From Roseicyclus sp. (GTDB lineage Bacteria > Pseudomonadota > Alphaproteobacteria > Rhodobacterales > Rhodobacteraceae), in the NCBI RefSeq assembly GCF_018402035.1, contig NZ_JAGYJN010000006.1, positions 1-64,000 of the forward strand: a stretch of 64,000 nt of DNA, read 5' to 3'. Of this stretch, positions 1 to 64,000 are shown in pieces (within the stretch, counting starts at the first letter, position 1; each line of letters starts with the position of its first letter). A program made the position numbers and the translations under genes. Under the pieces are notes generated by a model, which ran no database searches, was not told where the DNA came from, and saw only the letters and a program-made list of their open reading frames with translations.

Positions 1-332
1 TGATTTATTCGAGCGCTAATTGCACTTTGTAAAATACCGAAAAGCACCTGTAGTCAGGGATTGATGAGCCGGATGATGTGACTTGCACAAAGCCGGTATG
101 ATTTCGATATCTCGCCCAATCCCTTTGAAAGCCTGATCGACGCGAAATTGAAAGCCTTTCAAAAGATCATCATCCGCGCGCGTAATTCAAAATAAATCCC
201 TCTTTCGCCGCGCCCATAGCGCCAAAAAGAGAAACCCCATCGCGGCCATGACGGGCGACGCGCCGTCGCAATCCATGCAGCCCCCGTCGCTTTTTGCCTT
301 GGAAATAAGCCAAGATGGCGTAGCTTCAGCGC
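1..332. other. Gene-poor left edge
   Basis: No convincing protein gene crosses this stretch. All three forward frames are closed by stops within the first 80 or so bases, so no gene runs in from the left on the + strand. The base composition is more AT-rich than the rest of the window up to about position 200. The only coding candidate is a very short minus-strand reading frame at 187-276, listed separately. No tRNA, riboswitch or clear terminator was recognised. The ATG of sdaA lies at the right end, with no strong Shine-Dalgarno sequence in front of it. Confidence 0.4.
187..276 (-). CDS. Possible 29-residue membrane peptide
   Basis: A minus-strand frame from an ATG at 276 to a TGA at 187-189 encodes 29 residues. 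It has a short N-terminal part with a Cys and acidic residues, one hydrophobic helix (MGFLFLALW) and a basic tail (ARRKRD). This helix-plus-basic-cluster layout is what small single-pass membrane peptides and sorting tails look like. The frame stays open upstream of the ATG for several codons (…SKAKSDGGC), so it could be the tail of something longer with another start. There is no recognised family and no clear ribosome-binding site. It may be chance. Confidence 0.2.
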   Translation of the reverse strand: MDCDGASPVMAAMGFLFLALWARRKRDLF

Positions 333-1736
333 ATGTTCCTCAGCGTTTTTGATATCTTTAAGATCGGCGTTGGCCCCTCCTCGTCCCACACCATGGGGCC
401 GATGACAACGGCTGCGCGGTTCTTGGACGATCTGCGCACGGGCCGCGAGAAAGAGCCGGGCGCGGGCGATTTGGCCGCCTTGGGGGCCAGTTTGCACGGC
501 TCGCTGGCCTTTACCGGCAAGGGGCATGCCACCGACCGGGCGGTGATCTTGGGGTTTGCGGGGTTTGTTCCCGCCACGCTTGACCCTGACCGTGCCGAGG
601 CGACCCTGACCGCGATCCGCGCCGATGGCATGGTCACGCCCCCCGGTTTGCCGCCCTTGCGCTTTGATCCTGACCGCGATCTGGTTTTTGACTATGGCCC
701 GCCCTTGCCGGGGCACGCCAATGGCATGATCTTGCGCGCCTATGACACGGCGGGGCGGCTTTATCTGGAAGAGACCTATTACTCCATCGGCGGCGGCTTT
801 GTGGCCACCGCGCGCGAGTTGGAAAGCGCCGCACAGGGTGGCGCTTTCGCCGATGCGCCAAGCGGCTACCCCTATCCTTTCGCCTCGGCGGCTGAAATGC
901 TGGCGATGGGGGCGGCCTCGGGCAAATCCATCGCCGCGATGAAATGGGCCAATGAAAGCGCCCAAACGCCGCGCGACACGGTCAAGGCCAAGCTCGACGC
1001 CGTCGCCAAGGCGATGGATGATTGCATTGATCGCGGCCTGAGGGTCGATGGCGAATTGCCCGGCGGCCTGCGGGTCAAACGCCGCGCCAAGGCGATCTAT
1101 GAACAGCTTTTGGCCGAGCGCGGCTCGAACCTGTCACAGCCCCATACGATCACCGATTGGCTGTCGGTCTATGCCATGGCGGTGAACGAGGAAAACGCCG
1201 CCGGGGGCCGTGTCGTGACCTCGCCCACCAATGGGGCAGCGGGCGTCGTGCCTGCGGTCTTGCGCTACTATCGCGATCATTGCATCGGCGCGACGGAGGC
1301 GGGGCGCGAGACGTTTCTGATGACCGCCGCCGCGATTGGCGGGCTGATCAAGCACCGCGCCAGCATTTCCGGTGCCGAGGTCGGCTGTCAGGGTGAGGTT
1401 GGATCGGCCGCTGCCATGGCCGCCGCTGGGCTTTGCGCGGCTTTGGGCGGAACCAATGAACAGATCGAGAATGCAGCCGAGATTGCGCTAGAGCATCATC
1501 TTGGCATGACCTGCGACCCGGTCGGCGGGCTGGTGCAGGTGCCCTGTATCGAGCGCAATGGTTTGGGCGCGATCAAGGCGGTATCTGCCGCATCCCTCGC
1601 GCTCAGGGGCGATGGCACGCATTTCATGCCGCTTGATAATTGCATCGAGGCGATGCGCCAAACCGGCCGCGACATGTCGATGAAATACAAGGAAACCAGC
1701 CTTGGCGGGCTGGCGGTGAACCTGCCCGAGTGTTGA
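333..1736 (+). CDS. sdaA: L-serine ammonia-lyase (single-chain, Fe-S type)
   Basis: Deaminates L-serine to pyruvate and ammonia in the cytoplasm. The 467-residue length and layout fit the single-chain bacterial enzyme: an N-terminal beta domain with the signature [10 protein letters not shown] (residues 14-23), then the alpha domain. Cysteines expected to bind the oxygen-labile [4Fe-4S] cluster are visible at about residues 351 (VGCQGE), 393 (MTCDPVGG) and 404 (VPCIERNG), with the spacing seen in E. coli SdaA. The ATG at 333 gives the usual N-terminus ([12 protein letters not shown]). The gene stands alone and converges on the LacI-type regulator downstream, separated by a strong hairpin. Confidence 0.95.
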
Positions 1737-1741
1737 GTTCT

Positions 1742-1773
1742 GCCTAGGATGCGCCTCAAGGCGTACCCTAGGC
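1742..1773. terminator. Bidirectional hairpin between sdaA and the LacI-type gene
   Basis: A 14-bp stem with one mismatch (GCCTAGGATGCGCC / GGCGTACCCTAGGC) closes a TCAA loop. It lies between two convergent genes and overlaps the stop codon of the regulator. There is no T-run, so it is either a weak two-way terminator or an mRNA-end stabiliser. Confidence 0.55.
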
Positions 1774-2751
1774 GCGCACCGTGTCACCGGGCAAAAACAC
1801 CGGGTCCAGCGTGATCACTGCATCGGTCAATTCATTGGCTGCGATCAATTCCGCCGCGCGCCGCCCGATCTCGTGGCGTTGGCTGTCCATCGTGGCGATC
1901 CGCATGGGCAGACCATCGAGCACTTCGAAGCTGTTGAACCCCGCCATGCCGATCTGGTCGGGAATACGCATCCCCTGTTCCAGACAATAAAGTAGGCCAC
2001 CGGCCGCGTTGATGTCGCTGTTGAAGTAAAGGAAATCGAGGTCAGGCGACCGCGTCATGATCTCGGCGGTCATCGCCCGCCCGGTGCCAAAGCCCGATGT
2101 TCCCGCGTAAAGGCAGGTATCGGCCAATTGCAGCCCCATCTCGGAAAGCCCCGCGATAAAGCCCTGCCGCCGTTTTTGGGCGCGGTGATCGGCGCTTGAC
2201 GACGAGCCGCAATAGCCGATCCGCCGATAGCCGCGCTTGGCGATCTCGCGCGCCATCTGGCGGCCTGCCTCGTGCTGGCTGATGCCGACGCAGGCCGCGA
2301 CCGGGTCACCATCGACATCCATCACCTCGACCACGGGGATGCCCGCATTGGCCATCATCGCGCGCGCGGCCTGCGAATGCTCCAACCCCGCCACGATCAG
2401 CCCAGAGGGCCGCCAGCTGAGCATTTCGTAGATGACCTTTTCTTCGAGGTCTTCGTCGTATTTCGAGGTGCCGATGACCGGCTGTAGTGGTGTTTCGTCC
2501 AACACCTCACCGATGCCCGCAAGCACATCGGGAAACACCATGTTCGAGAGCGACGGGATGACGACGCCAACAAGGTTGACCCGGTTCGATGCGAGGGCGC
2601 CCGCGATCTTGTTTGGCACATAGCCCAGCTTGCGCGCTGCGGCATGCACCCGGTCGCGTGTCTGGGTTGAGACATCGCCACGGTTGCGCAACACGCGGCT
2701 GACGGTCATTTCGGACACCCCCGCCGCCTCGGCCACATCGCGCAGCGTCAT
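1768..2751 (-). CDS. LacI/GntR-family transcriptional repressor
   Basis: Cytoplasmic sugar-responsive DNA-binding repressor, about 327 residues. The N-terminal LacI helix-turn-helix is clear (TLRDVAEAAGVSEMTVSRVL, residues 2-21), followed by the hinge helix region (YVPNKIAGALASN) and a periplasmic-binding-protein-like effector domain (VVIPSLSNMVFPDVLAGI…). The effector half resembles the gluconate-repressor (GntR) branch, but the ligand is not determined. The start at 2751 is chosen because LacI proteins begin directly at the HTH; the longer frame would add 38 unrelated residues. The gene is convergent with sdaA. No sugar transporter or kinase lies beside it, so its regulon is probably elsewhere. 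Confidence 0.88.
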   Translation of the reverse strand: MTLRDVAEAAGVSEMTVSRVLRNRGDVSTQTRDRVHAAARKLGYVPNKIAGALASNRVNLVGVVIPSLSNMVFPDVLAGIGEVLDETPLQPVIGTSKYDEDLEEKVIYEMLSWRPSGLIVAGLEHSQAARAMMANAGIPVVEVMDVDGDPVAACVGISQHEAGRQMAREIAKRGYRRIGYCGSSSSADHRAQKRRQGFIAGLSEMGLQLADTCLYAGTSGFGTGRAMTAEIMTRSPDLDFLYFNSDINAAGGLLYCLEQGMRIPDQIGMAGFNSFEVLDGLPMRIATMDSQRHEIGRRAAELIAANELTDAVITLDPVFLPGDTVRA

Positions 2752-2911
2752 CTGGGGTTTGCCATCAAAGGGGTTGCGTCCGCGCAATAGGCCAATCCTG
2801 CATAGCTGCGGCTGTTGCCGCCGTGATAGGTGCCACAGCCTAAGCCGGCAAATGCGGCGACGCAATTCCGGGTTGCCCGTTTCGCCTGAATGCCCGACAA
2901 GACCGATGGAT

Positions 2912-2988
2912 GGCCCCGTGGCTCAAATGGATAGAGCAATCCCCTCCTAAGGGATAGGTTACAGGTTCGAATCCTGTCGGGGTCACCA
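2912..2988 (+). tRNA. tRNA-Arg (anticodon CCT)
   Basis: A complete cloverleaf with CCA encoded. The acceptor stem GGCCCCG / CGGGGTC pairs fully, with one G-T. The anticodon stem ATCCC/GGGAT closes loop CTCCTAA with anticodon CCT at 2946-2948, reading AGG. T-loop TTCGAAT is present. The 3' 45 bases (2944-2988) are duplicated in inverted orientation at 4400-4444, behind the integrase. The tRNA is therefore the attachment target of that recombinase and is left intact. Confidence 0.95.
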
Positions 2989-3098
2989 CGCCTGCTACAC
3001 GAATGGCAGACGAGATCGTGCTTACTTTCTGATAATCCCCACAATTTTTCATCTCGCGTGGCTGCGCGTGGAAAAGGGGCTTAACCAAGTTGCAGACC
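2944..3098 (+). repeat. Left arm of 155-bp perfect inverted repeat (element 1)
   Basis: Runs from the anticodon loop of tRNA-Arg to the third codon of the integrase. Every base pairs with 4290-4444 (position p matches 7388-p). Matching stops at 2943/4445 outside and at 3099/4289 inside. Confidence 0.95.
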
Positions 3099-4307
3099 AA
3101 GACACCGCCATTCACCTATGTGCGACGTGGATACTTCTACTTTTCCCGTCGAGTCCCTGCAGATTTGCGCGATCACTATTCTTGCTCGCGGATCGTTAGC
3201 GCACTGCATACAAAATCCTTACATCAAGCGCGATTGCGGGCTGCGTCTGCTTCCGTTCAACTGGAAGCCTATTGGTCGCAGATAAGGCTTTCCCGGATGC
3301 AAGTTCCCGGCATGTCTTTCGTCAAAACAATCCACAACGTAACTCAACCCATTTGCCGTAGAGGTGACCAAGTTCTTGACGAATCGACTGCTTCCAACGG
3401 ACCTAGCTGGTCCGAAGCTGTTAAATTCTACCTACGGCTTCGTGGTAATGGGCGACCCGCCACGTTTGAAGCCGACGTTTGTCGTTCTGCCAACTACCTC
3501 ATCGATGTTATAGGTGACCGGAATCTCCAATCTTTTTCGCGTAGTGATGCTCTTCAGTTCCGTGACTGGTTAGTGGCAAGAGGGTTTGCCGGTTCATCTG
3601 TTACTAGGTGTTTCTCCAACATAAACGCGGTGTTTAACTTTGCCGTGTCTGAATTTGCCTTGAACATCACCAACCCCTTCCGTGGGGTCTATCATGACCG
3701 ACAGGCTGGTGTGGTGATCCGGAAGCCGATCCCGGTGCAGGATATCCGGAAGGTCCAGCAGGCCTGCCGTGATCTGAACGACGACATGCGCTGGCTGATC
3801 GCCATCGTTTCTGACACGGGAATGCGCTTGGCAGAGGTGGCAGGTCTGGCCAGAGAGGACCTATGCGATCTGGACGGTCCTACGCCCTATCTCAAAGTTC
3901 AACGACATCCATGGCGTAGGCTAAAGACCGCAAGCAGTGAGCGCCTAGTTCCTCTGGTCGAAGAGGCACTTTGGGGAGCCAGACAGGCGTACGGGCAGGG
4001 TGATGGCTCTGCGTTCCTGTTCCCACGCTATAACAGGGCAGGGACCACATCTGCCAACTCGGCCAGTGCTGCTCTGAACAAATGGATGGGCGAATATGTG
4101 CCGGATGGCTGCACGATGCATAGCTTCCGCCATTCGATGCGGGACCGCCTACGGGCCGTGCAGTGTCCCAGCGATATCACCGATCAGATCGGCGGATGGG
4201 CGAGAGCCGGTGTAGGTCAGGGCTATGGTGCCGGGTATCCGCTTAGCATCCTGCATGACTGGATGGTTGCAATAGCGGACCCAAATAAGGGTCTGCAACT
4301 TGGTTAA
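3090..4307 (+). CDS. Tyrosine recombinase / tRNA-targeting integrase (element 1)
   Basis: Site-specific recombinase of 405 residues. An N-terminal arm-type domain (YVRRGYFYFSRRVPADLR…) is followed by a SAM-like core-binding region and the C-terminal catalytic domain. Catalytic residues are all visible: Arg246 (DTGMRLAEVAGL), Lys in HPWRRLKTASSER, His344-x-x-Arg347 (HSFRHSMRDRL) and Tyr379 or Tyr383 (GYGAGY). TTG at 3090 is taken as start because the N-terminus then matches the sister integrase at 8002-9174. A GGGG-rich site lies about 10 nt upstream. The last five codons and the stop (GLQLG-stop) are supplied by the right repeat arm, so the C-terminus was created at the repeat junction. The gene is read in the same direction as tRNA-Arg and begins 101 nt behind it. 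Confidence 0.92.
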   Translation: MQTKTPPFTYVRRGYFYFSRRVPADLRDHYSCSRIVSALHTKSLHQARLRAASASVQLEAYWSQIRLSRMQVPGMSFVKTIHNVTQPICRRGDQVLDESTASNGPSWSEAVKFYLRLRGNGRPATFEADVCRSANYLIDVIGDRNLQSFSRSDALQFRDWLVARGFAGSSVTRCFSNINAVFNFAVSEFALNITNPFRGVYHDRQAGVVIRKPIPVQDIRKVQQACRDLNDDMRWLIAIVSDTGMRLAEVAGLAREDLCDLDGPTPYLKVQRHPWRRLKTASSERLVPLVEEALWGARQAYGQGDGSAFLFPRYNRAGTTSANSASAALNKWMGEYVPDGCTMHSFRHSMRDRLRAVQCPSDITDQIGGWARAGVGQGYGAGYPLSILHDWMVAIADPNKGLQLG

Positions 4308-4444
4308 GCCCCTTTTCCACGCGCAGCCACGCGAGATGAAAAATTGTGGGGATTATCAGAAAGTAAGCACGATCTCGTCTGCCATTCGTGTAGCAGGCGT
4401 GGTGACCCCGACAGGATTCGAACCTGTAACCTATCCCTTAGGAG
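4290..4444 (-). repeat. Right arm of 155-bp perfect inverted repeat (element 1)
   Basis: Exact reverse complement of 2944-3098. It holds the last codons and stop of the integrase on its inner edge and an inverted 45-nt fragment of tRNA-Arg (4400-4444) on its outer edge. Confidence 0.95.
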
Positions 4445-4503
4445 CTATCATTTAATCCCACCAAGCAAGAGTATGTGATTGCTGGATTGTGGACAAGTGA
4501 AGT

Positions 4504-4686
4504 GTGATTGGTCTGTGGATTGTGCCGAAGGGCGACAAGGTGAGTAGCCGTGGCTTTGCAGGCCTCAACATCATGCACAGCATGGCAGACGGGACACGAG
4601 AACTGCGTGGCGGGTTTGAAGTGGGCCGCACCCAGAGCGGCATTGCTGATGTCAGCGCCTCACTGCGCTGGCAGATGCGATTTTAA
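4504..4686 (+). pseudogene. C-terminal remnant of an outer-membrane beta-barrel protein
   Basis: A 60-residue frame opens directly after a stop at 4498-4500 and ends with SASLRWQMRF. An alternating hydrophobic strand with a terminal Phe is the signature recognised by the BAM machinery at the end of autotransporters and porins. Upstream residues (GFAGLNIMHSM…LRGGFEVGRTQ) also look like amphipathic strands. No signal peptide or body of a barrel is present, so it is read as the surviving tail of a larger gene cut when the neighbouring integrase unit arrived. The family is uncertain. Confidence 0.35.
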
Positions 4687-4839
4687 GCCGGATTTGTAGG
4701 ACGGGTAACCGGGGGCGGCCTTCGGGTCGCCGTTATTCGTTTAGGCGGTCTTCACCCAGCCCTAATCCTTGATGCAACCCTTGCGGCAGGACACTGCGAT
4801 TCCCATGTCCATGCATCCCGCGCAAAGGCTGCCCTCTCC

Positions 4840-5055
4840 ATGACAACTACCAGCACACCCACCGAGACCATCACGCTTTTGCGTTCCGACAAGCCGATGG
4901 CGAAAGAGGCTGTCCTTGGGAATGACGGCATTCCAGTTGTTGGTAGGGTCAAAATAGGGTTCCTGTTCGATGTCACGGAATGGCCAGTGGCTGGCATTCA
5001 CAATTTCCAAGACCGGCTACAGCAGCTTCAGCATGGCGTGGCTGTGAAGGAATAG
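4840..5055 (+). pseudogene. Possible N-terminal fragment of a phage/ICE primase-like protein
   Basis: A 71-residue frame starts at ATG 4840 (TTTSTPTETITLLRSDKPM…). The pattern of a short polar leader, then an ITLLRSDKP-like strand, a Gly-rich linker and a helix rich in Gln/Leu recalls the N-termini of primase/helicase proteins of integrative elements, but the match is from memory and weak. It ends 147 bp before the IS21 insertion. An opposite-strand Cys-rich frame (4762-5010) overlaps it and is probably a shadow. Confidence 0.25.
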
Positions 5056-5202
5056 TCAGGATTGCACCCATCCTTAAGGTCAACTAGTATGGGGAAGGAA
5101 GGCCCCGCTAGGGGGCCGGACTGACCTATAGCAGGTAAGCCCATAGGTAGCAGATCCATAGCCCAGATGGCCCTTATGCCCATGAACGATAAAGATCATG
5201 AC

Positions 5203-5231
5203 TGTTGATTGCCACTGAGATTTGACCCGGC
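5203..5231 (+). repeat. IS21 left terminal inverted repeat
   Basis: 29 bp, identical to the reverse complement of 7671-7699. It starts with TG, as IS21 termini do. Confidence 0.92.
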
Positions 5232-5275
5232 ATTGTCACCGAGATCTGACCCACCCGGTCGTTATGTTCTGCGTG

Positions 5276-6067
5276 TCACGCTGGCGTCAATGCTGGTGTT
5301 TCCTTCCGTTTCTTTTTCGCTGTCTCGGAGCTGGCCTTGAAGCGATAGCTGTCATTGCCGGTCTCCAAAATGTGGCAGCGATGTGTGAGGCGATCGAGAA
5401 GCGCTGTGGTCATTTTTGCGTCTCCGAAGACCGTCGCCCATTCGGCGAAGCTCAAGTTCGTGGTGATGATGACGCTGGTGCGCTCGTAAAGCTTGCTCAG
5501 GAGGTGGAAGAGCAAGGCACCGCCAGAGGCGCTGAACGGCAAGTATCCCAACTCGTCTAGGACCACCAAGTCGGTTTTCACCAGCGCTTCGGCAATCTTC
5601 CCGGCCTTTCCTTGGGCTTTTTCCTGCTCCAGCGCGTTGACCAGTTCGACCGTCGAGAAGAAGCGCACGCGCTTGCGGTGATGCTCGATAGCCTGGATGC
5701 CGAGGGCTGTCGCAACATGCGATTTCCCTGTGCCGGGCCCGCCGATCAGGACCACATTCTCAGCCCCATCCAGGAACTCGCATCGATGGAGCTGGCGGAC
5801 CAGAGCTTCACGCATTTCACTGGCGGCAAAGTCGAAGGCGGACAAATCCTTGTAGGCTGGGAAGCGTGCAGCTTTCATGTGGTAGGCGGTTGATCGCACC
5901 TCTCGCTCGGCCATCTCGGCCTTGAGCAGTTGCGACAGGATCGGCATGGCAGCCTCGAACGCAGGCGAGCCTTGCTCATGCAAGTCCTGCACGGCCTGCG
6001 CCATGCCGGGCATTTTAAGGCTGCGCAACATGATGATCAACGCAGCACCCGCAGGATCATGACGCAT
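5276..6067 (-). CDS. istB: IS21 helper ATPase IstB
   Basis: AAA+ ATPase of the DnaC/IstB type that loads on target DNA and activates the IstA transposase. It has 263 residues from ATG 6067. The longer frame begins inside istA and adds 15 residues without homology. The Walker A motif is GGPGTGKSH and Walker B is VVLDELGY. Sensor-like ITTN and the C-terminal [11 protein letters not shown] block follow, and the C-terminus is Lys-rich (AKKKRKE). It overlaps the 3' end of istA by 11 bp, the usual translational coupling in this family. It appears intact. Confidence 0.95.
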
Positions 6068-7586
6068 GACGGGTTCCTTTCTGGGTGCGCAGCCCATCAT
6101 AGCGCGCGACATTGGCCTCGGGCTCTTTGCTCAGCGTCAAGGCCGATGGAGGGTTCACATCCGGTTGGTCGGTCGGTGTGCCATCCAGCAGCCTGTGGAG
6201 CAGGTTCAGCACATGGGTTTTGGTCGGCACGCCCGCCTCCAAAGCCAATTCCACCGCGCAAAGCACCGCCTGTTCATCATGGTGCAGCACCAAGGACAGG
6301 ATATCGACCATCTCGCGGTCCCCGCCGGGCTGGCGCAGTATTTTTGCTTGTAACATGCGGAAGGGTTCGGGCATTTCCACGAAGGGGGCGCCATTGCGCA
6401 GCGCCCCGGGCTTGCGCTGAACCACAGCCAGATAGTGGCGCCAGTCATAGATCACGCGCCCCGGCTGGCGGTGCGACCGGTCGATGATGCGCTCATGCGT
6501 GCAAATCACGTGCCCCTCGGCGACCACTACCAGCCGCTCGGGGTAAATGCGCAGGCTCACAGGACGGTTCGCAAAGCTGGCGGGCACAGAATAACGGGTG
6601 CGATCAAAGTTGATCAGGCAGGTCGGCGAGACGCGCTTTCTTTCCTCGACAAAGCCATCGAACATTGTGGGGAGCGGCATCTGCGCAGGCTTCTCAGCTT
6701 CCCACACATCGGCGATGGTTCCAGGCAACCTGCCATGGGCCGTCTCAGCCCACAGCAGTTTGCAGCGATCTTCCAACCAATCGTTCAGCGCATCCAGATC
6801 CGGAAAGGCTGGCATCAGCTGCCACATGCGGTGACGCGCATCGCGCACATTCTTCTCGACCTGTCCCTTCTCCCATCCTGCAGCCGGATTGCAGAACTCA
6901 GGCTCGAAGACATAATGGCTGGTCATCGCCGTGAACCGGGCATTCACATCGCGCTTCTTGCCAAGTCTGACCTTGTCGACGGCGGTCTTCATATTGTCAT
7001 AGATGCCGCGACCGGGCACGCCTTCGAAGACGCGAAACGCATGCCAATGAGCGTCGAACAGCATCTCATGCGTTTGCAACAGATAGGCCCGCACCAGAAA
7101 GGCGCGGCTGTGCGACAGCTTGATATGGGCAACCTGCAGCTTGATGCGTTCACCACCCACATAGGCCCAGTCTTCGCTCCAATCAAACTGAAAGGCTTCA
7201 CCCGGCTGGAACACAAGCGGCACGAAGACACCCCGGTCGGTCGTGTGATAAGCACGCTGCCGTTCGCCCTTCCATTCCCGCACGAAGGCCGCAACCCGTT
7301 CATAGGAGCCTTCATATCCCAGCTTCACCAAATCGGCGTGCATTAGCTTCGCCGTTCGGCGTTCTTTGCGTGACTTGCGCTGATCCGAAACCAGCCATCC
7401 TGTCAGCTGAGCAGCATACGGATCCAGCTTGCTCGGACGATCCGGCGTCTGAAACGCAGGTTCAACAATCCCCTCCCGCAAATACTTCTTGATTGTGTTG
7501 CGCGCGATGCCTGTGCGCCGCGCAATCTCGCGAATGGGCATCTTGTCTCGCAGCGCCCATGTCCTGATAACCTTCAAAAATCCCAT
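6057..7586 (-). CDS. istA: IS21 transposase IstA
   Basis: DDE transposase of 509 residues. An N-terminal helix-turn-helix ([21 protein letters not shown]) precedes the RNase-H-like core with acidic residues in FDWSEDW, YDNMKT and KGQVEKNV (the D, D and E positions) and the C-terminal beta-barrel region. ATG 7586 is preferred over the in-frame GTG at 7595 because GGAG lies 8 nt ahead of it. No frameshift or stop interrupts the gene. With istB it forms the whole coding content of the IS. Confidence 0.94.
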
Positions 7587-7670
7587 GTCGATCACTCCAT
7601 ATGCCCCCAGCTAGTTCAAGCCGGGGTAAGGTTGCACATGGGTCAATTCTCAGTGACAGTTTTGGCGGTT

Positions 7671-7699
7671 GCCGGGTCAAATCTCAGTGGCAATCAACA
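7671..7699 (-). repeat. IS21 right terminal inverted repeat
   Basis: 29 bp matching 5203-5231 in reverse complement. A second IS21-type end motif (GGGTCAATTCTCAGTGACAG) lies just inside it at 7640-7659. Confidence 0.92.
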
Positions 7700-7757
7700 A
7701 ATATGAGAAAATCATTGATCTAGCAGGGCAGTTGGTTCCGGTAATAGGGCGCAGCAG

Positions 7758-8002
7758 CCCTTCAGCGGCACCACTCTTCTCGATAAGCCACTGATTTTAC
7801 TCACGAAACAGCAATTTCGGATGAGGCGTAGTGGTTTATGGAGTGGTCAGCATCACGATACACATTCCGCAAAAACGGAATCTTCTACCTGCAGCGGTAC
7901 ATCCCCGCTGACCTGAGGCGGCATTATCGTACGGATCGCATCCAGCATTCTCTGAGGACACGTTCCCCCAGAGAGGCACAGGTGTTGGCAATGCAGGCTG
8001 TC
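7758..8002 (+). repeat. Left arm of 245-bp inverted repeat (element 2)
   Basis: Pairs with 9010-9254 (position p matches 17012-p) apart from three substitutions. Starts with the terminal 16 nt of tRNA-Thr (CCCTTCAGCGGCACCA) in + orientation and ends one base into the stop codon of the integrase. Confidence 0.93.
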
Positions 8003-8005
8003 TAA
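7838..8005 (+). CDS. Truncated integrase N-terminal domain (55 residues)
   Basis: The left repeat arm carries a copy of the first 55 codons of the integrase gene, with its own ATG and upstream region, and is closed by TAA at 8003-8005 straight after the repeat ends. The protein is identical to the first 55 residues of the full integrase even though the DNA differs at three places, because all three changes are synonymous. If expressed, the product would be the arm-DNA-binding domain alone, which in other recombinases can compete with the full protein. It may equally be a non-functional fragment. Confidence 0.45.
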   Translation: MEWSASRYTFRKNGIFYLQRYIPADLRRHYRTDRIQHSLRTRSPREAQVLAMQAV

Positions 8006-9174
8006 CGCTGCTGATCTATCGCCTGCATCCACTTCGCCAGCACAGCTAGATCATACCCCTGACCATAGCCTTCACCGATACCAGATCTTGCCCATCCCCC
8101 GATCTGATCGGCAATATCGACCGGGCATTCCACTGCTCTGAGCCTGTCACGCAGCGAGTGGCGAAACGAATGGACGGTGAATTCCTCACCCACAACACCT
8201 TTCAGCCATTTCGATAACGATGCGCTGGCGCTGTTGCCGTTGGTCTGATTGGCATTGGTGTATCTAGGAAATAGGAATGGCCCCTGTTGGCGTTCTAGAC
8301 AACGATGCATGGACCATAGCGCCGAACCAATCAGCGGGACCTTGCGTTCACTCGCCGTCGTCTTCAGCCGACGCCAAGGATGGGGCCGGATTATGAGGTA
8401 GGGATGTTCGGCATCAACCACGACATCCTCTCGATGTAGCCCGACAATCTCGGATAGGCGGCATCCGGTATCTGCCACAGCAGCAACGATCCAGCGCAGA
8501 TCGTCATCTTGATAGCGGCACTGTCGACGGACTTGCGCCAGCTTTGCTGCAGGGACTGGGACCCTTTGTTTACTGGGCTGGCTGCGATCCACGAATACAC
8601 CTGAAAACGGGTTGGACATCTCTAGGCCTTCTTCTTGAATGGCGAAGTTCAAGATGGCCTTGACCGTTGTCAGAACACGAACGACAGAGCTTGCTGCTAA
8701 GCCCTTGGCGACAAGGAAATCTCTGAACTTGCCAGCGTCCTTACGGTGTAGATCTACGAGGGCTTTCTTGCCGATGGCTGCCTCTACATAATCGACCGCC
8801 CGCATGGCACCTGCGGCAAAGGTCTTGCCACGACCATTACCTTTGAGCCTCAGATAGATAGCCGCTGCATCTCGGAACGACAGGCGCGGCTGATCAGGTT
8901 GCTTAGGCTCCACGGGGGCAGGAGCCTCATTCACTGCGGCAAGCAAATGTTGCCCGGGAATGGCACCATCGGCAGCCCTCAGTGAAAACCAATAGGCTTC
9001 CAACTTAGCGACAGCCTGCATGGCCAACACCTGTGCCTCTCTCGGGGAACGTGTCCTCAGAGAATGCTGGATGCGATCCGTACGATAATGCCGCCTCAGG
9101 TCAGCGGGGATGTACCGCTGCAGGTAGAAGATTCCGTTCTTGCGGAATGTGTATCGTGATGCTGACCACTCCAT
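8002..9174 (-). CDS. Tyrosine recombinase / tRNA-targeting integrase (element 2)
   Basis: 390-residue site-specific recombinase, homologous over its full length to the integrase at 3090-4307. Shared blocks include the N-terminal IFYLQRYIPADLRRHY-like arm domain, YLRLKGNGR, DTGCRLSEIVGL (catalytic Arg), HPWRRLKTTASER (Lys), HSFRHSLRDRL (His-x-x-Arg) and GEGYGQGY (Tyr). The catalytic set is complete. ATG 9174 has a GGATGAGG-like site upstream. The gene is read in the same direction as tRNA-Thr and starts 64 nt behind its 3' end. The stop codon coincides with the inner edge of the left repeat arm. Confidence 0.93.
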   Translation of the reverse strand: MEWSASRYTFRKNGIFYLQRYIPADLRRHYRTDRIQHSLRTRSPREAQVLAMQAVAKLEAYWFSLRAADGAIPGQHLLAAVNEAPAPVEPKQPDQPRLSFRDAAAIYLRLKGNGRGKTFAAGAMRAVDYVEAAIGKKALVDLHRKDAGKFRDFLVAKGLAASSVVRVLTTVKAILNFAIQEEGLEMSNPFSGVFVDRSQPSKQRVPVPAAKLAQVRRQCRYQDDDLRWIVAAVADTGCRLSEIVGLHREDVVVDAEHPYLIIRPHPWRRLKTTASERKVPLIGSALWSMHRCLERQQGPFLFPRYTNANQTNGNSASASLSKWLKGVVGEEFTVHSFRHSLRDRLRAVECPVDIADQIGGWARSGIGEGYGQGYDLAVLAKWMQAIDQQR

Positions 9175-9254
9175 AAACCACTACGCCTCATCCGAAATTG
9201 CTGTTTCGTGAGTAAAATCAGTGGCTTATCGAGAAGAGTGGTGCCGCTGAAGGG
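9010..9254 (-). repeat. Right arm of 245-bp inverted repeat (element 2)
   Basis: Covers integrase codons 1-55, the spacer to the tRNA and the 3' 16 nt of tRNA-Thr. Matches 7758-8002 in reverse complement with three substitutions. Confidence 0.93.
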
Positions 9255-9314
9255 ACTCGAACCCCCGACCCCATCATTACGAATGACGTGCTCTACCAGC
9301 TGAGCTACAGCGGC
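9239..9314 (-). tRNA. tRNA-Thr (anticodon CGT)
   Basis: Complete cloverleaf with CCA encoded. The acceptor stem GCCGCTG/CAGCGGC is perfect, the D-arm GCTC…GAGC is present, the anticodon loop TTCGTAA gives CGT (reads ACG), and the T-loop is TTCGAGT. It lies downstream of hemY on the same strand. Its last 16 nt are repeated in inverted orientation at 7758-7773, behind the integrase. Confidence 0.95.
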
Positions 9315-9424
9315 AATCTTCTCTATGCGGGGCGTTGGCCCTTTGTGGCTTGGGCGATCAAACTTCAACCACGCCAAGGCACGCCGCGCGGCCTCTTAGC
9401 AAGCTGTGTCCGGCGTGCCTAGCC

Positions 9425-10867
9425 CTAATTTCGGGCGCTCTGCCCGCTGATGACCTCTGCCGCCTCGCTGCTTTGGTCACGGCCATTCTCCAACGCGCCG
9501 ACGATGAGCGGGAGCATTTGCGCCGGGCCCATCAGCGCCGCGTCGCTTTGGGCGACCTCTTGCCAACTCAGCCGATCAAAGCTGCCACAATGGGTGCAGA
9601 CCGGGCGCCATTCGGCGTGGATATGGCCACAGCTGTCACAGACCCATTGCATGCCGCGCGGCGCCATCACGGCCTTGGCCAGCCATGCGCGCACCAGCCG
9701 ATCCTCGGCCCCCGCACCGCGTTCGATCGCGGCCATGATGGTCAGGGTGCGCGCGGTCGGATGGGTTTCGGCCAGATCGCCAAGCGCGCGGCGGGCGGCG
9801 GGGAAATCCTCGGCCGCGATTTGCAATTCGGCCTCGAGCATCTTGGCCTCGGGGTGGCCCGCATGTTTGGCGAGCAATGGCTTGAAGCGCTTCACGCGTT
9901 CAGCGGGTGTCTCGCCCGGTGCGATCTCGGCGAAGGCCGCAGCCAGATCGGGATGCGGGTCGGTCGCCCAAGCCGCCTTGACGATCTTATCGGCCTGTTT
10001 CGCCTTGCCATCGGCAATCGCCAGCCGCGCGGCCATCACGGCGGCGGGCACCAGCCCCGGTGCCATGCGCTGGGCGGTTTCCGCATCGCGCGTCGCCTCG
10101 GCGATCTTGCCTTCGGCCATGGCATCGCGCGCATGGGCCAGCGCCAGCACCGCATCGCGGCGTTTATGCACCTCCCGCGGGAGGTTGCCCGACCGCAGCG
10201 CGGCCGCCAGCGTGGCGCGTGCGCCCGCCCAATCCTCGTGACGGGCTTGCAGCTGCAACAGCGTGGTTTGCACCTCTTCGTTGCGCGGCCGGATCGCCAG
10301 CGCCTTTTCGGCCAGCTTCAGCGCCGTTTCCGTGTCGCCCGCGGCAAGCTTTTGCTTCATCAAGCCGCGCACGCCCACGAAACGCGTGCGATCATCGGCG
10401 ACCAAGGCCTTGAAGGTTGCGGTCGCCAAGGCGGTGTCGCCCACCATCTCGGCCCCTTGGGCGACCACCAGCTTGGTCAGTTCGGGACGGCCCAGATATG
10501 TCTCGGCGCGCTCGGCTTTGCGGATCGCCAAACGCCCTTCGCCTGCGGCCAAGGCCATCATGCCCTCGGCCAGCGCCTCATAGCCTTTGCGCTCGGCGCG
10601 GCGGTTGAAATAGCGGCTGATCGCGGTCTCATCGCCGTTGAGAAAGCGCAAACTCGCCACCAACAGACCGACCAGCTTGAACAATAGCCAGACCGAGATC
10701 AGCAGTACGACCGCCCCAAGGATCGCCAAAAGCGGCGTCAACACGAACTCGCGCCCCATGACGGTCAAAAGTGCGAAATCGCCCATCTCCATCAATTGGC
10801 CCGCGCCATAGGTGAGCCCCCCGATCAGCGCGACGAAGATGAGGACTTTCAGCAAGGACCAAAGCAT
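9425..10867 (-). CDS. hemY: HemY-like membrane TPR protein of haem biosynthesis operon
   Basis: Inner-membrane protein of the HemY family (not protoporphyrinogen oxidase), about 480 residues. Two N-terminal membrane helices (LLKVLIFVALIGGLTYGAG; LTPLLAILGAVVLLISVWLL) are followed by a long run of TPR-like helices (residues about 90-370). A C-terminal CxxC…CxxC zinc ribbon (VCDSCGHIHAEWRPVCTHCG) is common in alphaproteobacterial members. ATG 10867 is chosen because AAGGGGG precedes it and the first helix starts at once. It is last in the hemD - mitofilin-like - hemY operon. The exact role, thought to be supporting tetrapyrrole enzymes at the membrane, is not settled. Confidence 0.85.
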   Translation of the reverse strand: MLWSLLKVLIFVALIGGLTYGAGQLMEMGDFALLTVMGREFVLTPLLAILGAVVLLISVWLLFKLVGLLVASLRFLNGDETAISRYFNRRAERKGYEALAEGMMALAAGEGRLAIRKAERAETYLGRPELTKLVVAQGAEMVGDTALATATFKALVADDRTRFVGVRGLMKQKLAAGDTETALKLAEKALAIRPRNEEVQTTLLQLQARHEDWAGARATLAAALRSGNLPREVHKRRDAVLALAHARDAMAEGKIAEATRDAETAQRMAPGLVPAAVMAARLAIADGKAKQADKIVKAAWATDPHPDLAAAFAEIAPGETPAERVKRFKPLLAKHAGHPEAKMLEAELQIAAEDFPAARRALGDLAETHPTARTLTIMAAIERGAGAEDRLVRAWLAKAVMAPRGMQWVCDSCGHIHAEWRPVCTHCGSFDRLSWQEVAQSDAALMGPAQMLPLIVGALENGRDQSSEAAEVISGQSARN

Positions 10868-10880
10868 CGCAGCGCCCCCT

Positions 10881-12205
10881 TCAATTGTCGGTTGCCGCAA
10901 GCGTGGCGGTCAGGGCGGCAAGCCCTGCCTCCGCCGCCCGTCGCGCTTCGACATCGGCGACCCATGGGGCCAAAATGTCACGCGCGCCTTGCGGGAGCGC
11001 TGCGACCTCGGCCAAGGCCGCGTCGAGATCACCGCCCGCCACCGCCGCGCCCACGCGGCTGAGGACCGCATCGGGATCGTCGCCGTCGCGCGGTGCAACC
11101 GCCCGCCCGCCGATCTGGCCCATGACAAAGGCGCCCAGCCGGTCGCCCATGCTTTCGCCAGCGGTCTCTTGTAGCGCAACGGGCAGGGCCGCCCGCGCCA
11201 AAGGGGCAAAGTTGCGCGTCAGCGCATCTTGTGTCAGCACACCCACCTCGGCCAGTGATTGCAGCGGCTCGGGGATCGCGACCATGGTCGCGATGGTGGC
11301 CAAAGGTGCCGCAAAACTTGTTCCGCTGGCCAGCGCGGCTTGCACCTGACCAAGGGCTGCTTCGGCGGCAGCAAGGGCAAGGGCGGCCTGGGCTGCGGCC
11401 TCGGCCTCGGCGATGGCTTGCAGGGCCGTGGCCTCTGCCTCGGCGGCTTGGGCAGTGGCGGCTCTGGCTGCGTCTTGCAGGGCCGCAGCTTCGGCGGCGA
11501 TGGCATCGCGCTCGGCGGCCAGTTCGGCGGCGCGCGCATCGGCGGCTTGTTGGGCGGCCAAAAGATCTTCATCGGCATTGCCGGTGAAAACGGGGCGAGT
11601 CTCCAAGGCACCGACGCGCGCGGTCAAGGTCGCGATCCCATCTGTCGCGATGCCGATCTGGCCCGACAGCGCCGCGATTTGGTCGATCACAGGCGAAAGG
11701 TCGATCTCTGCCCCCAGCTTGCGGCGCGCTTTGCGTCACCGAGGTGCCAAGCGCCGCAATCTGGTCTTGCAGCGCCGATAGCGTCGCACCCTGCTCGGCC
11801 ACGGCTGTCGCGAGGGCCGGATCGGATGCGCCGCCGCTTTGGCCGGTCGGCAGCACGCCCAGATAGGCCGCGCCATAACCGATCCCGGCGGCAACCAGCC
11901 CGCCAAGCACGAAGCGGCACAATCCCTGCGCGCTGTTGCGGGGCAGGGGGCGGCGATGGCGGTGCGGCGACGGGTTCATCCGTCACGACCGCATCCGCGA
12001 TATCGGCGGTCTCTCGCGCATCGCCGCCATCTGACGCCGCAATGATGGTTGCGTCCTCTGCAACGGGTTGGGTGGCCGAATCGTGCATCGGGGTTTCGAC
12101 ATTGCCCGGCGCGGTCGCTGTCTGGGCCTCGGCGGCGTCGGATGCTGCCTTTAGCTTGCGCTGATTACCAGTGCTGGTTGAGCTTTTCGAGCTTGCGCGT
12201 GCCAC
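10881..12205 (-). pseudogene. Mitofilin-like membrane protein, two apparent frameshifts
   Basis: Reading three frames in series restores one protein of the mitofilin-like family (COG4223 type) found between hemD and hemY in this group. The parts are a Ser/Ala/acidic cytoplasmic tail from GTG 12205 (ARASSKSSTSTGNQRKLK…), one membrane helix (RFVLGGLVAAGIGYGAAYLG), then coiled-coil and Ala-rich helical repeats to the stop at 10881. The frame changes once at about 11920-11950 and once at about 11710-11738. Both are of the +1 kind. Either the gene is decayed or two bases were over-called. The intact coding signal on both sides of each break favours sequencing error. Confidence 0.75.
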
Positions 12206-12293
12206 CTGGTCCGTCCTTCGAATGTACAGCTTACCATGTCAAACGCAGCTTACAGTTGCGCCCAACCCAAACTAGACCAGCCTCACCAACCCC

Positions 12294-13019
12294 TCAAGCC
12301 GCCGATTGCGAAGAAATCGCGACAGCCACCGCGCGGATCATCGCAGGGGCATCGGCATTTGCGGCAATCAGCGCGCGCGCGGCCATCGCCTTGGGTAGCG
12401 CGTCACGCACGGCATTGCTTAGCGCCACGGGAATGACGGGGGCATTTCTGGCGGCCTGCGCGAACAGCGTGGCACTGCGCGGCGAAAAGAGCGGCGCAAT
12501 CACCGGCCCCGGATGGGCAAGCGCCGTGGCAAAGCCCGCATCAGGTGCCACCGCCCTTTGGTCGTAGATCGGATAGGCCTGTGCCGCCAGCCCCGCAGCG
12601 ACCAGCCGCGCTGCGACATCGCCGCGCTGATGGGTGCCGCACAGATGCAAAAGTCGCCCTTGCGGCGCTGCTTGGCTCAGAAGTGCGACCAGCGCGTCAG
12701 CATCGCCATCGGCGCTTTGGGCTGTCAGGCCGATGGCCGCCGCCGCCGCCGCCGTGCGCGCACCGACACACCATGCGGGCAGATCGCGCCGCCCAGTTTG
12801 CGCGGCAAAGACAGCGACCCCCGCCGCCGAGGTAAAGATCAGCCCACCTGCCTCATCCAGATCCGGCAAATCCCCGCTTGCCACGATCTCCATCAAGGGG
12901 GCGATGCGGATCGCGACCGGCCCAAGCGCCTTTTGCAAGGCGTCGGCAAATTGCGCCGATGCCGCCTTTGGGCGGGTCAGCAAGATCAACGGTGCAATGG
13001 CAGCGGCATTGTCAGACAT
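12294..13019 (-). CDS. hemD: Uroporphyrinogen-III synthase
   Basis: Closes and inverts ring D of hydroxymethylbilane to give uroporphyrinogen III. The 241-residue protein has the diverged two-domain HemD fold: N-terminal ILLTRPKAASAQFADAL, central FTSAAGVAVFA, then LLHLCGTHQRGDVAARL and the C-terminal FSPRSATLFAQ. ATG 13019 is preferred; longer frames run into tsaD on the other strand. It is divergent from tsaD with a 46-bp gap, and is probably the first gene of the hemD - mitofilin-like - hemY unit. Its sister enzymes hemC and hemE lie at 60-62 kb. Confidence 0.88.
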   Translation of the reverse strand: MSDNAAAIAPLILLTRPKAASAQFADALQKALGPVAIRIAPLMEIVASGDLPDLDEAGGLIFTSAAGVAVFAAQTGRRDLPAWCVGARTAAAAAAIGLTAQSADGDADALVALLSQAAPQGRLLHLCGTHQRGDVAARLVAAGLAAQAYPIYDQRAVAPDAGFATALAHPGPVIAPLFSPRSATLFAQAARNAPVIPVALSNAVRDALPKAMAARALIAANADAPAMIRAVAVAISSQSAA

Positions 13020-13065
13020 AGGGTGCAGTGTTACCTGCCAAGACCTGATCTGACAACGCGTGCCC

Positions 13066-14148
13066 ATGACCACAGCCCTGACCATCCTCGGCCTTGAATC
13101 AAGCTGCGATGATACCGCGGCCGCCGTGCTGCGCGGTGGCGCAGGCGCGGCTGCGATCTTGTCGAGCATCGTGGCAGGCCAAACCGATCTGCACGCAGCC
13201 TTTGGTGGCGTGGTGCCTGAGATCGCGGCGCGCGCCCATGCCGAGAAACTCGATCTCGTGGTCGAACAGGCGCTGGCCGCCGCCGATGTCACCCTGTCCC
13301 AGATCGACGCCATCGCCGTCACCGCCGGGCCGGGGCTGATCGGCGGGGTGCTTGCGGGCGTGATGGCGGCCAAGGGGTTGGCCATGGGCTTGGGCAAGCC
13401 GCTGATTGGCGTCAACCATTTAGCGGGTCATGCGCTGACCCCGGTTCTGACCGATGGCTTGGCCTTTCCCTACCTCATGCTGCTTGTTTCGGGCGGGCAT
13501 TGCCAATTCCTGCGCGTGGATGGCCCCGAGGCGTTTACCCGCCTTGGCGGCACCATCGACGACGCCCCGGGCGAGGCGTTTGACAAGGTCGCCCGCCTTT
13601 TGGGCCTGTCTCAACCCGGTGGCCCGGCGGTCGAGGCGGCGGCCCTTGCCGGTGATGCGACGCGCTTTGACCTGCCGCGTCCGCTGTTGGACAGGCCGGG
13701 ATGCGATCTGAGCTTTTCGGGGCTGAAAACCGCCGCTTTGCGCGCGCGCGACGATCTGGTCGCGGCGCAGGGTGGGTTGTCCGCACAAGATCGCGCCGAT
13801 CTTTGCGCCGGGTTCCAAGAAGCGGTGGCCGATGTTTTGGCGATCAAATCCGCCCGCGCGCTGGCGGGCCAACCGGGGTTGACGGGCTTTGCCGTGGCGG
13901 GCGGTGTGGCCGCCAACCGCATCTTGCGCGCGCGGCTGATGGCGGTGGCCGCCGATGCGGACCTGCCCTTTATCGCGCCGCCCTTGGCACTTTGCACCGA
14001 TAATGCCGCGATGATCGCCTTTGCCGGGCTCTTGGCGCTGCAAGCGGGGCGGACCGATGATCTGACGCTTTCGGCCCGCCCCCGCTGGCCGCTTGATATT
14101 GAGGCCGCACCGCTGATCGGGTCGGGCAAGAAAGGTGCCAAGGCATGA
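13066..14148 (+). CDS. tsaD: tRNA N6-threonylcarbamoyladenosine transferase TsaD
   Basis: Catalytic subunit that moves the threonylcarbamoyl group onto A37 of ANN-reading tRNAs. It has 360 residues of the ASKHA fold. [13 protein letters not shown] opens the N-terminal lobe, the metal-binding HxxxH is in [11 protein letters not shown], and LLVSGGHCQ and [10 protein letters not shown] are nucleotide-binding blocks. ATG 13066 is taken, with an in-frame GTG six bases earlier as the alternative. The stop overlaps the ATG of gpsA (ATGA). Its partner tsaE is at 24.2 kb. Confidence 0.95.
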
Positions 14149-15087
14149 GCGCGCGCATCGACATCATCGGCGCGGGCGCTTTCGGCACGGCGCTTGCCAT
14201 CACCTATGCTGCGGCGGGTCATCAGGTCACGCTTTTGGCCCGTGACGATGCCGCCGCCATGACGCGCGCGGGTGAAAATACCCGCCGCTTGCCGGGCTTT
14301 GCCTTTCCCCCCGGATTGCGTGTGACCGATGAGGCCGCCGATCTGACCGCCGATCTGGCGCTTTTGGCGCTGCCCACGCAAAGCCTTGGCGCGTTTTTGG
14401 CTGAAACGCCGCTTGGCGCGCAAACGCTCGTGTCTTGCGCCAAGGGGATCGACCGCGCCACCGGGCTTGGCCCCACGGCGCTGATCGCCCGCCATACGCG
14501 CGCGCGCGGCACAGCTGACCGGCCCAAGCTTTGCCGTCGATATCGCGGCGGGATTGCCCACCGCGCTGACGCTGGCCTGCGCCGATGACGGGGCAGGGGC
14601 GGCGCTGCAAGATCGGCTCTCCACACCGCTTTTGCGGCTTTACCGCACGACTGATGTGATCGGCGCGGAACTGGGCGGCGCGTTGAAAAACGTGGTGGCC
14701 ATCGCTGCCGGTGCCGTGATTGGCGCGGGCTACGGCGAAAGCGCGCGCGCGGCACTGATGACGCGCGGTCTGGCCGAGATGACGCGCCTTGCCGTGTCCC
14801 TTGGCGCAGAGCAGGCGACGCTGCGCGGCCTCTCGGGTCTGGGTGATCTGATCCTCACCTGCAACTCCGAGAAATCGCGCAATTTCCGCTATGGCTTGGC
14901 CTTGGCGCGTGGCGAAGGGCTTGCGGCAGATATCACCGTCGAAGGGCTGCACACCGCGCGCGAGATTGCCGCACGCCCCACTCTCGACACCCCCATCGCC
15001 GATGCGGTGGCAGCCCTCGCCGATGGCCACGCCGATCTTGCCGCGCTGGCCGATATGCTGCTCAACCGCCCCCTCAAGCCGGAGTAA
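14145..15087 (+). pseudogene. gpsA: NAD(P)H glycerol-3-phosphate dehydrogenase, one apparent frameshift
   Basis: Makes sn-glycerol-3-phosphate for phospholipids. The first frame gives the Rossmann start (DIIGAGAFGTALA) through VSCAKGIDRATG. The second frame resumes at [20 protein letters not shown] and continues through [30 protein letters not shown] and the C-terminal end. The switch lies within a CG-alternating run at about 14495-14512 and is a +1 shift. All family motifs are present across the two frames. Because the enzyme is normally needed for membrane lipid synthesis and the breaks in neighbouring genes are of the same kind, an over-called base is more likely than true loss. It overlaps tsaD by 4 bp. 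Confidence 0.85.
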
Positions 15088-15091
15088 GCCG

Positions 15092-15505
15092 ATGCGCTAT
15101 TGGCTCTTCAAATCCGAACCCGACGCTTGGTCATGGGATCAACAGGTGGCCAAGGCCGATCTGGGCGAGGAATGGTCAGGCGTGCGCAACTACCAAGCCC
15201 GCAATTTCATGCGCGAGATGGCGCTTGGCGATCTGGGGTTCTTCTACCATTCCCAAAGCGACAAGGCGGTGGTGGGTATCGTTGCGGTCATCGCCACCGC
15301 GCATCCCGACAGCACCAGCGATGATCCCGCGTGGGAATGTGTCGACCTCAAAGCGGTGCAAGCCTTGCCGCGCCCCGTCACGCTGGCCGCGATCAAGGCA
15401 CAGCCCGATCTGGCCGATATGGCGCTGGTCAAAAGCCCGCGCCTGTCCGTACAGCCGGTGAGCGCCGATCAATGGGCGATCATCTGCAAGATGGGCGGTC
15501 TGTAG
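15092..15505 (+). CDS. EVE-domain protein
   Basis: 137-residue protein made of a single EVE domain (PUA-like fold), of the thymocyte-nuclear-protein-1 type. Such domains read modified nucleobases in DNA or RNA. The start MRYWLFKSEPDAWSWDQ and the following W-x-GVRNYQARNFMREM block are diagnostic. The later DPAWECVDLKAV and NP-like P-loop positions complete the domain. It begins four bases after gpsA and is probably co-transcribed with tsaD-gpsA. The ligand is not deducible from the sequence. Confidence 0.88.
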   Translation: MRYWLFKSEPDAWSWDQQVAKADLGEEWSGVRNYQARNFMREMALGDLGFFYHSQSDKAVVGIVAVIATAHPDSTSDDPAWECVDLKAVQALPRPVTLAAIKAQPDLADMALVKSPRLSVQPVSADQWAIICKMGGL

Positions 15506-15808
15506 GGCGCGCCGATCACGGCGCACTGCCGGTCGCATGCTGCGCGTTAAGGTGCACCCTACCCATCCAAGATGATCACGAGAAAGGAGGGCCCCGACCA
15601 GGCGAGGCCCTCCACCACCCACGCGCTCACTCGCTCCGCGTGTTCTTGATGTCGGGCCCGTCCATCCTGGTCGGGCGTGCACCTTTGATACCCCACCCCA
15701 GCGCAGCGGGCAAAGAAATAGCCCGTCGCATTCAAGATACATTCGCCACAAATGCAATGGGCCCATCCCGGCGGGACAGGCCCAGATGCGGCAGAGCGCA
15801 GCCGTGGC
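15506..15808. other. Intergenic stretch with a minus-strand terminator
   Basis: About 300 bp between the convergent EVE-domain and DUF2853 genes. The right part contains a minus-strand terminator (15579-15613). A GC-rich imperfect palindrome (GGCGCGCCGATCACGGCGC) follows the EVE stop at about 15506. A long minus-strand frame crosses the region but runs antisense into the EVE gene and has no recognisable protein features. No convincing gene was seen. Confidence 0.4.
15579..15613 (-). terminator. Rho-independent terminator, minus strand
   Basis: Stem GGAGGGCC/GGCCCTCC around a 12-nt loop, followed on the minus strand by TTTCT. It would stop transcription coming from the DUF2853 gene. Confidence 0.6.
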
Positions 15809-16150
15809 TTAGCCGTAAATGCTTTCTTTGCCGAAATGCTTGGTCAGCATGTAATAGACCACCGCGCGGTACTTGTTGCGCTCAGACCGGCCATAGGTCT
15901 CGATCACCGATGCGATCGCTGCGTCAAGCGCGGGTCCGTCCGCCAAGCCAAGCTTCTTGATCAAGAAATTCTTTTTCACCGTCTCGATCTCGCCCGGCTG
16001 GCTGCCCGCGACGGTCGAAGCATCGGCGTCATAGATCGACGGGCCGCAGCCGATGGTGACCTTGGTCAATAGGTCCATATCCGGTGTCATGCCGCATTTA
16101 TTCTTTAGATCGTCGGCATATTTTGCGATCAGATCGTCGCGCTTACCCAT
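15809..16150 (-). CDS. DUF2853 family protein
   Basis: 113-residue soluble helical protein (GKRDDLIAKYADDLKNKCGM…YYMLTKHFGKESIYG) matching the DUF2853 family, small cytoplasmic proteins of unknown function frequent in alphaproteobacteria and Bacteroidetes. It covers the whole usual family length. The start ATG at 16150 is preceded by GGAGT about 6 nt upstream. It appears monocistronic, with a terminator at 15579-15613. No function is assigned. Confidence 0.85.
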   Translation of the reverse strand: MGKRDDLIAKYADDLKNKCGMTPDMDLLTKVTIGCGPSIYDADASTVAGSQPGEIETVKKNFLIKKLGLADGPALDAAIASVIETYGRSERNKYRAVVYYMLTKHFGKESIYG

Positions 16151-16291
16151 ACTCTTTACTCCTCGTCACGCAGGTCACCACTTGCCCAAACTGGCCAAGC
16201 TCTGGCGCGACGTTACCCAAGGTGGCCCTGCTGTCAAAAGATTAATTCAAAAGAAAATTGATCCGACGCAGCCAAGCCACAAACGGCCATG

Positions 16292-16316
16292 AAAAAGGCC
16301 GCCCCTTGGGGCGGCC
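16292..16316 (-). terminator. Rho-independent terminator of ahcY
   Basis: A perfect GGCCGCCCC/GGGGCGGCC stem with a 2-base apex is followed on the minus strand by TTTTT. It lies 24 bp behind the ahcY stop codon. Confidence 0.85.
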
Positions 16317-16339
16317 CAAAATCCGCGATTTGTGCGCGT

Positions 16340-17727
16340 TCAGTAGCGGTAATGCTCGGGCTTGAACGGTCCTTCCTGCGCCACGCCGATATAGTCGGCC
16401 TGATCCTTGGACAGCGGCGTCAGCTTCACGCCGATCTTGGCCAGATGCAGGCGCGCGACCTTTTCATCCAAGACCTTGGGCAGAACATAGACCTCGTTGC
16501 CATAGGCCTCGCCACGGGTCCACAGCTCGATCTGCGCCAGAACCTGGTTGGTGAAGCTGGCCGACATCACGAAGGACGGGTGGCCGGTCGCATTGCCGAG
16601 GTTCAGCAAACGCCCCTCGGACAGCAAGATGATGCGCGAGCCCGAAGGCATCTCGATCATGTCCACCTGTTCCTTGATGTTGGTCCATTTGTGGTTCTTC
16701 AGCGCGGCGACTTGGATTTCGTTGTCGAAATGGCCGATGTTGCCGACGATCGCCATGTCCTTCATCGCGCGCATATGCTCGATGCGGACAACGTCCTTGT
16801 TGCCGGTGGTGGTGATGAAGATATCGGCGCTGTCCACCACATCTTCCAAAAGCACCACTTCGAACCCGTCCATCGCCGCTTGCAGCGCGCAGATCGGATC
16901 GGCCTCGGTCACCTTCACGCGCGCGCCCGCACCGCGCAAGCTGGCGGCCGAGCCTTTGCCCACATCGCCATAGCCGCAGACGACCGCAACCTTGCCCGCC
17001 ATCATCGTGTCGGTGGCGCGGCGGATACCGTCCACGAGCGATTCCTTACAGCCGTACTTGTTGTCGAATTTCGACTTGGTCACGCTGTCATTGACGTTGA
17101 TCGCGGGGAAGGGCAGCTGGCCCGACTTCTGCAATTCATACAAGCCGATGCACGCCCGTGGTGGTTTCCTCGGACACGCCCTTGATCTGGGCCTTGATCT
17201 TGGTGAACCAGCCGGGGCTTTGGGCCAAGCGCTTGGCGATCTGCGCCTTGATAACGGCCTCTTCTTCCGATTGCGGCACGGGGATGATCTCCTCGCCCGC
17301 TTCGGCGCGCGCGCCCAAAAGCACGTAAAGCGTCGCATCCCCACCATCGTCGAGGATCATGTTCGGCCCATCAGCGAACTGGAAGGATTTGTCGAGGTAA
17401 TCCCAATGCTCCTCAAGGGTTTGGCCCTTGATCGCGAAAACCGGGATACCCGCCTTGGCGATGGCTGCGGCCGCATGATCCTGCGTCGAGAAAATGTTGC
17501 ACGACGCCCAACGCACATCGGCGCCCAGATCGGCCAGCGTTTCGATCAGCACCGCGGTCTGGATCGTCATGTGGAGCGAGCCCACGATGCGCGCGCCCTT
17601 GAGCGGCTTTTTCGCGCCATATTCCTCGCGCAGCGCCATCAGGCCCGGCATCTCGGTTTCGGCGATATCCAGTTCCTTGCGGCCGAAACTCGGCCAGCGC
17701 GATGTCCTTGACGATGTAATCGTTCAC
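16340..17727 (-). pseudogene. ahcY: S-adenosylhomocysteinase, two apparent frameshifts
   Basis: Hydrolyses S-adenosylhomocysteine to adenosine and homocysteine, closing the methyl cycle. GTG 17727 with AGGAT upstream starts [13 protein letters not shown]. An extra A/T in the run at 17686-17688 throws the frame, which resumes as [13 protein letters not shown] second extra base at about 17141-17144 (between GVHRL and YELQKSG) throws it again, and the last part carries the NAD-binding [10 protein letters not shown] motif and the C-terminal KPEHYRY. Removing one base at each site gives a full-length standard enzyme. The gene is almost always intact in this group, so these are probably base-calling errors. 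Confidence 0.88.
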
Positions 17728-17865
17728 TTTGGTCTATCCTTACTCACGGTAATTTTGTGGGCCACTTAGCACTCGAACACCCCTCGGGCAATGCCAAGCG
17801 GCCTTTGGGGGCTGGCCCAAACCTGCACAGATGCTATCAAGCCGCAAAAAGCCGAAAGGTCGCCT

Positions 17866-18462
17866 ATGCCCAAGACCCCGCCCCGCGCTTGGCAACGCAT
17901 GCTCTCGGGCCGCAGGCTCGATTTGCTCGATCCCACCCCGGTGGATATCGAGATTGTCGATATCGCCCATGGTCTGGCCTTTGTCGCGCGCTGGAACGGG
18001 CAGACGCGCGGCGATTACGCCTATTCCGTGGCCGAACATTCGCTGCTGGTCGAAGAGATCTGCGGCCGGCTCAAACCCGATTGGCCCGCCAAATGGCGGC
18101 TTGCGGCCCTTTTGCACGACGCGCCCGAATATGTGATTGGCGACATGATCTCGCCGGTCAAGGCGGCGGTCGGCCCCGGCTATGGCGCGCTGGATGAGCG
18201 GCTGACAGCCGCGATCCATCTGCGCTTTGGGCTGCCCGCCGTGCTGCCCGCACCCGTCAAGGCGCTGATCAAACGCGCCGACAAACTCTCTGCATGGCTA
18301 GAGGCGACCCAGCTTGCCGGTTTCGCCGCGCCCGAGGCTGACCGTTTCTTCGGTGCACCCGATCCGGCGCTGACCCAAGGGCTGGCGCTGGTATTGCGCC
18401 CACCTGTTGCGGTGCGCGACGCCTTTGCCGCGCGCCACGCGGCCTTGATGGCGGGGTTGTGA
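17866..18462 (+). CDS. HD-domain phosphohydrolase (YfbR-like)
   Basis: 198-residue cytoplasmic metal-dependent phosphohydrolase. The HD-domain residues are visible: the first His in VAEHSLLVEE, the HD pair in LLHDAPEYVIGD and a later Asp in KRADKLSAWLEA. The family includes 5'-deoxynucleotidase YfbR. The substrate here is inferred only. ATG 17866 (MPKTPPRAWQRML) has AAGGT upstream. The stop overlaps the start of the acetyltransferase gene. The gene is divergent from ahcY across about 140 bp, in which no riboswitch was recognised. Confidence 0.82.
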   Translation: MPKTPPRAWQRMLSGRRLDLLDPTPVDIEIVDIAHGLAFVARWNGQTRGDYAYSVAEHSLLVEEICGRLKPDWPAKWRLAALLHDAPEYVIGDMISPVKAAVGPGYGALDERLTAAIHLRFGLPAVLPAPVKALIKRADKLSAWLEATQLAGFAAPEADRFFGAPDPALTQGLALVLRPPVAVRDAFAARHAALMAGL

Positions 18463-18950
18463 TGGGCGCGCTTCCCTTGATCCGCCGCGCGGCCCCGCTC
18501 GACACGCGCGAGATGGCCACACTGCTCAACGAAATCATCGCCGCAGGTGGCACCACCGCGCGCACCGAAACGGTCACGGCCACCGATTTCATCCCGCTTC
18601 TCAGCGCCCCCGGCGCGGCCTGCCATGTCGCCGAAAGCGCGGGCCAGATCATGGGCTTTCAATATATTGAACCCCATGCCGCCCTACCGCCCGAGGTGGC
18701 CGATATCTCGACCTTCGTGCAGCGCGGCAAGACCGGGCTTGGCATCGGCTCGGCCTTGTTTACAGCCACGGCGCAGGCCGCGCGCGATCTCGGCTATCAT
18801 TGGATCAATGCCACCATCCGCGCCGATAACACCGGCGGGCTGATCTATTACCAATCGCGCGGCTTTCGCGATTGGCGTCACTTGACCGATCAGCGCCTCG
18901 CCAATGGAATGCGTGTCGACAAGATCTGCAAACGCTACGATCTCGATTAA
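18462..18950 (+). CDS. GNAT-family N-acetyltransferase
   Basis: 162-residue acyl-CoA-dependent acetyltransferase. The acetyl-CoA binding motif A is seen as FVQRGKTGLGIGSALFTATAQ (R/Q-x-x-G-x-G/A near residues 83-100), with motif B around TIRADNTGGLIYYQSRGF. The N-terminus resembles phosphinothricin-type acetyltransferases. ATG 18462 overlaps the stop of the HD-domain gene by one base, so the two are translationally coupled. The substrate is unknown. Confidence 0.82.
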   Translation: MGALPLIRRAAPLDTREMATLLNEIIAAGGTTARTETVTATDFIPLLSAPGAACHVAESAGQIMGFQYIEPHAALPPEVADISTFVQRGKTGLGIGSALFTATAQAARDLGYHWINATIRADNTGGLIYYQSRGFRDWRHLTDQRLANGMRVDKICKRYDLD

Positions 18951-18957
18951 GTCGCGC

Positions 18958-19458
18958 CTACCGCGCGAAACAGGTGCGCCCGGCCCAAAGCAGCCGGATC
19001 GCCGCGTCCCCCTCGGTCAAAAGCCCCGCGATGTCGGAGCGTGCAAATTCCGTCCCGCGTGAGGTGATCTGGAAACTGACCGGCGGCATCTCAAGGCGCG
19101 GCTGGCCTGCGCGGAACCCGCCGGCCACGGCCAGCGTGGGGTCGGTATTCACCCAGCCCACGAAAGCGCCATCTTGAAAGTTCAGCGTCAAGCCGTCCTC
19201 CCAACTCGCTGCCGTGATCGGCCCCGGCCCGCATTCGGCGGTGGTCGTGACCGCATCCGGGCCTTCACCCAAAAGCCGCGACACGGTGTCGATTACGCCC
19301 ACCTGTGCGCGCCCGAAATCAATGCGCAATCCGCTGACCGTGGGCTGAATCCCTTGCGCATCCAGCGCGATTGGCGGCGGTGCCGGTTCACGCTGGGTCA
19401 TCATGCAACCCGACAAAATGACCATCGCAAACACAGCGATCGTTGCACGCAGGGACAT
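18958..19458 (-). CDS. Putative lipoprotein
   Basis: 166-residue protein with a lipoprotein signal peptide: a hydrophobic core (ATIAVFAMVILSGC) ends in lipobox LSGC, so Cys is the likely lipidated residue. The mature part contains two further Cys and beta-rich segments (LRIDFGRAQVGVIDTVSRLLG; SWEDGLTLNFQDGAFVGWV). No family was recognised with certainty. It lies in the same orientation behind regA, 37 bp away. Start 19458 is used; another ATG lies six bases upstream. Confidence 0.6.
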   Translation of the reverse strand: MSLRATIAVFAMVILSGCMMTQREPAPPPIALDAQGIQPTVSGLRIDFGRAQVGVIDTVSRLLGEGPDAVTTTAECGPGPITAASWEDGLTLNFQDGAFVGWVNTDPTLAVAGGFRAGQPRLEMPPVSFQITSRGTEFARSDIAGLLTEGDAAIRLLWAGRTCFAR

Positions 19459-19495
19459 CGGCATCTCCGAGCAGGAAGGGGCGTTTGGGGTGATC

Positions 19496-20053
19496 TTATC
19501 GCGGCGAGCGCTTGGCGAGAATACGCTGTAGCGTGCGGCGATGCATATTCAGCCGCCGCGCGGTTTCGCTGACATTGCGATCACACAGCTCATAGACGCG
19601 CTGGATATGCTCCCAGCGCACCCGGTCGGCCGACATCGGGTTCTCGGGCGGCGGCGGCAATTCTTCTTCATCGGCCAAAAGGGCGGCGGTGATGTCATTG
19701 GCGTCGGCAGGTTTCGACAAATAGTCGGTCGCCCCGATCTTGACGGCGGCCACTGCCGTTGCAATCGCGCCATAACCCGTCAGCACGACAATCCGGCAAT
19801 CGGGCCGCTTGGCGCGCAGCGCCTCGACCACATCCAGCCCGTTGCCATCCTCAAGCCGCAGATCGACGACCGCATAGGCGGGGGGGCGGGCATTGGCGAT
19901 CGCCTTACCCGCAGCCACGCTTTCAGCAGCCTCCACCGTGAAGCCCCGCTTTTCCATTGCCCGTTCGAGACGACGCAGAAACGGCTCGTCATCATCGACG
20001 AGAAGCAAGGTCTTATCGGGTCCGATGTCTCTGAGGCTGCGCTCTTGTGACAT
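19496..20053 (-). CDS. regA: Redox response regulator RegA/PrrA/ActR
   Basis: 185-residue response regulator of the RegBA (PrrBA) global redox system, which controls photosynthesis, respiration, nitrogen and carbon genes in Rhodobacteraceae. The receiver domain has the acidic pair in LLVDDDEPF, phospho-acceptor Asp64 (VVDLRLEDG), Thr in VLTGYG and Lys in YLSKPA. A Pro-rich linker (ELPPPPENP) leads to the C-terminal Fis-type HTH (NVSETARRLNMHRRTLQRILAKR). It is transcribed with senC on the minus strand and faces its kinase gene regB, the classic arrangement. Confidence 0.96.
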   Translation of the reverse strand: MSQERSLRDIGPDKTLLLVDDDEPFLRRLERAMEKRGFTVEAAESVAAGKAIANARPPAYAVVDLRLEDGNGLDVVEALRAKRPDCRIVVLTGYGAIATAVAAVKIGATDYLSKPADANDITAALLADEEELPPPPENPMSADRVRWEHIQRVYELCDRNVSETARRLNMHRRTLQRILAKRSPR

Positions 20054-20145
20054 GCGGCGTCTCCTTCCGGGCGTTTGCTGGTTGAACCCTCTTACAGGTA
20101 ATCGGTCTTAGCGGTCAATTTAGCGTTGTGCTTAGGAAAAACCAA

Positions 20146-20784
20146 TCAACTGCCTGCTTCGACAAAACATTCCGTGCGTTCGGCCATCTCTTGCGGCGGC
20201 GTCTCGCGGCTAAAGAACTCCACGAAACCATGCTCGGGCAGCACCAGATAGGTAAAGGCCGTGTGATCGACCAAGTAATAAGGGTCATCACCTTCGCGGT
20301 TCGAGCGGTAATAAACCCGGTAAGCGCGCGCGGCAGCGTCGGTTTGCTCAGGCGTGCCGGTCAGCCCGAGCATGCGTTCATGGATATTGGCGGTAAAGGC
20401 CGCCATCACCTCGGGCGTGTCACGAAGCGGGTCGACCGAAATCATCACCGGCAGCACATCATGCCCACCCGCCGCAAGGATATCGACCGCCTCGGCATTG
20501 CGCACCGTATCCAAGGGGCAGACATCGGGGCAGAAGGTGTAGCCGAAATAAAGCAGCGTGGGCTTTGTGATCACATCGGCATCGCTGACCGTTGTGCCGG
20601 TTTCATCCACCAGCGTGAAGGGGCCACCAATCGCACCAGCACCACCCGCCACGACACTGGCGCGGCACTGGGCGAACTGATCATCCGATGCGCCACGCAT
20701 CTGCCCCAAATAAACGGCGACCGCCGCGCCAAGCATAAGCGCACCGATCAACACGGCCGAAGCAAGGGCATAAATGCGGGTCAT
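20146..20784 (-). CDS. senC: SCO1/SenC/PrrC copper chaperone-like protein
   Basis: 212-residue membrane-anchored thioredoxin-fold protein of the periplasmic face. One N-terminal helix (IYALASAVLIGALMLGAAVAV) is followed by the copper-binding CxxxC (YTFCPDVC, Cys85 and Cys89) and the conserved His in LVDHTAF. It assists CuA assembly of cytochrome oxidase and in this group signals oxidase activity to RegB. It is first in the senC-regA unit and divergent from regB, with a shared palindrome at 20822-20844. Confidence 0.94.
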   Translation of the reverse strand: MTRIYALASAVLIGALMLGAAVAVYLGQMRGASDDQFAQCRASVVAGGAGAIGGPFTLVDETGTTVSDADVITKPTLLYFGYTFCPDVCPLDTVRNAEAVDILAAGGHDVLPVMISVDPLRDTPEVMAAFTANIHERMLGLTGTPEQTDAAARAYRVYYRSNREGDDPYYLVDHTAFTYLVLPEHGFVEFFSRETPPQEMAERTECFVEAGS

Positions 20785-20821
20785 GGTCAGTCTCTCCGAT
20801 ATATCGCAACGCGCCTTTGGC

Positions 20822-20844
20822 GGGCTAAGTTGATTACTTAGCCC
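20822..20844. promoter_or_regulatory. Perfect 9-bp inverted repeat in the regB/senC divergent region
   Basis: GGGCTAAGT, 5-nt spacer TGATT, then ACTTAGCCC. It sits 38 bp from the senC start and 51 bp from the regB start, midway between the divergent genes. The symmetry fits a dimeric repressor or activator site serving both promoters. No T-run follows on either strand. Confidence 0.5.
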
Positions 20845-20894
20845 CTTGGCTCTATCAATTCACGACCCGCTGCATGTGACAGAAAGCCCCCCCG

Positions 20895-22301
20895 ATGGCC
20901 ACAGCACTGCCCGATCCAGCCCTCGACTTGGTCCGCCAAGATGCGCGCAGCGATTGGGTGCGGCTGCGCACGCTATTGGTGCTGCGCTGGCTTGCGATCT
21001 TGGGCCAGACCGTGACGGTTGTCTTTGCCGCCTTGCAGCTTGGGCTCAGGGTTGAATTGGGGCTTTGCTTTCTCGCCATTGGCGCATCGGTCGTGTCGAA
21101 CCTTGTCGCGATGACGATCTTTCCCGAGAACCAGCGCCTGTCGGATCGCGACGCGATGCTGACATTGTTATTCGACCTGTCGCAGTTGAGCTTTCTGTTG
21201 TTCCTCACAGGCGGGTTGAACAACCCCTTCGCGCTGTTGATCCTTGCGCCTGTGACCATCTCGGCCACCGCACTGACCGTGCGCTCGACGATCATCTTGG
21301 GCGTGTTGGCGGTGGCGATGATCACGCTTTTGGGGCGGTATCATGTGCCACTAACCCTGCAATCGGGCGAGATTTTGCAACTCCCGCCGATGTTCGTTGC
21401 AGGGTTTTGGATGGCGATCACCATCGGCATCCTCTTTTTGTCGGCCTATGCGCGGCGGATCACATCGGAAACCCATTCGATGAGCCAAGCGCTTTTGGCC
21501 ACCCAGATGGCCTTGGCGCGCGAGCAAAAGCTGACTGATCTGGGGGGCGTTGTCGCCGCCGCCGCCCATGAGCTTGGCACGCCCTTGGCCACGATCAAGC
21601 TTGTCTCGACCGAGCTTGTCGATGAATTGGCCGATCATCCGCAACTGGCCGAGGATGCAAAGCTGATCCGCGATCAGGCCGACCGCTGCCGCGATATCCT
21701 TCGCTCCATGGGGCGGGCGGGCAAGGATGATCTGCATATGCGCTCGGCCCCCTTGGCCGCCGTGGTGCGCGAGGCCGCCGAACCGCATGCCGCGCGCGGT
21801 GTGGCGATCAATTACGATTTCGTGGCCGAAGGCGATGCGGCCATCCCCCAACCCGTGATCTGGCGCAAACCCGAGGTGATCCACGGCCTGCGCAATCTGG
21901 TGCAAAACGCCGTCGATTTCGCCGCCACCCAAATCTGGATCGAGGCGCGTTGGGATGCGGGCTATATCCGCCTGCGCATCACCGATGACGGGCCGGGCTA
22001 TCCGCAAGATTTGCTTGGCCGCTTGGGCGACCCGTTTCTCAGCCGCCGCGCCCGCGCCCAAAGCCCCGCCCGCCCCGGATACGAGGGGATGGGGCTTGGC
22101 CTGTTCATCGCCAAAACGCTGCTGGAACGTGCCGGCGCGCGCGTCAGCTTTGACAATGCCACCGACCCATTCCTGTCGGTCGAGGATAAGGCCGAGAAAT
22201 CCGGCGCCGTGGTCGAGGTGATCTGGGCCGCTGCCGCCATCGCCCTCCCACCCGAGGCCGCAAGCGGCCCGTTGGGTGAAAATCGGCCTATCGCGATCTA
22301 G
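20895..22301 (+). CDS. regB: Redox sensor histidine kinase RegB/PrrB
   Basis: 468-residue inner-membrane kinase. Six hydrophobic segments fill the first 180 or so residues, with the quinone-sensing heptad GGLNNPF between them. The H-box is AAAAHELGTPLATIK with phospho-acceptor His225, and the redox-active Cys lies at 265 (DRCRDILRSMG), the same numbers as in R. capsulatus RegB. N, G1 and G2 boxes follow (LVQNAVDF; DDGPGY; GMGLGLFIAKTLLERAG). It phosphorylates RegA under reducing conditions. It is divergent from senC-regA. Confidence 0.96.
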   Translation: MATALPDPALDLVRQDARSDWVRLRTLLVLRWLAILGQTVTVVFAALQLGLRVELGLCFLAIGASVVSNLVAMTIFPENQRLSDRDAMLTLLFDLSQLSFLLFLTGGLNNPFALLILAPVTISATALTVRSTIILGVLAVAMITLLGRYHVPLTLQSGEILQLPPMFVAGFWMAITIGILFLSAYARRITSETHSMSQALLATQMALAREQKLTDLGGVVAAAAHELGTPLATIKLVSTELVDELADHPQLAEDAKLIRDQADRCRDILRSMGRAGKDDLHMRSAPLAAVVREAAEPHAARGVAINYDFVAEGDAAIPQPVIWRKPEVIHGLRNLVQNAVDFAATQIWIEARWDAGYIRLRITDDGPGYPQDLLGRLGDPFLSRRARAQSPARPGYEGMGLGLFIAKTLLERAGARVSFDNATDPFLSVEDKAEKSGAVVEVIWAAAAIALPPEAASGPLGENRPIAI

Positions 22302-22418
22302 GCGCGGCCCCGGCTCTGGGCATTGTTGGGCAAGAAAATCTTTCTGTCCTCAGGCTGACTTAACACCCTGTTAACCGTTCCCTGCCAGTCTGTGTCCGGG
22401 GCACAGATGAGGGGCGTG

Positions 22419-24116
22419 ATGACAATGCCTGAACTCTACAGCGTGATCCTTTTCGCTGGCGTCAGCTTGTTCAGCGCGGCGGTCGGGCTTTTGGCGGCCA
22501 GCGCCCTGATGGGGGCGCGCAGCGCGCAAACGGCAAAGGGCATCGTGTTTGCCGATGCGCCGCGCCGCTACGAATTCCGCGAGGGGTATCTGCTCTCGCC
22601 CATCGACCCCAATGATGCATTCTTGCGCGTCGATACCGACCGCAGCACGGCCTTTGATCTTTTGGGCCGCGCGCTTAGGCCGCTGAACCCCGATCTGCCC
22701 GCGCGTTTCGCGGGCCTTGCCCGCCGGGGTGAGGCATTCTTGCTACCCGCCACCTTTGGCCAAGATCTCTTGTCCATCGCCGGACGGGTGGAACAAGATC
22801 GGCTGGTCATCACCATCGGCCCAAGCGAGGTGGGCGCAGGCCGACAGCTTGTCGAGAGTGCAAATCTCATGGCGCTCGATGTCGAGATTTCTGATCTGCG
22901 CGATGCCCTTGATGCGGCGCGCTGCCCGATCTGGCGGATGGCCCCCGATGGCCGGGTGCTCTGGGCCAACGCCCCCTATATCGCGCTGGTCGAGCGTATG
23001 GCCGCCCAGCCTCATCCACAGGTGCCTTGGCCCCTGCCAAGCCTCTTTGCCGATCACCTCGAGCCTCCGCCCGAACCGGGCAGCCTACGCCGCTGTCATC
23101 TGGCGCTGCCGCCCCATGATGTGGCCATCGCCACATCACCCGAGGGCGCGCTGTGGTTCGAAATTGCCATGATGCGCCAAGCCGACAACAGCTTTTGGTG
23201 TACCGCTCTGCCAAGCGACCGGCTGGTCGGGGCCGAGATTTCCTTGCGCAATTTCGTGCAAACCCTGTCCAAGACATTCGCCCAACTGCCCATCGGCTTG
23301 GCGATCTTTGACAAGCGGCGCGAATTGGTGCTGTTCAATCCCGCCTTGGTCAACCTCTCGACGCTGACGCCGCAATTCTTGTCGGCGCGGCCCGGCCTTT
23401 TCGCCTTTCTCGACGCGCTGCGCGACCATCAACGCATGCCCGAGCCCAAGAATTACCGCTCGTGGCGTGACGAGATTGCGCGGCTGGAACGCGGCGCCGA
23501 GGATGGCACCTTTCAAGAGCTTTGGACCCTGCCCGGCGGCCAAAGCTTCCGCGTCATCGGTCGCCCCCATCCCGATGGGGCGCTGGCCTTCATGTTCGAA
23601 GATATCACCGCCGAGGTTTCGCTGACCCGGAAATTCCGCTCTGAACTCGATATGTATCAGGCGTTGATCGACGATATGCCAACCGCGATGGCCGTCTTTT
23701 CAGCCGAGGGGCGGCTGACCTTGGTCAATGCCGCCTATGCCGCCATGTGGGAGGTCACGCCCGCCGCCGTCATCGGTGTCTTGTCGGTCAAGGCGGCAAC
23801 GCGCATTTGGCAATCCCGCGCAGAACCAAGCGGCATCTGGGGCGAGTTGCGCCAGTTCGCACTTCCCCAACCCGACCGCGTCGGATGGAGTGATGAGATG
23901 GTCTTGCGCGGCGGCTGCGCATACCGGGTTGATGTGACCCCGCTGACGGGTGGGGCGACGGCGGTCAGCTTTCACCGCCGCTGTGCCGATTTGGCACGGC
24001 CGATCCCTGATGCGCCTTTGATCCCGTCGGGTTTTGCCCCGTCTGCCCAGCCAGCGCATCGCTACCTTGCCGAAGCCGCGCGCCCCTATCGCCCCGCCAC
24101 GGATCGCAAGGAATAG
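22419..24116 (+). CDS. Membrane-anchored PAS-domain protein without kinase core
   Basis: 565-residue protein. It has an N-terminal helix (YSVILFAGVSLFSAAVGLLAA), a first sensor region with WRMAPDGRVLWANAPY, and two further PAS-like blocks (FDKRRELVLFNPALVNL; FSAEGRLTLVNAAYAAMW) ending shortly after. A histidine-kinase dimerisation and ATPase domain would be expected after such sensors, but none is present. ATG 22419 is preferred: GAGGGG lies 6 nt ahead. It follows regB on the same strand (117 bp gap) and precedes tsaE. It could modulate a partner kinase; this is inference. Confidence 0.75.
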   Translation: MTMPELYSVILFAGVSLFSAAVGLLAASALMGARSAQTAKGIVFADAPRRYEFREGYLLSPIDPNDAFLRVDTDRSTAFDLLGRALRPLNPDLPARFAGLARRGEAFLLPATFGQDLLSIAGRVEQDRLVITIGPSEVGAGRQLVESANLMALDVEISDLRDALDAARCPIWRMAPDGRVLWANAPYIALVERMAAQPHPQVPWPLPSLFADHLEPPPEPGSLRRCHLALPPHDVAIATSPEGALWFEIAMMRQADNSFWCTALPSDRLVGAEISLRNFVQTLSKTFAQLPIGLAIFDKRRELVLFNPALVNLSTLTPQFLSARPGLFAFLDALRDHQRMPEPKNYRSWRDEIARLERGAEDGTFQELWTLPGGQSFRVIGRPHPDGALAFMFEDITAEVSLTRKFRSELDMYQALIDDMPTAMAVFSAEGRLTLVNAAYAAMWEVTPAAVIGVLSVKAATRIWQSRAEPSGIWGELRQFALPQPDRVGWSDEMVLRGGCAYRVDVTPLTGGATAVSFHRRCADLARPIPDAPLIPSGFAPSAQPAHRYLAEAARPYRPATDRKE

Positions 24117-24175
24117 CGCCGCGTGCCACGATCGCGCGTTGCAGCTTTGGGTGGGATGGCTAAACTTGGCCCGTG

Positions 24176-24724
24176 ATGAGCACCCCATATCTCCCAGCCA
24201 GCGACCCCGAGCTTTCCGCCCCTCCAACGGGATGGATCGCACATGAAAGCTGTGCGCTCCCCGGACCCGAGGCAACAGCCGCGCTGGCCCAGTCCATCGC
24301 GCCGCTATTGCGCCCCGGCGATAGCGTGCTTTTGCAAGGCCAGCTTGGCGCGGGCAAAAGCCATTTCGCCCGCGCCTTGATCCGCGCGCTGCTTGGCCCC
24401 GCGGGGCAAAATACCGATATTCCTTCGCCCAGCTTCACCCTTGTGCAAAGCTACGACACCCCCTTGGCCGAGGTTTGGCATGCCGATCTTTACCGCCTTT
24501 CCGACCCTTATGAGGTGATCGAGCTTGGCCTTGATCTGGCGATGGAACAGGCGATCTGCCTGATCGAATGGCCCGACCGGATCGCCCCTGATTGGCCCGC
24601 CACCGCCGTCTGCTTGCGGCTTGAAACACCGCCCCCTTCCCCCGAGATGCGCATCGCCACGCTGATCGCGCCACCCGGTTGCGATCTGGCCGCGCGCCTT
24701 GCGCCTGCGATGGTGCGCCCATGA
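24176..24724 (+). CDS. tsaE: tRNA threonylcarbamoyladenosine biosynthesis ATPase TsaE
   Basis: P-loop ATPase that drives turnover of the TsaD-TsaB complex in t6A37 synthesis. It has 182 residues. Walker A is LQGQLGAGKSHFARAL, the switch-like block is IPSPSFTLVQSYD, and VWHADLYRLSDPYEVIELGLD carries the family DxYR motif. ATG 24176 (GTG one codon earlier is possible). Its stop overlaps the next start by ATGA, so it heads a tightly packed run tsaE-amgK-murU-addB-addA. Confidence 0.93.
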   Translation: MSTPYLPASDPELSAPPTGWIAHESCALPGPEATAALAQSIAPLLRPGDSVLLQGQLGAGKSHFARALIRALLGPAGQNTDIPSPSFTLVQSYDTPLAEVWHADLYRLSDPYEVIELGLDLAMEQAICLIEWPDRIAPDWPATAVCLRLETPPPSPEMRIATLIAPPGCDLAARLAPAMVRP

Positions 24725-25695
24725 CCGCAACCCTTGCGCCGTTTTTGCGTGATGCGGGCTGGCACGATGCCGTGCAACGGCCATTGGCGGGCGATGCCTC
24801 GGCCCGGCGCTACCTGCGCCTTGCGCGCGGCGATGATCGTGCCATTTTGATGCAAGCCCCGGTTGCCAGCACGCCCGAGCGTGACAGCCTTGCCGCCTTT
24901 CTGCGCATCGGCGCGCATCTGGCAGCACTGGGCCTTTCCGCGCCCCGGATCATCGCCGCTGATTCCGCCTTGGGCCTTATCTTGCTCGAAGATTTCGGCG
25001 ATGCCACGCTTGCGCGCCTGTTACAAACCGACCCGGCCCGCGCCCATGCTGCCTATCTTTGCGCGCAAGATGTGACCGAGGCGCTGGCGCAAGCGGCCCT
25101 TCCCGATTGGATCTCCCGCCCCGATCCAAAGGCACAGGCAAGCATGATCGCGCTGACGCTTGATTTTCTGCCAAAGGGGCATGGTCTGGCCGCGCTTGAA
25201 CCCATGCTTGCCACGGCGCTTGCCGCCCATGCCGATGGCCCCCCGGTCTTGGCTTTGCGCGATTATCACGCCGACAACCTGATCTGGCTGCCCGACCGCC
25301 AAGACACGCGCCGGATCGGGCTTCTCGATTTCCAAGACGCGGTGGCACTGCCCTTGGGCTATGATCTGGCCTCGCTCATCGACGATCCGCGCCGCGACAT
25401 CCCCGCCGATTGGCGCGGCGCGCTGATCGCGCGCTTTGCCGCCAACCACGGCTTGCCGCAAGATCAGGCAAGCGCGCGCATCGCGACACTTTCGCTTTTG
25501 CGCAACCTGCGCATCCTTGGCATTTTCCACCGCTTGGCAGGGCAGGGGGGCAAGCCGCACTATCGCGCCTATCTGCCGCGCACGGGGGCGTTGATCGACC
25601 GCGCCGTGTCCGACCCGGCCTTGGCCGCGTTGCGCCCCGCCGTGGCCGCGTTGCGCGCGCTGACCGCCCCTTGGGCCGAAGGGGCCGCCGCATGA
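24721..25695 (+). CDS. amgK: N-acetylmuramate/N-acetylglucosamine anomeric kinase (AmgK-like)
   Basis: 324-residue aminoglycoside-phosphotransferase-fold kinase (COG3178 type). The Brenner-like catalytic loop is ALRDYHADNLIWL and the metal-binding Asp follows in IGLLDFQDAV. The N-lobe has GDASARRYLRL. Members phosphorylate the anomeric carbon of MurNAc/GlcNAc for UDP-MurNAc salvage, bypassing de novo synthesis and fosfomycin. It is coupled to tsaE and murU by ATGA overlaps, the gene pair defined in Pseudomonas. Function by homology and context. Confidence 0.85.
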   Translation: MTATLAPFLRDAGWHDAVQRPLAGDASARRYLRLARGDDRAILMQAPVASTPERDSLAAFLRIGAHLAALGLSAPRIIAADSALGLILLEDFGDATLARLLQTDPARAHAAYLCAQDVTEALAQAALPDWISRPDPKAQASMIALTLDFLPKGHGLAALEPMLATALAAHADGPPVLALRDYHADNLIWLPDRQDTRRIGLLDFQDAVALPLGYDLASLIDDPRRDIPADWRGALIARFAANHGLPQDQASARIATLSLLRNLRILGIFHRLAGQGGKPHYRAYLPRTGALIDRAVSDPALAALRPAVAALRALTAPWAEGAAA

Positions 25696-26381
25696 CGCCC
25701 GATGTGATGATCTTGGCTGCCGGTTTTGGCACCCGCATGGGCGCGCTGACCGCTGACCGACCCAAACCGCTGATCCCGGTCGCGGGCCGTGCGCTTCTCG
25801 ATCACGCGATTGCCGCCGCGCGCGCAGGGGGCGGCCAGATCGCGGTCAACGCCCATTACCGCGCCGACCAGATCGCGGCACATCTGGCCACGCATCACCC
25901 CGATATCGCGCTCTCGGTCGAGATGCCCGCGATCCTTGATTCCGGCGGCGGCATCAAGCGCGCGCTGCCGCATTTGCGCAGCGATCCCATCGCCACGCTC
26001 AATGCCGATGCCGTCTGGGCCGGACCGCCGCCGTTGTCTGTTCTGACGCAGGCATGGGATGGCGCGCGGATGGGCGCGCTTGTCCTGCTCGTGCCGCGCG
26101 CGCGCGCCACAGGGCGGCAGGGCGGCGGCGATTTCACCCCCGATCCGCAGGGGCGGCTGGCGTGGGACCGCGCCGATACGGGCCTTGTGCATACCGGCGC
26201 GCAACTCATCGCGCCCGCCCTTTTGGCCGATCACCCGGAAGAGGTTTTCTCGCTTCTCGACATTTGGCAAGCGCTGATGGATGCGGGGCGCTTGTTCGGC
26301 GTCACCTATCCCGGCCATTGGGCCGATGTCGGCCACCCCGAGGGCATCGCACAGGCCGAGGCGATGCTGGCCCATGCATAA
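25692..26381 (+). CDS. murU: N-acetylmuramate-1-phosphate uridylyltransferase (MurU-like)
   Basis: 229-residue nucleotidyltransferase with the signature LAAGFGTRMGALTADRPKPL at residues 8-27, LDSGGGIKRAL and NADAVW (metal-binding Asp). It makes UDP-MurNAc from UTP and MurNAc-1-P, the second step of the AmgK/MurU recycling route. ATG 25692 overlaps the amgK stop, and its own stop lies inside the start of addB (8-bp overlap). It lacks the long C-terminal beta-helix of GlmU-type enzymes. Confidence 0.87.
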   Translation: MTPDVMILAAGFGTRMGALTADRPKPLIPVAGRALLDHAIAAARAGGGQIAVNAHYRADQIAAHLATHHPDIALSVEMPAILDSGGGIKRALPHLRSDPIATLNADAVWAGPPPLSVLTQAWDGARMGALVLLVPRARATGRQGGGDFTPDPQGRLAWDRADTGLVHTGAQLIAPALLADHPEEVFSLLDIWQALMDAGRLFGVTYPGHWADVGHPEGIAQAEAMLAHA

Positions 26382-29352
26382 GCTCTTTCCGCCCACCCCC
26401 GGCCCCCGCCTGTTCGCCACCCCCTTGGGTGTCGATTTCTGCGCTGCGCTGATCGACGGGCTCGACCGGCTTTTGACAGGTCAACCGCCCGAGGCCATCG
26501 CGCGCGTCGATCTCTATGTTGCCAATGCCCGGATGGAGCGGCGCTTGCGCACGCTTTACGCACAGCGCGGCGCGGGCTTTTTGCCGCGCATCCGCCCGGT
26601 TTTGGCGCTGGGCGAGGGTGCCGATATCGCGGGTATTCCGGCGGCCATCCCGCCCCTGCGGCTGCGGCTGGAATTGGTCCGCCTGATCGGCGCGCTGCTC
26701 GATCACAATCCCGATCTCGCCCCGCGCGCGGCGCTTTACGATCTGGCCGATAGCCTTGCCGATTTGATGAGCGAAATGTTCGAAGAGGGCGTCAGCCCAT
26801 CAGATATCGCCGCCCTCGACATGGCCGAACATGCCGAGCATTGGCAGCGCGCGCAAAGTTTCCTTAAGATCGTGACCCATTTCATGGCCGACGAGGCGGC
26901 GCTGACCCAAGCCGCGCGCCAAACCCGGATCGTGGCCGCCCTTGCTGCCCGCTGGCGCGACGCCCCCCCCAGCCATCCGGTGATCGTCGCAGGCTCGACC
27001 GGCTCGCGCGGGGCGACCGCGCAGCTGATGACGGCGGTGGCGGGCCTGCCGCAAGGGGCGGTGATCTTGCCCGGGCTTGACCGCGCCATGCCGCGCGATG
27101 TCTGGGCGCGGCTGTTGCAAGACCGCCATGCTGGCCTTGATGGCGAGGATCATCCGCAATACCGGCTTGCCAAATTCGCCGACCGTCTGGGGCTTGATCC
27201 CCATGCCATCCCCGATTGGCCCGCCGCCGCCCGCCCCGTGGATGGGCGCGATGCGCTGGTGTCGCTGGCGCTGCGCCCCGCCCCCGTCACCGATCAATGG
27301 CTGGCCGAGGCACCGGGCTTGCGCGATGTTGGCCCCGCCATGAAGGGCGTCACCCTTCTCGAAGCGCCCAACCCACAGGCCGAGGCGACAGCCATCGCGC
27401 TGCGCCTGCGCCAAGCCGTGGCCGAGGGGCAGCGCGCCGCCATCATCTCGCCCGACCGGGTGCTGACGCGCCAGATCACGGCGGCCTTGGCGCGTTGGGG
27501 TATCCGCCCCGATGACAGCGCGGGCCAACCCCTGTCGCTGGCCCCGCCCGGCCGCTTCTTGCGCCATATCGCAGCGCTTGCCGCGCGCCCCGCCGACCCG
27601 GAAAGCCTCGCGGTGATCCTCAAGCATCCGCTGTGTCACACGGGTCTGGATCGCGGCGATCACCTCAACCGCACCCGCGATCTGGAGTTGCAGCTATTGC
27701 GCCGCATGCCCGGTGTGCCTTCGCGCGCGCGGCTGGTCGATTGGGCGGCCAAGCGCGACAAGGACACAGGCGCGATGGATTGGGTCACCTGGCTTGCCGA
27801 TCACATCTTGGCCCCCGCCGATCCCGCGCCGATCCCCTTGGCCGACCGTGTCGCGCGCCATATCGCGCGGGCCAACGCCCTTGCCGCCGGTCCCGGCCAA
27901 GACGGCAGCGGCGACCTCTACAAGGAAATGGCAGGCGAGGCCGCCGCCGCCCTGATGGCCGAATTGGTGGCCGAAGGCGCGCATGGCGGCCCGATCTCGG
28001 CCATGGATTACCGCGATCTGTTCGATGCGCTGACCCGCGACCGCGAGGTGCGTCAACCGCTTTTCCCCCATGCCGATGTGCTGATCTGGGGCACGCAAGA
28101 GGCCCGCGTCCAAGGGGCCGACCTGTTGATCTGCGCCGGGCTGAACGATGGCATCTGGCCACCCGCGCCCGGTGCCGATCCATGGCTGAACCGCAGCTTG
28201 CGCGCAAAGGTCGGCCTGCGTCTGCCCGACCGGGTGATCGGGCTTTCGGCGCATGATTTCCAACAGGCGATCTGTGCGCCGGAGGTGTGGCTGACCCGCG
28301 CCGCCCGCAATGCCGAGACCGATACCATCCCCTCGCGCTGGCTCAACCGCTTGATCAACCTGATGGAAGGGGCCAGCGACGAGACACGCGCCACCCTCCA
28401 AGCCATGCGCGACCGCGGCACCGCAAGCCTTGCCATGGCCGAGGTGTTGCTAACCCCAACCGCCACGATCCCCTTTGCGCCGCGTCCATCGCCCGCCCCG
28501 CCGCCTGCCGCAAGGCCCAAGCGCCTTGCCTTGACCGAGGTCGAAAAGCTGATCCGCGACCCTTACGCGATCTATGCCACCCATGTGCTTGGCCTGCGCG
28601 CGCTTGATCCCTTGCGCAGCGATCCCGACGCGCGGCTGCGCGGCACGATCTTGCACAAGGTGCTTGAGCTGTTTGTGAAGGAAACGCGCGACGCCCTGCC
28701 GCCCCCGGATGCGGCCTTGGCGCTTTTGATGTCGCTCACCGACCGCGTGCTGGATGATGAGGCGCCGTTCCCTGCCGTCCGCCGCATGTGGCGCGCCCGT
28801 ATGGCACGCGCGGCGGGCTACTTCCTCGAGACCGAGATTACCCGCCGCCAGCGCGGCGCGCCCTTGGCCCCCGAGGCGAAATCGGAATGGCTGGTTCCCG
28901 GCACCGGCGTCACGCTGGTGGGCAAGGCTGACCGCATCGACCAGATGCAAGATGGCCGTTTTGCCATCTATGACTACAAAACCGGCGCGCCGCCTACGGC
29001 CGAGCAGCAAGAGTTTTTCAACAAGCAACTCTGGATCGAGGCGCTGATGGTGGCCGCCGGCTGTTTTGGCCTGCCCAAGGGCAGTGTCGCGGGCCATATC
29101 GCCTATATCGGCCTTGGCGCAAATCCCGACATCGTTGCCCATGATCCCAGTGCCGGTGAACTGGCCGAAATGGCCGCGCGGCTTAGCAAGCGGCTTTTGC
29201 ATATGCATGATCCCGATTGGGGTTTTTCGGCCCGCCGCGCCGTGCCCGACACGCGTTTCAAGGGCGATTTCGACCAGCTTGCCCGCTATGGCGAATGGGA
29301 TGAAACCGATGCGCCCCTGATCATCCGCTTGGGCCAAGGCGGTGACGCATGA
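26374..29352 (+). CDS. addB: Double-strand break repair protein AddB
   Basis: 992-residue subunit of the AddAB helicase-nuclease that resects DNA ends for RecA and recognises Chi-like sites. The N-terminal inactivated helicase region (LYVANARMERRLRTLY…) is followed by the C-terminal PD-(D/E)xK nuclease (GKADRIDQMQDGRFAIYDYKTG, with D and K of the active site; QLWIEALM). ATG 26374 gives the usual start and overlaps murU. It is followed immediately by addA (ATGA overlap). The length fits alphaproteobacterial AddB. Confidence 0.94.
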   Translation: MHKLFPPTPGPRLFATPLGVDFCAALIDGLDRLLTGQPPEAIARVDLYVANARMERRLRTLYAQRGAGFLPRIRPVLALGEGADIAGIPAAIPPLRLRLELVRLIGALLDHNPDLAPRAALYDLADSLADLMSEMFEEGVSPSDIAALDMAEHAEHWQRAQSFLKIVTHFMADEAALTQAARQTRIVAALAARWRDAPPSHPVIVAGSTGSRGATAQLMTAVAGLPQGAVILPGLDRAMPRDVWARLLQDRHAGLDGEDHPQYRLAKFADRLGLDPHAIPDWPAAARPVDGRDALVSLALRPAPVTDQWLAEAPGLRDVGPAMKGVTLLEAPNPQAEATAIALRLRQAVAEGQRAAIISPDRVLTRQITAALARWGIRPDDSAGQPLSLAPPGRFLRHIAALAARPADPESLAVILKHPLCHTGLDRGDHLNRTRDLELQLLRRMPGVPSRARLVDWAAKRDKDTGAMDWVTWLADHILAPADPAPIPLADRVARHIARANALAAGPGQDGSGDLYKEMAGEAAAALMAELVAEGAHGGPISAMDYRDLFDALTRDREVRQPLFPHADVLIWGTQEARVQGADLLICAGLNDGIWPPAPGADPWLNRSLRAKVGLRLPDRVIGLSAHDFQQAICAPEVWLTRAARNAETDTIPSRWLNRLINLMEGASDETRATLQAMRDRGTASLAMAEVLLTPTATIPFAPRPSPAPPPAARPKRLALTEVEKLIRDPYAIYATHVLGLRALDPLRSDPDARLRGTILHKVLELFVKETRDALPPPDAALALLMSLTDRVLDDEAPFPAVRRMWRARMARAAGYFLETEITRRQRGAPLAPEAKSEWLVPGTGVTLVGKADRIDQMQDGRFAIYDYKTGAPPTAEQQEFFNKQLWIEALMVAAGCFGLPKGSVAGHIAYIGLGANPDIVAHDPSAGELAEMAARLSKRLLHMHDPDWGFSARRAVPDTRFKGDFDQLARYGEWDETDAPLIIRLGQGGDA

Positions 29353-32300
29353 ACGAGGCAAGCCGCGCCCAGATCAACGCCGCAGCCCCCGCCACCTCGG
29401 TCTGGCTTTCGGCCAATGCCGGGTCGGGCAAGACCCGCGTGCTGACCGACCGCGTCGCGCGGCTCTTGCTGCAAGGCGTCGGCCCCGAACGCATCTTGTG
29501 CCTGACCTATACCAAGGCCGCCGCGATGGAGATGCAGAACCGCCTGTTCAAGCGCTTGGGCGAATGGGCGATGATGCCTGACGCCAAGCTGCGCGCGGCG
29601 CTGCAAGAGATCGGCGAGGATGCGATTGACCCCGACCGGCTGGGGCGCGCGCGCACGCTTTTTGCCCGCGCGATCGAGGCACCGGGCGGCCTCAAAATCC
29701 AGACCATCCATTCCTTCTGTGCCACGGTTCTGCGCCGCTTCCCGCTCGAGGCGGGCGTCAGCCCCGGTTTCACCGAGATTGATGAGCGCGTGCAGGCCCG
29801 GCTGATCGCCGATCTGCTCGATGATATGGCCGACAGCACGGCGGCGGATGCCATCGACACCATCGCCGATCTGCTCTCCGATGATGATGGGTTGCGCAAA
29901 CTGGCCCGCGCCGTGGCAGGCGCGCAAGATGCGCTGGCCGATCCTTGGGATTGGGCGGCGATCTGCGATTGGGCGGGGATCGCCCCCGATCTGACCGAGG
30001 ATCAGGTGATCGCCACGGCATTGGATGGCGGCGAGGGCGATCTTGCCACGGCGTTGGTCGCCCATCTCGACCACGCAGTCACCACACAGGCCAAGCTGGC
30101 CGCGCGGCTTGGCACCATGCCATGGGCGGCGATGCGGCTGTCCGATCTGGCCACGCTCGAGGCTGCCTGCCTGACCATGTCGGGCGAAAAGGAAGGCACG
30201 CCCAAATCCTTTGCCAGCGCCAAGGTGCGCGCCGCGATGGGCCCCGATCTTGTCGCGGCCTATGACGCCTTGGCCGAACGTGTGGCCGATGCCCGCCCCC
30301 TGCGCCTTGGGCTGATGACCGCGCGCCGAACCCATGCGCTGCACCGTTTCGCGGCCGCTTTTCTACCCCGCTACGCACAGGCCAAGGCGCTGCGCGGCTG
30401 GCTTGATTTCGACGATCTGATCCGCGCCACACGGCGGCTTTTGACCACCGAAAAGATGGCCCAATGGGTGCTCTTTCGCCTCGACGGCGGGATCGACCAT
30501 ATCCTTGTCGATGAGGCGCAAGATACCAGCCCCGCCCAGTGGGAGATCGTCAAGACACTCGCCGCCGAGTTTGCCGCAGGCGAGGGTGCCCGCCCCGAGA
30601 TTGCCCGCACCATCTTTGTCGTGGGTGACAAGAAACAGTCGATCTATTCCTTCCAAGGGGCCGATCCCAAGGGGTTCGACCTGATGCGCGACCATTTCGC
30701 CGCGCGTCTGTCGCAGGTGGATATGCCCTTTCACCCCGGCGAATTGCTCTATTCCTTCCGCTCGGCCCCGGTGATCTTGTCGCTGGTCGACCGGGTGGCC
30801 AATGGCGCGGGCGCGCCCGGTGTCGGCCCCGATGTGCTGCACAAAGCCTATCACGGCACCCGCCCCGGCCGCGTCGATCTTTGGCCCGCCATCCCCGAGA
30901 CGCCCAAGCGCGAGAAAGTGGCGTGGGAAGACCCCCAAGACCTTGTGACCGCCGATCACCATACCAGCCTTTTGGCCAATGCCATCGCCGCGCGCATCGC
31001 CGCGATGCTCGCCGCGGGTGAGCCGATCATGGTCAAAGACGAACGCCGCGCGGTCACGGCGGGCGATATCTTGATCTTGGTCCAGCGCCGCTCTGGCCTG
31101 TTTCACAAGATCATCGCCGCGCTCAAAACCGCCGAATTGCCCGTGGCGGGGGTGGACCGCGCCGCCATCGCCGAGCCTTTGGCCGTCAAGGATCTGATCG
31201 CGCTCATGCGCTTTCTGGCCCTGCCCGAGGATGATCTGTCGCTGGCCACCTTGCTGCGCTCACCCATCTGCGGCTGGGATGAAGCCGCGCTTTACGATCT
31301 GGCCCAGCCGCGTGCGCAAGGTGCCTTTCTCTGGGAGGTGCTGCGCAAATCCGAACAGCGCTGGCCGGAAACCGTCGCCATGCTGCGCGATCTGCGCGAT
31401 CGGGCCGATTTCCTGCGCCCCTATGACCTGCTTGAGCGCGCGCTCATCGATCATGGCGCGCGCTTGGCCTTGATCGCGCGCCTTGGCCCCGAGGCTGAGG
31501 ATGCCATCGCCGCCATGCTCGACCAAGCGCTGGCCTACGAGGCGATGGAGGTGCCAAGCCTGACGGGGTTCGTCGGCTGGCTTGAGGCGGGCGAGGTGAC
31601 GGTGAAACGCGATCTGGCCAAACCCAATGGCCAAATCCGCGTGATGACCGTGCATGGCGCCAAGGGGCTCGAGGCACCGGTGGTCTTTTTGCCCGATACC
31701 GCGATCCCGCATCATGGCGGCGGCAACCGGATCGATCTGATCACAGCCGATGATGGCCCCTGCCTTTGGCCGCGCGCCGATAGCGCCACGGCCGCCGTGC
31801 GCGCCGCACTTGCCGCCCGCGCACAAGCGCAAGAAGAAGAGCGCAATCGCCTGCTCTATGTGGCCATGACACGCGCCGAAAGCTGGCTGATCGTGGCCGC
31901 TGCGGGCAAGGTGACCAACAAAGATCCCGATCCCACCCAAAGCTGGTATGCCGCTGTCGCCGATGCCTTGCAGGCCAGCGCCGCCACACCCTATGCGCCG
32001 CCTGAAATTCCGGGCGATGGTGGCTTGCGCCTGCAATCGGGCGATTGGTCGCCCATCACCACCCCCGCCGACCCGTCGCCGCCCAAGATCATCTTGCCCG
32101 ATTGGGCCATCACCCCCGCCCCAGCCGCGCGCCGGGCCGAGCAGGGGCGCAGCCCCTCGGACCTTGGCGGCGCCAAGATCATGGCCGGTGCCGATGAGGG
32201 GCTGGCCGAGGCTGCGGCGCTGCGCCGGGGGCGGTTGATCCATTTGCTCTTTGAGCATCTCCCCCTGATCCCGCCTGCGGGCTGGGCCGCCGCCGCCCCC

Positions 32301-32729
32301 GCGATCCTTGCCCGCGAACCGGGCGGGGTGCCGCCCGATGAGGTGACGGAATTGCTGGCAGAAGCCGTGGCAAATCTGACCGATCCGGCATTGGCCCATC
32401 TTTTCGCCGCTGATACGCTGGCCGAGGTGACGCTGACCGCCGACACCCCGGCGCTGGGCGGGCAGATGCTTGGTGTCATCGACCGGCTTGTGGTCTCAGA
32501 TACCCGCGTGCTGGCAGTTGATTTCAAGACCAACGCCGCCATCCCCCCCGGCCCCGCCATGGTGCCAGAGGGGCTTTTGCGCCAAATGGGGGCCTATGCC
32601 GCGATGCTTGGCGCAATCTATCCCGACCGACGGATCGACACCGCGATCTTGTGGACCCGCACCGCAACGCTCATGCCCTTGCCCGGCCCGCTGGTCGCTG
32701 CGGCACTGACGCGCGCGGGCGGTCCTTGA
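29349..32729 (+). CDS. addA: AddA helicase-nuclease
   Basis: 1126-residue UvrD-like superfamily 1A helicase fused to a RecB-type nuclease. Walker A is [16 protein letters not shown] (about residues 18-33), motif II is [14 protein letters not shown], motif III is [17 protein letters not shown], and the late helicase motif is [16 protein letters not shown]. The nuclease end has [11 protein letters not shown] perfect AGGGGC-GCA-GCCCCT palindrome sits in the linker before the nuclease (32143-32157), read in frame as part of [11 protein letters not shown]. It is coupled to addB and followed by trxA, an order common in alphaproteobacteria. Confidence 0.95.
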
Positions 32730-32790
32730 CCCTGCGGCGCGCCATCCTTACCTTCCCACCTCGATCCCATTCGCCAGGAGGGCATATGCC

Positions 32791-33111
32791 ATGGCCACAC
32801 ACGCCGTTTCCGATGCTACATTCGACGCCGAAGTGCGCCAGTCCGATATCCCCGTCGTGGTGGATTTCTGGGCCGAATGGTGCGGCCCCTGCAAACAGAT
32901 CGGCCCAGCCCTCGAAGAGCTGTCCGAGGAATATGCCGGTCGCGTCAAGATCGTGAAGGTCAATGTCGACGAAAACCCGCAAGCCCCCATGCAGATGGGC
33001 GTGCGTGGCATCCCCGCCTTGTTCATGTTCAAGGATGGCGAAGTCGTCTCCAACAAGATCGGCGCAGCGCCCAAGGCCGCGCTGCAAAAATGGATCGACG
33101 ACGCGGTCTGA
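32791..33111 (+). CDS. trxA: Thioredoxin
   Basis: 106-residue cytoplasmic thioredoxin with active site WCGPCK (Cys31, Cys34), preceded by VVVDFWAE, and the cis-Pro loop [11 protein letters not shown]. The start ATG 32791 is led by AGGAGGGC 10-12 nt upstream. It is the last gene of the tsaE-to-addA run and is closed by a textbook terminator at 33132-33163. The intergenic gap to addA is 61 bp, so it may have its own promoter. Confidence 0.96.
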
Positions 33112-33131
33112 TACCGCGCGCGGCTATCGCT

Positions 33132-33163
33132 GAAAGGCGCCCCTTGGGGCGCCTTTCTTTTTG
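33132..33163 (+). terminator. Rho-independent terminator of trxA
   Basis: A perfect 12-bp stem (GAAAGGCGCCCC / GGGGCGCCTTTC) with a TT apex, then a T-run. Confidence 0.9.
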
Positions 33164-33170
33164 CATCTGC

Positions 33171-33521
33171 TCAATAGCGATGGGGCAGGGCGAATTCCGC
33201 GCCATCTAAATTGATGATCCGTGTGGCATAAACCTCGCGCGGGCCGTCATCATCGACGCGACCGATCACTGTGATCATCTCGCCCTGTGCCGCAGGCACC
33301 CTGTTCGGCCCGACATAGACCGGCACCTGTCCGCTGGCATCTGACAAGATGAATTCATCCTCATCCGTGATCCGCAGAACGACACCGCGCAACATGACCT
33401 CTTGTCCGGGTCGCAGCGCCCCGATCTCGGTCAGCGCCATATCGCCTTGGCCCATCGCCGCCGGGGCAAGCGCCGCCAGCCCCATGGCAAAAAGGGTCGC
33501 TTTCGCCAATATACGCCGCAT
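33171..33521 (-). CDS. Periplasmic OB-fold (BOF/YgiW-like) protein
   Basis: 116-residue secreted protein. The signal peptide is RRILAKATLFAMGLAALAPAAMGQ, with AMGQ as cleavage region. The mature part is one small beta-barrel (VMLRGVVLRITDEDEFILSDASGQVPVYVG…EMITVIGRVDDD) that fits the bacterial OB-fold group related to YgiW/YdeI. Start ATG 33521; the longer frame would begin in the preceding small gene. It is probably co-transcribed with the 52-residue membrane peptide gene 11 bp upstream. The ligand is unknown. Confidence 0.78.
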   Translation of the reverse strand: MRRILAKATLFAMGLAALAPAAMGQGDMALTEIGALRPGQEVMLRGVVLRITDEDEFILSDASGQVPVYVGPNRVPAAQGEMITVIGRVDDDGPREVYATRIINLDGAEFALPHRY

Positions 33522-33532
33522 CGGCACCCTCA

Positions 33533-33691
33533 CTAATCCAAGGCCAAAAGCAACAAGATCAGCGCAGCAACCCCCATGGCCACCAGCGCCCAACGCGGTA
33601 AGGTCAGGGTCACATCCGCCCGCAACCAAGCCGCAATGTCATGGCCGCGCTGATTTGGGGTCGCCCCCGCTCTTGTCTTGTCCTGTGTCAT
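33533..33691 (-). CDS. Small single-pass membrane protein (52 residues)
   Basis: Frame from ATG 33691 to TAG 33533-33535. It has a polar basic N-terminus (TQDKTRAGATPNQRGHDIAAWLRAD) and one C-terminal membrane helix (WALVAMGVAALILLLLALD). A GGGG site lies about 8 nt before the ATG. The gap to the OB-fold gene is only 11 bp and both are on the minus strand, which supports a real two-gene unit. No family is known to me. Confidence 0.55.
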   Translation of the reverse strand: MTQDKTRAGATPNQRGHDIAAWLRADVTLTLPRWALVAMGVAALILLLLALD

Positions 33692-33803
33692 CGCCAAACA
33701 CCCCGCTTGTTAAACCGCCGTCGCAGCAGAGGTGGCGGCGCGGAGCCTTGGCGACAAGCGGCCCCCTCGCGATCTATGCGATAGGAAAAAGCTAAGGAGT
33801 GGC

Positions 33804-35978
33804 TCAGTTCCGCCCCAAAAGCCCGTTCAACACCCGCATCAGGATTTGCTCGGCCTCGTCTTGCGGGGCGGTTCCCGGAAACGCCCCCTGTGGGCGGGCC
33901 GCTTGCGGGCGGGCCAGCGCCTCGGCCACCGGGTCGATCGTCGGCAAGGGGCTCGCGGGAAGATCGCGGTGGATGCGCTCCATCGTCTGGCGCCAGATCT
34001 CGGCCGGAAGCCCGCCACCCGTCACCCCCGTCAGGGGGCTGTTGTCGTCATAGCCCATCCAGACCCCCGCGACGTAATCGCCGGTAAAGCCGATGAACCA
34101 AGCATCGCGCTGGCTATTGGTGGTGCCGGTCTTGCCCGCCACGGGCCGATCAGCCAGCCGCGCGCGCTGTCCCGTGCCCTCGGCCACGGCCATCGACATC
34201 ATATAGGTCAATTGCCGCGCCGCGCTTTCCGAGATGACGCGCTCTTGTATCCCTGTCATCTGCGCAAACATCGGGTTGGCATCGCCCACCAGCCGCAATT
34301 CCTGCACCCCATAGGGCAAAACCGCCGAGCCGCCGTTCAAAATGCCCGCATAGGCCCCGGTCATTTCGATCAGCGTCGCCTCGGATGCACCCAGCGCTAG
34401 CGCCGGCCCCGCCGCCAGATCGCTGGCGATGCCAAACTCGGCGGCAACCGTGCGCACCAAATCGCGGCCAACCTCTTCGGAGAGCCGCACCGCGGCGGTG
34501 TTGAGCGACCGCGCCAACGCCTCGGTCAGCGTCACCTCGCCGTAAAACTCGCCCGTGTAATTCTCGGGCGACCAAGGGCCAGAGCCGGGAATATTGATCG
34601 TCAGGGCCGCATCAAGGATCAGATCATCGAACCGCCACCCCAGATCAAGGGCTGCGGCATAGACGAAGGGCTTAAAGCTCGACCCCGTCTGCCGCATCGC
34701 TTGCGACGCGCGGTTGAACAATCCCGTGCCAGCCGTATCGCGCCCGCCCACCATCGCGCGCACCGCACCATCGGCCGACATCACCACGATTGCCGCCTGC
34801 GCCTCCGAGCCTGCGCGCACTTGGTTCTCAAAGACCTCGGCAAGTGCGCCTTCGGCGGCTGCCTGCATCGCGGGGTCAAAGGTGGTGCCGATGATCACAT
34901 CCTCGGTCGTGTCGCGGGTCAGGAAATCGGGGCCGCTTGCCATGATCCAATCGGCAAAAGCACCGCCGCGATCCTGCCTTGCGGCATTCGACAGCAAGGC
35001 GGGTTCGGCCTGTGCGATGGCCGCCTGTGCGGCGCTCAGATAGCCCTGATCCTCCATCAGCCGCAGCACGGTGGCCGCGCGGCGCTGGGCGCGCTCAAGG
35101 TTGCGCGTCGGCGCATAATAAGAGGGCGCAACCAACAACCCCGCCAGCATCGCCGCCTGTTGCGGGCTGACCGAAGCCGCCGAGACGCCGAAATAGCGCT
35201 GTGCCGCCGCCTCGAAACCGCGCGTGCCCGCCCCAAGGAAAGCGCGGTTCATATAGATCGACAGGATCTCATCCTTGGAATAGCGAAACTCCATCGCCAA
35301 GGCGAAGGGCATTTCCTGCACCTTGCGCCACAGCGTCGTGCGCCGACAATCTTGCTCATAGGCGGCCTCGTTCTCCCATGCCGCCGCGTCGAATGGCACG
35401 CCCAGACACATCAGCTTGGCCACCTGTTGGGTGATGGTTGATCCACCATGCCCCGATAGCGGGCCGCGCCCCTCGCTCAGATTGATCCGAATCGCGCTGG
35501 CGATGCCGCGCGGGCTGATGCCGAAATGGCGGTAAAAGCGCCGATCCTCGGTCGCGACAATGGCATGCACCAGATGCGGACTGACGCTGGCCGGATCAAT
35601 CGCGCCGCCGAACTGATCGCCGCGCCACGCAAATACCGTGCCGTCGCGGTCCAGCATCGTGACAGAGCCGCGCGTGCGCGCATCCACCACCGCCGCCAGA
35701 TCGGGCAATTGCGCGTAATAATAGCTGGTTGCGGCCCCCAAGATCAGCATCACCACCACGGTGCCGCGCCAGATCAGCCCCCAGATGATGCGCCAGATCA
35801 GCCCGAAAAACGCCCCGATCCAGCCGCGCAACCCACTTGGCCGTGGCCGCGCGCGCCGCGTCTTGCGTGGCTTGGGCGGGCTTTTGCGCACCGGCTGCCC
35901 CACCGCAGCACCACGCCGATCCGCAACAATGCGGCGACCGCTCGCGCTGGGCCTACGCCCGTTTCCGGAACTACTCAT
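33804..35978 (-). CDS. Class A penicillin-binding protein (PBP1A-like transglycosylase/transpeptidase)
   Basis: 724-residue inner-membrane bifunctional enzyme for peptidoglycan synthesis. A basic, Pro-rich cytoplasmic tail precedes a membrane helix (RGTVVVMLILGAATSYYYA). The GT51 domain has VATEDRRFYRHFG and GHGGSTITQQVAKL. The transpeptidase domain has the nucleophile motif SSFKPF, SLN (ARSLNTAA) and KTGTTN. ATG 35978 with GAGG-like bases upstream is chosen; the longer frame adds 19 residues. The C-terminus ends without extra domains. It is divergent from glnK. Confidence 0.93.
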   Translation of the reverse strand: MSSSGNGRRPSASGRRIVADRRGAAVGQPVRKSPPKPRKTRRARPRPSGLRGWIGAFFGLIWRIIWGLIWRGTVVVMLILGAATSYYYAQLPDLAAVVDARTRGSVTMLDRDGTVFAWRGDQFGGAIDPASVSPHLVHAIVATEDRRFYRHFGISPRGIASAIRINLSEGRGPLSGHGGSTITQQVAKLMCLGVPFDAAAWENEAAYEQDCRRTTLWRKVQEMPFALAMEFRYSKDEILSIYMNRAFLGAGTRGFEAAAQRYFGVSAASVSPQQAAMLAGLLVAPSYYAPTRNLERAQRRAATVLRLMEDQGYLSAAQAAIAQAEPALLSNAARQDRGGAFADWIMASGPDFLTRDTTEDVIIGTTFDPAMQAAAEGALAEVFENQVRAGSEAQAAIVVMSADGAVRAMVGGRDTAGTGLFNRASQAMRQTGSSFKPFVYAAALDLGWRFDDLILDAALTINIPGSGPWSPENYTGEFYGEVTLTEALARSLNTAAVRLSEEVGRDLVRTVAAEFGIASDLAAGPALALGASEATLIEMTGAYAGILNGGSAVLPYGVQELRLVGDANPMFAQMTGIQERVISESAARQLTYMMSMAVAEGTGQRARLADRPVAGKTGTTNSQRDAWFIGFTGDYVAGVWMGYDDNSPLTGVTGGGLPAEIWRQTMERIHRDLPASPLPTIDPVAEALARPQAARPQGAFPGTAPQDEAEQILMRVLNGLLGRN

Positions 35979-36082
35979 CTCACTGACCTGCCTCTTTTTA
36001 CGCGAAACATATGCAAATTTGAGTCGCTTGTGCACTCAATTCGCCGCAGTGCCGCATCTTTACTTCGCACAAAATTTAATCA

Positions 36083-36097
36083 TGGAAACGGATTTGC
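36083..36097 (+). promoter_or_regulatory. Candidate sigma-54 promoter upstream of glnK-amtB
   Basis: TGGAAACGGATTTGC has the GG and GC doublets of a -24/-12 element at the correct 12-base step (consensus TGGCACG-N4-TTGC). It lies about 150 bp ahead of glnK, a nitrogen-controlled gene. Two mismatches fall in the -24 block. Confidence 0.35.
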
Positions 36098-36244
36098 GCA
36101 AAAATAATGCAACTTCGCCTCCCGGTTGCGTGGATTCGTGCCGCAAGGATTGCCCCCAGCCCGCCTGCTGCATGTCTTGAGGCAGTGTCGGCCGCAAATG
36201 GTCGGGTCGGCCGAAAAAACCGGACCAACAACCGGAAGGGGTAA

Positions 36245-36586
<342 letters not shown>

Positions 36587-36621
36587 TCCCGCGCCCTTTC
36601 GACGAAAAGGATATCGTAGAG

Positions 36622-37959
<1,338 letters not shown>

Positions 37960-37986
37960 TCCGTCTCCTCCCTTCGGATCATCTTG

Positions 37987-38012
37987 GGGGCGCCTTCGGG
38001 CGCCCCTTTTTT
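37987..38012 (+). terminator. Rho-independent terminator of glnK-amtB
   Basis: GGGGCGCC-TTCG-GGCGCCCC hairpin followed by six T. Confidence 0.92.
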
Positions 38013-38036
38013 CGTCTGCCTCGGGTGCGCCTTAGG

Positions 38037-38144
38037 GCGTGTCGCGTTTGATCAGTCCGCTATATTCAGCGCAACAGGCGAGGCAGCGTTTGCAAGGCAT
38101 AACGCGTTCGCCTGTTGCGCTGAATGCGATAGAACGCGACACGC
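38037..38144. repeat. 108-bp palindromic element (MITE-like)
   Basis: Outer arms of 12 bp (GCGTGTCGCGTT at 38037 and its complement ending at 38144) and inner arms of 18 bp (ATTCAGCGCAACAGGCGA at 38064-38081, complement at 38108-38125) enclose a 26-nt centre that is itself partly symmetrical. The asymmetric internal loops differ in length by 8 nt. It lies between the amtB terminator and the trhO stop. It has no reading frame. It could be a miniature inverted-repeat element or a REP-type unit. Confidence 0.6.
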
Positions 38145-38146
38145 AT

Positions 38147-39055
38147 CTAAAGATGCGACCCGATATGCCGCGCGCCACGCGCTGCGGCCAGTTTGATCTG
38201 GCGTTGACGTTCACGAAACCGCGCGCGGTCGGCCTCGGTGTAATCACCCTCGCAGCGATGGCATTGCACCCCTTCCTCATAGGCGGGATGCGCCCGATCT
38301 GCATCTTCAAGCGGTCGCCGACATGCCCGGCATAGCCCATAGGGCAAAACCGCAAGGCCATGCCCCACCGCCACCCGCTCGTCAAAGACGAAACAACCCC
38401 CATCCCAAAGACTATCCTCCTGCGGCACCTCTTCGAGATACTTCAAGATCCCGCCCTTCAGGTGATAGACCTCCTCCACGCCCTGCGCCTTGAGGAAGGC
38501 GGTCGATTTCTCGCAGCGAATACCGCCGGTGCAGAACATCGCGATGCGCTTGTTGTGAAAACGGTCGCGGTTCTCCTCCCACCAGCGCGGAAAATCGCGA
38601 AAGCTTGTCGTGCCGGGATCGACCGCGCCGCGAAATGTGCCGATGGCCACCTCATAGTCATTGCGCGTATCGATCACGGCCACATCAGGCGCGCTGATCA
38701 GTTCATTCCACGCCTCGGGCGCGACATAGGTTCCCACAATGGCGCGCGGGTCGGTGCCCGGTACGCCCATCGTCACGATCTCGCGCTTGATACGCACCTT
38801 CATCCGGCCAAAGGGCTGGGCCTCGGCCGTGCTTTCCTTCCACTCCAGATCGGCACAGCCGGGCAGGGCGCGCAGATGCGCCAAAACCGCATCGATCCCC
38901 GCGCGTGGCCCCGCAATCGTGCCATTGATCCCCTCACCCGCCAAAAGCAGCGTGCCCATCACATCATGTGCGGTGCAGACCGCGAAAAGCGGATCGCGCA
39001 GCGCCTCGGGCGCGGCAAAGGGGGTGAATTTGTAAAGTGCTGCAACGATGATCAT
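38147..39055 (-). CDS. trhO: tRNA uridine-34 hydroxylase TrhO (rhodanese family)
   Basis: 302-residue rhodanese-like enzyme (UPF0176, YceA) that hydroxylates U34 of certain tRNAs using O2. The N-terminal acylphosphatase-like part is [13 protein letters not shown]…[10 protein letters not shown]. The rhodanese domain has [21 protein letters not shown] and the active-site loop [13 protein letters not shown]-terminal Cys-rich tail (LCRACRRPL…[10 protein letters not shown]) may bind zinc. ATG 39055 gives the conserved start. It is divergent from pncA. Confidence 0.92.
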
Positions 39056-39133
39056 GGCCGCCAGATACGCCGTTGCGCCGCGCCGCTCAAGCCGTAGGGT
39101 AGGGCAACCATCACATCCCAGCCGGAGGCACCG

Positions 39134-39739
39134 ATGCAGGCCACCACCCATGCGCTTCTCGTCATCGACGTTCAGAATGATTTTTGCCCCGGCGGCGCAT
39201 TGGCCGTGCCGGGCGGCGATACCATCGTGGCAGGCATTAACGCGCTGATGGGTGATTTTGCCGCCGTGATCCTGACGCAAGATTGGCACCCATCGGGCCA
39301 TTCCTCTTTCGCCTCATCCCATCCCGGCCGCGCGCCCCTCGAGATGGTCACCATGCCCTATGGCCCACAGGTGCTTTGGCCCGATCACTGCGTGCACGGC
39401 ACAGGCGGCGCGGCGTTCCACCCCGCGCTAGCGACCGACCGCGCCGACCTGATCATCCGCAAGGGCATGAACCCCGCCCTCGACAGCTATTCCGCCTTTT
39501 TCGAGAATGACCGCACAACGCCCACGGGCCTTGATGGCTATCTGCGCAGCCGTGGCATCGACCAGCTGACCATGGTCGGCCTCGCCACGGATTTTTGCGT
39601 GCATTATTCCGCCGTCGATGCTGCCAAGCTGGGCTACCGCGTGCGCGTCGCCCAAGAGCTTTGCCGCGCCATCGATTTGGGCGGCTCGCTTGCGGCGGCG
39701 CAAACAGCAATGCGCGACTGCGGTGTCACGCTCGCCTGA
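39134..39739 (+). CDS. pncA: Nicotinamidase
   Basis: 201-residue isochorismatase-fold hydrolase converting nicotinamide to nicotinate for NAD salvage. Catalytic Asp12 is in [14 protein letters not shown], metal ligands lie in [12 protein letters not shown], Lys in IIRKGMNP and nucleophile Cys about 155 in [12 protein letters not shown]. The product is used by PncB, encoded at 43.8 kb. It is divergent from trhO and convergent with the YeeE/YedE gene. Confidence 0.94.
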
Positions 39740-39745
39740 CCCCGC

Positions 39746-40783
39746 TCATTCAGCAGGCAGCAAATCCCGCGCCCCGCCACGCCGCGCCAAAACGGCGTCG
39801 GCGGCATAGATGCCCGCGACAATCGACCCAAAGCCGATGATCGCGCTCACCCCCAAGCTCGGCAAACCGGCCAGACCCGCACCCATGGTGCAACCGCCCG
39901 CCAAGACACCGCCCACACCCATCAGCGCCGCACCGCCAAGGCTCCGCCCCATCTGGCCCGCGCTCTCGAAACTCTCCAAGCGGAACCGCCCTGTGCCAAG
40001 CGCCGCAATCAGCGCGCCCGCCAAAACACCGCCCACCAGCCCGCCACCAAACCCGACGCTGGTCACCTGTGCCGCAACACCCCAAAACAGCGCCTCGGCC
40101 CATGGCCCGGTAAAGCCCAAACCCTCCAACGCGATGGGATCAAATTCATCGTAAAGCACAAAGCCCGTCCCAACCCACGCCAGCGGCACCAAGGCCCCGA
40201 TCAGCGCACCACCCAGCACGCCCGGCCAGCGCGCCCCCGCGCGCAGCACGACCAAAAGCGCCGCCGCCGCGATCACGGCCGCCCATAGCCACGCCGCCCC
40301 CGGCAAGGCACCCAGCGGCACAACCATAGCGCCCAAGCTCATACGCAACGGCGCCAGCGCACCTTGCAATGTCGCCTGCGCCGCCAAGGCCGCCACCACG
40401 ATCGCCACCAAGGCGCGCAAATTCCCCGTGGCCGACAAGACCGTCAACCGCGACAAGCACCCGCGTGCCAAAACCGTGCCCAGCCCAAAGAGCAAGCCAC
40501 CCAGAACCAATCCCAACACCGGCACGGACCCCGCAGCAAAGCGATGCCCCTCAAATGACACCAGCCCCAAGGCGACCGCCCCTTGCGTGCCGATCACCGC
40601 CACGACAAGCGCCATGGCCCATACCGCCCGCGCATCGGCGCGCTCGGCCAATGGTCCAACCAGCGCGCGGCGCAGACAAAACTGCGTGACCTGCGCCAGC
40701 GCCCCGAAACACAGGCCAATCGCCACCCCAAACCAAAGTGCTGCCACCTGTGGCGTGACACCAAGACCCAGTGTTTCAAACAT
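39746..40783 (-). CDS. YeeE/YedE-family (thiosulfate/sulfur uptake) membrane protein
   Basis: 345-residue polytopic inner-membrane protein with about nine hydrophobic helices. The two conserved Cys-containing loops of the family are LARGCLSRLTVLSATGN and LAGGCTMGAGLAGLPS, the positions that pass thiosulfate through TsuA in related proteins. A third Cys is in TQFCLRRALVG. It stands as one long gene rather than two half-size subunits. Its stop lies 6 bp from the pncA stop. The substrate (thiosulfate or another sulfur species) is inferred from family. Confidence 0.83.
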   Translation of the reverse strand: MFETLGLGVTPQVAALWFGVAIGLCFGALAQVTQFCLRRALVGPLAERADARAVWAMALVVAVIGTQGAVALGLVSFEGHRFAAGSVPVLGLVLGGLLFGLGTVLARGCLSRLTVLSATGNLRALVAIVVAALAAQATLQGALAPLRMSLGAMVVPLGALPGAAWLWAAVIAAAALLVVLRAGARWPGVLGGALIGALVPLAWVGTGFVLYDEFDPIALEGLGFTGPWAEALFWGVAAQVTSVGFGGGLVGGVLAGALIAALGTGRFRLESFESAGQMGRSLGGAALMGVGGVLAGGCTMGAGLAGLPSLGVSAIIGFGSIVAGIYAADAVLARRGGARDLLPAE

Positions 40784-40977
40784 GGCAAAGCTCCAACAGG
40801 CAGGAATAGCCCAGCCCGCGATCTAGGCCTTGTCCACGCGCATGGCAAATCCCCGCATCGGATCAAAATCCGCCAAAAGACGTCTGAATTGAAACAAACG
40901 TTCCATGCAGCGACAGAATGCGCGACGGTATCGGTCCCAATGTCCTGTGCCCCTGACGCCGGTCCCTTTTTTACCAA

Positions 40978-42111
40978 TCAGCCGATCACGCCCTGCCAAA
41001 GCCAGACCTTGGTGCCCGAATGATCCACCGGCCCCACCGGCTCGAGCGATAGGCCCGTAGCCTTCGCCAAGCCCTGATCGGGCGTCACGATCCCAACCTT
41101 CCAGCCCGCAAACCGCGCGCGCAGCGTGGCACCCAGCGCGCCATAAACGGCAAAGAGCAATTTCCGCTCCCCGATCCGCGCGCCATAGGGCGGGTTGGTC
41201 AAGACGATCCCCGGTGCCATCCCCTCGGGCGGCATCAGATCGCTCACCGCTTGCCGCGCAAACCGGCACAGGCCCATGATCCCCGCGCGCGCGGCATTGC
41301 CCTGCGCCCCCAAGATCGCCCCATCATCGCGGTCAAAACCGAAAAACCGCACGCCCCCTTCTTCGTTTTCCAAATATCCCGGGGAGCGCGAGGGGCAGCG
41401 CCCCTCGTTCCCGCCGCCCACCAGATGCGCAAAGGCGAAATCGCGCGACCGCCCCGGCAACAGCCCTGCCGCGATCTCTGCCGCTTCCAGCACGATTGTC
41501 CCCGATCCGCACATCGGGTCGACCACCGCTTGGCTGCCGTCAAAGCCCATTTGCCACAAGAACCCTGCCGCCATCGTCTCGCGCAAGGGGGCTTTGCCGA
41601 CGAATGTCTTATGCCCGCGCCGGTGCAGCGGCTCGCCGCTCGTGTCGATGGAAATGGTGCACAGATCATCCTCGATCCGCGCCTTGATCACCAGGGCCGC
41701 ATCCGATGCAACGGTGATACCCGCCGCCGTGATGGCACCCGCGATCCGCTGCACCGCCGCCTTGTCATGATAGATTTTCGAGGATCGGCAGACCGCCTCG
41801 ACCCTAACCGGCTGATCGGGGCGCAGCCACGCGCCCCAGCCGAGTTTGCGCGCCCGCTTATCAAGCTGCGCCAGATGCAGTGCGCGAAATGCGGCCACCC
41901 GCCACAAGACCCGCACCGCGCGGCGCAACACATGGTTGGCGCGCATAGCCTCTGCCAACCCACCGGCAATCTCGACCCCGCCGGCGACCTGCCGCGCATC
42001 GGCGAAACCTGCCGCCTCGGCCTCGGCCAAAAGGGCCGCTTCCAGCCCCGGCTGGGCCACCAGAAAGACAACGCCCAGCCCACCGACCGGGCTGGGCGCA
42101 TCATCTTGCAT
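40978..42111 (-). CDS. THUMP-domain class I rRNA/tRNA methyltransferase (RlmL-N/Trm14-like)
   Basis: 377-residue SAM-dependent N2-guanine-type RNA methyltransferase. It has an N-terminal ferredoxin-like/THUMP region (residues about 1-160), then VDPMCGSGTIVLEAAEIAAG (SAM motif I) and the catalytic LTNPPYGARIG. An in-frame insertion of about 17 residues, EGRCPSRSPGYLENEEG, sits between LVGGGN and VRFFGFD and corresponds exactly to a Rhodobacterales intergenic repeat. ATG 42111 is preferred to the start 33 bases upstream because AAGGG precedes it. It lies close behind efp on the same strand. Confidence 0.85.
   Translation of the reverse strand: MQDDAPSPVGGLGVVFLVAQPGLEAALLAEAEAAGFADARQVAGGVEIAGGLAEAMRANHVLRRAVRVLWRVAAFRALHLAQLDKRARKLGWGAWLRPDQPVRVEAVCRSSKIYHDKAAVQRIAGAITAAGITVASDAALVIKARIEDDLCTISIDTSGEPLHRRGHKTFVGKAPLRETMAAGFLWQMGFDGSQAVVDPMCGSGTIVLEAAEIAAGLLPGRSRDFAFAHLVGGGNEGRCPSRSPGYLENEEGGVRFFGFDRDDGAILGAQGNAARAGIMGLCRFARQAVSDLMPPEGMAPGIVLTNPPYGARIGERKLLFAVYGALGATLRARFAGWKVGIVTPDQGLAKATGLSLEPVGPVDHSGTKVWLWQGVIG
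41357..41407 (-). repeat. Rhodobacterales short repeat inside the methyltransferase gene
   Basis: On the minus strand it reads a hairpin (CGAGGGGC-GCT-GCCCCTCG) followed by a CCGGGGATATTTGGAAAACGAAGAAGG-like tail. The same tail, slightly altered, occurs at 51066-51102. Length 51 bp, so it adds 17 codons without shifting the frame. Confidence 0.65.
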
Positions 42112-42121
42112 CGAAAAACCC

Positions 42122-42688
42122 TTAGTCCTTGGACCGCTCGACATAGGTGGCGTCCTCGGTATTCACCACGATCCGCGTGCCCGGCCCGATATGGGCAGGC
42201 ACCATCACGCGCACGCCGTTGTCCGCCATCGCCGGCTTGTAGGACGAGGACGCCGTTTGCCCCTTCACCACGGGCTCGGTCTCCATCACCTCGACCGTCA
42301 CCTTTTGCGGCAACTCGATGGCGATGGCGATGCCATTATGCACCGACAAATGCACCGACATGCCGTCTTGCAGCCAGACCTTGGTGTCGCCCACCACATC
42401 CTCGGTCACGGTGATCTGCTCATAGCTTTGCGGCTCCATGAAGTGGAAGCCTTCGCCATCGGCATAAAGAAAATTGAAAACACTATCTTCCACATGGGCG
42501 CGCATCACGCCCTCGGTGGTTTTCCAGCGTTCGCTGACCTTGGTGCCGTTATCGATCCGGCGCATATCGACTTGCGTCACGGGCGTGCCCTTGCCGGGGT
42601 GGAAATTCTCCGCCTTGAGAATGACATAAAGCACACCGTCGATATCGACGACATTGCCCTTACGAAGCTGGGACGCGATGACCTTCAT
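42122..42688 (-). CDS. efp: Elongation factor P
   Basis: 188-residue translation factor that rescues ribosomes stalled on poly-proline. The N-terminal KOW-like domain carries the modification loop HPGKGTP with Lys33, the residue beta-lysylated by EpmA. Two OB domains follow ([44 protein letters not shown]). ATG 42688 gives [14 protein letters not shown]. The gene is divergent from epmA, whose product modifies it. A GAGGGG/CCCCTC hairpin lies in its leader at 42715-42731. Confidence 0.95.
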
Positions 42689-42776
42689 GGAAGCCTCCGG
42701 AATTGTTGCCGCTTGAGGGGGCGCGCCCCTCGCGTTAGACGCAGCCGTTACCCCATCCGCTGCGAAAGGGCCAGCC

Positions 42777-43784
42777 ATGACATGGTGGCATCGTGACACC
42801 CACGCCGACCGTCGCCCCCTGCTTCTGGCGCGCGGTCGCATCATGGCCGCGATCCGCCACTGGTTCACAGACCAAGGCTTTGTTGAGGTTGACCCAGCCT
42901 ATCTGGTCGTCTCCCCCGGCAATGAGACGCATCTGCACGCCTTTGAGACCACCGCCTGCGACGAGGCCCTGCAAAGCCGTCACCGCTACCTGCATACCTC
43001 GCCCGAGTTTGCGATGAAAAAGCTCCTTGCGGCGGGCGAGGAGCGGATCTTCACCCTCTCCCGTGTCTGGCGCAACCGCGAGGGGGGGCCGCGCCACGCG
43101 GTCGAGTTCACCATGCTCGAATGGTATCGCGCAGGCGAAGGGTATGAGGCGCTGATGCAAGATTGCGCCGCGATCCTGAAGATCGCCGCCAAGGCCGCTG
43201 GCGTCACAGCCTTCCGCCACCGTGACATCACCTGCGACCCCTTCGCGCCACCCATCCGCACCACGCTGGCAGCGCAGGCCGCGCGCCATGGCGTCGATCT
43301 CTTGGCCACGCTCGATGATCCGCCGCGCCTTGCCGCCCAACTCCACGCCATCGGCATCCCATCTGCCGCCGATGACACATGGTCCGACCTCTTTTCCCGC
43401 CTCCTGACCGCGCGGATCGAACCGGGGCTGGGTGCTGGCCCCGTCATCCTCGATGCCTACCCGGCACCCGAGGCGGCCCTTGCCCGCAAATCCCCCGCCG
43501 ACCCGCGCACCGCCGAACGGTTCGAGCTCTTCGCCTGTGGCGTGGAACTGGCCAATGCCTTTGGCGAGTTGACCGACCCCGCCGAGCAACGCGCGCGCTT
43601 CATCGCCGATATGGACGCCAAGGAACGGATTTACGGCACCCGCTACCCGCTGGATGAAGAGCTTCTGTCGGCCCTCACGCACATGCCCCCCGCCGCGGGC
43701 TGCGCGCTGGGCTTTGACCGGCTGGTGATGCTGGCGACGGGTGCGCCGCGCCTCTCCGATGTGCAATGGACACCACCCGCCTAG
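42777..43784 (+). CDS. epmA: EF-P lysine lysyltransferase EpmA (lysyl-tRNA synthetase-like)
   Basis: 335-residue class II aminoacyl-tRNA-synthetase paralogue (GenX/PoxA) lacking the N-terminal anticodon-binding domain of LysRS. Class II motifs are seen in [55 protein letters not shown] (motif 2) and [15 protein letters not shown] (motif 3). It attaches (R)-beta-lysine to EF-P Lys33. It is divergent from efp with 88 bp between, a strong functional pairing. The EpmB aminomutase is not in the window. Confidence 0.93.
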
Positions 43785-43836
43785 ACAAGCCGCCCCCCCC
43801 TTGCTCTAACCTGCAGGGCGCGCAAAGGAATCCGCC

Positions 43837-45129
43837 ATGGTCGATATCGCTACCCGTGTGTACAACCATAAATGGAAGATCGATCCGATCGTCCGCTCGC
43901 TCATCGATACCGATTTCTACAAACTCCTGATGTGCCAATCGGTGTTTCGCAACCGCCCCGACACCACCGTCACCTTTTCGCTGATCAACCGCACCACCCG
44001 CATCCCGCTTGCCCATCTGATCGACGAGGGGGAGCTGCGCGAACAACTCGACCATATCCGCACCCTGCGGCTCACGCGCGGCGAAAGCACATGGCTGCGC
44101 GGCAACATGTTCTACGGCAAGCGCCAGATGTTCACCCCCGAATTCATGGAATGGTTCGAGGCGCTGCGCCTGCCGCCCTACCATCTCGAACGCGTCGGCG
44201 ATCAGTACGAGCTGACGTTCGAGGGCCCTTGGCCCGAGGTGATGATGTGGGAAATCCCCGCCCTTGCCGTGCTGATGGAACTCCGCTCGCGCGCCGTGCT
44301 GCGCCATATGGGCCGGTTCGAGCTTCAGGTGCTCTACGCCCGCGCCATGACCAAGCTCTGGGAAAAGATCGAGCGCCTGCAACCCACCCAAGATCTGCGC
44401 ATCGCCGATTTCGGCACCCGCCGCCGCCACTCCTTCCTGTGGCAAGATTGGTGTGTGCAGGCGATGCAAGAGGGGCTGGGCCGCGCCTTTGCCGGCACCT
44501 CCAACTGCCTCATCGCGAAAAACCGCGACCTCGAGGCGATCGGCACCAACGCCCATGAACTGCCCATGGTCTATGCCGCGCTGGCCGAAACCGACGCCGC
44601 ACTCGCCCGCGCCCCCTATGACGTTCTGTCCGACTGGCATGAGGAGCATTCGGGCAATTTGCGCATCATCCTGCCCGACACCTACGGGACCGAAGGGTTC
44701 CTGTCCCGCGCCCCCGATTGGCTGGCGGGCTGGACCGGCATCCGCATCGATTCAGGCGATCCCGCAAAGGGGGCCGAGACCGCGATCCGCTGGTGGCAAT
44801 CGCGCGGCGAAGACCCGCGTGAAAAGCTGGTGATCTTCTCCGATGGCCTCGACGTCGACCGCATCGCGGAACTGCACGCCCAATTCTCCGGCCGCGTGCG
44901 GGTGAGCTTCGGCTGGGGCACGCTGCTCACCAACGACTTCCGCGGGCTGGTCGCAGACGACGCGCTTGCGCCGTTTTCGCTGGTCTGCAAAGCTGTGGCG
45001 GCGAACGGCCGCCCCACGGTCAAGCTGTCCGACAACCCCGAAAAGGCGATGGGGCCGGAGGCGGAGATCGCCCGCTACAAGCGGGTGTTCGGGGTGGGCG
45101 AGCAGGAGCGGGTTGAGGTGGTGGTTTAG
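43837..45129 (+). CDS. pncB: Nicotinate phosphoribosyltransferase
   Basis: 430-residue cytoplasmic enzyme of the Preiss-Handler route, making nicotinate mononucleotide from nicotinate and PRPP with ATP. Diagnostic blocks are [17 protein letters not shown] at the N-terminus, [12 protein letters not shown] around the phosphorylated His, [25 protein letters not shown] and [19 protein letters not shown] 43837 has AAAGGAA upstream. It completes salvage together with pncA at 39.1 kb. Confidence 0.95.
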
Positions 45130-45135
45130 GTGAAA

Positions 45136-45978
45136 TTAATACGAAGGTGGTCTTGCTATGCTGTTTGAGACGCCCTCAATAATCTTTCCAAGGCGGCGCA
45201 TTTTCAGGTCATGATCATAGCAGCAATGTAGAAGCCAAATCCGCTTCCACAAATCGCTTTCTGCGGGCATCCACTCGACAGACAGGCCAAGACCCTGCGC
45301 CTCTGAAAAGTCGATCACGGCCCCATGGGAGTTGTATGTGTCGGACGAAGATATTTTTCCAATAACTTCAGACACTTTATCGGGTTTTGCGCTGCTCAGC
45401 ATCCCTTGAGATAGTATCTTCTCCGCGAGTTGTATCATCCGAGCAACGGCCGATTGCGCAAGGGATCTAATTACAGGTTGTTGTGTCTCGTCGTCAGCAA
45501 TGAACTGACACGGGACAGCACCTATGTTTGGCAAGACAAACTGAGGATCAATTGGACCCAGTTCAGAGTTTACTCCCAAAAGGATTTTTTCTGACGACAT
45601 CGCAATCACCGTTCCACCTGACTTCGCCAAGCTAGGAACAATGACACGGTATGAAGCAACGCGCGACTTAAGCACAGTTACGAACTTTTCTACCGCATCA
45701 ACCGACCCACCTGGGGTCTGAATGATGAGGTCTATGGTATTTCCTGTTAGTCCATCGATTACTTCAGAAAGATCATCGGGATCTGAGTGGTTTATGGCCT
45801 CAGATAAACTCGCGAAGTACACTACCAACTCCCGACCGGTCTGCTCTTCAATGTCACTGATCAGCAACTGTCTGAGGTATCGGTCCTTTTCCTTCGCCCA
45901 GAACTTAGAAGATTGCGAAGGTAGTTCGTTCGTTCTCGGAAACTGGTTGCTCAGCCGTTTTCTTGGGCTCTTGGACAT
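45136..45978 (-). CDS. ClpP-like serine protease of the SDH_sah family
   Basis: 280-residue protein of the 'serine dehydrogenase proteinase' family (PF01972), a ClpP/SppA-crotonase-fold hydrolase. The core begins FWAKEKDRYLRQLLISDIEE. IIQTPGGSVDAVEKFV holds the oxyanion Gly pair, the likely nucleophile Ser120 is in SLAKSGGTVIAMSS, and LGPIDPQF follows as in relatives. It lacks an N-terminal membrane helix. The GC content is visibly lower than in neighbours, pointing to recent transfer. ATG 45978 is one possible start; the upstream small frame overlaps it by 74 bp. Confidence 0.8.
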   Translation of the reverse strand: MSKSPRKRLSNQFPRTNELPSQSSKFWAKEKDRYLRQLLISDIEEQTGRELVVYFASLSEAINHSDPDDLSEVIDGLTGNTIDLIIQTPGGSVDAVEKFVTVLKSRVASYRVIVPSLAKSGGTVIAMSSEKILLGVNSELGPIDPQFVLPNIGAVPCQFIADDETQQPVIRSLAQSAVARMIQLAEKILSQGMLSSAKPDKVSEVIGKISSSDTYNSHGAVIDFSEAQGLGLSVEWMPAESDLWKRIWLLHCCYDHDLKMRRLGKIIEGVSNSIARPPSY

Positions 45979-46126
45979 ACAAAAAACCTGATCTTTCCGC
46001 TTCAAACAAAAACGATGAGTCAAGCGCATCAAGGTACTCACCACCACTCACGAGCGGCCGGCTACGAGTAAGACGATCATCTTTCTGGCGCTCAGGCAAC
46101 TGCGCTGGTCTACCGATGAAGTACAT
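45905..46126 (-). CDS. Small hypothetical protein upstream of the SDH_sah protease
   Basis: 73-residue frame from ATG 46126, same strand as the protease gene and overlapping its start in another frame. The sequence is hydrophilic (YFIGRPAQLPERQKDDRLTRSR…LFEAERSGFLYVQEPKKTAEQ). GTGGGGAT lies about 6-10 nt ahead of the ATG. If real it would be translationally linked to the protease. If the protease starts further downstream the conflict disappears. No family is recognised. Confidence 0.35.
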   Translation of the reverse strand: MYFIGRPAQLPERQKDDRLTRSRPLVSGGEYLDALDSSFLFEAERSGFLYVQEPKKTAEQPVSENERTTFAIF

Positions 46127-46362
46127 GTTGCGATCCCCACTTTACTGACGGCCACTGCATTATTGTGCATTGACTCTTAACAGAATCTGATTCGCAGGTC
46201 GATTCCTTACACGGACAGTGTGGTTCTCTGATGGGTAAATGCAAGCCACTAAGAGGGTGACACGACGTCTCGCGCTGTTTTTTGCCAAGAGGAGCACTCG
46301 CAGACCGGCCGCAACCCACCGCACCCCACCCCCGCCGCGCCGCATGGTGGGTTTCACCCACC

Positions 46363-46647
46363 CTACATCCCTACATCCATGCTCTGGTGCAACACCCGCA
46401 CCACCGTCACCGCCGCTGCATCCTCGCGGAAAAACACCACATGGCTGCCCACCAACGCCCGCCGCAGCCCCGGCCCGACCTCCTCCGCGCGGCGGGAGGC
46501 GGTGGCGCCTGTCGTGAGGCCGATCATCCGCGTATCGATTTCATCAAGATATTTGTCGGCCTGCGCCTCGCCCCATGTCTGGAACGTGTAGATCCAGATG
46601 CCGCGCAAATCTGCTTCGGCATCAGGCGAGACATCGAGCCGTTTCAC
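46363..46647 (-). CDS. parE: ParE-type toxin of a type II toxin-antitoxin system
   Basis: 94-residue RelE/ParE-fold protein (VKRLDVSPDAEADLRGIWIYTFQTWGEAQADKYLDEID…), the family that poisons gyrase or cleaves mRNA. The conserved R-x-x-x-x-x-VFF pattern is seen in LRRALVGSHVVFFRED. GTG 46647 overlaps the parD stop (GTGA), so toxin translation depends on antitoxin translation. The longer frame runs back into parD and is ignored. Confidence 0.88.
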   Translation of the reverse strand: MKRLDVSPDAEADLRGIWIYTFQTWGEAQADKYLDEIDTRMIGLTTGATASRRAEEVGPGLRRALVGSHVVFFREDAAAVTVVRVLHQSMDVGM

Positions 46648-46901
46648 GACGCCTCGCGCTTGCGATATCCTGCGATCCACTCCGCACGGCGCGCGGACCA
46701 ATCCCATTCCCGCCCCGGCCCGCTCGCCTCCCCCTCCGCAATCAACTCCTTAAGCCGCGCGAGCTTCGCCTCTTCCTCTTCCAACAGGCGCAAGCCCGCC
46801 CGCACCACCTCGCTGGCCGAGCCATAGCGCCCTTCGCGCACCTTCTCTTCGATGAAATCGCTGAAGTGTTCCCCAAGGGACACCGATGTATTGCGCGCCA
46901 T
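46644..46901 (-). CDS. parD: ParD-type antitoxin (ribbon-helix-helix)
   Basis: 85-residue antitoxin. The N-terminal RHH DNA-binding domain (ARNTSVSLGEHFSDFIEEKVREGRYGSASEVVRAGLRLLEE) is followed by a charged helical tail that wraps the toxin (WDWSARRAEWIAGYRKREAS). ATG 46901 gives the standard start. A palindrome TACCAA-TAT-TTGGTA at 46923-46937, directly upstream, is the likely autoregulatory operator. It forms an operon with parE. Confidence 0.9.
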   Translation of the reverse strand: MARNTSVSLGEHFSDFIEEKVREGRYGSASEVVRAGLRLLEEEEAKLARLKELIAEGEASGPGREWDWSARRAEWIAGYRKREAS

Positions 46902-46922
46902 GATCGCCTCCAAATCCTGATG

Positions 46923-46937
46923 TACCAATATTTGGTA
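46923..46937. promoter_or_regulatory. Candidate ParD operator
   Basis: Perfect 6-bp arms TACCAA/TTGGTA around TAT, 22 bp ahead of the parD start, where an RHH antitoxin would bind to repress its operon. Confidence 0.5.
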
Positions 46938-46956
46938 TCACCGGGCCGCCTGTCAA

Positions 46957-47376
46957 TCACTCCTCGACCTTCCCCCGCCCCGCCTTCACCTCGCCCCGCA
47001 CCTTCTTCTCCTTGATGCGCCGTTCGACCGATCCCTTGGTGGGCCGGGTCGGGCGGCGGGGTTTCGGCACCACCAGCGCCGCGCGGATCAGTTCCACCAA
47101 CCGCTCCCGCGCGATCTCGCGGTTTTGGGCTTGGCTGCGCGTCTCCTCCACTTGGATGACCAGCGCGCCCTCCTTGGTCCAGCGCCGCCCCGCCAGCCGT
47201 TCCAGCCGCCGCTTCACCGGGTCGGGCAGGTTCGGGGAGCGCGCCGCCTCGAACCGCAGTTCCACCGCTGTTGAGACCTTGTTCACATTCTGCCCGCCGG
47301 GGCCGGAGGCGCGGACAAATTGCTCGGTCAGCTCCCAATCGGCGATGGTGATGCGGTCATTGATCGTCAGGGGCAT
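46957..47376 (-). CDS. arfB: Peptidyl-tRNA hydrolase ArfB (class I release-factor-like)
   Basis: 139-residue rescue factor (YaeJ/ICT1 type) that frees stalled ribosomes lacking a stop codon. The catalytic GGQ is in RASGPGGQNVNKVSTAVELRF. The basic C-terminal tail that enters the empty mRNA channel is clear (RRPTRPTKGSVERRIKEKKVRGEV). ATG 47376 gives the short form; longer frames have no family support. With smpB at 51 kb it gives two rescue routes in one window. Confidence 0.93.
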   Translation of the reverse strand: MPLTINDRITIADWELTEQFVRASGPGGQNVNKVSTAVELRFEAARSPNLPDPVKRRLERLAGRRWTKEGALVIQVEETRSQAQNREIARERLVELIRAALVVPKPRRPTRPTKGSVERRIKEKKVRGEVKAGRGKVEE

Positions 47377-47442
47377 GGGGGCCACGCATATGTACGGGGT
47401 GTGTACGCCCTGTGTACGCCCTGTGACCGGCCGCGCCCAACG

Positions 47443-47470
47443 AAAAAGGGCCGCCTTGCGACGACCCTTT
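47443..47470 (-). terminator. Rho-independent terminator of the small leader transcript
   Basis: On the minus strand AAAGGGTCGTC-GCAA-GGCGGCCCTTT forms an 11-bp stem with G-T pairs and a tetraloop, followed by TTCG. It ends a transcript that would start near 47.65 kb. Confidence 0.8.
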
Positions 47471-47540
47471 CGAGAAATCAGGAGGTGGATATCGGTTAGG
47501 AAATCCCACCTGGGAGGGGCGAAAACCCCCAAGGGCTGCC

Positions 47541-47597
47541 TTAGAGGCGCACCTCCCAAGCTGTCCCGTTATCTTTCTCCAATGCTTCTCTGATCAC
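47541..47597 (-). CDS. 18-residue leader-type peptide with extreme Shine-Dalgarno sequence
   Basis: GTG 47597 to TAA 47541-47543 encodes an 18-residue peptide (IREALEKDNGTAWEVRL after the initiator). The bases just upstream on the minus strand, AAGGAGGTGATCCA (47598-47611), are complementary to the whole 3' end of 16S rRNA, with the AGGAGG core 7 nt from the GTG. A downstream segment CACCTCCT (complement of 47480-47487) can pair with this SD, and a terminator follows. It may be a small regulatory RNA that also encodes a peptide. No family is assigned. Confidence 0.55.
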   Translation of the reverse strand: MIREALEKDNGTAWEVRL

Positions 47598-47667
47598 TGG
47601 ATCACCTCCTTTCAATGGGTTGCCGTTATCCACAGCCTGCCACAGATTTTGCGGTTGTCAAAACCTT

Positions 47668-48291
47668 TTATACTACCTGTGCCATGATTTTGCGGGTGAT
47701 GATCCGGAAGGGGATCAGCGCCAATAGCGCGATGCCCATCTTCACCCCCCAATCGGCCACGGCCAGGGACACCCAAAGCGGCGCGTTTGGCCCTGCGCCC
47801 AAGATCGGCAAAACCTCGCCCGCCCAAGACACATCATTGCCCGGCTCAAGAAAGCTCAGCGCGCCCGAGAAGGCGATGGTGAAAAACAGCGCCGTATCGA
47901 CAGAAGAGCCAATAATGCTCGACAAAACAGGCGCTTGCCACCACCCACCATTCCGCAGCCGGTCGAAAATCGCCACATCAAGCAGCTGCGCCGTCAAGAA
48001 CGCGATCCCCGATCCCACGGCGATCCGCAGTGTAACCAATGGCCCGAATTCGCCCATGATCTGCGTCCCGATCAGCGAACAGGCGACCCCGACCAAAAAG
48101 CCCGCGAAAACAACGCGCCGCGCGGCTTGCACGCCATAAACCCGGTTCATGATATCGGTGATCAGAAAGGCGAGCGGATAGGTAAACGCCCCCCAAGTCA
48201 GCCAGTTCCCGAACAGGAACTGCACAAGGATATTTGAGGCCACAACAACGGTAGCCATCGCCAGTATACCCGGCAAGTACTTTGAATTCAT
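47668..48291 (-). CDS. Queuosine precursor transporter (YhhQ family)
   Basis: 207-residue inner-membrane protein of the YhhQ (DUF165, QPTR) family, which imports preQ0/preQ1 for queuosine tRNA modification. About six hydrophobic helices are visible, with family blocks TYPLAFLITDIMNRVYG, FLTAQLLDVAIFDRLR and SSVDTALFFTIAF. ATG 48291 (MNSKYLPGILAMATVV) is the natural start; the 16-residue extension is polar. No preQ1 riboswitch was recognised in its leader. It is divergent from nothing and follows the aminotransferase on the same strand. Confidence 0.88.
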   Translation of the reverse strand: MNSKYLPGILAMATVVVASNILVQFLFGNWLTWGAFTYPLAFLITDIMNRVYGVQAARRVVFAGFLVGVACSLIGTQIMGEFGPLVTLRIAVGSGIAFLTAQLLDVAIFDRLRNGGWWQAPVLSSIIGSSVDTALFFTIAFSGALSFLEPGNDVSWAGEVLPILGAGPNAPLWVSLAVADWGVKMGIALLALIPFRIITRKIMAQVV

Positions 48292-48372
48292 GATATATTC
48301 CGTTTTGACAAGGTAGTCGGAGACTTGGCCCGCGACCATCGCGGACGGCGCCTGTTATACCTCATCGCGCGG

Positions 48373-49548
48373 TCAGGCAAGCACCTCGGCCAATGCCTGC
48401 GCGACACGCGGGATGGTGTCAGGCGTCAGCCCCGCAACATTCATCCGCCCATCACCCACCAGATAGATGCCATGGACCTCGCGCAAGCGATCTACCTGCG
48501 TGGACGTCGCCCCAATGAGCGAAAACATCCCCCGATGCGCGGCCAGAAAACCGAACCGATCCGATCCTGTTTCTTCCCGCAACGCCTCGGCCAATGCGCG
48601 GCGATTGCCTTCCATCGTGCGGCGCATCCCGTCCAACTCGCCCCGCCACAGCGCGCCAAGTGTCTCATCCCCAAGGATTTCTTGCACCACGCGCGCGCCG
48701 TGATCGGGGGGAAAAGCAAAGTTCTGTCGGTTCATGCCCGCCAGAACCCCCTCAGCCGCGGCTTTGCCCGTGGTGACGATCAAGACCGCGCCGACGCGTT
48801 CGCGGTAAAGCCCGAAATTCTTGGAACAACTGGCCGCAATCAGCACCTCGGGCAGGGTGGCCGCCAACAGCCGCACGCCGGCGGCATCCTCTTCCAGCCC
48901 CAGACCAAAGCCCTGATAGGCCATGTCGACAAAGGGAATTGCGCCTGTGCGCGCACAAAGCGCCGCGACCTCCTGCCAATCATCGAGCAACAGATCGGCC
49001 CCGGTCGGGTTGTGGCAACAGCCGTGCAGCAAGATCAGATCGCCGCGCCCCACCCGCGCCAGATCGGCCATCATGCCCGTCCGGTCGATGCCACCCGTCG
49101 CCGCATCATAATAGCGATAGCTTTGCCGCTTTTGCCCGAGATGGTCGATGATTGCGGGATGGTTCGGCCATGTTGGATCGCTAATCCAGACCGTGGCAGA
49201 GGGCGCAAGCCGATGCACGGTCTCCAGCACTTGCCGCACCGCGCCTGTGCCGCCGGGCGTGCCCGCTCCTGCTACCCGGTCCGCTGGAACACTCTGGCCA
49301 AGGATCAGATGCCGCATCGCGTCCAGATAGCCAAGATCACCGCGTAGCCCGACATAGGATTTGCTATCTTGCGCCGTCCAAATCCGCTCTTCGGCCTGTT
49401 TCACGGCCGCCATCACAGGGGTTTTGCCCTCGGGCGAGCGATAAACACCCACGCCCAGATCGACCTTACCCGTGCGCGTATCCGCGGCAAACATGCCCAT
49501 CAAGCGGATGATCTTGTCGGGTTCGGGCGGCGTGACGGTTTCGAACAT
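48373..49548 (-). CDS. Aromatic-amino-acid / aspartate aminotransferase (class I)
   Basis: 391-residue PLP-dependent fold-type I transaminase of the AspC/TyrB Iα group. Family blocks are VDLGVGVYRSPEGKTPVM, YVGLRGDLGYLDAM, ISDPTWPNHPAII, LLHGCCHNPTGADL (Asn/Pro/Thr) and the PLP Lys in IAASCSKNFGLYRERVG. An Arg near the C-terminus (VGDGRMNVAGL) binds the substrate carboxylate. Substrate range between Asp and aromatic amino acids cannot be told from sequence. It precedes the YhhQ-type gene on the same strand. Confidence 0.92.
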   Translation of the reverse strand: MFETVTPPEPDKIIRLMGMFAADTRTGKVDLGVGVYRSPEGKTPVMAAVKQAEERIWTAQDSKSYVGLRGDLGYLDAMRHLILGQSVPADRVAGAGTPGGTGAVRQVLETVHRLAPSATVWISDPTWPNHPAIIDHLGQKRQSYRYYDAATGGIDRTGMMADLARVGRGDLILLHGCCHNPTGADLLLDDWQEVAALCARTGAIPFVDMAYQGFGLGLEEDAAGVRLLAATLPEVLIAASCSKNFGLYRERVGAVLIVTTGKAAAEGVLAGMNRQNFAFPPDHGARVVQEILGDETLGALWRGELDGMRRTMEGNRRALAEALREETGSDRFGFLAAHRGMFSLIGATSTQVDRLREVHGIYLVGDGRMNVAGLTPDTIPRVAQALAEVLA

Positions 49549-49560
49549 CCCTTGTTTCCT

Positions 49561-50127
49561 TTAGCCAAATTGCGCCGGATCGCGGTCATGCACCAAAACG
49601 CGCCGCCGATCCTCATAGGAAACGGGGGCAAACCCCAATCTCTGATAAAGCGCCAGCGCGCGCGGATGATCGAGCGTGCAGGTGTTGACCGTCATCCGTT
49701 CGACCCCTTCCCGTGCCCAACCGGTCAGGATCGACGTCTGGAGCAGGGCCTTGCCCCAGCCTTTGCCCACGGCTTGCGGCACCAGCCCGAAATAGGCCAG
49801 ATCGCAAACGCCCGCCTCGCGCCAATCCAGCATGAAAAACCCCTGTGGCCAGCCATGGCCCATCGCGGTCCAGATCACCACATCGGGATCACGGACAAAC
49901 CCCTGAAGCGCGGCTGGGTCATCTTCGGCCTGCACGAAGCGATCTTGCCATTCGTAATCGCGACCGACCGCATCATAGAGCGACAAGAAATACCACACCG
50001 GCGGGTCGATGGCGCGCTCAAGACGAATATGCTCAGGCAAGCGCGGCGCCGCCCAATCGGGGCGTTTGCTCATCTCCAGATAGGTCACGCGAAAGGTGAC
50101 CTCGGTCCCGGCGGGGATCAAGCTCAT
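49561..50127 (-). CDS. GNAT-family N-acetyltransferase
   Basis: 188-residue acetyltransferase. The acetyl-CoA loop is QAVGKGWGKALLQTSI (Q-x-x-G-x-G), with TVNTCTLDHPRALALYQRLGFAPVSYE as the C-terminal half. The N-terminal part (YFLSLYDAVGRDYEWQDRF) matches a roseobacter subgroup. ATG 50127 overlaps the stop of sseA (ATGA), so both are in one unit, which continues into the aminotransferase after 12 bp. The substrate is unknown. Confidence 0.82.
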   Translation of the reverse strand: MSLIPAGTEVTFRVTYLEMSKRPDWAAPRLPEHIRLERAIDPPVWYFLSLYDAVGRDYEWQDRFVQAEDDPAALQGFVRDPDVVIWTAMGHGWPQGFFMLDWREAGVCDLAYFGLVPQAVGKGWGKALLQTSILTGWAREGVERMTVNTCTLDHPRALALYQRLGFAPVSYEDRRRVLVHDRDPAQFG

Positions 50128-50975
50128 CCCTTGGCGACCTGCAACTGTTCGAACTGGCCCCATTCGGTCCAAGACCCGTCATAAAGCGCGACATCCGCAT
50201 TGCCGAGCCGCGTTAGCGCCAGCATCACGATGGCCGCCGTCACGCCCGAGCCGCAGGTGGTGATCGTACGCCGGTTCACATCGACATCGGCGGCGGCAAA
50301 GATTGCGCGTAACTCATCAAGCCCCCTCATCGTCCCATCGGCATTCAGCAGGCTTGCGTAATGCACATTCTTCGATCCGGGGATGTGACCAGCGCGCAGG
50401 CCCGCGCGCGGCTCGGGCGCGTCACCGCGAAACCTTGCGGCGGCGCGGGCATCCACGATCTGCCAATCCCCGAGTTTCGCGGCGGCGGCGACTTGGGTCA
50501 CATCTTTCACCAAATGCGCTTGGCGTTGCACGGTCATGTGACGGTCGCGGATGATGGGCTCCATATCCTCGACTGGGCGTCCTTCGGCCTTCCATTTCGG
50601 AAAGCCGCCATCCAGCACGGCGATATCGGTCTTGCCCATCAGGCGGAAATTCCACCACACGCGCGCCGCCGAAAACAGGCCAGCGCCGTCATAGACCACC
50701 ACCTGATGGCCATCGCCCACGCCCAAGGCGCGCAACCGGCTCATGAATTTCTCGGGCGGGGCCGCCATATGCGGCAGCGCGCTGCGCGCATCGGCAATCT
50801 CGTTGATGTCGAAGTAGCGCGCGCCGGGGATATGTGCGGCGGCATATTCCGCGCGCCCATCGCGCCCCGCATCGGGCAGGTAGTAAGAGGCATCTAAGAT
50901 CCGCAGATCGGGATCATCTATATGCGCTGCAAGCCATGCGGTCGAAACCAGTGTTTTGGGGTCGTCTGTCGCCAT
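50124..50975 (-). CDS. sseA: 3-mercaptopyruvate sulfurtransferase
   Basis: 283-residue tandem rhodanese protein. The first (inactive) domain has LVSTAWLAAHIDDPDLRILDASYYLP, the second carries the active loop TTCGSGVTAAIV with catalytic Cys (CGSGVTA distinguishes MST from rhodanese CRxGxR). It transfers sulfur from mercaptopyruvate to thiols or cyanide. ATG 50975 is chosen; the longer frame reads through a repeat element at 51066-51102 and gives no homology. Confidence 0.92.
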   Translation of the reverse strand: MATDDPKTLVSTAWLAAHIDDPDLRILDASYYLPDAGRDGRAEYAAAHIPGARYFDINEIADARSALPHMAAPPEKFMSRLRALGVGDGHQVVVYDGAGLFSAARVWWNFRLMGKTDIAVLDGGFPKWKAEGRPVEDMEPIIRDRHMTVQRQAHLVKDVTQVAAAAKLGDWQIVDARAAARFRGDAPEPRAGLRAGHIPGSKNVHYASLLNADGTMRGLDELRAIFAAADVDVNRRTITTCGSGVTAAIVMLALTRLGNADVALYDGSWTEWGQFEQLQVAKG

Positions 50976-51065
50976 CGGGGCCTCCGGGGCATTGGCCGTC
51001 GTTCCGGGCACCAGCCCTACGTCGCCGCCGCTTGCAAGGCAAGCATCACTGCGCCAACCCATGCG

Positions 51066-51102
51066 CTTCTTCGTTTCATAAATATCCCCGCCGGAGGCCT
51101 CG
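51066..51102 (-). repeat. Rhodobacterales short repeat between smpB and sseA
   Basis: Minus-strand reading: CGAGGCCTCCGGCGGGGATATTTATGAAACGAAGAAG. Same plan as the copy at 41357-41407: a small palindrome (AGGCCT) then an ATATTT-(GG/AT)-(G)AAA(A)CGAAGAAG tail. Confidence 0.6.
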
Positions 51103-51155
51103 ACCGCCAGCCAAAGGCGCAGCAAGCACAATAGCGCGGTGCTCTCGCGACAGGC

Positions 51156-51629
51156 TCAATTCTGCTTCAAGAGTCGTTGCTTTTGCCGGTTCCAGTCGCG
51201 CTCGGCGCTGGTTTCGCGCTTGTCGGCCAGCTTCTTGCCTTTGGCGATGCCAAGCTTGAGCTTCACCAAGCCCTTGTCGTTGAAATACATCACGATCGGC
51301 ACCAGTGTCATGCCTTGGCGTTGGGTCGCGTTCCACATCCGCGACAGCTGGCGCTTGGTGGCCAGCATCTTGCGGCGGCGGCGCTCTTCATGGCCCCACG
51401 TCTTGGCCTGCGCATAAGGCGCGATGTAGCCATTCACCAGCCACAGCTCGCCATTCTCGACGGCAGCATAGCTTTCGGCGATATTGGCCGATCCTTGGCG
51501 GAGGCTTTTGACCTCCGAGCCTTGCAGAATGATGCCGACCTCAAGATCTTCCTCGATCGCGTAATCGAACCGCGCCCGCCGGTTTTCGGCGATGATCTTG
51601 TAGTTCTTATTGTCGTTATCCTTGGCCAT
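51156..51629 (-). CDS. smpB: SsrA-binding protein SmpB
   Basis: 157-residue partner of tmRNA in trans-translation. The OB-barrel has [31 protein letters not shown] and [21 protein letters not shown]. The C-terminal basic tail ([19 protein letters not shown]) inserts into the ribosome decoding centre. It begins 18 bp behind the trmO stop, in a dapA-trmO-smpB minus-strand run. The tmRNA gene itself was not seen in this window. Confidence 0.95.
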
Positions 51630-51647
51630 GGCTGCCGATATAGGCGC

Positions 51648-52130
51648 TCACGCCTCGGGCCGCCAGCCCGGTGGCACATCGACCGTGCCGATCCATGGTT
51701 TGATGTCGAGAAGGGGCGTGCCGTCATAGGCATCGGTCGCGTCGATCCCGATGATACCAGCCTCAAGATCAAGCGATGTGATGATGACTGTGCCCAAGGC
51801 AATCGGATTGGGCCGCACGGGCGAGCGCAGGGCGAATGTGCCGCGCGGCCCATTGCTATGTCCGGGCACCTGCACGATCAAATCGCGCACACCGCGATCA
51901 ACCCAGTAGAGAAGTTGGATCGCTTGGCCGACCTCTAGCCCCAAAAGACCAGCGGCATATCCCGGCAGTAATTCAATCCGCGCGGCTTGGCCCGTCTCGC
52001 GGGCTGCGCGCAGGTTCTTGGGCGCTGTGCCTTTGCCCCAAGGCGAACGGATATGGCCGATGAAACTCAGCCCCGCCGTGATCCGTTCGGCGGGGTCGAA
52101 GGGCAGGGCGATCTCGCCCTCGCGGCTCAC
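51648..52130 (-). CDS. trmO: tRNA (N6-threonylcarbamoyl-A37) N6-methyltransferase TrmO
   Basis: 160-residue single-sheeted beta-barrel (UPF0066, TsaA/YaeB) that N6-methylates t6A37 of tRNA-Thr(GGU) using SAM. Core blocks are [55 protein letters not shown] and [17 protein letters not shown]. It overlaps dapA by ATGA. Its action follows t6A synthesis, for which tsaD and tsaE are also present here. Confidence 0.9.
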
Positions 52131-52996
52131 AAGATGCCCGCGTGGCGCATTGCGGCTGCGATCTGGTCCTTGGTGGCATCCGACAGGCCGGTCAGCGGCA
52201 AGCGCACCTCTTCACGCGCGCGACCCAAGAGCGATAGGCCGTATTTCGCCCCGCAAACCCCCGGCTCGGCAAAGATCGCCTCGTGCAGCGGCATCAGCTT
52301 GTCCTGATAGGAAAGTGCTGCGCGGTAATCACCCGCAAGTGTCGCCTCCTGCATCTGGGCGCAAAGCTTGGGCGCGACATTGGCGGTCACGCTGATGCAG
52401 CCCACACCGCCTTGCGCGTTAAAGCCCACAGCCGTTGCATCTTCGCCCGACAACTGGATGAAATCCGCACCACAGGTGATGCGTTGCTTGGGAACGCGGC
52501 TCAGATCGCCGGTTGCGTCCTTCACGCCGACGATATTGGGCAGCTTGGCCAATTCGCCCATCGTGGCGGGCAGCATATCAACCACCGAACGGGGCGGGAT
52601 GTTGTAGATGATGATCGGGATACCGATCTCGTTCAGCGCCGCGAAATGCGCGATCAGCCCTTTTTGCGTGGGCTTGTTGTAATAGGGGGTCACCACCAAC
52701 GCGGCATTTGCACCGACGGTCTTGGCAAATTCGACAAAACGGATCGCCTCGACCGTGTTATTCGAGCCAGCACCTGCGATAACGGGAACGCGGCCTGCGG
52801 CGGTCGCAACCACGGCTGCGATCACGCGCTCATGTTCGTCATGGGTCAGCGTCGGGCTTTCGCCGGTCGTGCCAACCGGCACCAACCCGTGCGAGCCTTC
52901 GGCGATCTGCCATTCCACCAGCTGTTTGAGCGCGTCGAAATCCACCGCGCCGTTCGTGAACGGCGTGACCAAAGCGGGCATTGAGCCTTGGAACAT
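52127..52996 (-). CDS. dapA: 4-hydroxy-tetrahydrodipicolinate synthase
   Basis: 289-residue TIM-barrel aldolase, first committed step to diaminopimelate and lysine. Schiff-base Lys159 ([11 protein letters not shown]), Tyr131 (IIYNIPPRS) and the pyruvate-binding GTTGES (residues 42-47) are all present. ATG 52996 has AAGGA 8 nt upstream. The longer frame adds residues antisense to the transglycosylase leader. It heads dapA-trmO-smpB and is divergent from the lytic transglycosylase. Confidence 0.96.
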
Positions 52997-53146
52997 GACA
53001 CGCATCCTTTTTGCTGTCGGTGCCGTGGCAACATGCCTCGGCGAATTTGGGCGGACACTAGCCTTGGCGCGCGAGAATGCCAAGTTCGTGTGTTGCCTCT
53101 GCCGCCATGTCGCATATCCTGTCCAAAAGAGCAGTGAGGGCAGATA

Positions 53147-55090
53147 ATGCGGCAGGTTTTGCTGAGTGTTTTTCTTTTGTTGGCGCCGTTGCGCGTCGGT
53201 GCCGAGACCGAGGCGCTTGGGCGTGCATTAGATGCGCTGGCCAAAGGGGATATGGCCGTCGCGACACAGGCGGCTGCCCGGATCAATGACCCCGTCGCGC
53301 GCGACATCATCAGCTGGACCCGGCTGCGCGCAGCACCAGCCGCCGGGGAATGGCGCGAATATCGCGATTTTCTGGCGCGCAACCCCGATTGGCCCGGTCT
53401 GCCCTTTTTGCGCACCCAAGGTGAGGCCGCGATCCCCGAGAATGCCGATCCGCGCGATGTGATCGCCTATTTCGCCACTGATCTTCCGACAACGGGGGCG
53501 GGATCACGCGCGCTTGCGCTGGCCTATCAGGCGCGCGGTGATCGCGCCGCCGCCGAGGCGGAAGCGATCCGGGGGTGGACCTCGATTGTCATGACCGCCG
53601 AGGAGGCGGCGGGGATGCGCGCCGCATTTGGTGCGGTGCTCAACCAAGGCAATCACCATATTGCGCGCCTCGATCACCTCTTGTGGGAAGGGGCCGAAGA
53701 ACGCGCCCGCGCCATGCTGCCCTTGGTGCCTGAGGCTTGGCAAAAGCTGGCCTTGGCGCGGATCGCACTGCGCGCGCGCCAAAACGGCGTCGATGCTCTG
53801 ATCGCGGCGGTACCAGCCGCATTGGCCGATCATCCGGGGCTGGCCTATGAGCGGTTCTTGTGGCGCATGCGGGCGGGCAACTGGGACAGCGCGGGCGCGC
53901 TGATGGTCGAGCGCTCGGCCTCGCGCCAAGCCTTGGGCCGACCTTTGGCTTGGGCAGACCGACGCGCCGATCTCGCCCGCGATGTGATGCGCGATGGGGA
54001 TTTTGCGACCTGTTACCGCTATGCGGCTGGTCATCATGTCGATCCCGCGCGCGAGGATTCATCCTTTTCCGAGAATGAATGGCTGGCGGGTTACTGTGCC
54101 TATCGCCTTGGCCGGAGCGAGGTTGCCGTCGGACATTTCGAAACCTTCCGCGGGAGTGTCGCAAGCCCGATCTCGCTTGGGCGGGCGGGCTATTGGCTGG
54201 GCCGCGCGCATGAGGCCGCAGGCAATCGCGCCGCTGCCGCCAGCGCCTTTGCGTTCGGCGCGCGCTACCAGTCGAGTTTTTATGGCCAGCTTGCCGCCGA
54301 GCGTGGCGGGTTGCCCGTCGATCCGGCCTTTCTGGCCCGCGAGGATTATGGCGATTGGCGACAGGCGGCCTTTACCCGCTCAAGCGTGTTTCAAGCGGCG
54401 CTGTTGTATTTCGCGGTGGGCGAGGAATGGCCCGCCGAGCGTTTCTTGACCCATTTGACCGAAAGCCTCGGCAGGCAAGAAGCAGGGCAATTGGGCGATT
54501 TCGCGCTTGGGATCGGGGATGTACATGTCGCGCTCAGGATCGCCAAGCGCGCAGCACTGGCCGGGCACGAGATCATGCGCCCCTATTACCCGATCAAGCC
54601 CGCGTTGGCTGATGCCGGTTTGGGCGCACCCCCGGCCTTGGTGCTGGCGATTGCGCGGCGCGAATCCGAGTTTGACCCAAGCGTGGTCAGCCCCGCGGGT
54701 GCGCTTGGCTTGATGCAGGTGATGCCCGGCACGGGCCGCGACACCGCGCGCGCCATCGGCCTGCCCTATTCGCAAGAACGGCTGCTGAATGACGCGGCCT
54801 ATAACGCGCGGATTGGTGCTAGCTATCTGGCCCAGCTTGGGCGGCGTTACAGTGATAATCTGGTTTTGGTGGCGGCTGCCTATAACGCGGGGCCAAGCCG
54901 GGCCGATGAATGGATTGGGCGATTTGGTGATCCACGCCGCGTCGATGATGTGATCTTTTGGATCGAGGCCATCCCCTTCACCGAGACGCGCAACTACATC
55001 ATGCGCGTCACCGAAAGCCTTGCCATCTACGAGGCGCAGTTGACCGGGCAACTGCCGCGCTTGGGTCTGTCGCAGCGTTTGGTCAGGTAG
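53147..55090 (+). CDS. Soluble lytic murein transglycosylase (Slt-like)
   Basis: 647-residue periplasmic enzyme cutting MurNAc-GlcNAc bonds with 1,6-anhydro product. The signal peptide is [20 protein letters not shown] long superhelical alpha region (residues about 30-470) is followed by the goose-lysozyme-like domain: catalytic Glu506 in [10 protein letters not shown], then [17 protein letters not shown] and [15 protein letters not shown]. Its anhydro-muropeptide products feed the recycling steps in which the AmgK/MurU pair acts. Confidence 0.93.
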
Positions 55091-55093
55091 CGA

Positions 55094-56587
55094 TCAAGAG
55101 GCGGGGCCGAAAGGTTCACAGGGGATTGCACGGGCTGTCAGCCGGGCGCAAGCGCGCGCGGCTTGATCTTCGGTCAAGCCTTGAAAGCGCGCCTCGTAGC
55201 CGCCATTGCGCTGCACCACACGGCGCAGGGCTTGGTCGAATGTGCCGATTTCGCTGAGTGCGGTGCGCAGCAAAAGCCGCTCGGCTGCATGATGCGAGGG
55301 TTGCGGGCCAAGCGAGACACCAAAGAGCCGCGATCCGCTGGAGGAGGCGCGCGTGATCACCTCGGGCTCAAGCGGGCCTGCGACGATGATCGGTTCGGGC
55401 GCATCGGCGGGTCGCGGTGGAATGGGCAGGGATTGCGTCACGGCGGTTTCGACCTGTGCCTGTGGTCTGGGCAAGGGTTGAATGGCCGGTACTGGCTCTG
55501 CATCTGCGCTGGTGCTTGGCAGATCAGGTGCGGCTTGCGGCGCTGGTTGCGCCTCGGTCGCCGCTGCTTGGATTGCTTCGCCAACCGCCGCTTCGATCGC
55601 GGCAAGAAGCGCGGGTTCAGGCGCGCGCGGTGCTTGTGTCGTGCCCGGGCGTGGTGTTGGGCGCAGCGATTGCGACATGACACCAGAGGTCAACACGGTT
55701 TCCCCAGTGCTAGCGCCAGCGCCACTATTTGGCCCATAGGTCGGGAGCGCCGGGCGTCTCTCGGTCGCACGCGCTGGTGCGCGCGCAAAGCCCATATCCA
55801 TCAGTTCCATGATGCGCTGGTTGCGCCATGCCGTTGATTGCCCGCCGAAAACCGTGGCGATGACCCGCACATTTCCCCGCTCGGCCGAGGCGACAAGGTT
55901 GAAACCTGCTGCACGGGTGTAGCCCGTCTTGATCCCATCCGCGCCGCGATAGGCTTCGAGAAGCGCGCGGTTGGTGTTGCGGACCGTGGCGATGCCTGCG
56001 TCATCCTGACGGCGAGAGAAAATATTGTAGTATTGCGGATAATCATAGAAGAGCCGCCGCCCCATGATGGTCATGTCGCTTGCGGTCGACAAATGCCCCT
56101 CTTGGGTCAGGCCATGGGCATTGCGGAATGTCGTCCGCGTCATGCCGAGCGCTTGCGCCGTGCGGGTCATGCGCTGGGCAAAGGCCGCTTCTGACCCTGA
56201 AATCGCCTCGCCAATCGCGGTGGCCGCGTCATTGGCCGAACGGATCGCTGCGGCACGGATCAGGTAACGAAACCGGATCGTGGATCCAGCGCGCAGCCCC
56301 AGCCGCGACGGCGGTTCCGAGGCTGCATGCTGCGAAATCCGCACGGGGGTGTCGAGCGTGATCTCGCCCAGCCGGATCGCCTCGAAGGCGACGTAAAGCG
56401 TCATCATTTTCGTCAGCGAGGCAGGGTGAAGCCGGGTGTCGGCGTTGCGCGAATGCAGCACTTCGCCCGTGCGCGCATCCATGACCATCGCCGCATAGGG
56501 CGCAGCCTTGAGCGCGCCGCCCATCAGGGTTGCGCAAACAATCAGAACCAGCCCAAATAGGGCCGGAAGGGCGGATCTGTGTATCAC
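55094..56587 (-). CDS. D-alanyl-D-alanine carboxypeptidase with C-terminal SPOR-like domain
   Basis: 497-residue penicillin-binding protein (S11 family), DacA/DacC-like. The signal peptide is LPALFGLVLIVCATLMGGALKA. The active site is Ser57-x-x-Lys60 (PASLTK), SxN is Ser117-Asn119 (SAND) and KTG starts at Lys220 (DGIKTG). A Pro/Ala-rich linker (about 280-410) leads to a C-terminal SPOR-type repeat (LLLRTALSEIGTFDQAL…) that would target septal denuded glycan. It is convergent with the transglycosylase, 3 bp apart. Confidence 0.92.
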   Translation of the reverse strand: MIHRSALPALFGLVLIVCATLMGGALKAAPYAAMVMDARTGEVLHSRNADTRLHPASLTKMMTLYVAFEAIRLGEITLDTPVRISQHAASEPPSRLGLRAGSTIRFRYLIRAAAIRSANDAATAIGEAISGSEAAFAQRMTRTAQALGMTRTTFRNAHGLTQEGHLSTASDMTIMGRRLFYDYPQYYNIFSRRQDDAGIATVRNTNRALLEAYRGADGIKTGYTRAAGFNLVASAERGNVRVIATVFGGQSTAWRNQRIMELMDMGFARAPARATERRPALPTYGPNSGAGASTGETVLTSGVMSQSLRPTPRPGTTQAPRAPEPALLAAIEAAVGEAIQAAATEAQPAPQAAPDLPSTSADAEPVPAIQPLPRPQAQVETAVTQSLPIPPRPADAPEPIIVAGPLEPEVITRASSSGSRLFGVSLGPQPSHHAAERLLLRTALSEIGTFDQALRRVVQRNGGYEARFQGLTEDQAARACARLTARAIPCEPFGPAS

Positions 56588-56836
56588 GGAGCCTGCTCGC
56601 TCTGCCTTGGGGTGCCGTCTTTTGCGGCGATTAATCCCACCCTATGCGATCCCCATCCAAAAATCTACGGGGCATTGCGAAAAAAGCGGTCGCTGACAGA
56701 GACTTGAGCGGTATCTTTCGATGGGCCTGTGTGGCTGCCGCCACCGCCATGGTCCATGCAAGCTTGTGCAAACACCGCATAGCGCGAGTGAAACGGGTCT
56801 GATACAACCTTCCCGAGATGAGAAAGGACGTTGCCC

Positions 56837-57718
56837 GTGAAGGATAATTTTGAAGACCGTAAGACGCGCGCCTCGGCATGGTTCCGCAGCCTGCGCGACG
56901 AGATTGTTGCCGCTTTCGAGGCGCTCGAGGATACGCAAACCGGCGATCTGCCAGCTGGCCGCTTTGAGGTCACGCAGACAAAGCGCCATTCCGACGATGG
57001 GCAAGATGCCGGCGGCGGCTTGATGAGCGTCATGCGCGGTGGGCGCGTTTTCGAGAAAGTCGGGGTCAATGTTTCGACGGTTTACGGACAGCTTGGGCCG
57101 CGTGCGGTTGCGGCGATGGCCGCGCGCAAGGATTTGTCGGGGCTAAAGGATGATCCGACCTTCTGGGCCGCGGGGATTTCGCTTGTGGCCCATATGCGCA
57201 ACCCGCATGCACCGGCGGTGCATATGAACACGCGCATGTTCTGGACACCGGTCGCAAGCTGGTTTGGTGGCGGTACCGATCTGAACCCCGCCATCGAATA
57301 TGCCGAGGATACGGCGCATTTCCATGATGTGCTGCGCGACCACTGCGCGCCTCATGCCCCGGATTACTACGACCGCTTCAAGGCTTGGGCGGATGAGTAT
57401 TTCTATGTCCCGCACCGCAATCGCGCGCGCGGCGTTGGTGGCATTTTCTATGACGATCTGCACACCGGCGATTGGGAGGCGGATTTCGCCTTTACCCAAG
57501 ATGTCGGTCGCGCCTTTCTGCCTGCCTTCGTGCCATTGGTCGAAAAGCGTCGGCATAGCCCTTGGACCGAGGATGACCGCGAGGCGCAATTGATCCATCG
57601 CGGGCTCTATGCCGAGTACAATCTTGTCTATGATCGCGGCACGAAATTCGGGCTTGAAACCGGGCATGATGCCAATGCGGTTTTGATGAGCTTGCCGCCC
57701 ATCGCGAAATGGACCTGA
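56837..57718 (+). CDS. hemF: Oxygen-dependent coproporphyrinogen III oxidase
   Basis: 293-residue cytoplasmic enzyme converting coproporphyrinogen III to protoporphyrinogen IX with O2. Conserved blocks are GGLMSVMRGGRVFEKVGVN, SLVAHMRNPHAPAVHMNTR (His residues), GGGTDLNPAIEY and YVPHRNRARGVGGIFYDDL. GTG 56837 is taken as start because AAGGA lies 8 nt ahead; the in-frame TTG six bases earlier is too close to it. No convincing FNR-type box was found in the 249-bp upstream region. Confidence 0.95.
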   Translation: MKDNFEDRKTRASAWFRSLRDEIVAAFEALEDTQTGDLPAGRFEVTQTKRHSDDGQDAGGGLMSVMRGGRVFEKVGVNVSTVYGQLGPRAVAAMAARKDLSGLKDDPTFWAAGISLVAHMRNPHAPAVHMNTRMFWTPVASWFGGGTDLNPAIEYAEDTAHFHDVLRDHCAPHAPDYYDRFKAWADEYFYVPHRNRARGVGGIFYDDLHTGDWEADFAFTQDVGRAFLPAFVPLVEKRRHSPWTEDDREAQLIHRGLYAEYNLVYDRGTKFGLETGHDANAVLMSLPPIAKWT

Positions 57719-57878
57719 GCCCGACTACGGCTTGAAAGCTGTCAAGCGACGCGATCAATACGCAAGGTTTGCTCGCAAATCCGGCGCGCTTTCGCCGCTT
57801 TGCAGCGCCAGACCCGGCGGAAACTGGCTACCTATAGGAAACTCTCGGCTTCGTGTCCGTGTGTTGCGTTGAATGCGC

Positions 57879-57912
57879 GGTCTGCATGCTTAGGCTTTTG
57901 AGCATGCAGACC
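57879..57912. promoter_or_regulatory. Perfect 12-bp stem-loop in the leader of the beta-barrel gene
   Basis: GGTCTGCATGCT, 10-nt loop TAGGCTTTTG, AGCATGCAGACC. It ends 51 bp before the ATG at 57964. There is no T-run, so it is more likely an mRNA-stability or regulatory hairpin, or a protein-binding palindrome. Confidence 0.5.
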
Positions 57913-57963
57913 AAGCGCAGGCTGCAATTCCCAGAACAGACATAAGCGCAAGGAGTTCCCGTT

Positions 57964-58557
57964 ATGAAACATTCCCTCATCTTCGCCGCAGGGCTGGCCG
58001 CCGTGACGGCTGGGCCCGCTCTCGCTGGTGGAACAACGATACCGGGCCCCGCGCCTGTCATGCTTGAACCTGCCCCAATCCTCGCCATCGGCAGAAACTG
58101 GACAGGTCCATCGGTCGGCCTGCAACTGGGTTATGGTGATGTCTCGACCACCGGTCCGGTGCTTGAGGGCAATGACCTTATGATGGGTTTGCGGGCCTAT
58201 TATGATTACGATTTCGGTGACTTCATCCTTGGTGGTGGCCTGCAATATGACACGACTGACCTTGATCTTGGCGGGGTGGCGACGCTGGACGCGGTGACGC
58301 GTGTCGGTGTGCGCGGCGGCTTTGATCTGACCGATGATTGGATTTATGGCACGGCCGGTTGGGCGCGCGCCGAAACCAGCGGCGGCGGCGTCGGGGACAG
58401 CGATGGTTGGTTCGCGGGTCTGGGCTATGAGATGATGGTCAACGATATGATCAGCGTCGGCGCGGAACTGCTTTATCATGAATTCGACAGCTTCGATCTG
58501 GTCGGGCTCGCGGCTGATGCAACAACGGCTGCCGTATCGGTGAACTTCCGCTTTTGA
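57964..58557 (+). CDS. Small outer-membrane beta-barrel protein (Opa/OmpX-like)
   Basis: 197-residue secreted protein. The signal peptide is KHSLIFAAGLAAVTAGPALAG. About eight amphipathic strands follow (SVGLQLGYGDVS; MGLRAYYDYDFGDF; RVGVRGGFDLTDDW; FAGLGYEMMVND) and the last residue is an aromatic Phe (AAVSVNFRF), the insertion signal of outer-membrane barrels. SD AAGGAG stands 8 nt ahead of the ATG. The family is broad, with no specific function. A stem-loop lies in its leader. Confidence 0.82.
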   Translation: MKHSLIFAAGLAAVTAGPALAGGTTIPGPAPVMLEPAPILAIGRNWTGPSVGLQLGYGDVSTTGPVLEGNDLMMGLRAYYDYDFGDFILGGGLQYDTTDLDLGGVATLDAVTRVGVRGGFDLTDDWIYGTAGWARAETSGGGVGDSDGWFAGLGYEMMVNDMISVGAELLYHEFDSFDLVGLAADATTAAVSVNFRF

Positions 58558-58560
58558 GCG

Positions 58561-59730
58561 TCAGGTAAACACGGGCGCAAAATCTGCGCCAAGCCCCTCG
58601 GCGGTGACATCGCCGCCGAGGGCCGCAACGGCCCCCAGCCTGCCCAATTCATCGGCGCATTTCGCCGCCGCCCCATTGCCGCCGGTCAGCACCGTGGTGT
58701 CATCATCCAGCCGCCCGATATAGGGATGCCCGCTTGCCGTGAAGCTGACGGCGCAAGCGGCGGTTTTGGTCTGCGTGATCACCAGATCGGGCATCAACGC
58801 TTGTAAATGCCCCCGAAGAATATCGGCGGCGGCTTGGCTGCCTGCGGTCTTGAACCATGCGTTCAAAGCTGTGGCCTCGGTCGCGATGGGGCTGGTCGCC
58901 TCGCCCCCGATCTTGATGTAGCGCTGCCCATCGGGGTAGCGGATCGGCGGCAGAACATAGAGATCGGTGTGCCGATCATCCGGCACGAAGATCAGGCTTG
59001 GCATCCGGGCCAGATGCGCGGCCTGCCGGTCATCCACCGCCGCAAGCAAGATTGTGCGCTGATAGACCTGCATCGCAAGCCTTGCGTCGCCTAGACCGGG
59101 CATGGCCGACCAGCCGCCCATGGAAAGCACGACATGACCCGCCTGTAGGGATGTGCCATCCGATAGCTGCAATAGCCCTGATTCTCGGGATGTCACAGGC
59201 GCATGGATGACCCGTGCGCCTGCCGCGATCGCGACGGCCTCATGAGCGCGGCGCATCGCGCGCGGATCGATGACGCCGCCCAAAGGATCAAACGCCCCAA
59301 CGCTCCCTTTGGGAAGGTGGAAATAGGGGTAGCGCGCTGCAACTGTGGTGCCATCCATCTGTTGATGGTCCAGCCCCAAAAGTGCCGCGCATTGCAGAAA
59401 ATCTTGCGCCATCTCGGCCATTGGCCCCGCCGATGGCCCCGCCACCATCGCACCGCAGGGGTCAAAAAAGCTGATCCCGCTTTGTTGCTCCAACGCGCCG
59501 TAGCGCGCGATGGACCGCAGCGCGAGCCGCGCCCAGACAGGATCATGCGCGATGGCGCGCGTGATCCGCCCTGCGTCATGAAAACTCCCGAAAGGGCCGT
59601 CATGGCGGGGTGCGTCGTCCGGCTCATCCGGCCCGATCAAGACGACATCGCAGCCTGCCTGCGCCAAATAATATGCACAGGCCGTGCCCATCAGCCCGCG
59701 TCCGATAACGGCGAAATCAGCGCGTTCCAT
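58561..59730 (-). CDS. FAD-dependent oxidoreductase (DAO family, sarcosine/N-methyl amino-acid oxidase-like)
   Basis: 389-residue flavoenzyme. The N-terminal FAD-binding Rossmann motif is FAVIGRGLMGTACAYYLAQAG. RITRAIAHDPVWARLA and YPYFHLPKGSVGAFDPLGGVIDP resemble monomeric sarcosine and N-methyltryptophan oxidases. The C-terminal FAD block is HPYIGRLDDDTTVLTGGNG. The substrate is not defined. It converges on the beta-barrel gene with 3 bp between stops and stands alone as a transcription unit. A REP-like palindrome lies upstream at 59777-59826. Confidence 0.82.
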   Translation of the reverse strand: MERADFAVIGRGLMGTACAYYLAQAGCDVVLIGPDEPDDAPRHDGPFGSFHDAGRITRAIAHDPVWARLALRSIARYGALEQQSGISFFDPCGAMVAGPSAGPMAEMAQDFLQCAALLGLDHQQMDGTTVAARYPYFHLPKGSVGAFDPLGGVIDPRAMRRAHEAVAIAAGARVIHAPVTSRESGLLQLSDGTSLQAGHVVLSMGGWSAMPGLGDARLAMQVYQRTILLAAVDDRQAAHLARMPSLIFVPDDRHTDLYVLPPIRYPDGQRYIKIGGEATSPIATEATALNAWFKTAGSQAAADILRGHLQALMPDLVITQTKTAACAVSFTASGHPYIGRLDDDTTVLTGGNGAAAKCADELGRLGAVAALGGDVTAEGLGADFAPVFT

Positions 59731-59776
59731 CCCGGCCCTTTCGCGTGATGATCAGCGCAGTGTCATGCGTAATTTT

Positions 59777-59826
59777 GGAAAGATGAAGGAGGATTTGAAT
59801 AAGTTTCTCCCTGCCTTCATCTTTCC
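59777..59826. repeat. Rhodobacterales palindromic repeat between hemE and the oxidoreductase gene
   Basis: Arms GGAAAGATGAAGG and CCTTCATCTTTCC (13 bp, perfect) around a 24-nt centre, with CCCAAATAC following. The flanking motif resembles the ATATTTGG…GAAGAAG repeats at 41.4 and 51.1 kb. Confidence 0.6.
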
Positions 59827-59867
59827 CCAAATACGCAAGCAACCGCGCCGCTGGGCAAGGTGATGGG

Positions 59868-60914
59868 TCAGCCGCGGATGGTTTCCAACAGCAGATGCAC
59901 GTTGTCGGGATCAGCCTCGGGGGTGATGCCATGGCCGAGGTTGAAGATATGCGGCCCGCCCTTCAAGGCATCGACGATGCGGCGGGTTTCATCCACCAAA
60001 CCTTGGCCGCCCGTGATCATATGCTTGGGGTCAAGATTGCCCTGTACGCAGCTGTCGGGCTGCAGATGTTGGGCCGCCCATGCCGGGTCGACCGTTGTGT
60101 CGATGGCCAGACAATCAGCACCGACCGCCTTGGCAAAGCCTACGTATTTCTCGCCCGCCTCGCGCGGAAAGGCGATGATCGGCAGGCCGGGATGGCGGCG
60201 CTTGAGTTCGGTGGTGATCCGGCGCGCGGGCACGAGCGCGAAATCATGAAAGGCCTGACCTTTCAGCGATCCGGCCCAGCTGTCGAAGATCTTGATCACC
60301 TCGGCACCGGCCAAAACCTGTTGATCGAGATATTCGATCGTGGCCTCGGTCAACAAATCGATCAGCGCGCCAAAGGTTTCAGGATCGCTTTCGCGCAGCG
60401 CATGGGCAGGCGCTTGATCGGGTGTGCCACGCCCCGCGATCATGTAGGTGGCCACCGTCCAAGGTGCGCCCGCAAAGCCGATCAGCGTGGTTTCTTTCGG
60501 CAATTCGCGCGCAAGGATGCGCACCGTTTCATAGACCGGGGCCAGATGATCATGAATATCGTCGCGACCCTTGAGCTTTTTCAGCCCTTCGGGGCCTGTG
60601 ATCGTCGACAGCCGCGGCCCTTCGCCGGTGGAAAACCACAGATCGGCCCCCAGCGCGTCGGGGATCAGCAAGATATCGGCAAATAGGATCGAGGCATCGA
60701 ATCCATAGCGGCGGATCGGTTGCAGCGTGACCTCGGCCGCAAGATCCGAGTTATAGCACAGCGACAAGAAATCCCCCGCCTCGGCCCGTGTCGCGCGATA
60801 CTCTGGCAAGTAGCGCCCGGCTTGCCGCATCAGCCAAACTGGCGGCACATCCATCGCCTCACCGGCAAGCGAGCGCAGCAGTTTCTTTTGGCCAGCAGCA
60901 GGCGCATCAAACAT
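59868..60914 (-). CDS. hemE: Uroporphyrinogen decarboxylase
   Basis: 348-residue cytoplasmic enzyme that decarboxylates the four acetates of uroporphyrinogen III. The N-terminal signature is [17 protein letters not shown], then catalytic Asp in [25 protein letters not shown] and [16 protein letters not shown]. It is divergent from hemC, with 105 bp between the two genes that contain a symmetric TGTCAA/TTGACA site. Confidence 0.96.
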
Positions 60915-60985
60915 GGGGATTGTCCTTTGGTCGTTTCGAGGACAGGAATTGACCTCCTGACCGAGTCTGTCAACCCAAAGGCGAT

Positions 60986-61003
60986 TGTCAAGTCAAGTTG
61001 ACA
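60986..61003. promoter_or_regulatory. TGTCAA-N6-TTGACA palindrome in the hemE/hemC divergent region
   Basis: Arms TGTCAA and TTGACA separated by GTCAAG, 16 bp ahead of hemC. A further CTGTCAAC copy lies at about 60967-60974. Each arm is also a consensus -35 hexamer on one strand, so promoter elements and operator may coincide. Confidence 0.4.
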
Positions 61004-61019
61004 GATATAGAAAGAGCGC

Positions 61020-61982
61020 ATGACGACCAATCGACCGACACCCGCCCAACCGCTTCGCATCGGAACCCGTGGTTCACCACTGGCGCTGGCACAGGCACAT
61101 GAAACCCGTCGCCGCCTGAGCGCGGCCTTCGATCTGCCCGAAGCGGCCTTTGAGATCGTTGTCATCAAGACCATGGGCGATGACCGCGCCTTGATCGATG
61201 CCGACAAGCCGCTCAAGGATCTGGGCGGTAAGGGCTTGTTCACCCGTGAAATCGAAGATGATCTTTTGTCAGGGAAAATTGACATCGCTGTCCATTCGAT
61301 GAAGGACATGCCGGTGTTGCAGCCAGCGGGCTTGGTCTTGGATTGCTACCTGCCGCGCGAAGATGTGCGCGATGCTTTCGTTTCACTCGGTCATGACAGC
61401 TTGGCCGCTTTGCCGCAGGGGGCCTGTGTCGGCTCATCCAGCCTGCGCCGCCGCGCGCAGCTCAAAGCGCGCCGCCCGGATTTGTCGGTGGTCGAGTTTC
61501 GCGGCAATGTGCAGACGCGGATGAAGAAGCTGGGCGATGGTGTTGTCGATGCCACTTTCCTTGCGATGGCGGGGCTGCGCCGTTTGGGCATGGAAGAGGT
61601 GGTGCGCACCGCAATCGCGACCGAAGAGATGCTACCCGCTGTCGCCCAAGGGGCCATCGGGATCGAACGGCGTGCCGATGATCACCGCGTGGCCGCGATG
61701 CTTGATGCGATTCATGATATTCCCACAGGTCAGCGTTTGGCCGCCGAGCGTGCCTTTTTGGCGGGGCTTGATGGTTCATGCCAGACCCCCATCGCAGGCT
61801 TGGCTGAGATCGCGGAGGGGCGCTTGCGGTTGCGCGGCGAGATTTTGCGCCCAGACGGGTCCGAAGTGTTGACCGACGACAGGCAAGCCGCAATCGCCGA
61901 TGCTGCCGCCTTGGGTGCCGAGATGGCGCGCGACTTGCGCCAGCGCGCAGGCCCCGGCTTTTTCGACTGGCACAGCGCCTAG
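61020..61982 (+). CDS. hemC: Hydroxymethylbilane synthase (porphobilinogen deaminase)
   Basis: 320-residue enzyme that polymerises four porphobilinogens. LRIGTRGSPLALAQAHETR starts domain 1; VHSMKDMPV, GSSSLRRRAQL and the dipyrromethane-cofactor Cys near residue 254 (DGSCQTPIAG) are present. Its product is the substrate of HemD (12.3-13.0 kb). It is divergent from hemE. Transcription is probably shared with hemE through the intervening palindrome. Confidence 0.96.
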   Translation: MTTNRPTPAQPLRIGTRGSPLALAQAHETRRRLSAAFDLPEAAFEIVVIKTMGDDRALIDADKPLKDLGGKGLFTREIEDDLLSGKIDIAVHSMKDMPVLQPAGLVLDCYLPREDVRDAFVSLGHDSLAALPQGACVGSSSLRRRAQLKARRPDLSVVEFRGNVQTRMKKLGDGVVDATFLAMAGLRRLGMEEVVRTAIATEEMLPAVAQGAIGIERRADDHRVAAMLDAIHDIPTGQRLAAERAFLAGLDGSCQTPIAGLAEIAEGRLRLRGEILRPDGSEVLTDDRQAAIADAAALGAEMARDLRQRAGPGFFDWHSA

Positions 61983-62136
61983 GGTCTGCACCGGCGCTGT
62001 CCCAAATTTCGGCTAAATTTTCACAATGACCGCGCTTTCGGCGCGCTTGTCCGGTTGCACCTTGGGCAGCGGCGTGATTTTGTCTTTCGTGCGTCTATAT
62101 ACGCTTTTGTAACGTGATCTGCGCGAAAGTATTTCG

Positions 62137-62709
62137 ATGTTGGTTGAGGAAACGGGAATACCCGATTTGCGGGTGATCACGCCGCCGCGGTTTGGTGATG
62201 CGCGCGGGTTTTTTGCGGAGACCTATAGCCGCGACAAGCTGGCGGCGCATGGCATTACGCTTGATTTCGTTCAGGATAATCACTCGCTGTCGGCGCAGGC
62301 GGGCACGGTGCGGGGCTTGCATTTTCAGGCGCCGCCGCGTGCGCAGGCCAAGCTGGTGCGCTGTGGGCGGGGGGTGTTGTTCGATGTGGCGGTCGATATC
62401 CGGCGTGGCTCGCCCAGCTATGGGCGTTGGTTCGGGATCGAGCTGAGCTTTGAGAATGGCAAGCAATTGCTGATCCCCGCGGGCTTTGCGCATGGGTTTG
62501 TCACCCGCGCGCCCGATACCGAGATCATCTATAAGTGTTCGGATATCTACGCACCCCAGACTGAGGGGGCGCTTGCTTGGGACGACCCAGATATCGGCAT
62601 CGATTGGGCGATGGGCGATGTTTCCCCGATCTTGTCAGCCAAGGATGCAGTGGCGGGTGCTTTTGCGGATTTCGACAGCCCCTTTGTCTATGACGGGGGC
62701 GCATCATGA
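62137..62709 (+). CDS. rfbC: dTDP-4-dehydrorhamnose 3,5-epimerase
   Basis: 190-residue cupin enzyme of the dTDP-L-rhamnose pathway. [17 protein letters not shown] carries the active-site His region, [17 protein letters not shown] and [21 protein letters not shown] the rest of the site. It is the first gene of a surface-polysaccharide run. The stop overlaps the rfbB start (ATGA). The 154 bp upstream show no recognised element. Confidence 0.94.
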
Positions 62710-63746
62710 AGCTTTTGGTAACAGGGGGCGCGGGGTTCATCGGCTCGGCCGTGGTGCGGCTGGCGGTGGCGCGCGGGCATCATGTCGTCAATGTCGACAA
62801 GCTGACCTATGCCGCCTGCCTCGATAATCTGGCCCCTGTGGTGGACAGCCCGCTTTATGCCTTTGAACAGGCTGATATTTGCGACCGCGCCGCGATGGAC
62901 CGCATTCTTGCACAACATCGCCCCGATGCGATCATGCATCTGGCCGCCGAAAGCCATGTGGACCGGTCCATCGACGGGCCGGGCGCGTTTATCGCGACCA
63001 ATATCACTGGCACCTACACGCTGCTCGAGGCCGCGCGCGCCTATTGGGTTCGCGAAGGTCGGCCCGAGGGGTTCCGCTTTCACCACATCTCCACCGATGA
63101 GGTCTATGGCACGCTGGGGGCCGAGGGGCTCTTTACCGAAGACACGGCCTATGCGCCCAATAGCCCCTATTCGGCGTCCAAGGCGGCCTCGGACCATCTC
63201 GTGCGCGCGTGGCATGAGACCTATGGATTGCCGGTTGTCGTCACCAATTGCTCGAACAACTACGGACCCTATCATTTCCCCGAAAAGCTGATCCCTGTGG
63301 TGATCCTGAACGCTTTGGCGGGCAAGCCGATCCCCGTCTATGGCAGGGGAGAGAACGTCCGCGATTGGCTTTATGTCGAAGATCACGCCGATGCGTTGCT
63401 TCTTGTTTGCGAGAAGGGGGTCGTGGGCCGCAGCTACAACATCGGCGGCAATAATGAGCGGCGCAATATCGATCTGGTGCGCATGATCTGCGCGCTGCTC
63501 GACAAACGCCGCCCTGAGGCCGCACCCCATGACCGGCTGATCACCTTCGTCACCGACCGACCCGGCCATGACCTTCGCTATGCCATCGACGCCAGCCGCA
63601 TCCGCGAAGAGCTGGGCTGGCAACCCTCGGTCACAGTGGAAGAGGGGCTGGCGCGCACCGTCGATTGGTATCTCGCCAACGAAGACTGGTGGCGCGCGTT
63701 GCAAGAGCGGGATGGTGTCGGGCAACGGTTGGGCAAGGTGGGTTAG
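62706..63746 (+). CDS. rfbB: dTDP-glucose 4,6-dehydratase
   Basis: 346-residue short-chain dehydrogenase-fold enzyme converting dTDP-glucose to the 4-keto-6-deoxy sugar. NAD-binding [11 protein letters not shown] (residues 7-17), catalytic [10 protein letters not shown] (Thr-Asp-Glu) and YxxxK in [13 protein letters not shown] are seen, with [17 protein letters not shown] typical of RmlB. It works just before RfbC in rhamnose synthesis. rfbA and rfbD are expected beyond the window. Confidence 0.95.
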
Positions 63747-63749
63747 ATT

Positions 63750-64000
63750 ATGGCACGCCTGATCGACTGCACGCTATTTTTCAACGAGTTTCGCCTGCTT
63801 TCATTGCGGTTCAACATCTTGCGCGACGCCGTCGATCGCTTTGTCATCGTTGAGGCCGACCGAACCTTTTCTGGCCAACGCAAACCATTGCGCTTGCGCA
63901 AGTGGATTACAGAGAATGCGTCTGATCTCGCCGATCGGATTTCCGTGATCGAAGTCACTGATTCTCCCCACAATAAGAACCCGTGGATTGCAGAGGTACA
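63750..64000 (+). CDS. GT17-like glycosyltransferase, N-terminal part (cut by window end)
   Basis: Open frame from ATG 63750, three bases behind rfbB, running off the window. The sequence (ARLIDCTLFFNEFRLLSLRF…VDRFVIVEADRTFSGQRKPL) matches the N-terminus of family 17 glycosyltransferases related to beta-1,4-N-acetylglucosaminyltransferase III: a DC-x-FFNE start and a VEA-x-x-TFSG block. It probably builds the same surface glycan as the rhamnose genes. Only 83 residues are visible. Confidence 0.8.
   Translation, partial: MARLIDCTLFFNEFRLLSLRFNILRDAVDRFVIVEADRTFSGQRKPLRLRKWITENASDLADRISVIEVTDSPHNKNPWIAEV

Follow-up and report, generated by a model that had tools for sequence, protein, structure and literature searches.

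In the passages drawn on here, the yeast 2-micron plasmid is described as carrying 599-bp repeats with FRT sites, as occurring in equal isomers and as undergoing double rolling-circle replication (PMC3147054). Genomic islands that target tRNA genes are described, in the part of the source used, as having a displaced 3′ fragment of the target gene that marks their far end (PMC4383910). The tyrosine integrase of the archaeal plasmid pTN3, which inserts into a tRNA-Leu gene, inverts DNA between opposed att sites in vitro (excerpts of PMC5495485). The Vibrio elements SE-6283 and SE-6945 are presented, in the sections cited, as strand-biased circularizing elements with tyrosine recombinases and terminal inverted repeats; they have 19-bp imperfect repeats and four shared genes with two recombinases, and their circularization leaves no empty site (PMC9345347).

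Here we describe a family of bacterial elements, for which we use the working name twin-att elements, that came to light in the window, the 64,000-nucleotide stretch of a Roseicyclus sp. genome analysed in this work. Two units of 1501 and 1497 bp (units A and B; Table 1) each contain, as the first-pass annotation had it, a lone integrase between near-perfect inverted arms that include the 3′ end of a tRNA gene, where attL is located in both. The unit A arms are complementary at 155 of 155 nt (100%), the outer end of the left one being the last 45 nt of tRNA-Arg(CCT), and those of unit B over 245 nt at 98.8%, the left one consisting of 16 nt of the tRNA-Thr 3′ end, a spacer and integrase codons 1–55; each unit's arms match its own tRNA and differ from those of other units. 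The two integrases are indeed homologous (45% identity across 397 columns) and both match DUF6538 and Phage_integrase (PF00589). In an alignment of eight integrases, the residues taken as the catalytic-type motif are invariant. The annotation had further placed the inner junction exactly at the integrase stop; this holds for unit B, where the arm reaches exactly to the final base of the stop codon, but not for unit A, where it starts 15 nt ahead of that codon. By comparison with relatives, the outer end of the unit A right arm would be the middle attachment site, an inverted attP. A third unit of the same genome lies outside the window, on contig C1 at tRNA-Arg(CCG), with arms of 120 nt at 98.3%.

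Table 1. Features of units A and B and of the DNA between them (positions in the window)
Feature	Position	Strand	Remarks
tRNA-Arg(CCT)	2912-2988	+	unit A target; found by ARAGORN
Unit A left arm (A)	2944-3098	+	tRNA 3′ part, spacer, first integrase codons; holds attL
Unit A tyrosine integrase	3090-4307	+	405 aa; putative TTG start
Unit A right arm (A′)	4290-4444	-	inverted match to 2944-3098
DNA right of unit A	4445-5202	no strand	unmatched segment
IS21-family insertion sequence between units A and B	5203-7699	-	30-nt ends 5203-5232 and 7670-7699
IS21 genes	istB 5276-6112; istA 6057-7595	-	part of the element at 5203-7699
Unit B right arm (A′)	7758-8002	+	inverted match to 9010-9254; outer end at 7758 is the candidate middle attachment site
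Unit B tyrosine integrase	8002-9174	-	390 aa
Unit B left arm (A)	9010-9254	-	holds attL
tRNA-Thr(CGT)	9239-9314	-	unit B target; found by ARAGORN

A scan of genome contigs with a single integrase as query retrieved no relative, and one with an alignment as query retrieved nine loci, of which L147-L150 and L152 entered the main survey and L151, L153, L154 and L155, being partial matches, were left out. The survey comprises 59 rows (58 distinct), 41 of them full-length (40 distinct, L150 being the C1 contig of G102). Arms flank 33 of the 40 distinct full-length homologues; the plan is not limited to this assembly, the outcome that the annotation had named as grounds for refutation. The other seven are armless, as are 2 of 20 loci of a later set (20 of 60 rows, picked non-randomly for long contigs and different families). 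Flanking inverted repeats of at least 50 nt occur in none of 35 control integrase-domain matches (35 of 95 integrase places, three of these 35 being distant clade-like), which bears out the earlier view that the shared plan exceeds chance. Among the 33 arm-bearing full-length homologues, 23 have a right arm that starts no more than 35 nt from where the integrase match ends, and in the remaining 10 it starts 332-3622 nt past that point; a co-directional tRNA lies upstream in 25 of the 33. At most four candidates per genome were scored when hundreds of genomes were searched, so that counts of genomes are lower bounds.

The relatives include 15 complete elements of 5.1-13.3 kb in nine genomes, among them Ruegeria sp. 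TM1040, in which the arm-integrase-arm unit is one half of the element and a cargo half is the other. Between the target and the host DNA the full integrated layout reads t3-A-int-A'-t3'-Z-cargo-Z'-t3, wherein a second inverted repeat (Z/Z') encloses the cargo and t3, approximately the final 16 bp of the target tRNA gene, recurs as a displaced fragment at the far end. Of the three junctions, the left one corresponds to attL and the right one (Z'-t3-host) to attR; the middle one, read on the opposite strand, is Z'-t3-A, the sequence required of an attP. The middle site of G057a and G057c, when reversed, is identical to attR over the 45 nt left of t3, and it is identical to attL over t3 plus 30 nt; those 45 nt likewise agree in TM1040, and the 25 nt to the left of t3 agree in 6 of 6 elements of one later set. 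Exact t3 copies in direct-inverted-direct order were found in 9 of 9 elements of one set and in G1011, G1037a, G927 and G640c, with an exception in G640a, whose left t3 differs from the middle and right ones. The agreement of the three att sites led us to drop the reading as an ordinary island with unrelated repeats. Z and Z' are 100% identical over 3183 nt in G212, 2265 nt in G1011 and 1148 nt in TM1040, and the combined repeats span about 430-3255 nt in a set of nine elements. We therefore regard a layout with two opposed att sites in long repeats as well supported by sequence comparison. The TM1040 element is located at tRNA-Phe, and the elements look to be inserted mostly at tRNA genes, with ARAGORN finding no tRNA at the left end of 4 of the 15 (G212, L134, G806d, G640a). 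Empty sites, which the first-pass annotation had named as something to look for, were found for one element, G057a: in G408 and G410 the tRNA-Ser gene is directly followed by sequence resembling the DNA beyond its attR (75% identity over 73 nt; 81% over 197 nt).

The cargo encodes replication-like products (Prim-Pol and D5-type ORFs, an AEP-TOTE primase, a 1079-aa protein with primase and origin-binding matches) as well as defence genes, namely a type I restriction-modification system in TM1040 and a Mza-like set in G640a. A Pfam scan of 21 cargo proteins named no partition gene. A search of the plasmid collection (E 1e-30) returned a single record, the integrated TM1040 copy, and no circular form; phages and viral contigs gave no match to the family.

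On these observations, we consider it probable that units A and B represent integrase halves of integrative elements that belong to one family and have a 2-micron-like layout. If the DUF6538 integrase recombined attL with attR, a circle would be released. With the complete attP that lies inverted at the middle junction, this circle would carry two opposed attP sites, each within a long inverted repeat (A+Z), and the repeats would split it into integrase and cargo halves. The same integrase is also the likely agent of inversion between the opposed sites. We conjecture that inversion during replication would initiate double rolling-circle amplification and so raise copy number. The full reading, a bacterial counterpart of the 2-micron plasmid in which one integrase both inserts the element at a tRNA gene and inverts opposed attP sites to amplify it before re-integration, is offered tentatively, as a possibility to which we give less than even weight.

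Comparison of copies is consistent with such inversion. In the single-contig genome G057, the cargo half of G057a (6372-11449) aligns in reverse with that of G057c (13437-8353; 89.7%), with the integrase halves collinear, and G057c is collinear across both halves with its G417 counterpart, which occupies the same tRNA; the two isomers are thus seen between copies, G057a and G057c, and not within one population. Z and Z' are 96.1-100% identical within an element as against 78.5-89.8% between elements (four elements compared), showing that the repeats evolve in concert. Homologous recombination between the long repeats could account for the inversion, the concerted evolution and the identity of the arms, the layout being as described and the second attP a passive, functionless remnant, for example of a past inverted duplication: the repeats are long, near-identical and sufficient for RecA, and of 26 arm-bearing full-length loci near a tRNA just one has a reversed integrase half, a case at a contig start. 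We think this unlikely, because a complete attP is kept at the middle site in divergent elements and families, and because the repeat persists in 15 elements of 5-13 kb, although one would expect a useless repeat to vanish. That count of 1 in 26 also led us to drop the idea of a flip switch of the integrase alone.

Improbable to a further degree is a phase-variation switch, whereby inversion would alter expression of the cargo or the integrase rather than copy number. Both orientations of the cargo half do occur, and the replication-like gene faces int in three elements (G057a, L132, G1037a) and points away from it in four (G057c, L130, TM1040, L134); however, the entire multi-gene cargo turns as a single block between long repeats.

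The first-pass annotation had proposed that the unit of about 1.5 kb is an IS-like single-gene element that moves alone. In keeping with this, all three units of the Roseicyclus genome are made up of two arms and an integrase and nothing else; a direct t3 copy that would mark an attR was not found on the right side of units A, B or C (at most three mismatches, in the DNA searched), and a complete cargo half with Z, Z' and attR is not seen in 15 of the 30 arm-bearing loci with about 8 kb or more downstream, these three included. The proposal nonetheless fails among the relatives, and we rate it very improbable overall, since the 15 complete elements have the second repeat and a displaced t3 ending the cargo half; moreover, an entire att site lies at the middle junction, and element DNA continues on its outer side (about 726 nt beyond the right arm common to G057a and G057c), where a bare unit would be expected to have host DNA. 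The lack of an attR beside the window units leads us to call them incomplete copies, and, returning to the twin-att reading, they look like integrase halves whose cargo halves were lost. The segment at 4445-5202 has no match in same-genus loci or the other relatives compared and may be a leftover of a cargo half. We also dropped the idea that each insertion makes an inverted copy of host DNA, the two-attP model with homogenized repeats covering most cases. It had been prompted by tRNA trailers and by the insertion G129c, in whose arm 9 nt of an intact gene recur; the two-attP model explains this copy incompletely.

An assembly or amplification artefact is scarcely credible: draft contigs often end near the right arm (less than 700 nt past the integrase match in 9 of 33 loci) and the one flipped case begins at a repeat edge, but such breaks are expected from a genuine long repeat, the arms vary by unit with the tRNA, and the layout is present in a complete record (TM1040) and in single-contig genomes (G057 and G806).

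If the layout is right, there are integrative elements built on a plan of two opposed attP sites, which island finders that assume one attL and one attR would misdescribe, and at whose repeats short-read assemblies break. TM1040, a marine isolate with a complete genome, would then offer a natural bacterial case for the Flp-type amplification model. If the counterpart reading is also true, the design would have two independent origins, one bacterial and one in yeast, and would disseminate the defence genes that the elements carry.

We found no description of this plan, which the first-pass annotation had called the best candidate for an undescribed system, in the literature searched. Like the tRNA-targeting islands, as far as the part of the source used describes them, the family has a tRNA target, an integrase adjoining attL, a displaced 3′ fragment at the far end and an empty site; unlike them, it has, next to the integrase, a further attP that is complete and inverted, together with two nested inverted repeats, neither of which, to our knowledge, belongs to the usual description of such islands. 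The inversions by the pTN3 integrase differ in being chromosomal, and two opposed att sites in element repeats are absent from the passages on pTN3 (PMC5495485). As against SE-6283 and SE-6945, in the sections cited, the family has a single integrase, its repeats are long and there is an empty site. The nearest likeness is to the 2-micron plasmid with its Flp/FRT system: the predicted circle of the 15 relatives' elements is halved by long inverted repeats into two unique parts, each repeat would hold a target of the element's own tyrosine recombinase (Z'-t3-A at the middle and at the predicted attL/attR junction), and two isomers exist, here between copies. Unlike it, the family is bacterial, integrates at tRNA genes via t3 and uses a DUF6538/Phage_integrase recombinase, its repeats measure about 430-3255 nt combined in nine elements, its circle is predicted, its amplification conjectural, and its scanned cargo lacks a named partition gene. 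By analogy, then, the twin-att elements may work like the 2-micron plasmid while not being members of the 2-micron type.

Recomputing the tRNA, repeat and ORF coordinates bore out the positions assigned in the first-pass annotation to the inverted arms, integrases and tRNAs of the two integrase units in the window (units A and B; table below). Its further statement that the inner junction lies exactly at the integrase stop holds for unit B (last base of the stop codon) and fails for unit A, where the junction precedes the stop codon by 15 nt. Both integrases match DUF6538 and Phage_integrase and share 45% identity, and an IS21 element sits between the units. The same genome (3.03 Mb, 89 contigs, 92.4% complete) carries a third unit, C. 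The integrase 3′ halves of A (window 3612-4267) and C (locus L006 6070-6725) are 93% identical over 657 nt while the 5′ halves diverge, a mosaic whose sequence suggests recombination between units. An integrase fragment without arms follows tRNA-Asn on contig C34 (locus L007 7203-7556; about 72 codons of the 5′ region, one stop) and is a possible relic. A 38-nt stretch of the window (38104-38141) recurs identically on another contig of this genome (L007 9855-9892).

Integrase units, the Ruegeria sp. TM1040 element and its tRNA 3′ pieces (t3); A/A′ are the inverted arms around the integrase and Z/Z′ the second inverted repeat
Feature	Location	Target tRNA	A/A′	Z/Z′	Integrase
Unit A	window 2944-4444	Arg(CCT)	155 nt, 100%		
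Unit B	window 7758-9254	Thr(CGT)	245 nt, 98.8%		
Unit C	contig C1, own genome	Arg(CCG)	120 nt, 98.3%		
TM1040 element	megaplasmid NC_008043.1, complete record	Phe	85 nt, 100%	1148 nt, 100%	WP_011537162.1
TM1040 t3, left	locus position 14899				
TM1040 t3, middle (inverted)	locus position 16225				
TM1040 t3, right	locus position 27652				

The inverted-repeat plan is not confined to this assembly: in the main tally (59 rows, one duplicate), arms of 67-344 nt and 77.6-100% identity flank 33 of 40 distinct full-length homologues, and arms also flank 6 of 18 partial ones. Counting the own genome, a three-integrase profile had hits in one of the 13 genus members and, at E 1e-60, in at least 27 of 394 genomes of the family; an eight-integrase profile at E 1e-70 matched at least 31 of 390 genomes of the order and at least 10 of 385 of the class, the last three counts being lower bounds because at most four candidates were scored per genome. 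A later, hand-picked set of 20 loci had arms in 18; in this set the arms stop short of the tRNA in genome G892 and reach 79.9% identity in G806b. Among 35 control integrases, fetched from 95 Phage_integrase places in six genomes and including three distant clade-like ones, none was flanked by an inverted repeat of at least 50 nt, though 13 of them have a tRNA no more than 2 kb away. The tRNA is upstream and co-directional in 25 of the 33 arm-bearing full-length loci, and upstream in the opposite direction in none. One of the 33 (L139 1-1473, contig C15 of G406) has the tRNA on the far side, the sole integrase pointing toward its own tRNA; as this contig starts at the repeat edge, the orientation may be an assembly choice. 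Elsewhere (L054 4916, contig C3 of G129), a unit sits in a protein gene, presumably FadL-like, rather than in a tRNA, and 9 nt of the intact gene of G426 reappear at the arm end.

In genomes of the genus labelled g46, the sequence that follows the right arm belongs to a second inverted repeat, of which it forms one copy. At L130 this repeat measures 732 nt (99.7% identity); it begins at the right arm's outer end, brackets a cargo region of 6.2 kb and terminates in the 3′ end of tRNA-Ser, copied in direct orientation. We call this layout, target/t3-A-int-A′-t3′-Z-cargo-Z′-t3/host, the twin-att element, with attL at left, an inverted attP in the middle and attR at right. The three t3 copies are exactly direct-inverted-direct in nine elements (G057a, G057c, L130, L132, L134, L136, L137, TM1040 and G212); Z/Z′ and attR were found in six more (G1011, G1037a, G927, G806d, G640a and G640c), although the left t3 of G640a is not matched by its middle and right copies. 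These 15 complete elements, from 9 genomes, span 5,102-13,331 bp; at their left ends ARAGORN detects a tRNA in 11 cases, the exceptions being G212, L134, G806d and G640a. Among the arm-bearing loci whose downstream sequence extends for roughly 8 kb or further, 30 in all, the complete set is not seen in 15. No direct t3 copy with up to three mismatches occurs right of units A, B or C in the available DNA (only 7.8 kb for B); the window therefore holds integrase halves with middle sites, and we infer that their cargo halves were lost.

The cargo of L134 includes Prim-Pol and D5-type ORFs, that of L130 a protein of 1079 aa with both primase and origin-binding matches (L132, G057a and G057c have it too), and that of G640c an AEP-TOTE primase. 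A 636-aa family with no Pfam match above cut-off is common to TM1040, G212, G271, G343, G1011 and G1037a; a gene of about 633-640 aa lies inside Z in G212 (L101) and G1011 (L277), and so exists there as two identical, opposed copies. Each Z copy of TM1040 identically encodes a BRO-family protein (WP_011537156.1). Defence genes comprise a type I restriction-modification system in TM1040 and an Mza-like set in G640a.

Empty sites support the putative t3-to-t3 insertion of G057a: tRNA-Ser(GGA) of G408 and tRNA-Ser(TGA) of G410 are directly followed by DNA like that past its attR (75% over 73 nt and 81% over 197 nt, respectively). Both window target tRNAs occur without units in same-genus genomes, but nothing there matches the sequence separating units A and B. 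At L039, about 33 kb downstream of G057a, lies a further integrase with no tRNA and weak flanking arms (77.6%), the upstream arm being identical to that of G057a over 111 nt; this is perhaps a second element stacked on G057a.

Copies a and c of G057, a single-contig genome, are collinear in the integrase half, but their cargo halves are inverted relative to each other; the change falls inside Z/Z′. The G417 copy at the same tRNA is collinear with copy c. In G057a, L132 and G1037a a replication-like gene points toward int; in G057c, L130, TM1040 and L134 it points away. Within elements, identity between Z and Z′ is 96.1-100%, against 78.5-89.8% between elements; for A and A′ it is 100% within and 93.4-95.9% between three elements. 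Both the integrase and homologous recombination are possible causes of this inversion and concerted evolution.

On the opposite strand the middle junction reads Z′-t3-A: the left side is the one found at attR and the right side the one found at attL, which is how an attP is defined. Recombination of attL with attR would yield a circle with two attP sites in opposite orientation and, in the nine exact elements, predicted combined A+Z repeats of about 428-3255 nt. No circular form was found in the plasmid collection, phages or viral contigs. Nor did we find this plan described in the open-licence literature searched, which is weak evidence of novelty. Two accounts of the yeast 2-micron plasmid (PMC3147054, PMC6594588) describe 599-bp repeats with FRT sites inside, two isomers and a capacity to initiate double rolling-circle replication. 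That plasmid thus carries its recombinase sites in long inverted repeats, and the twin-att circle, as predicted from sequence, would have the same layout.
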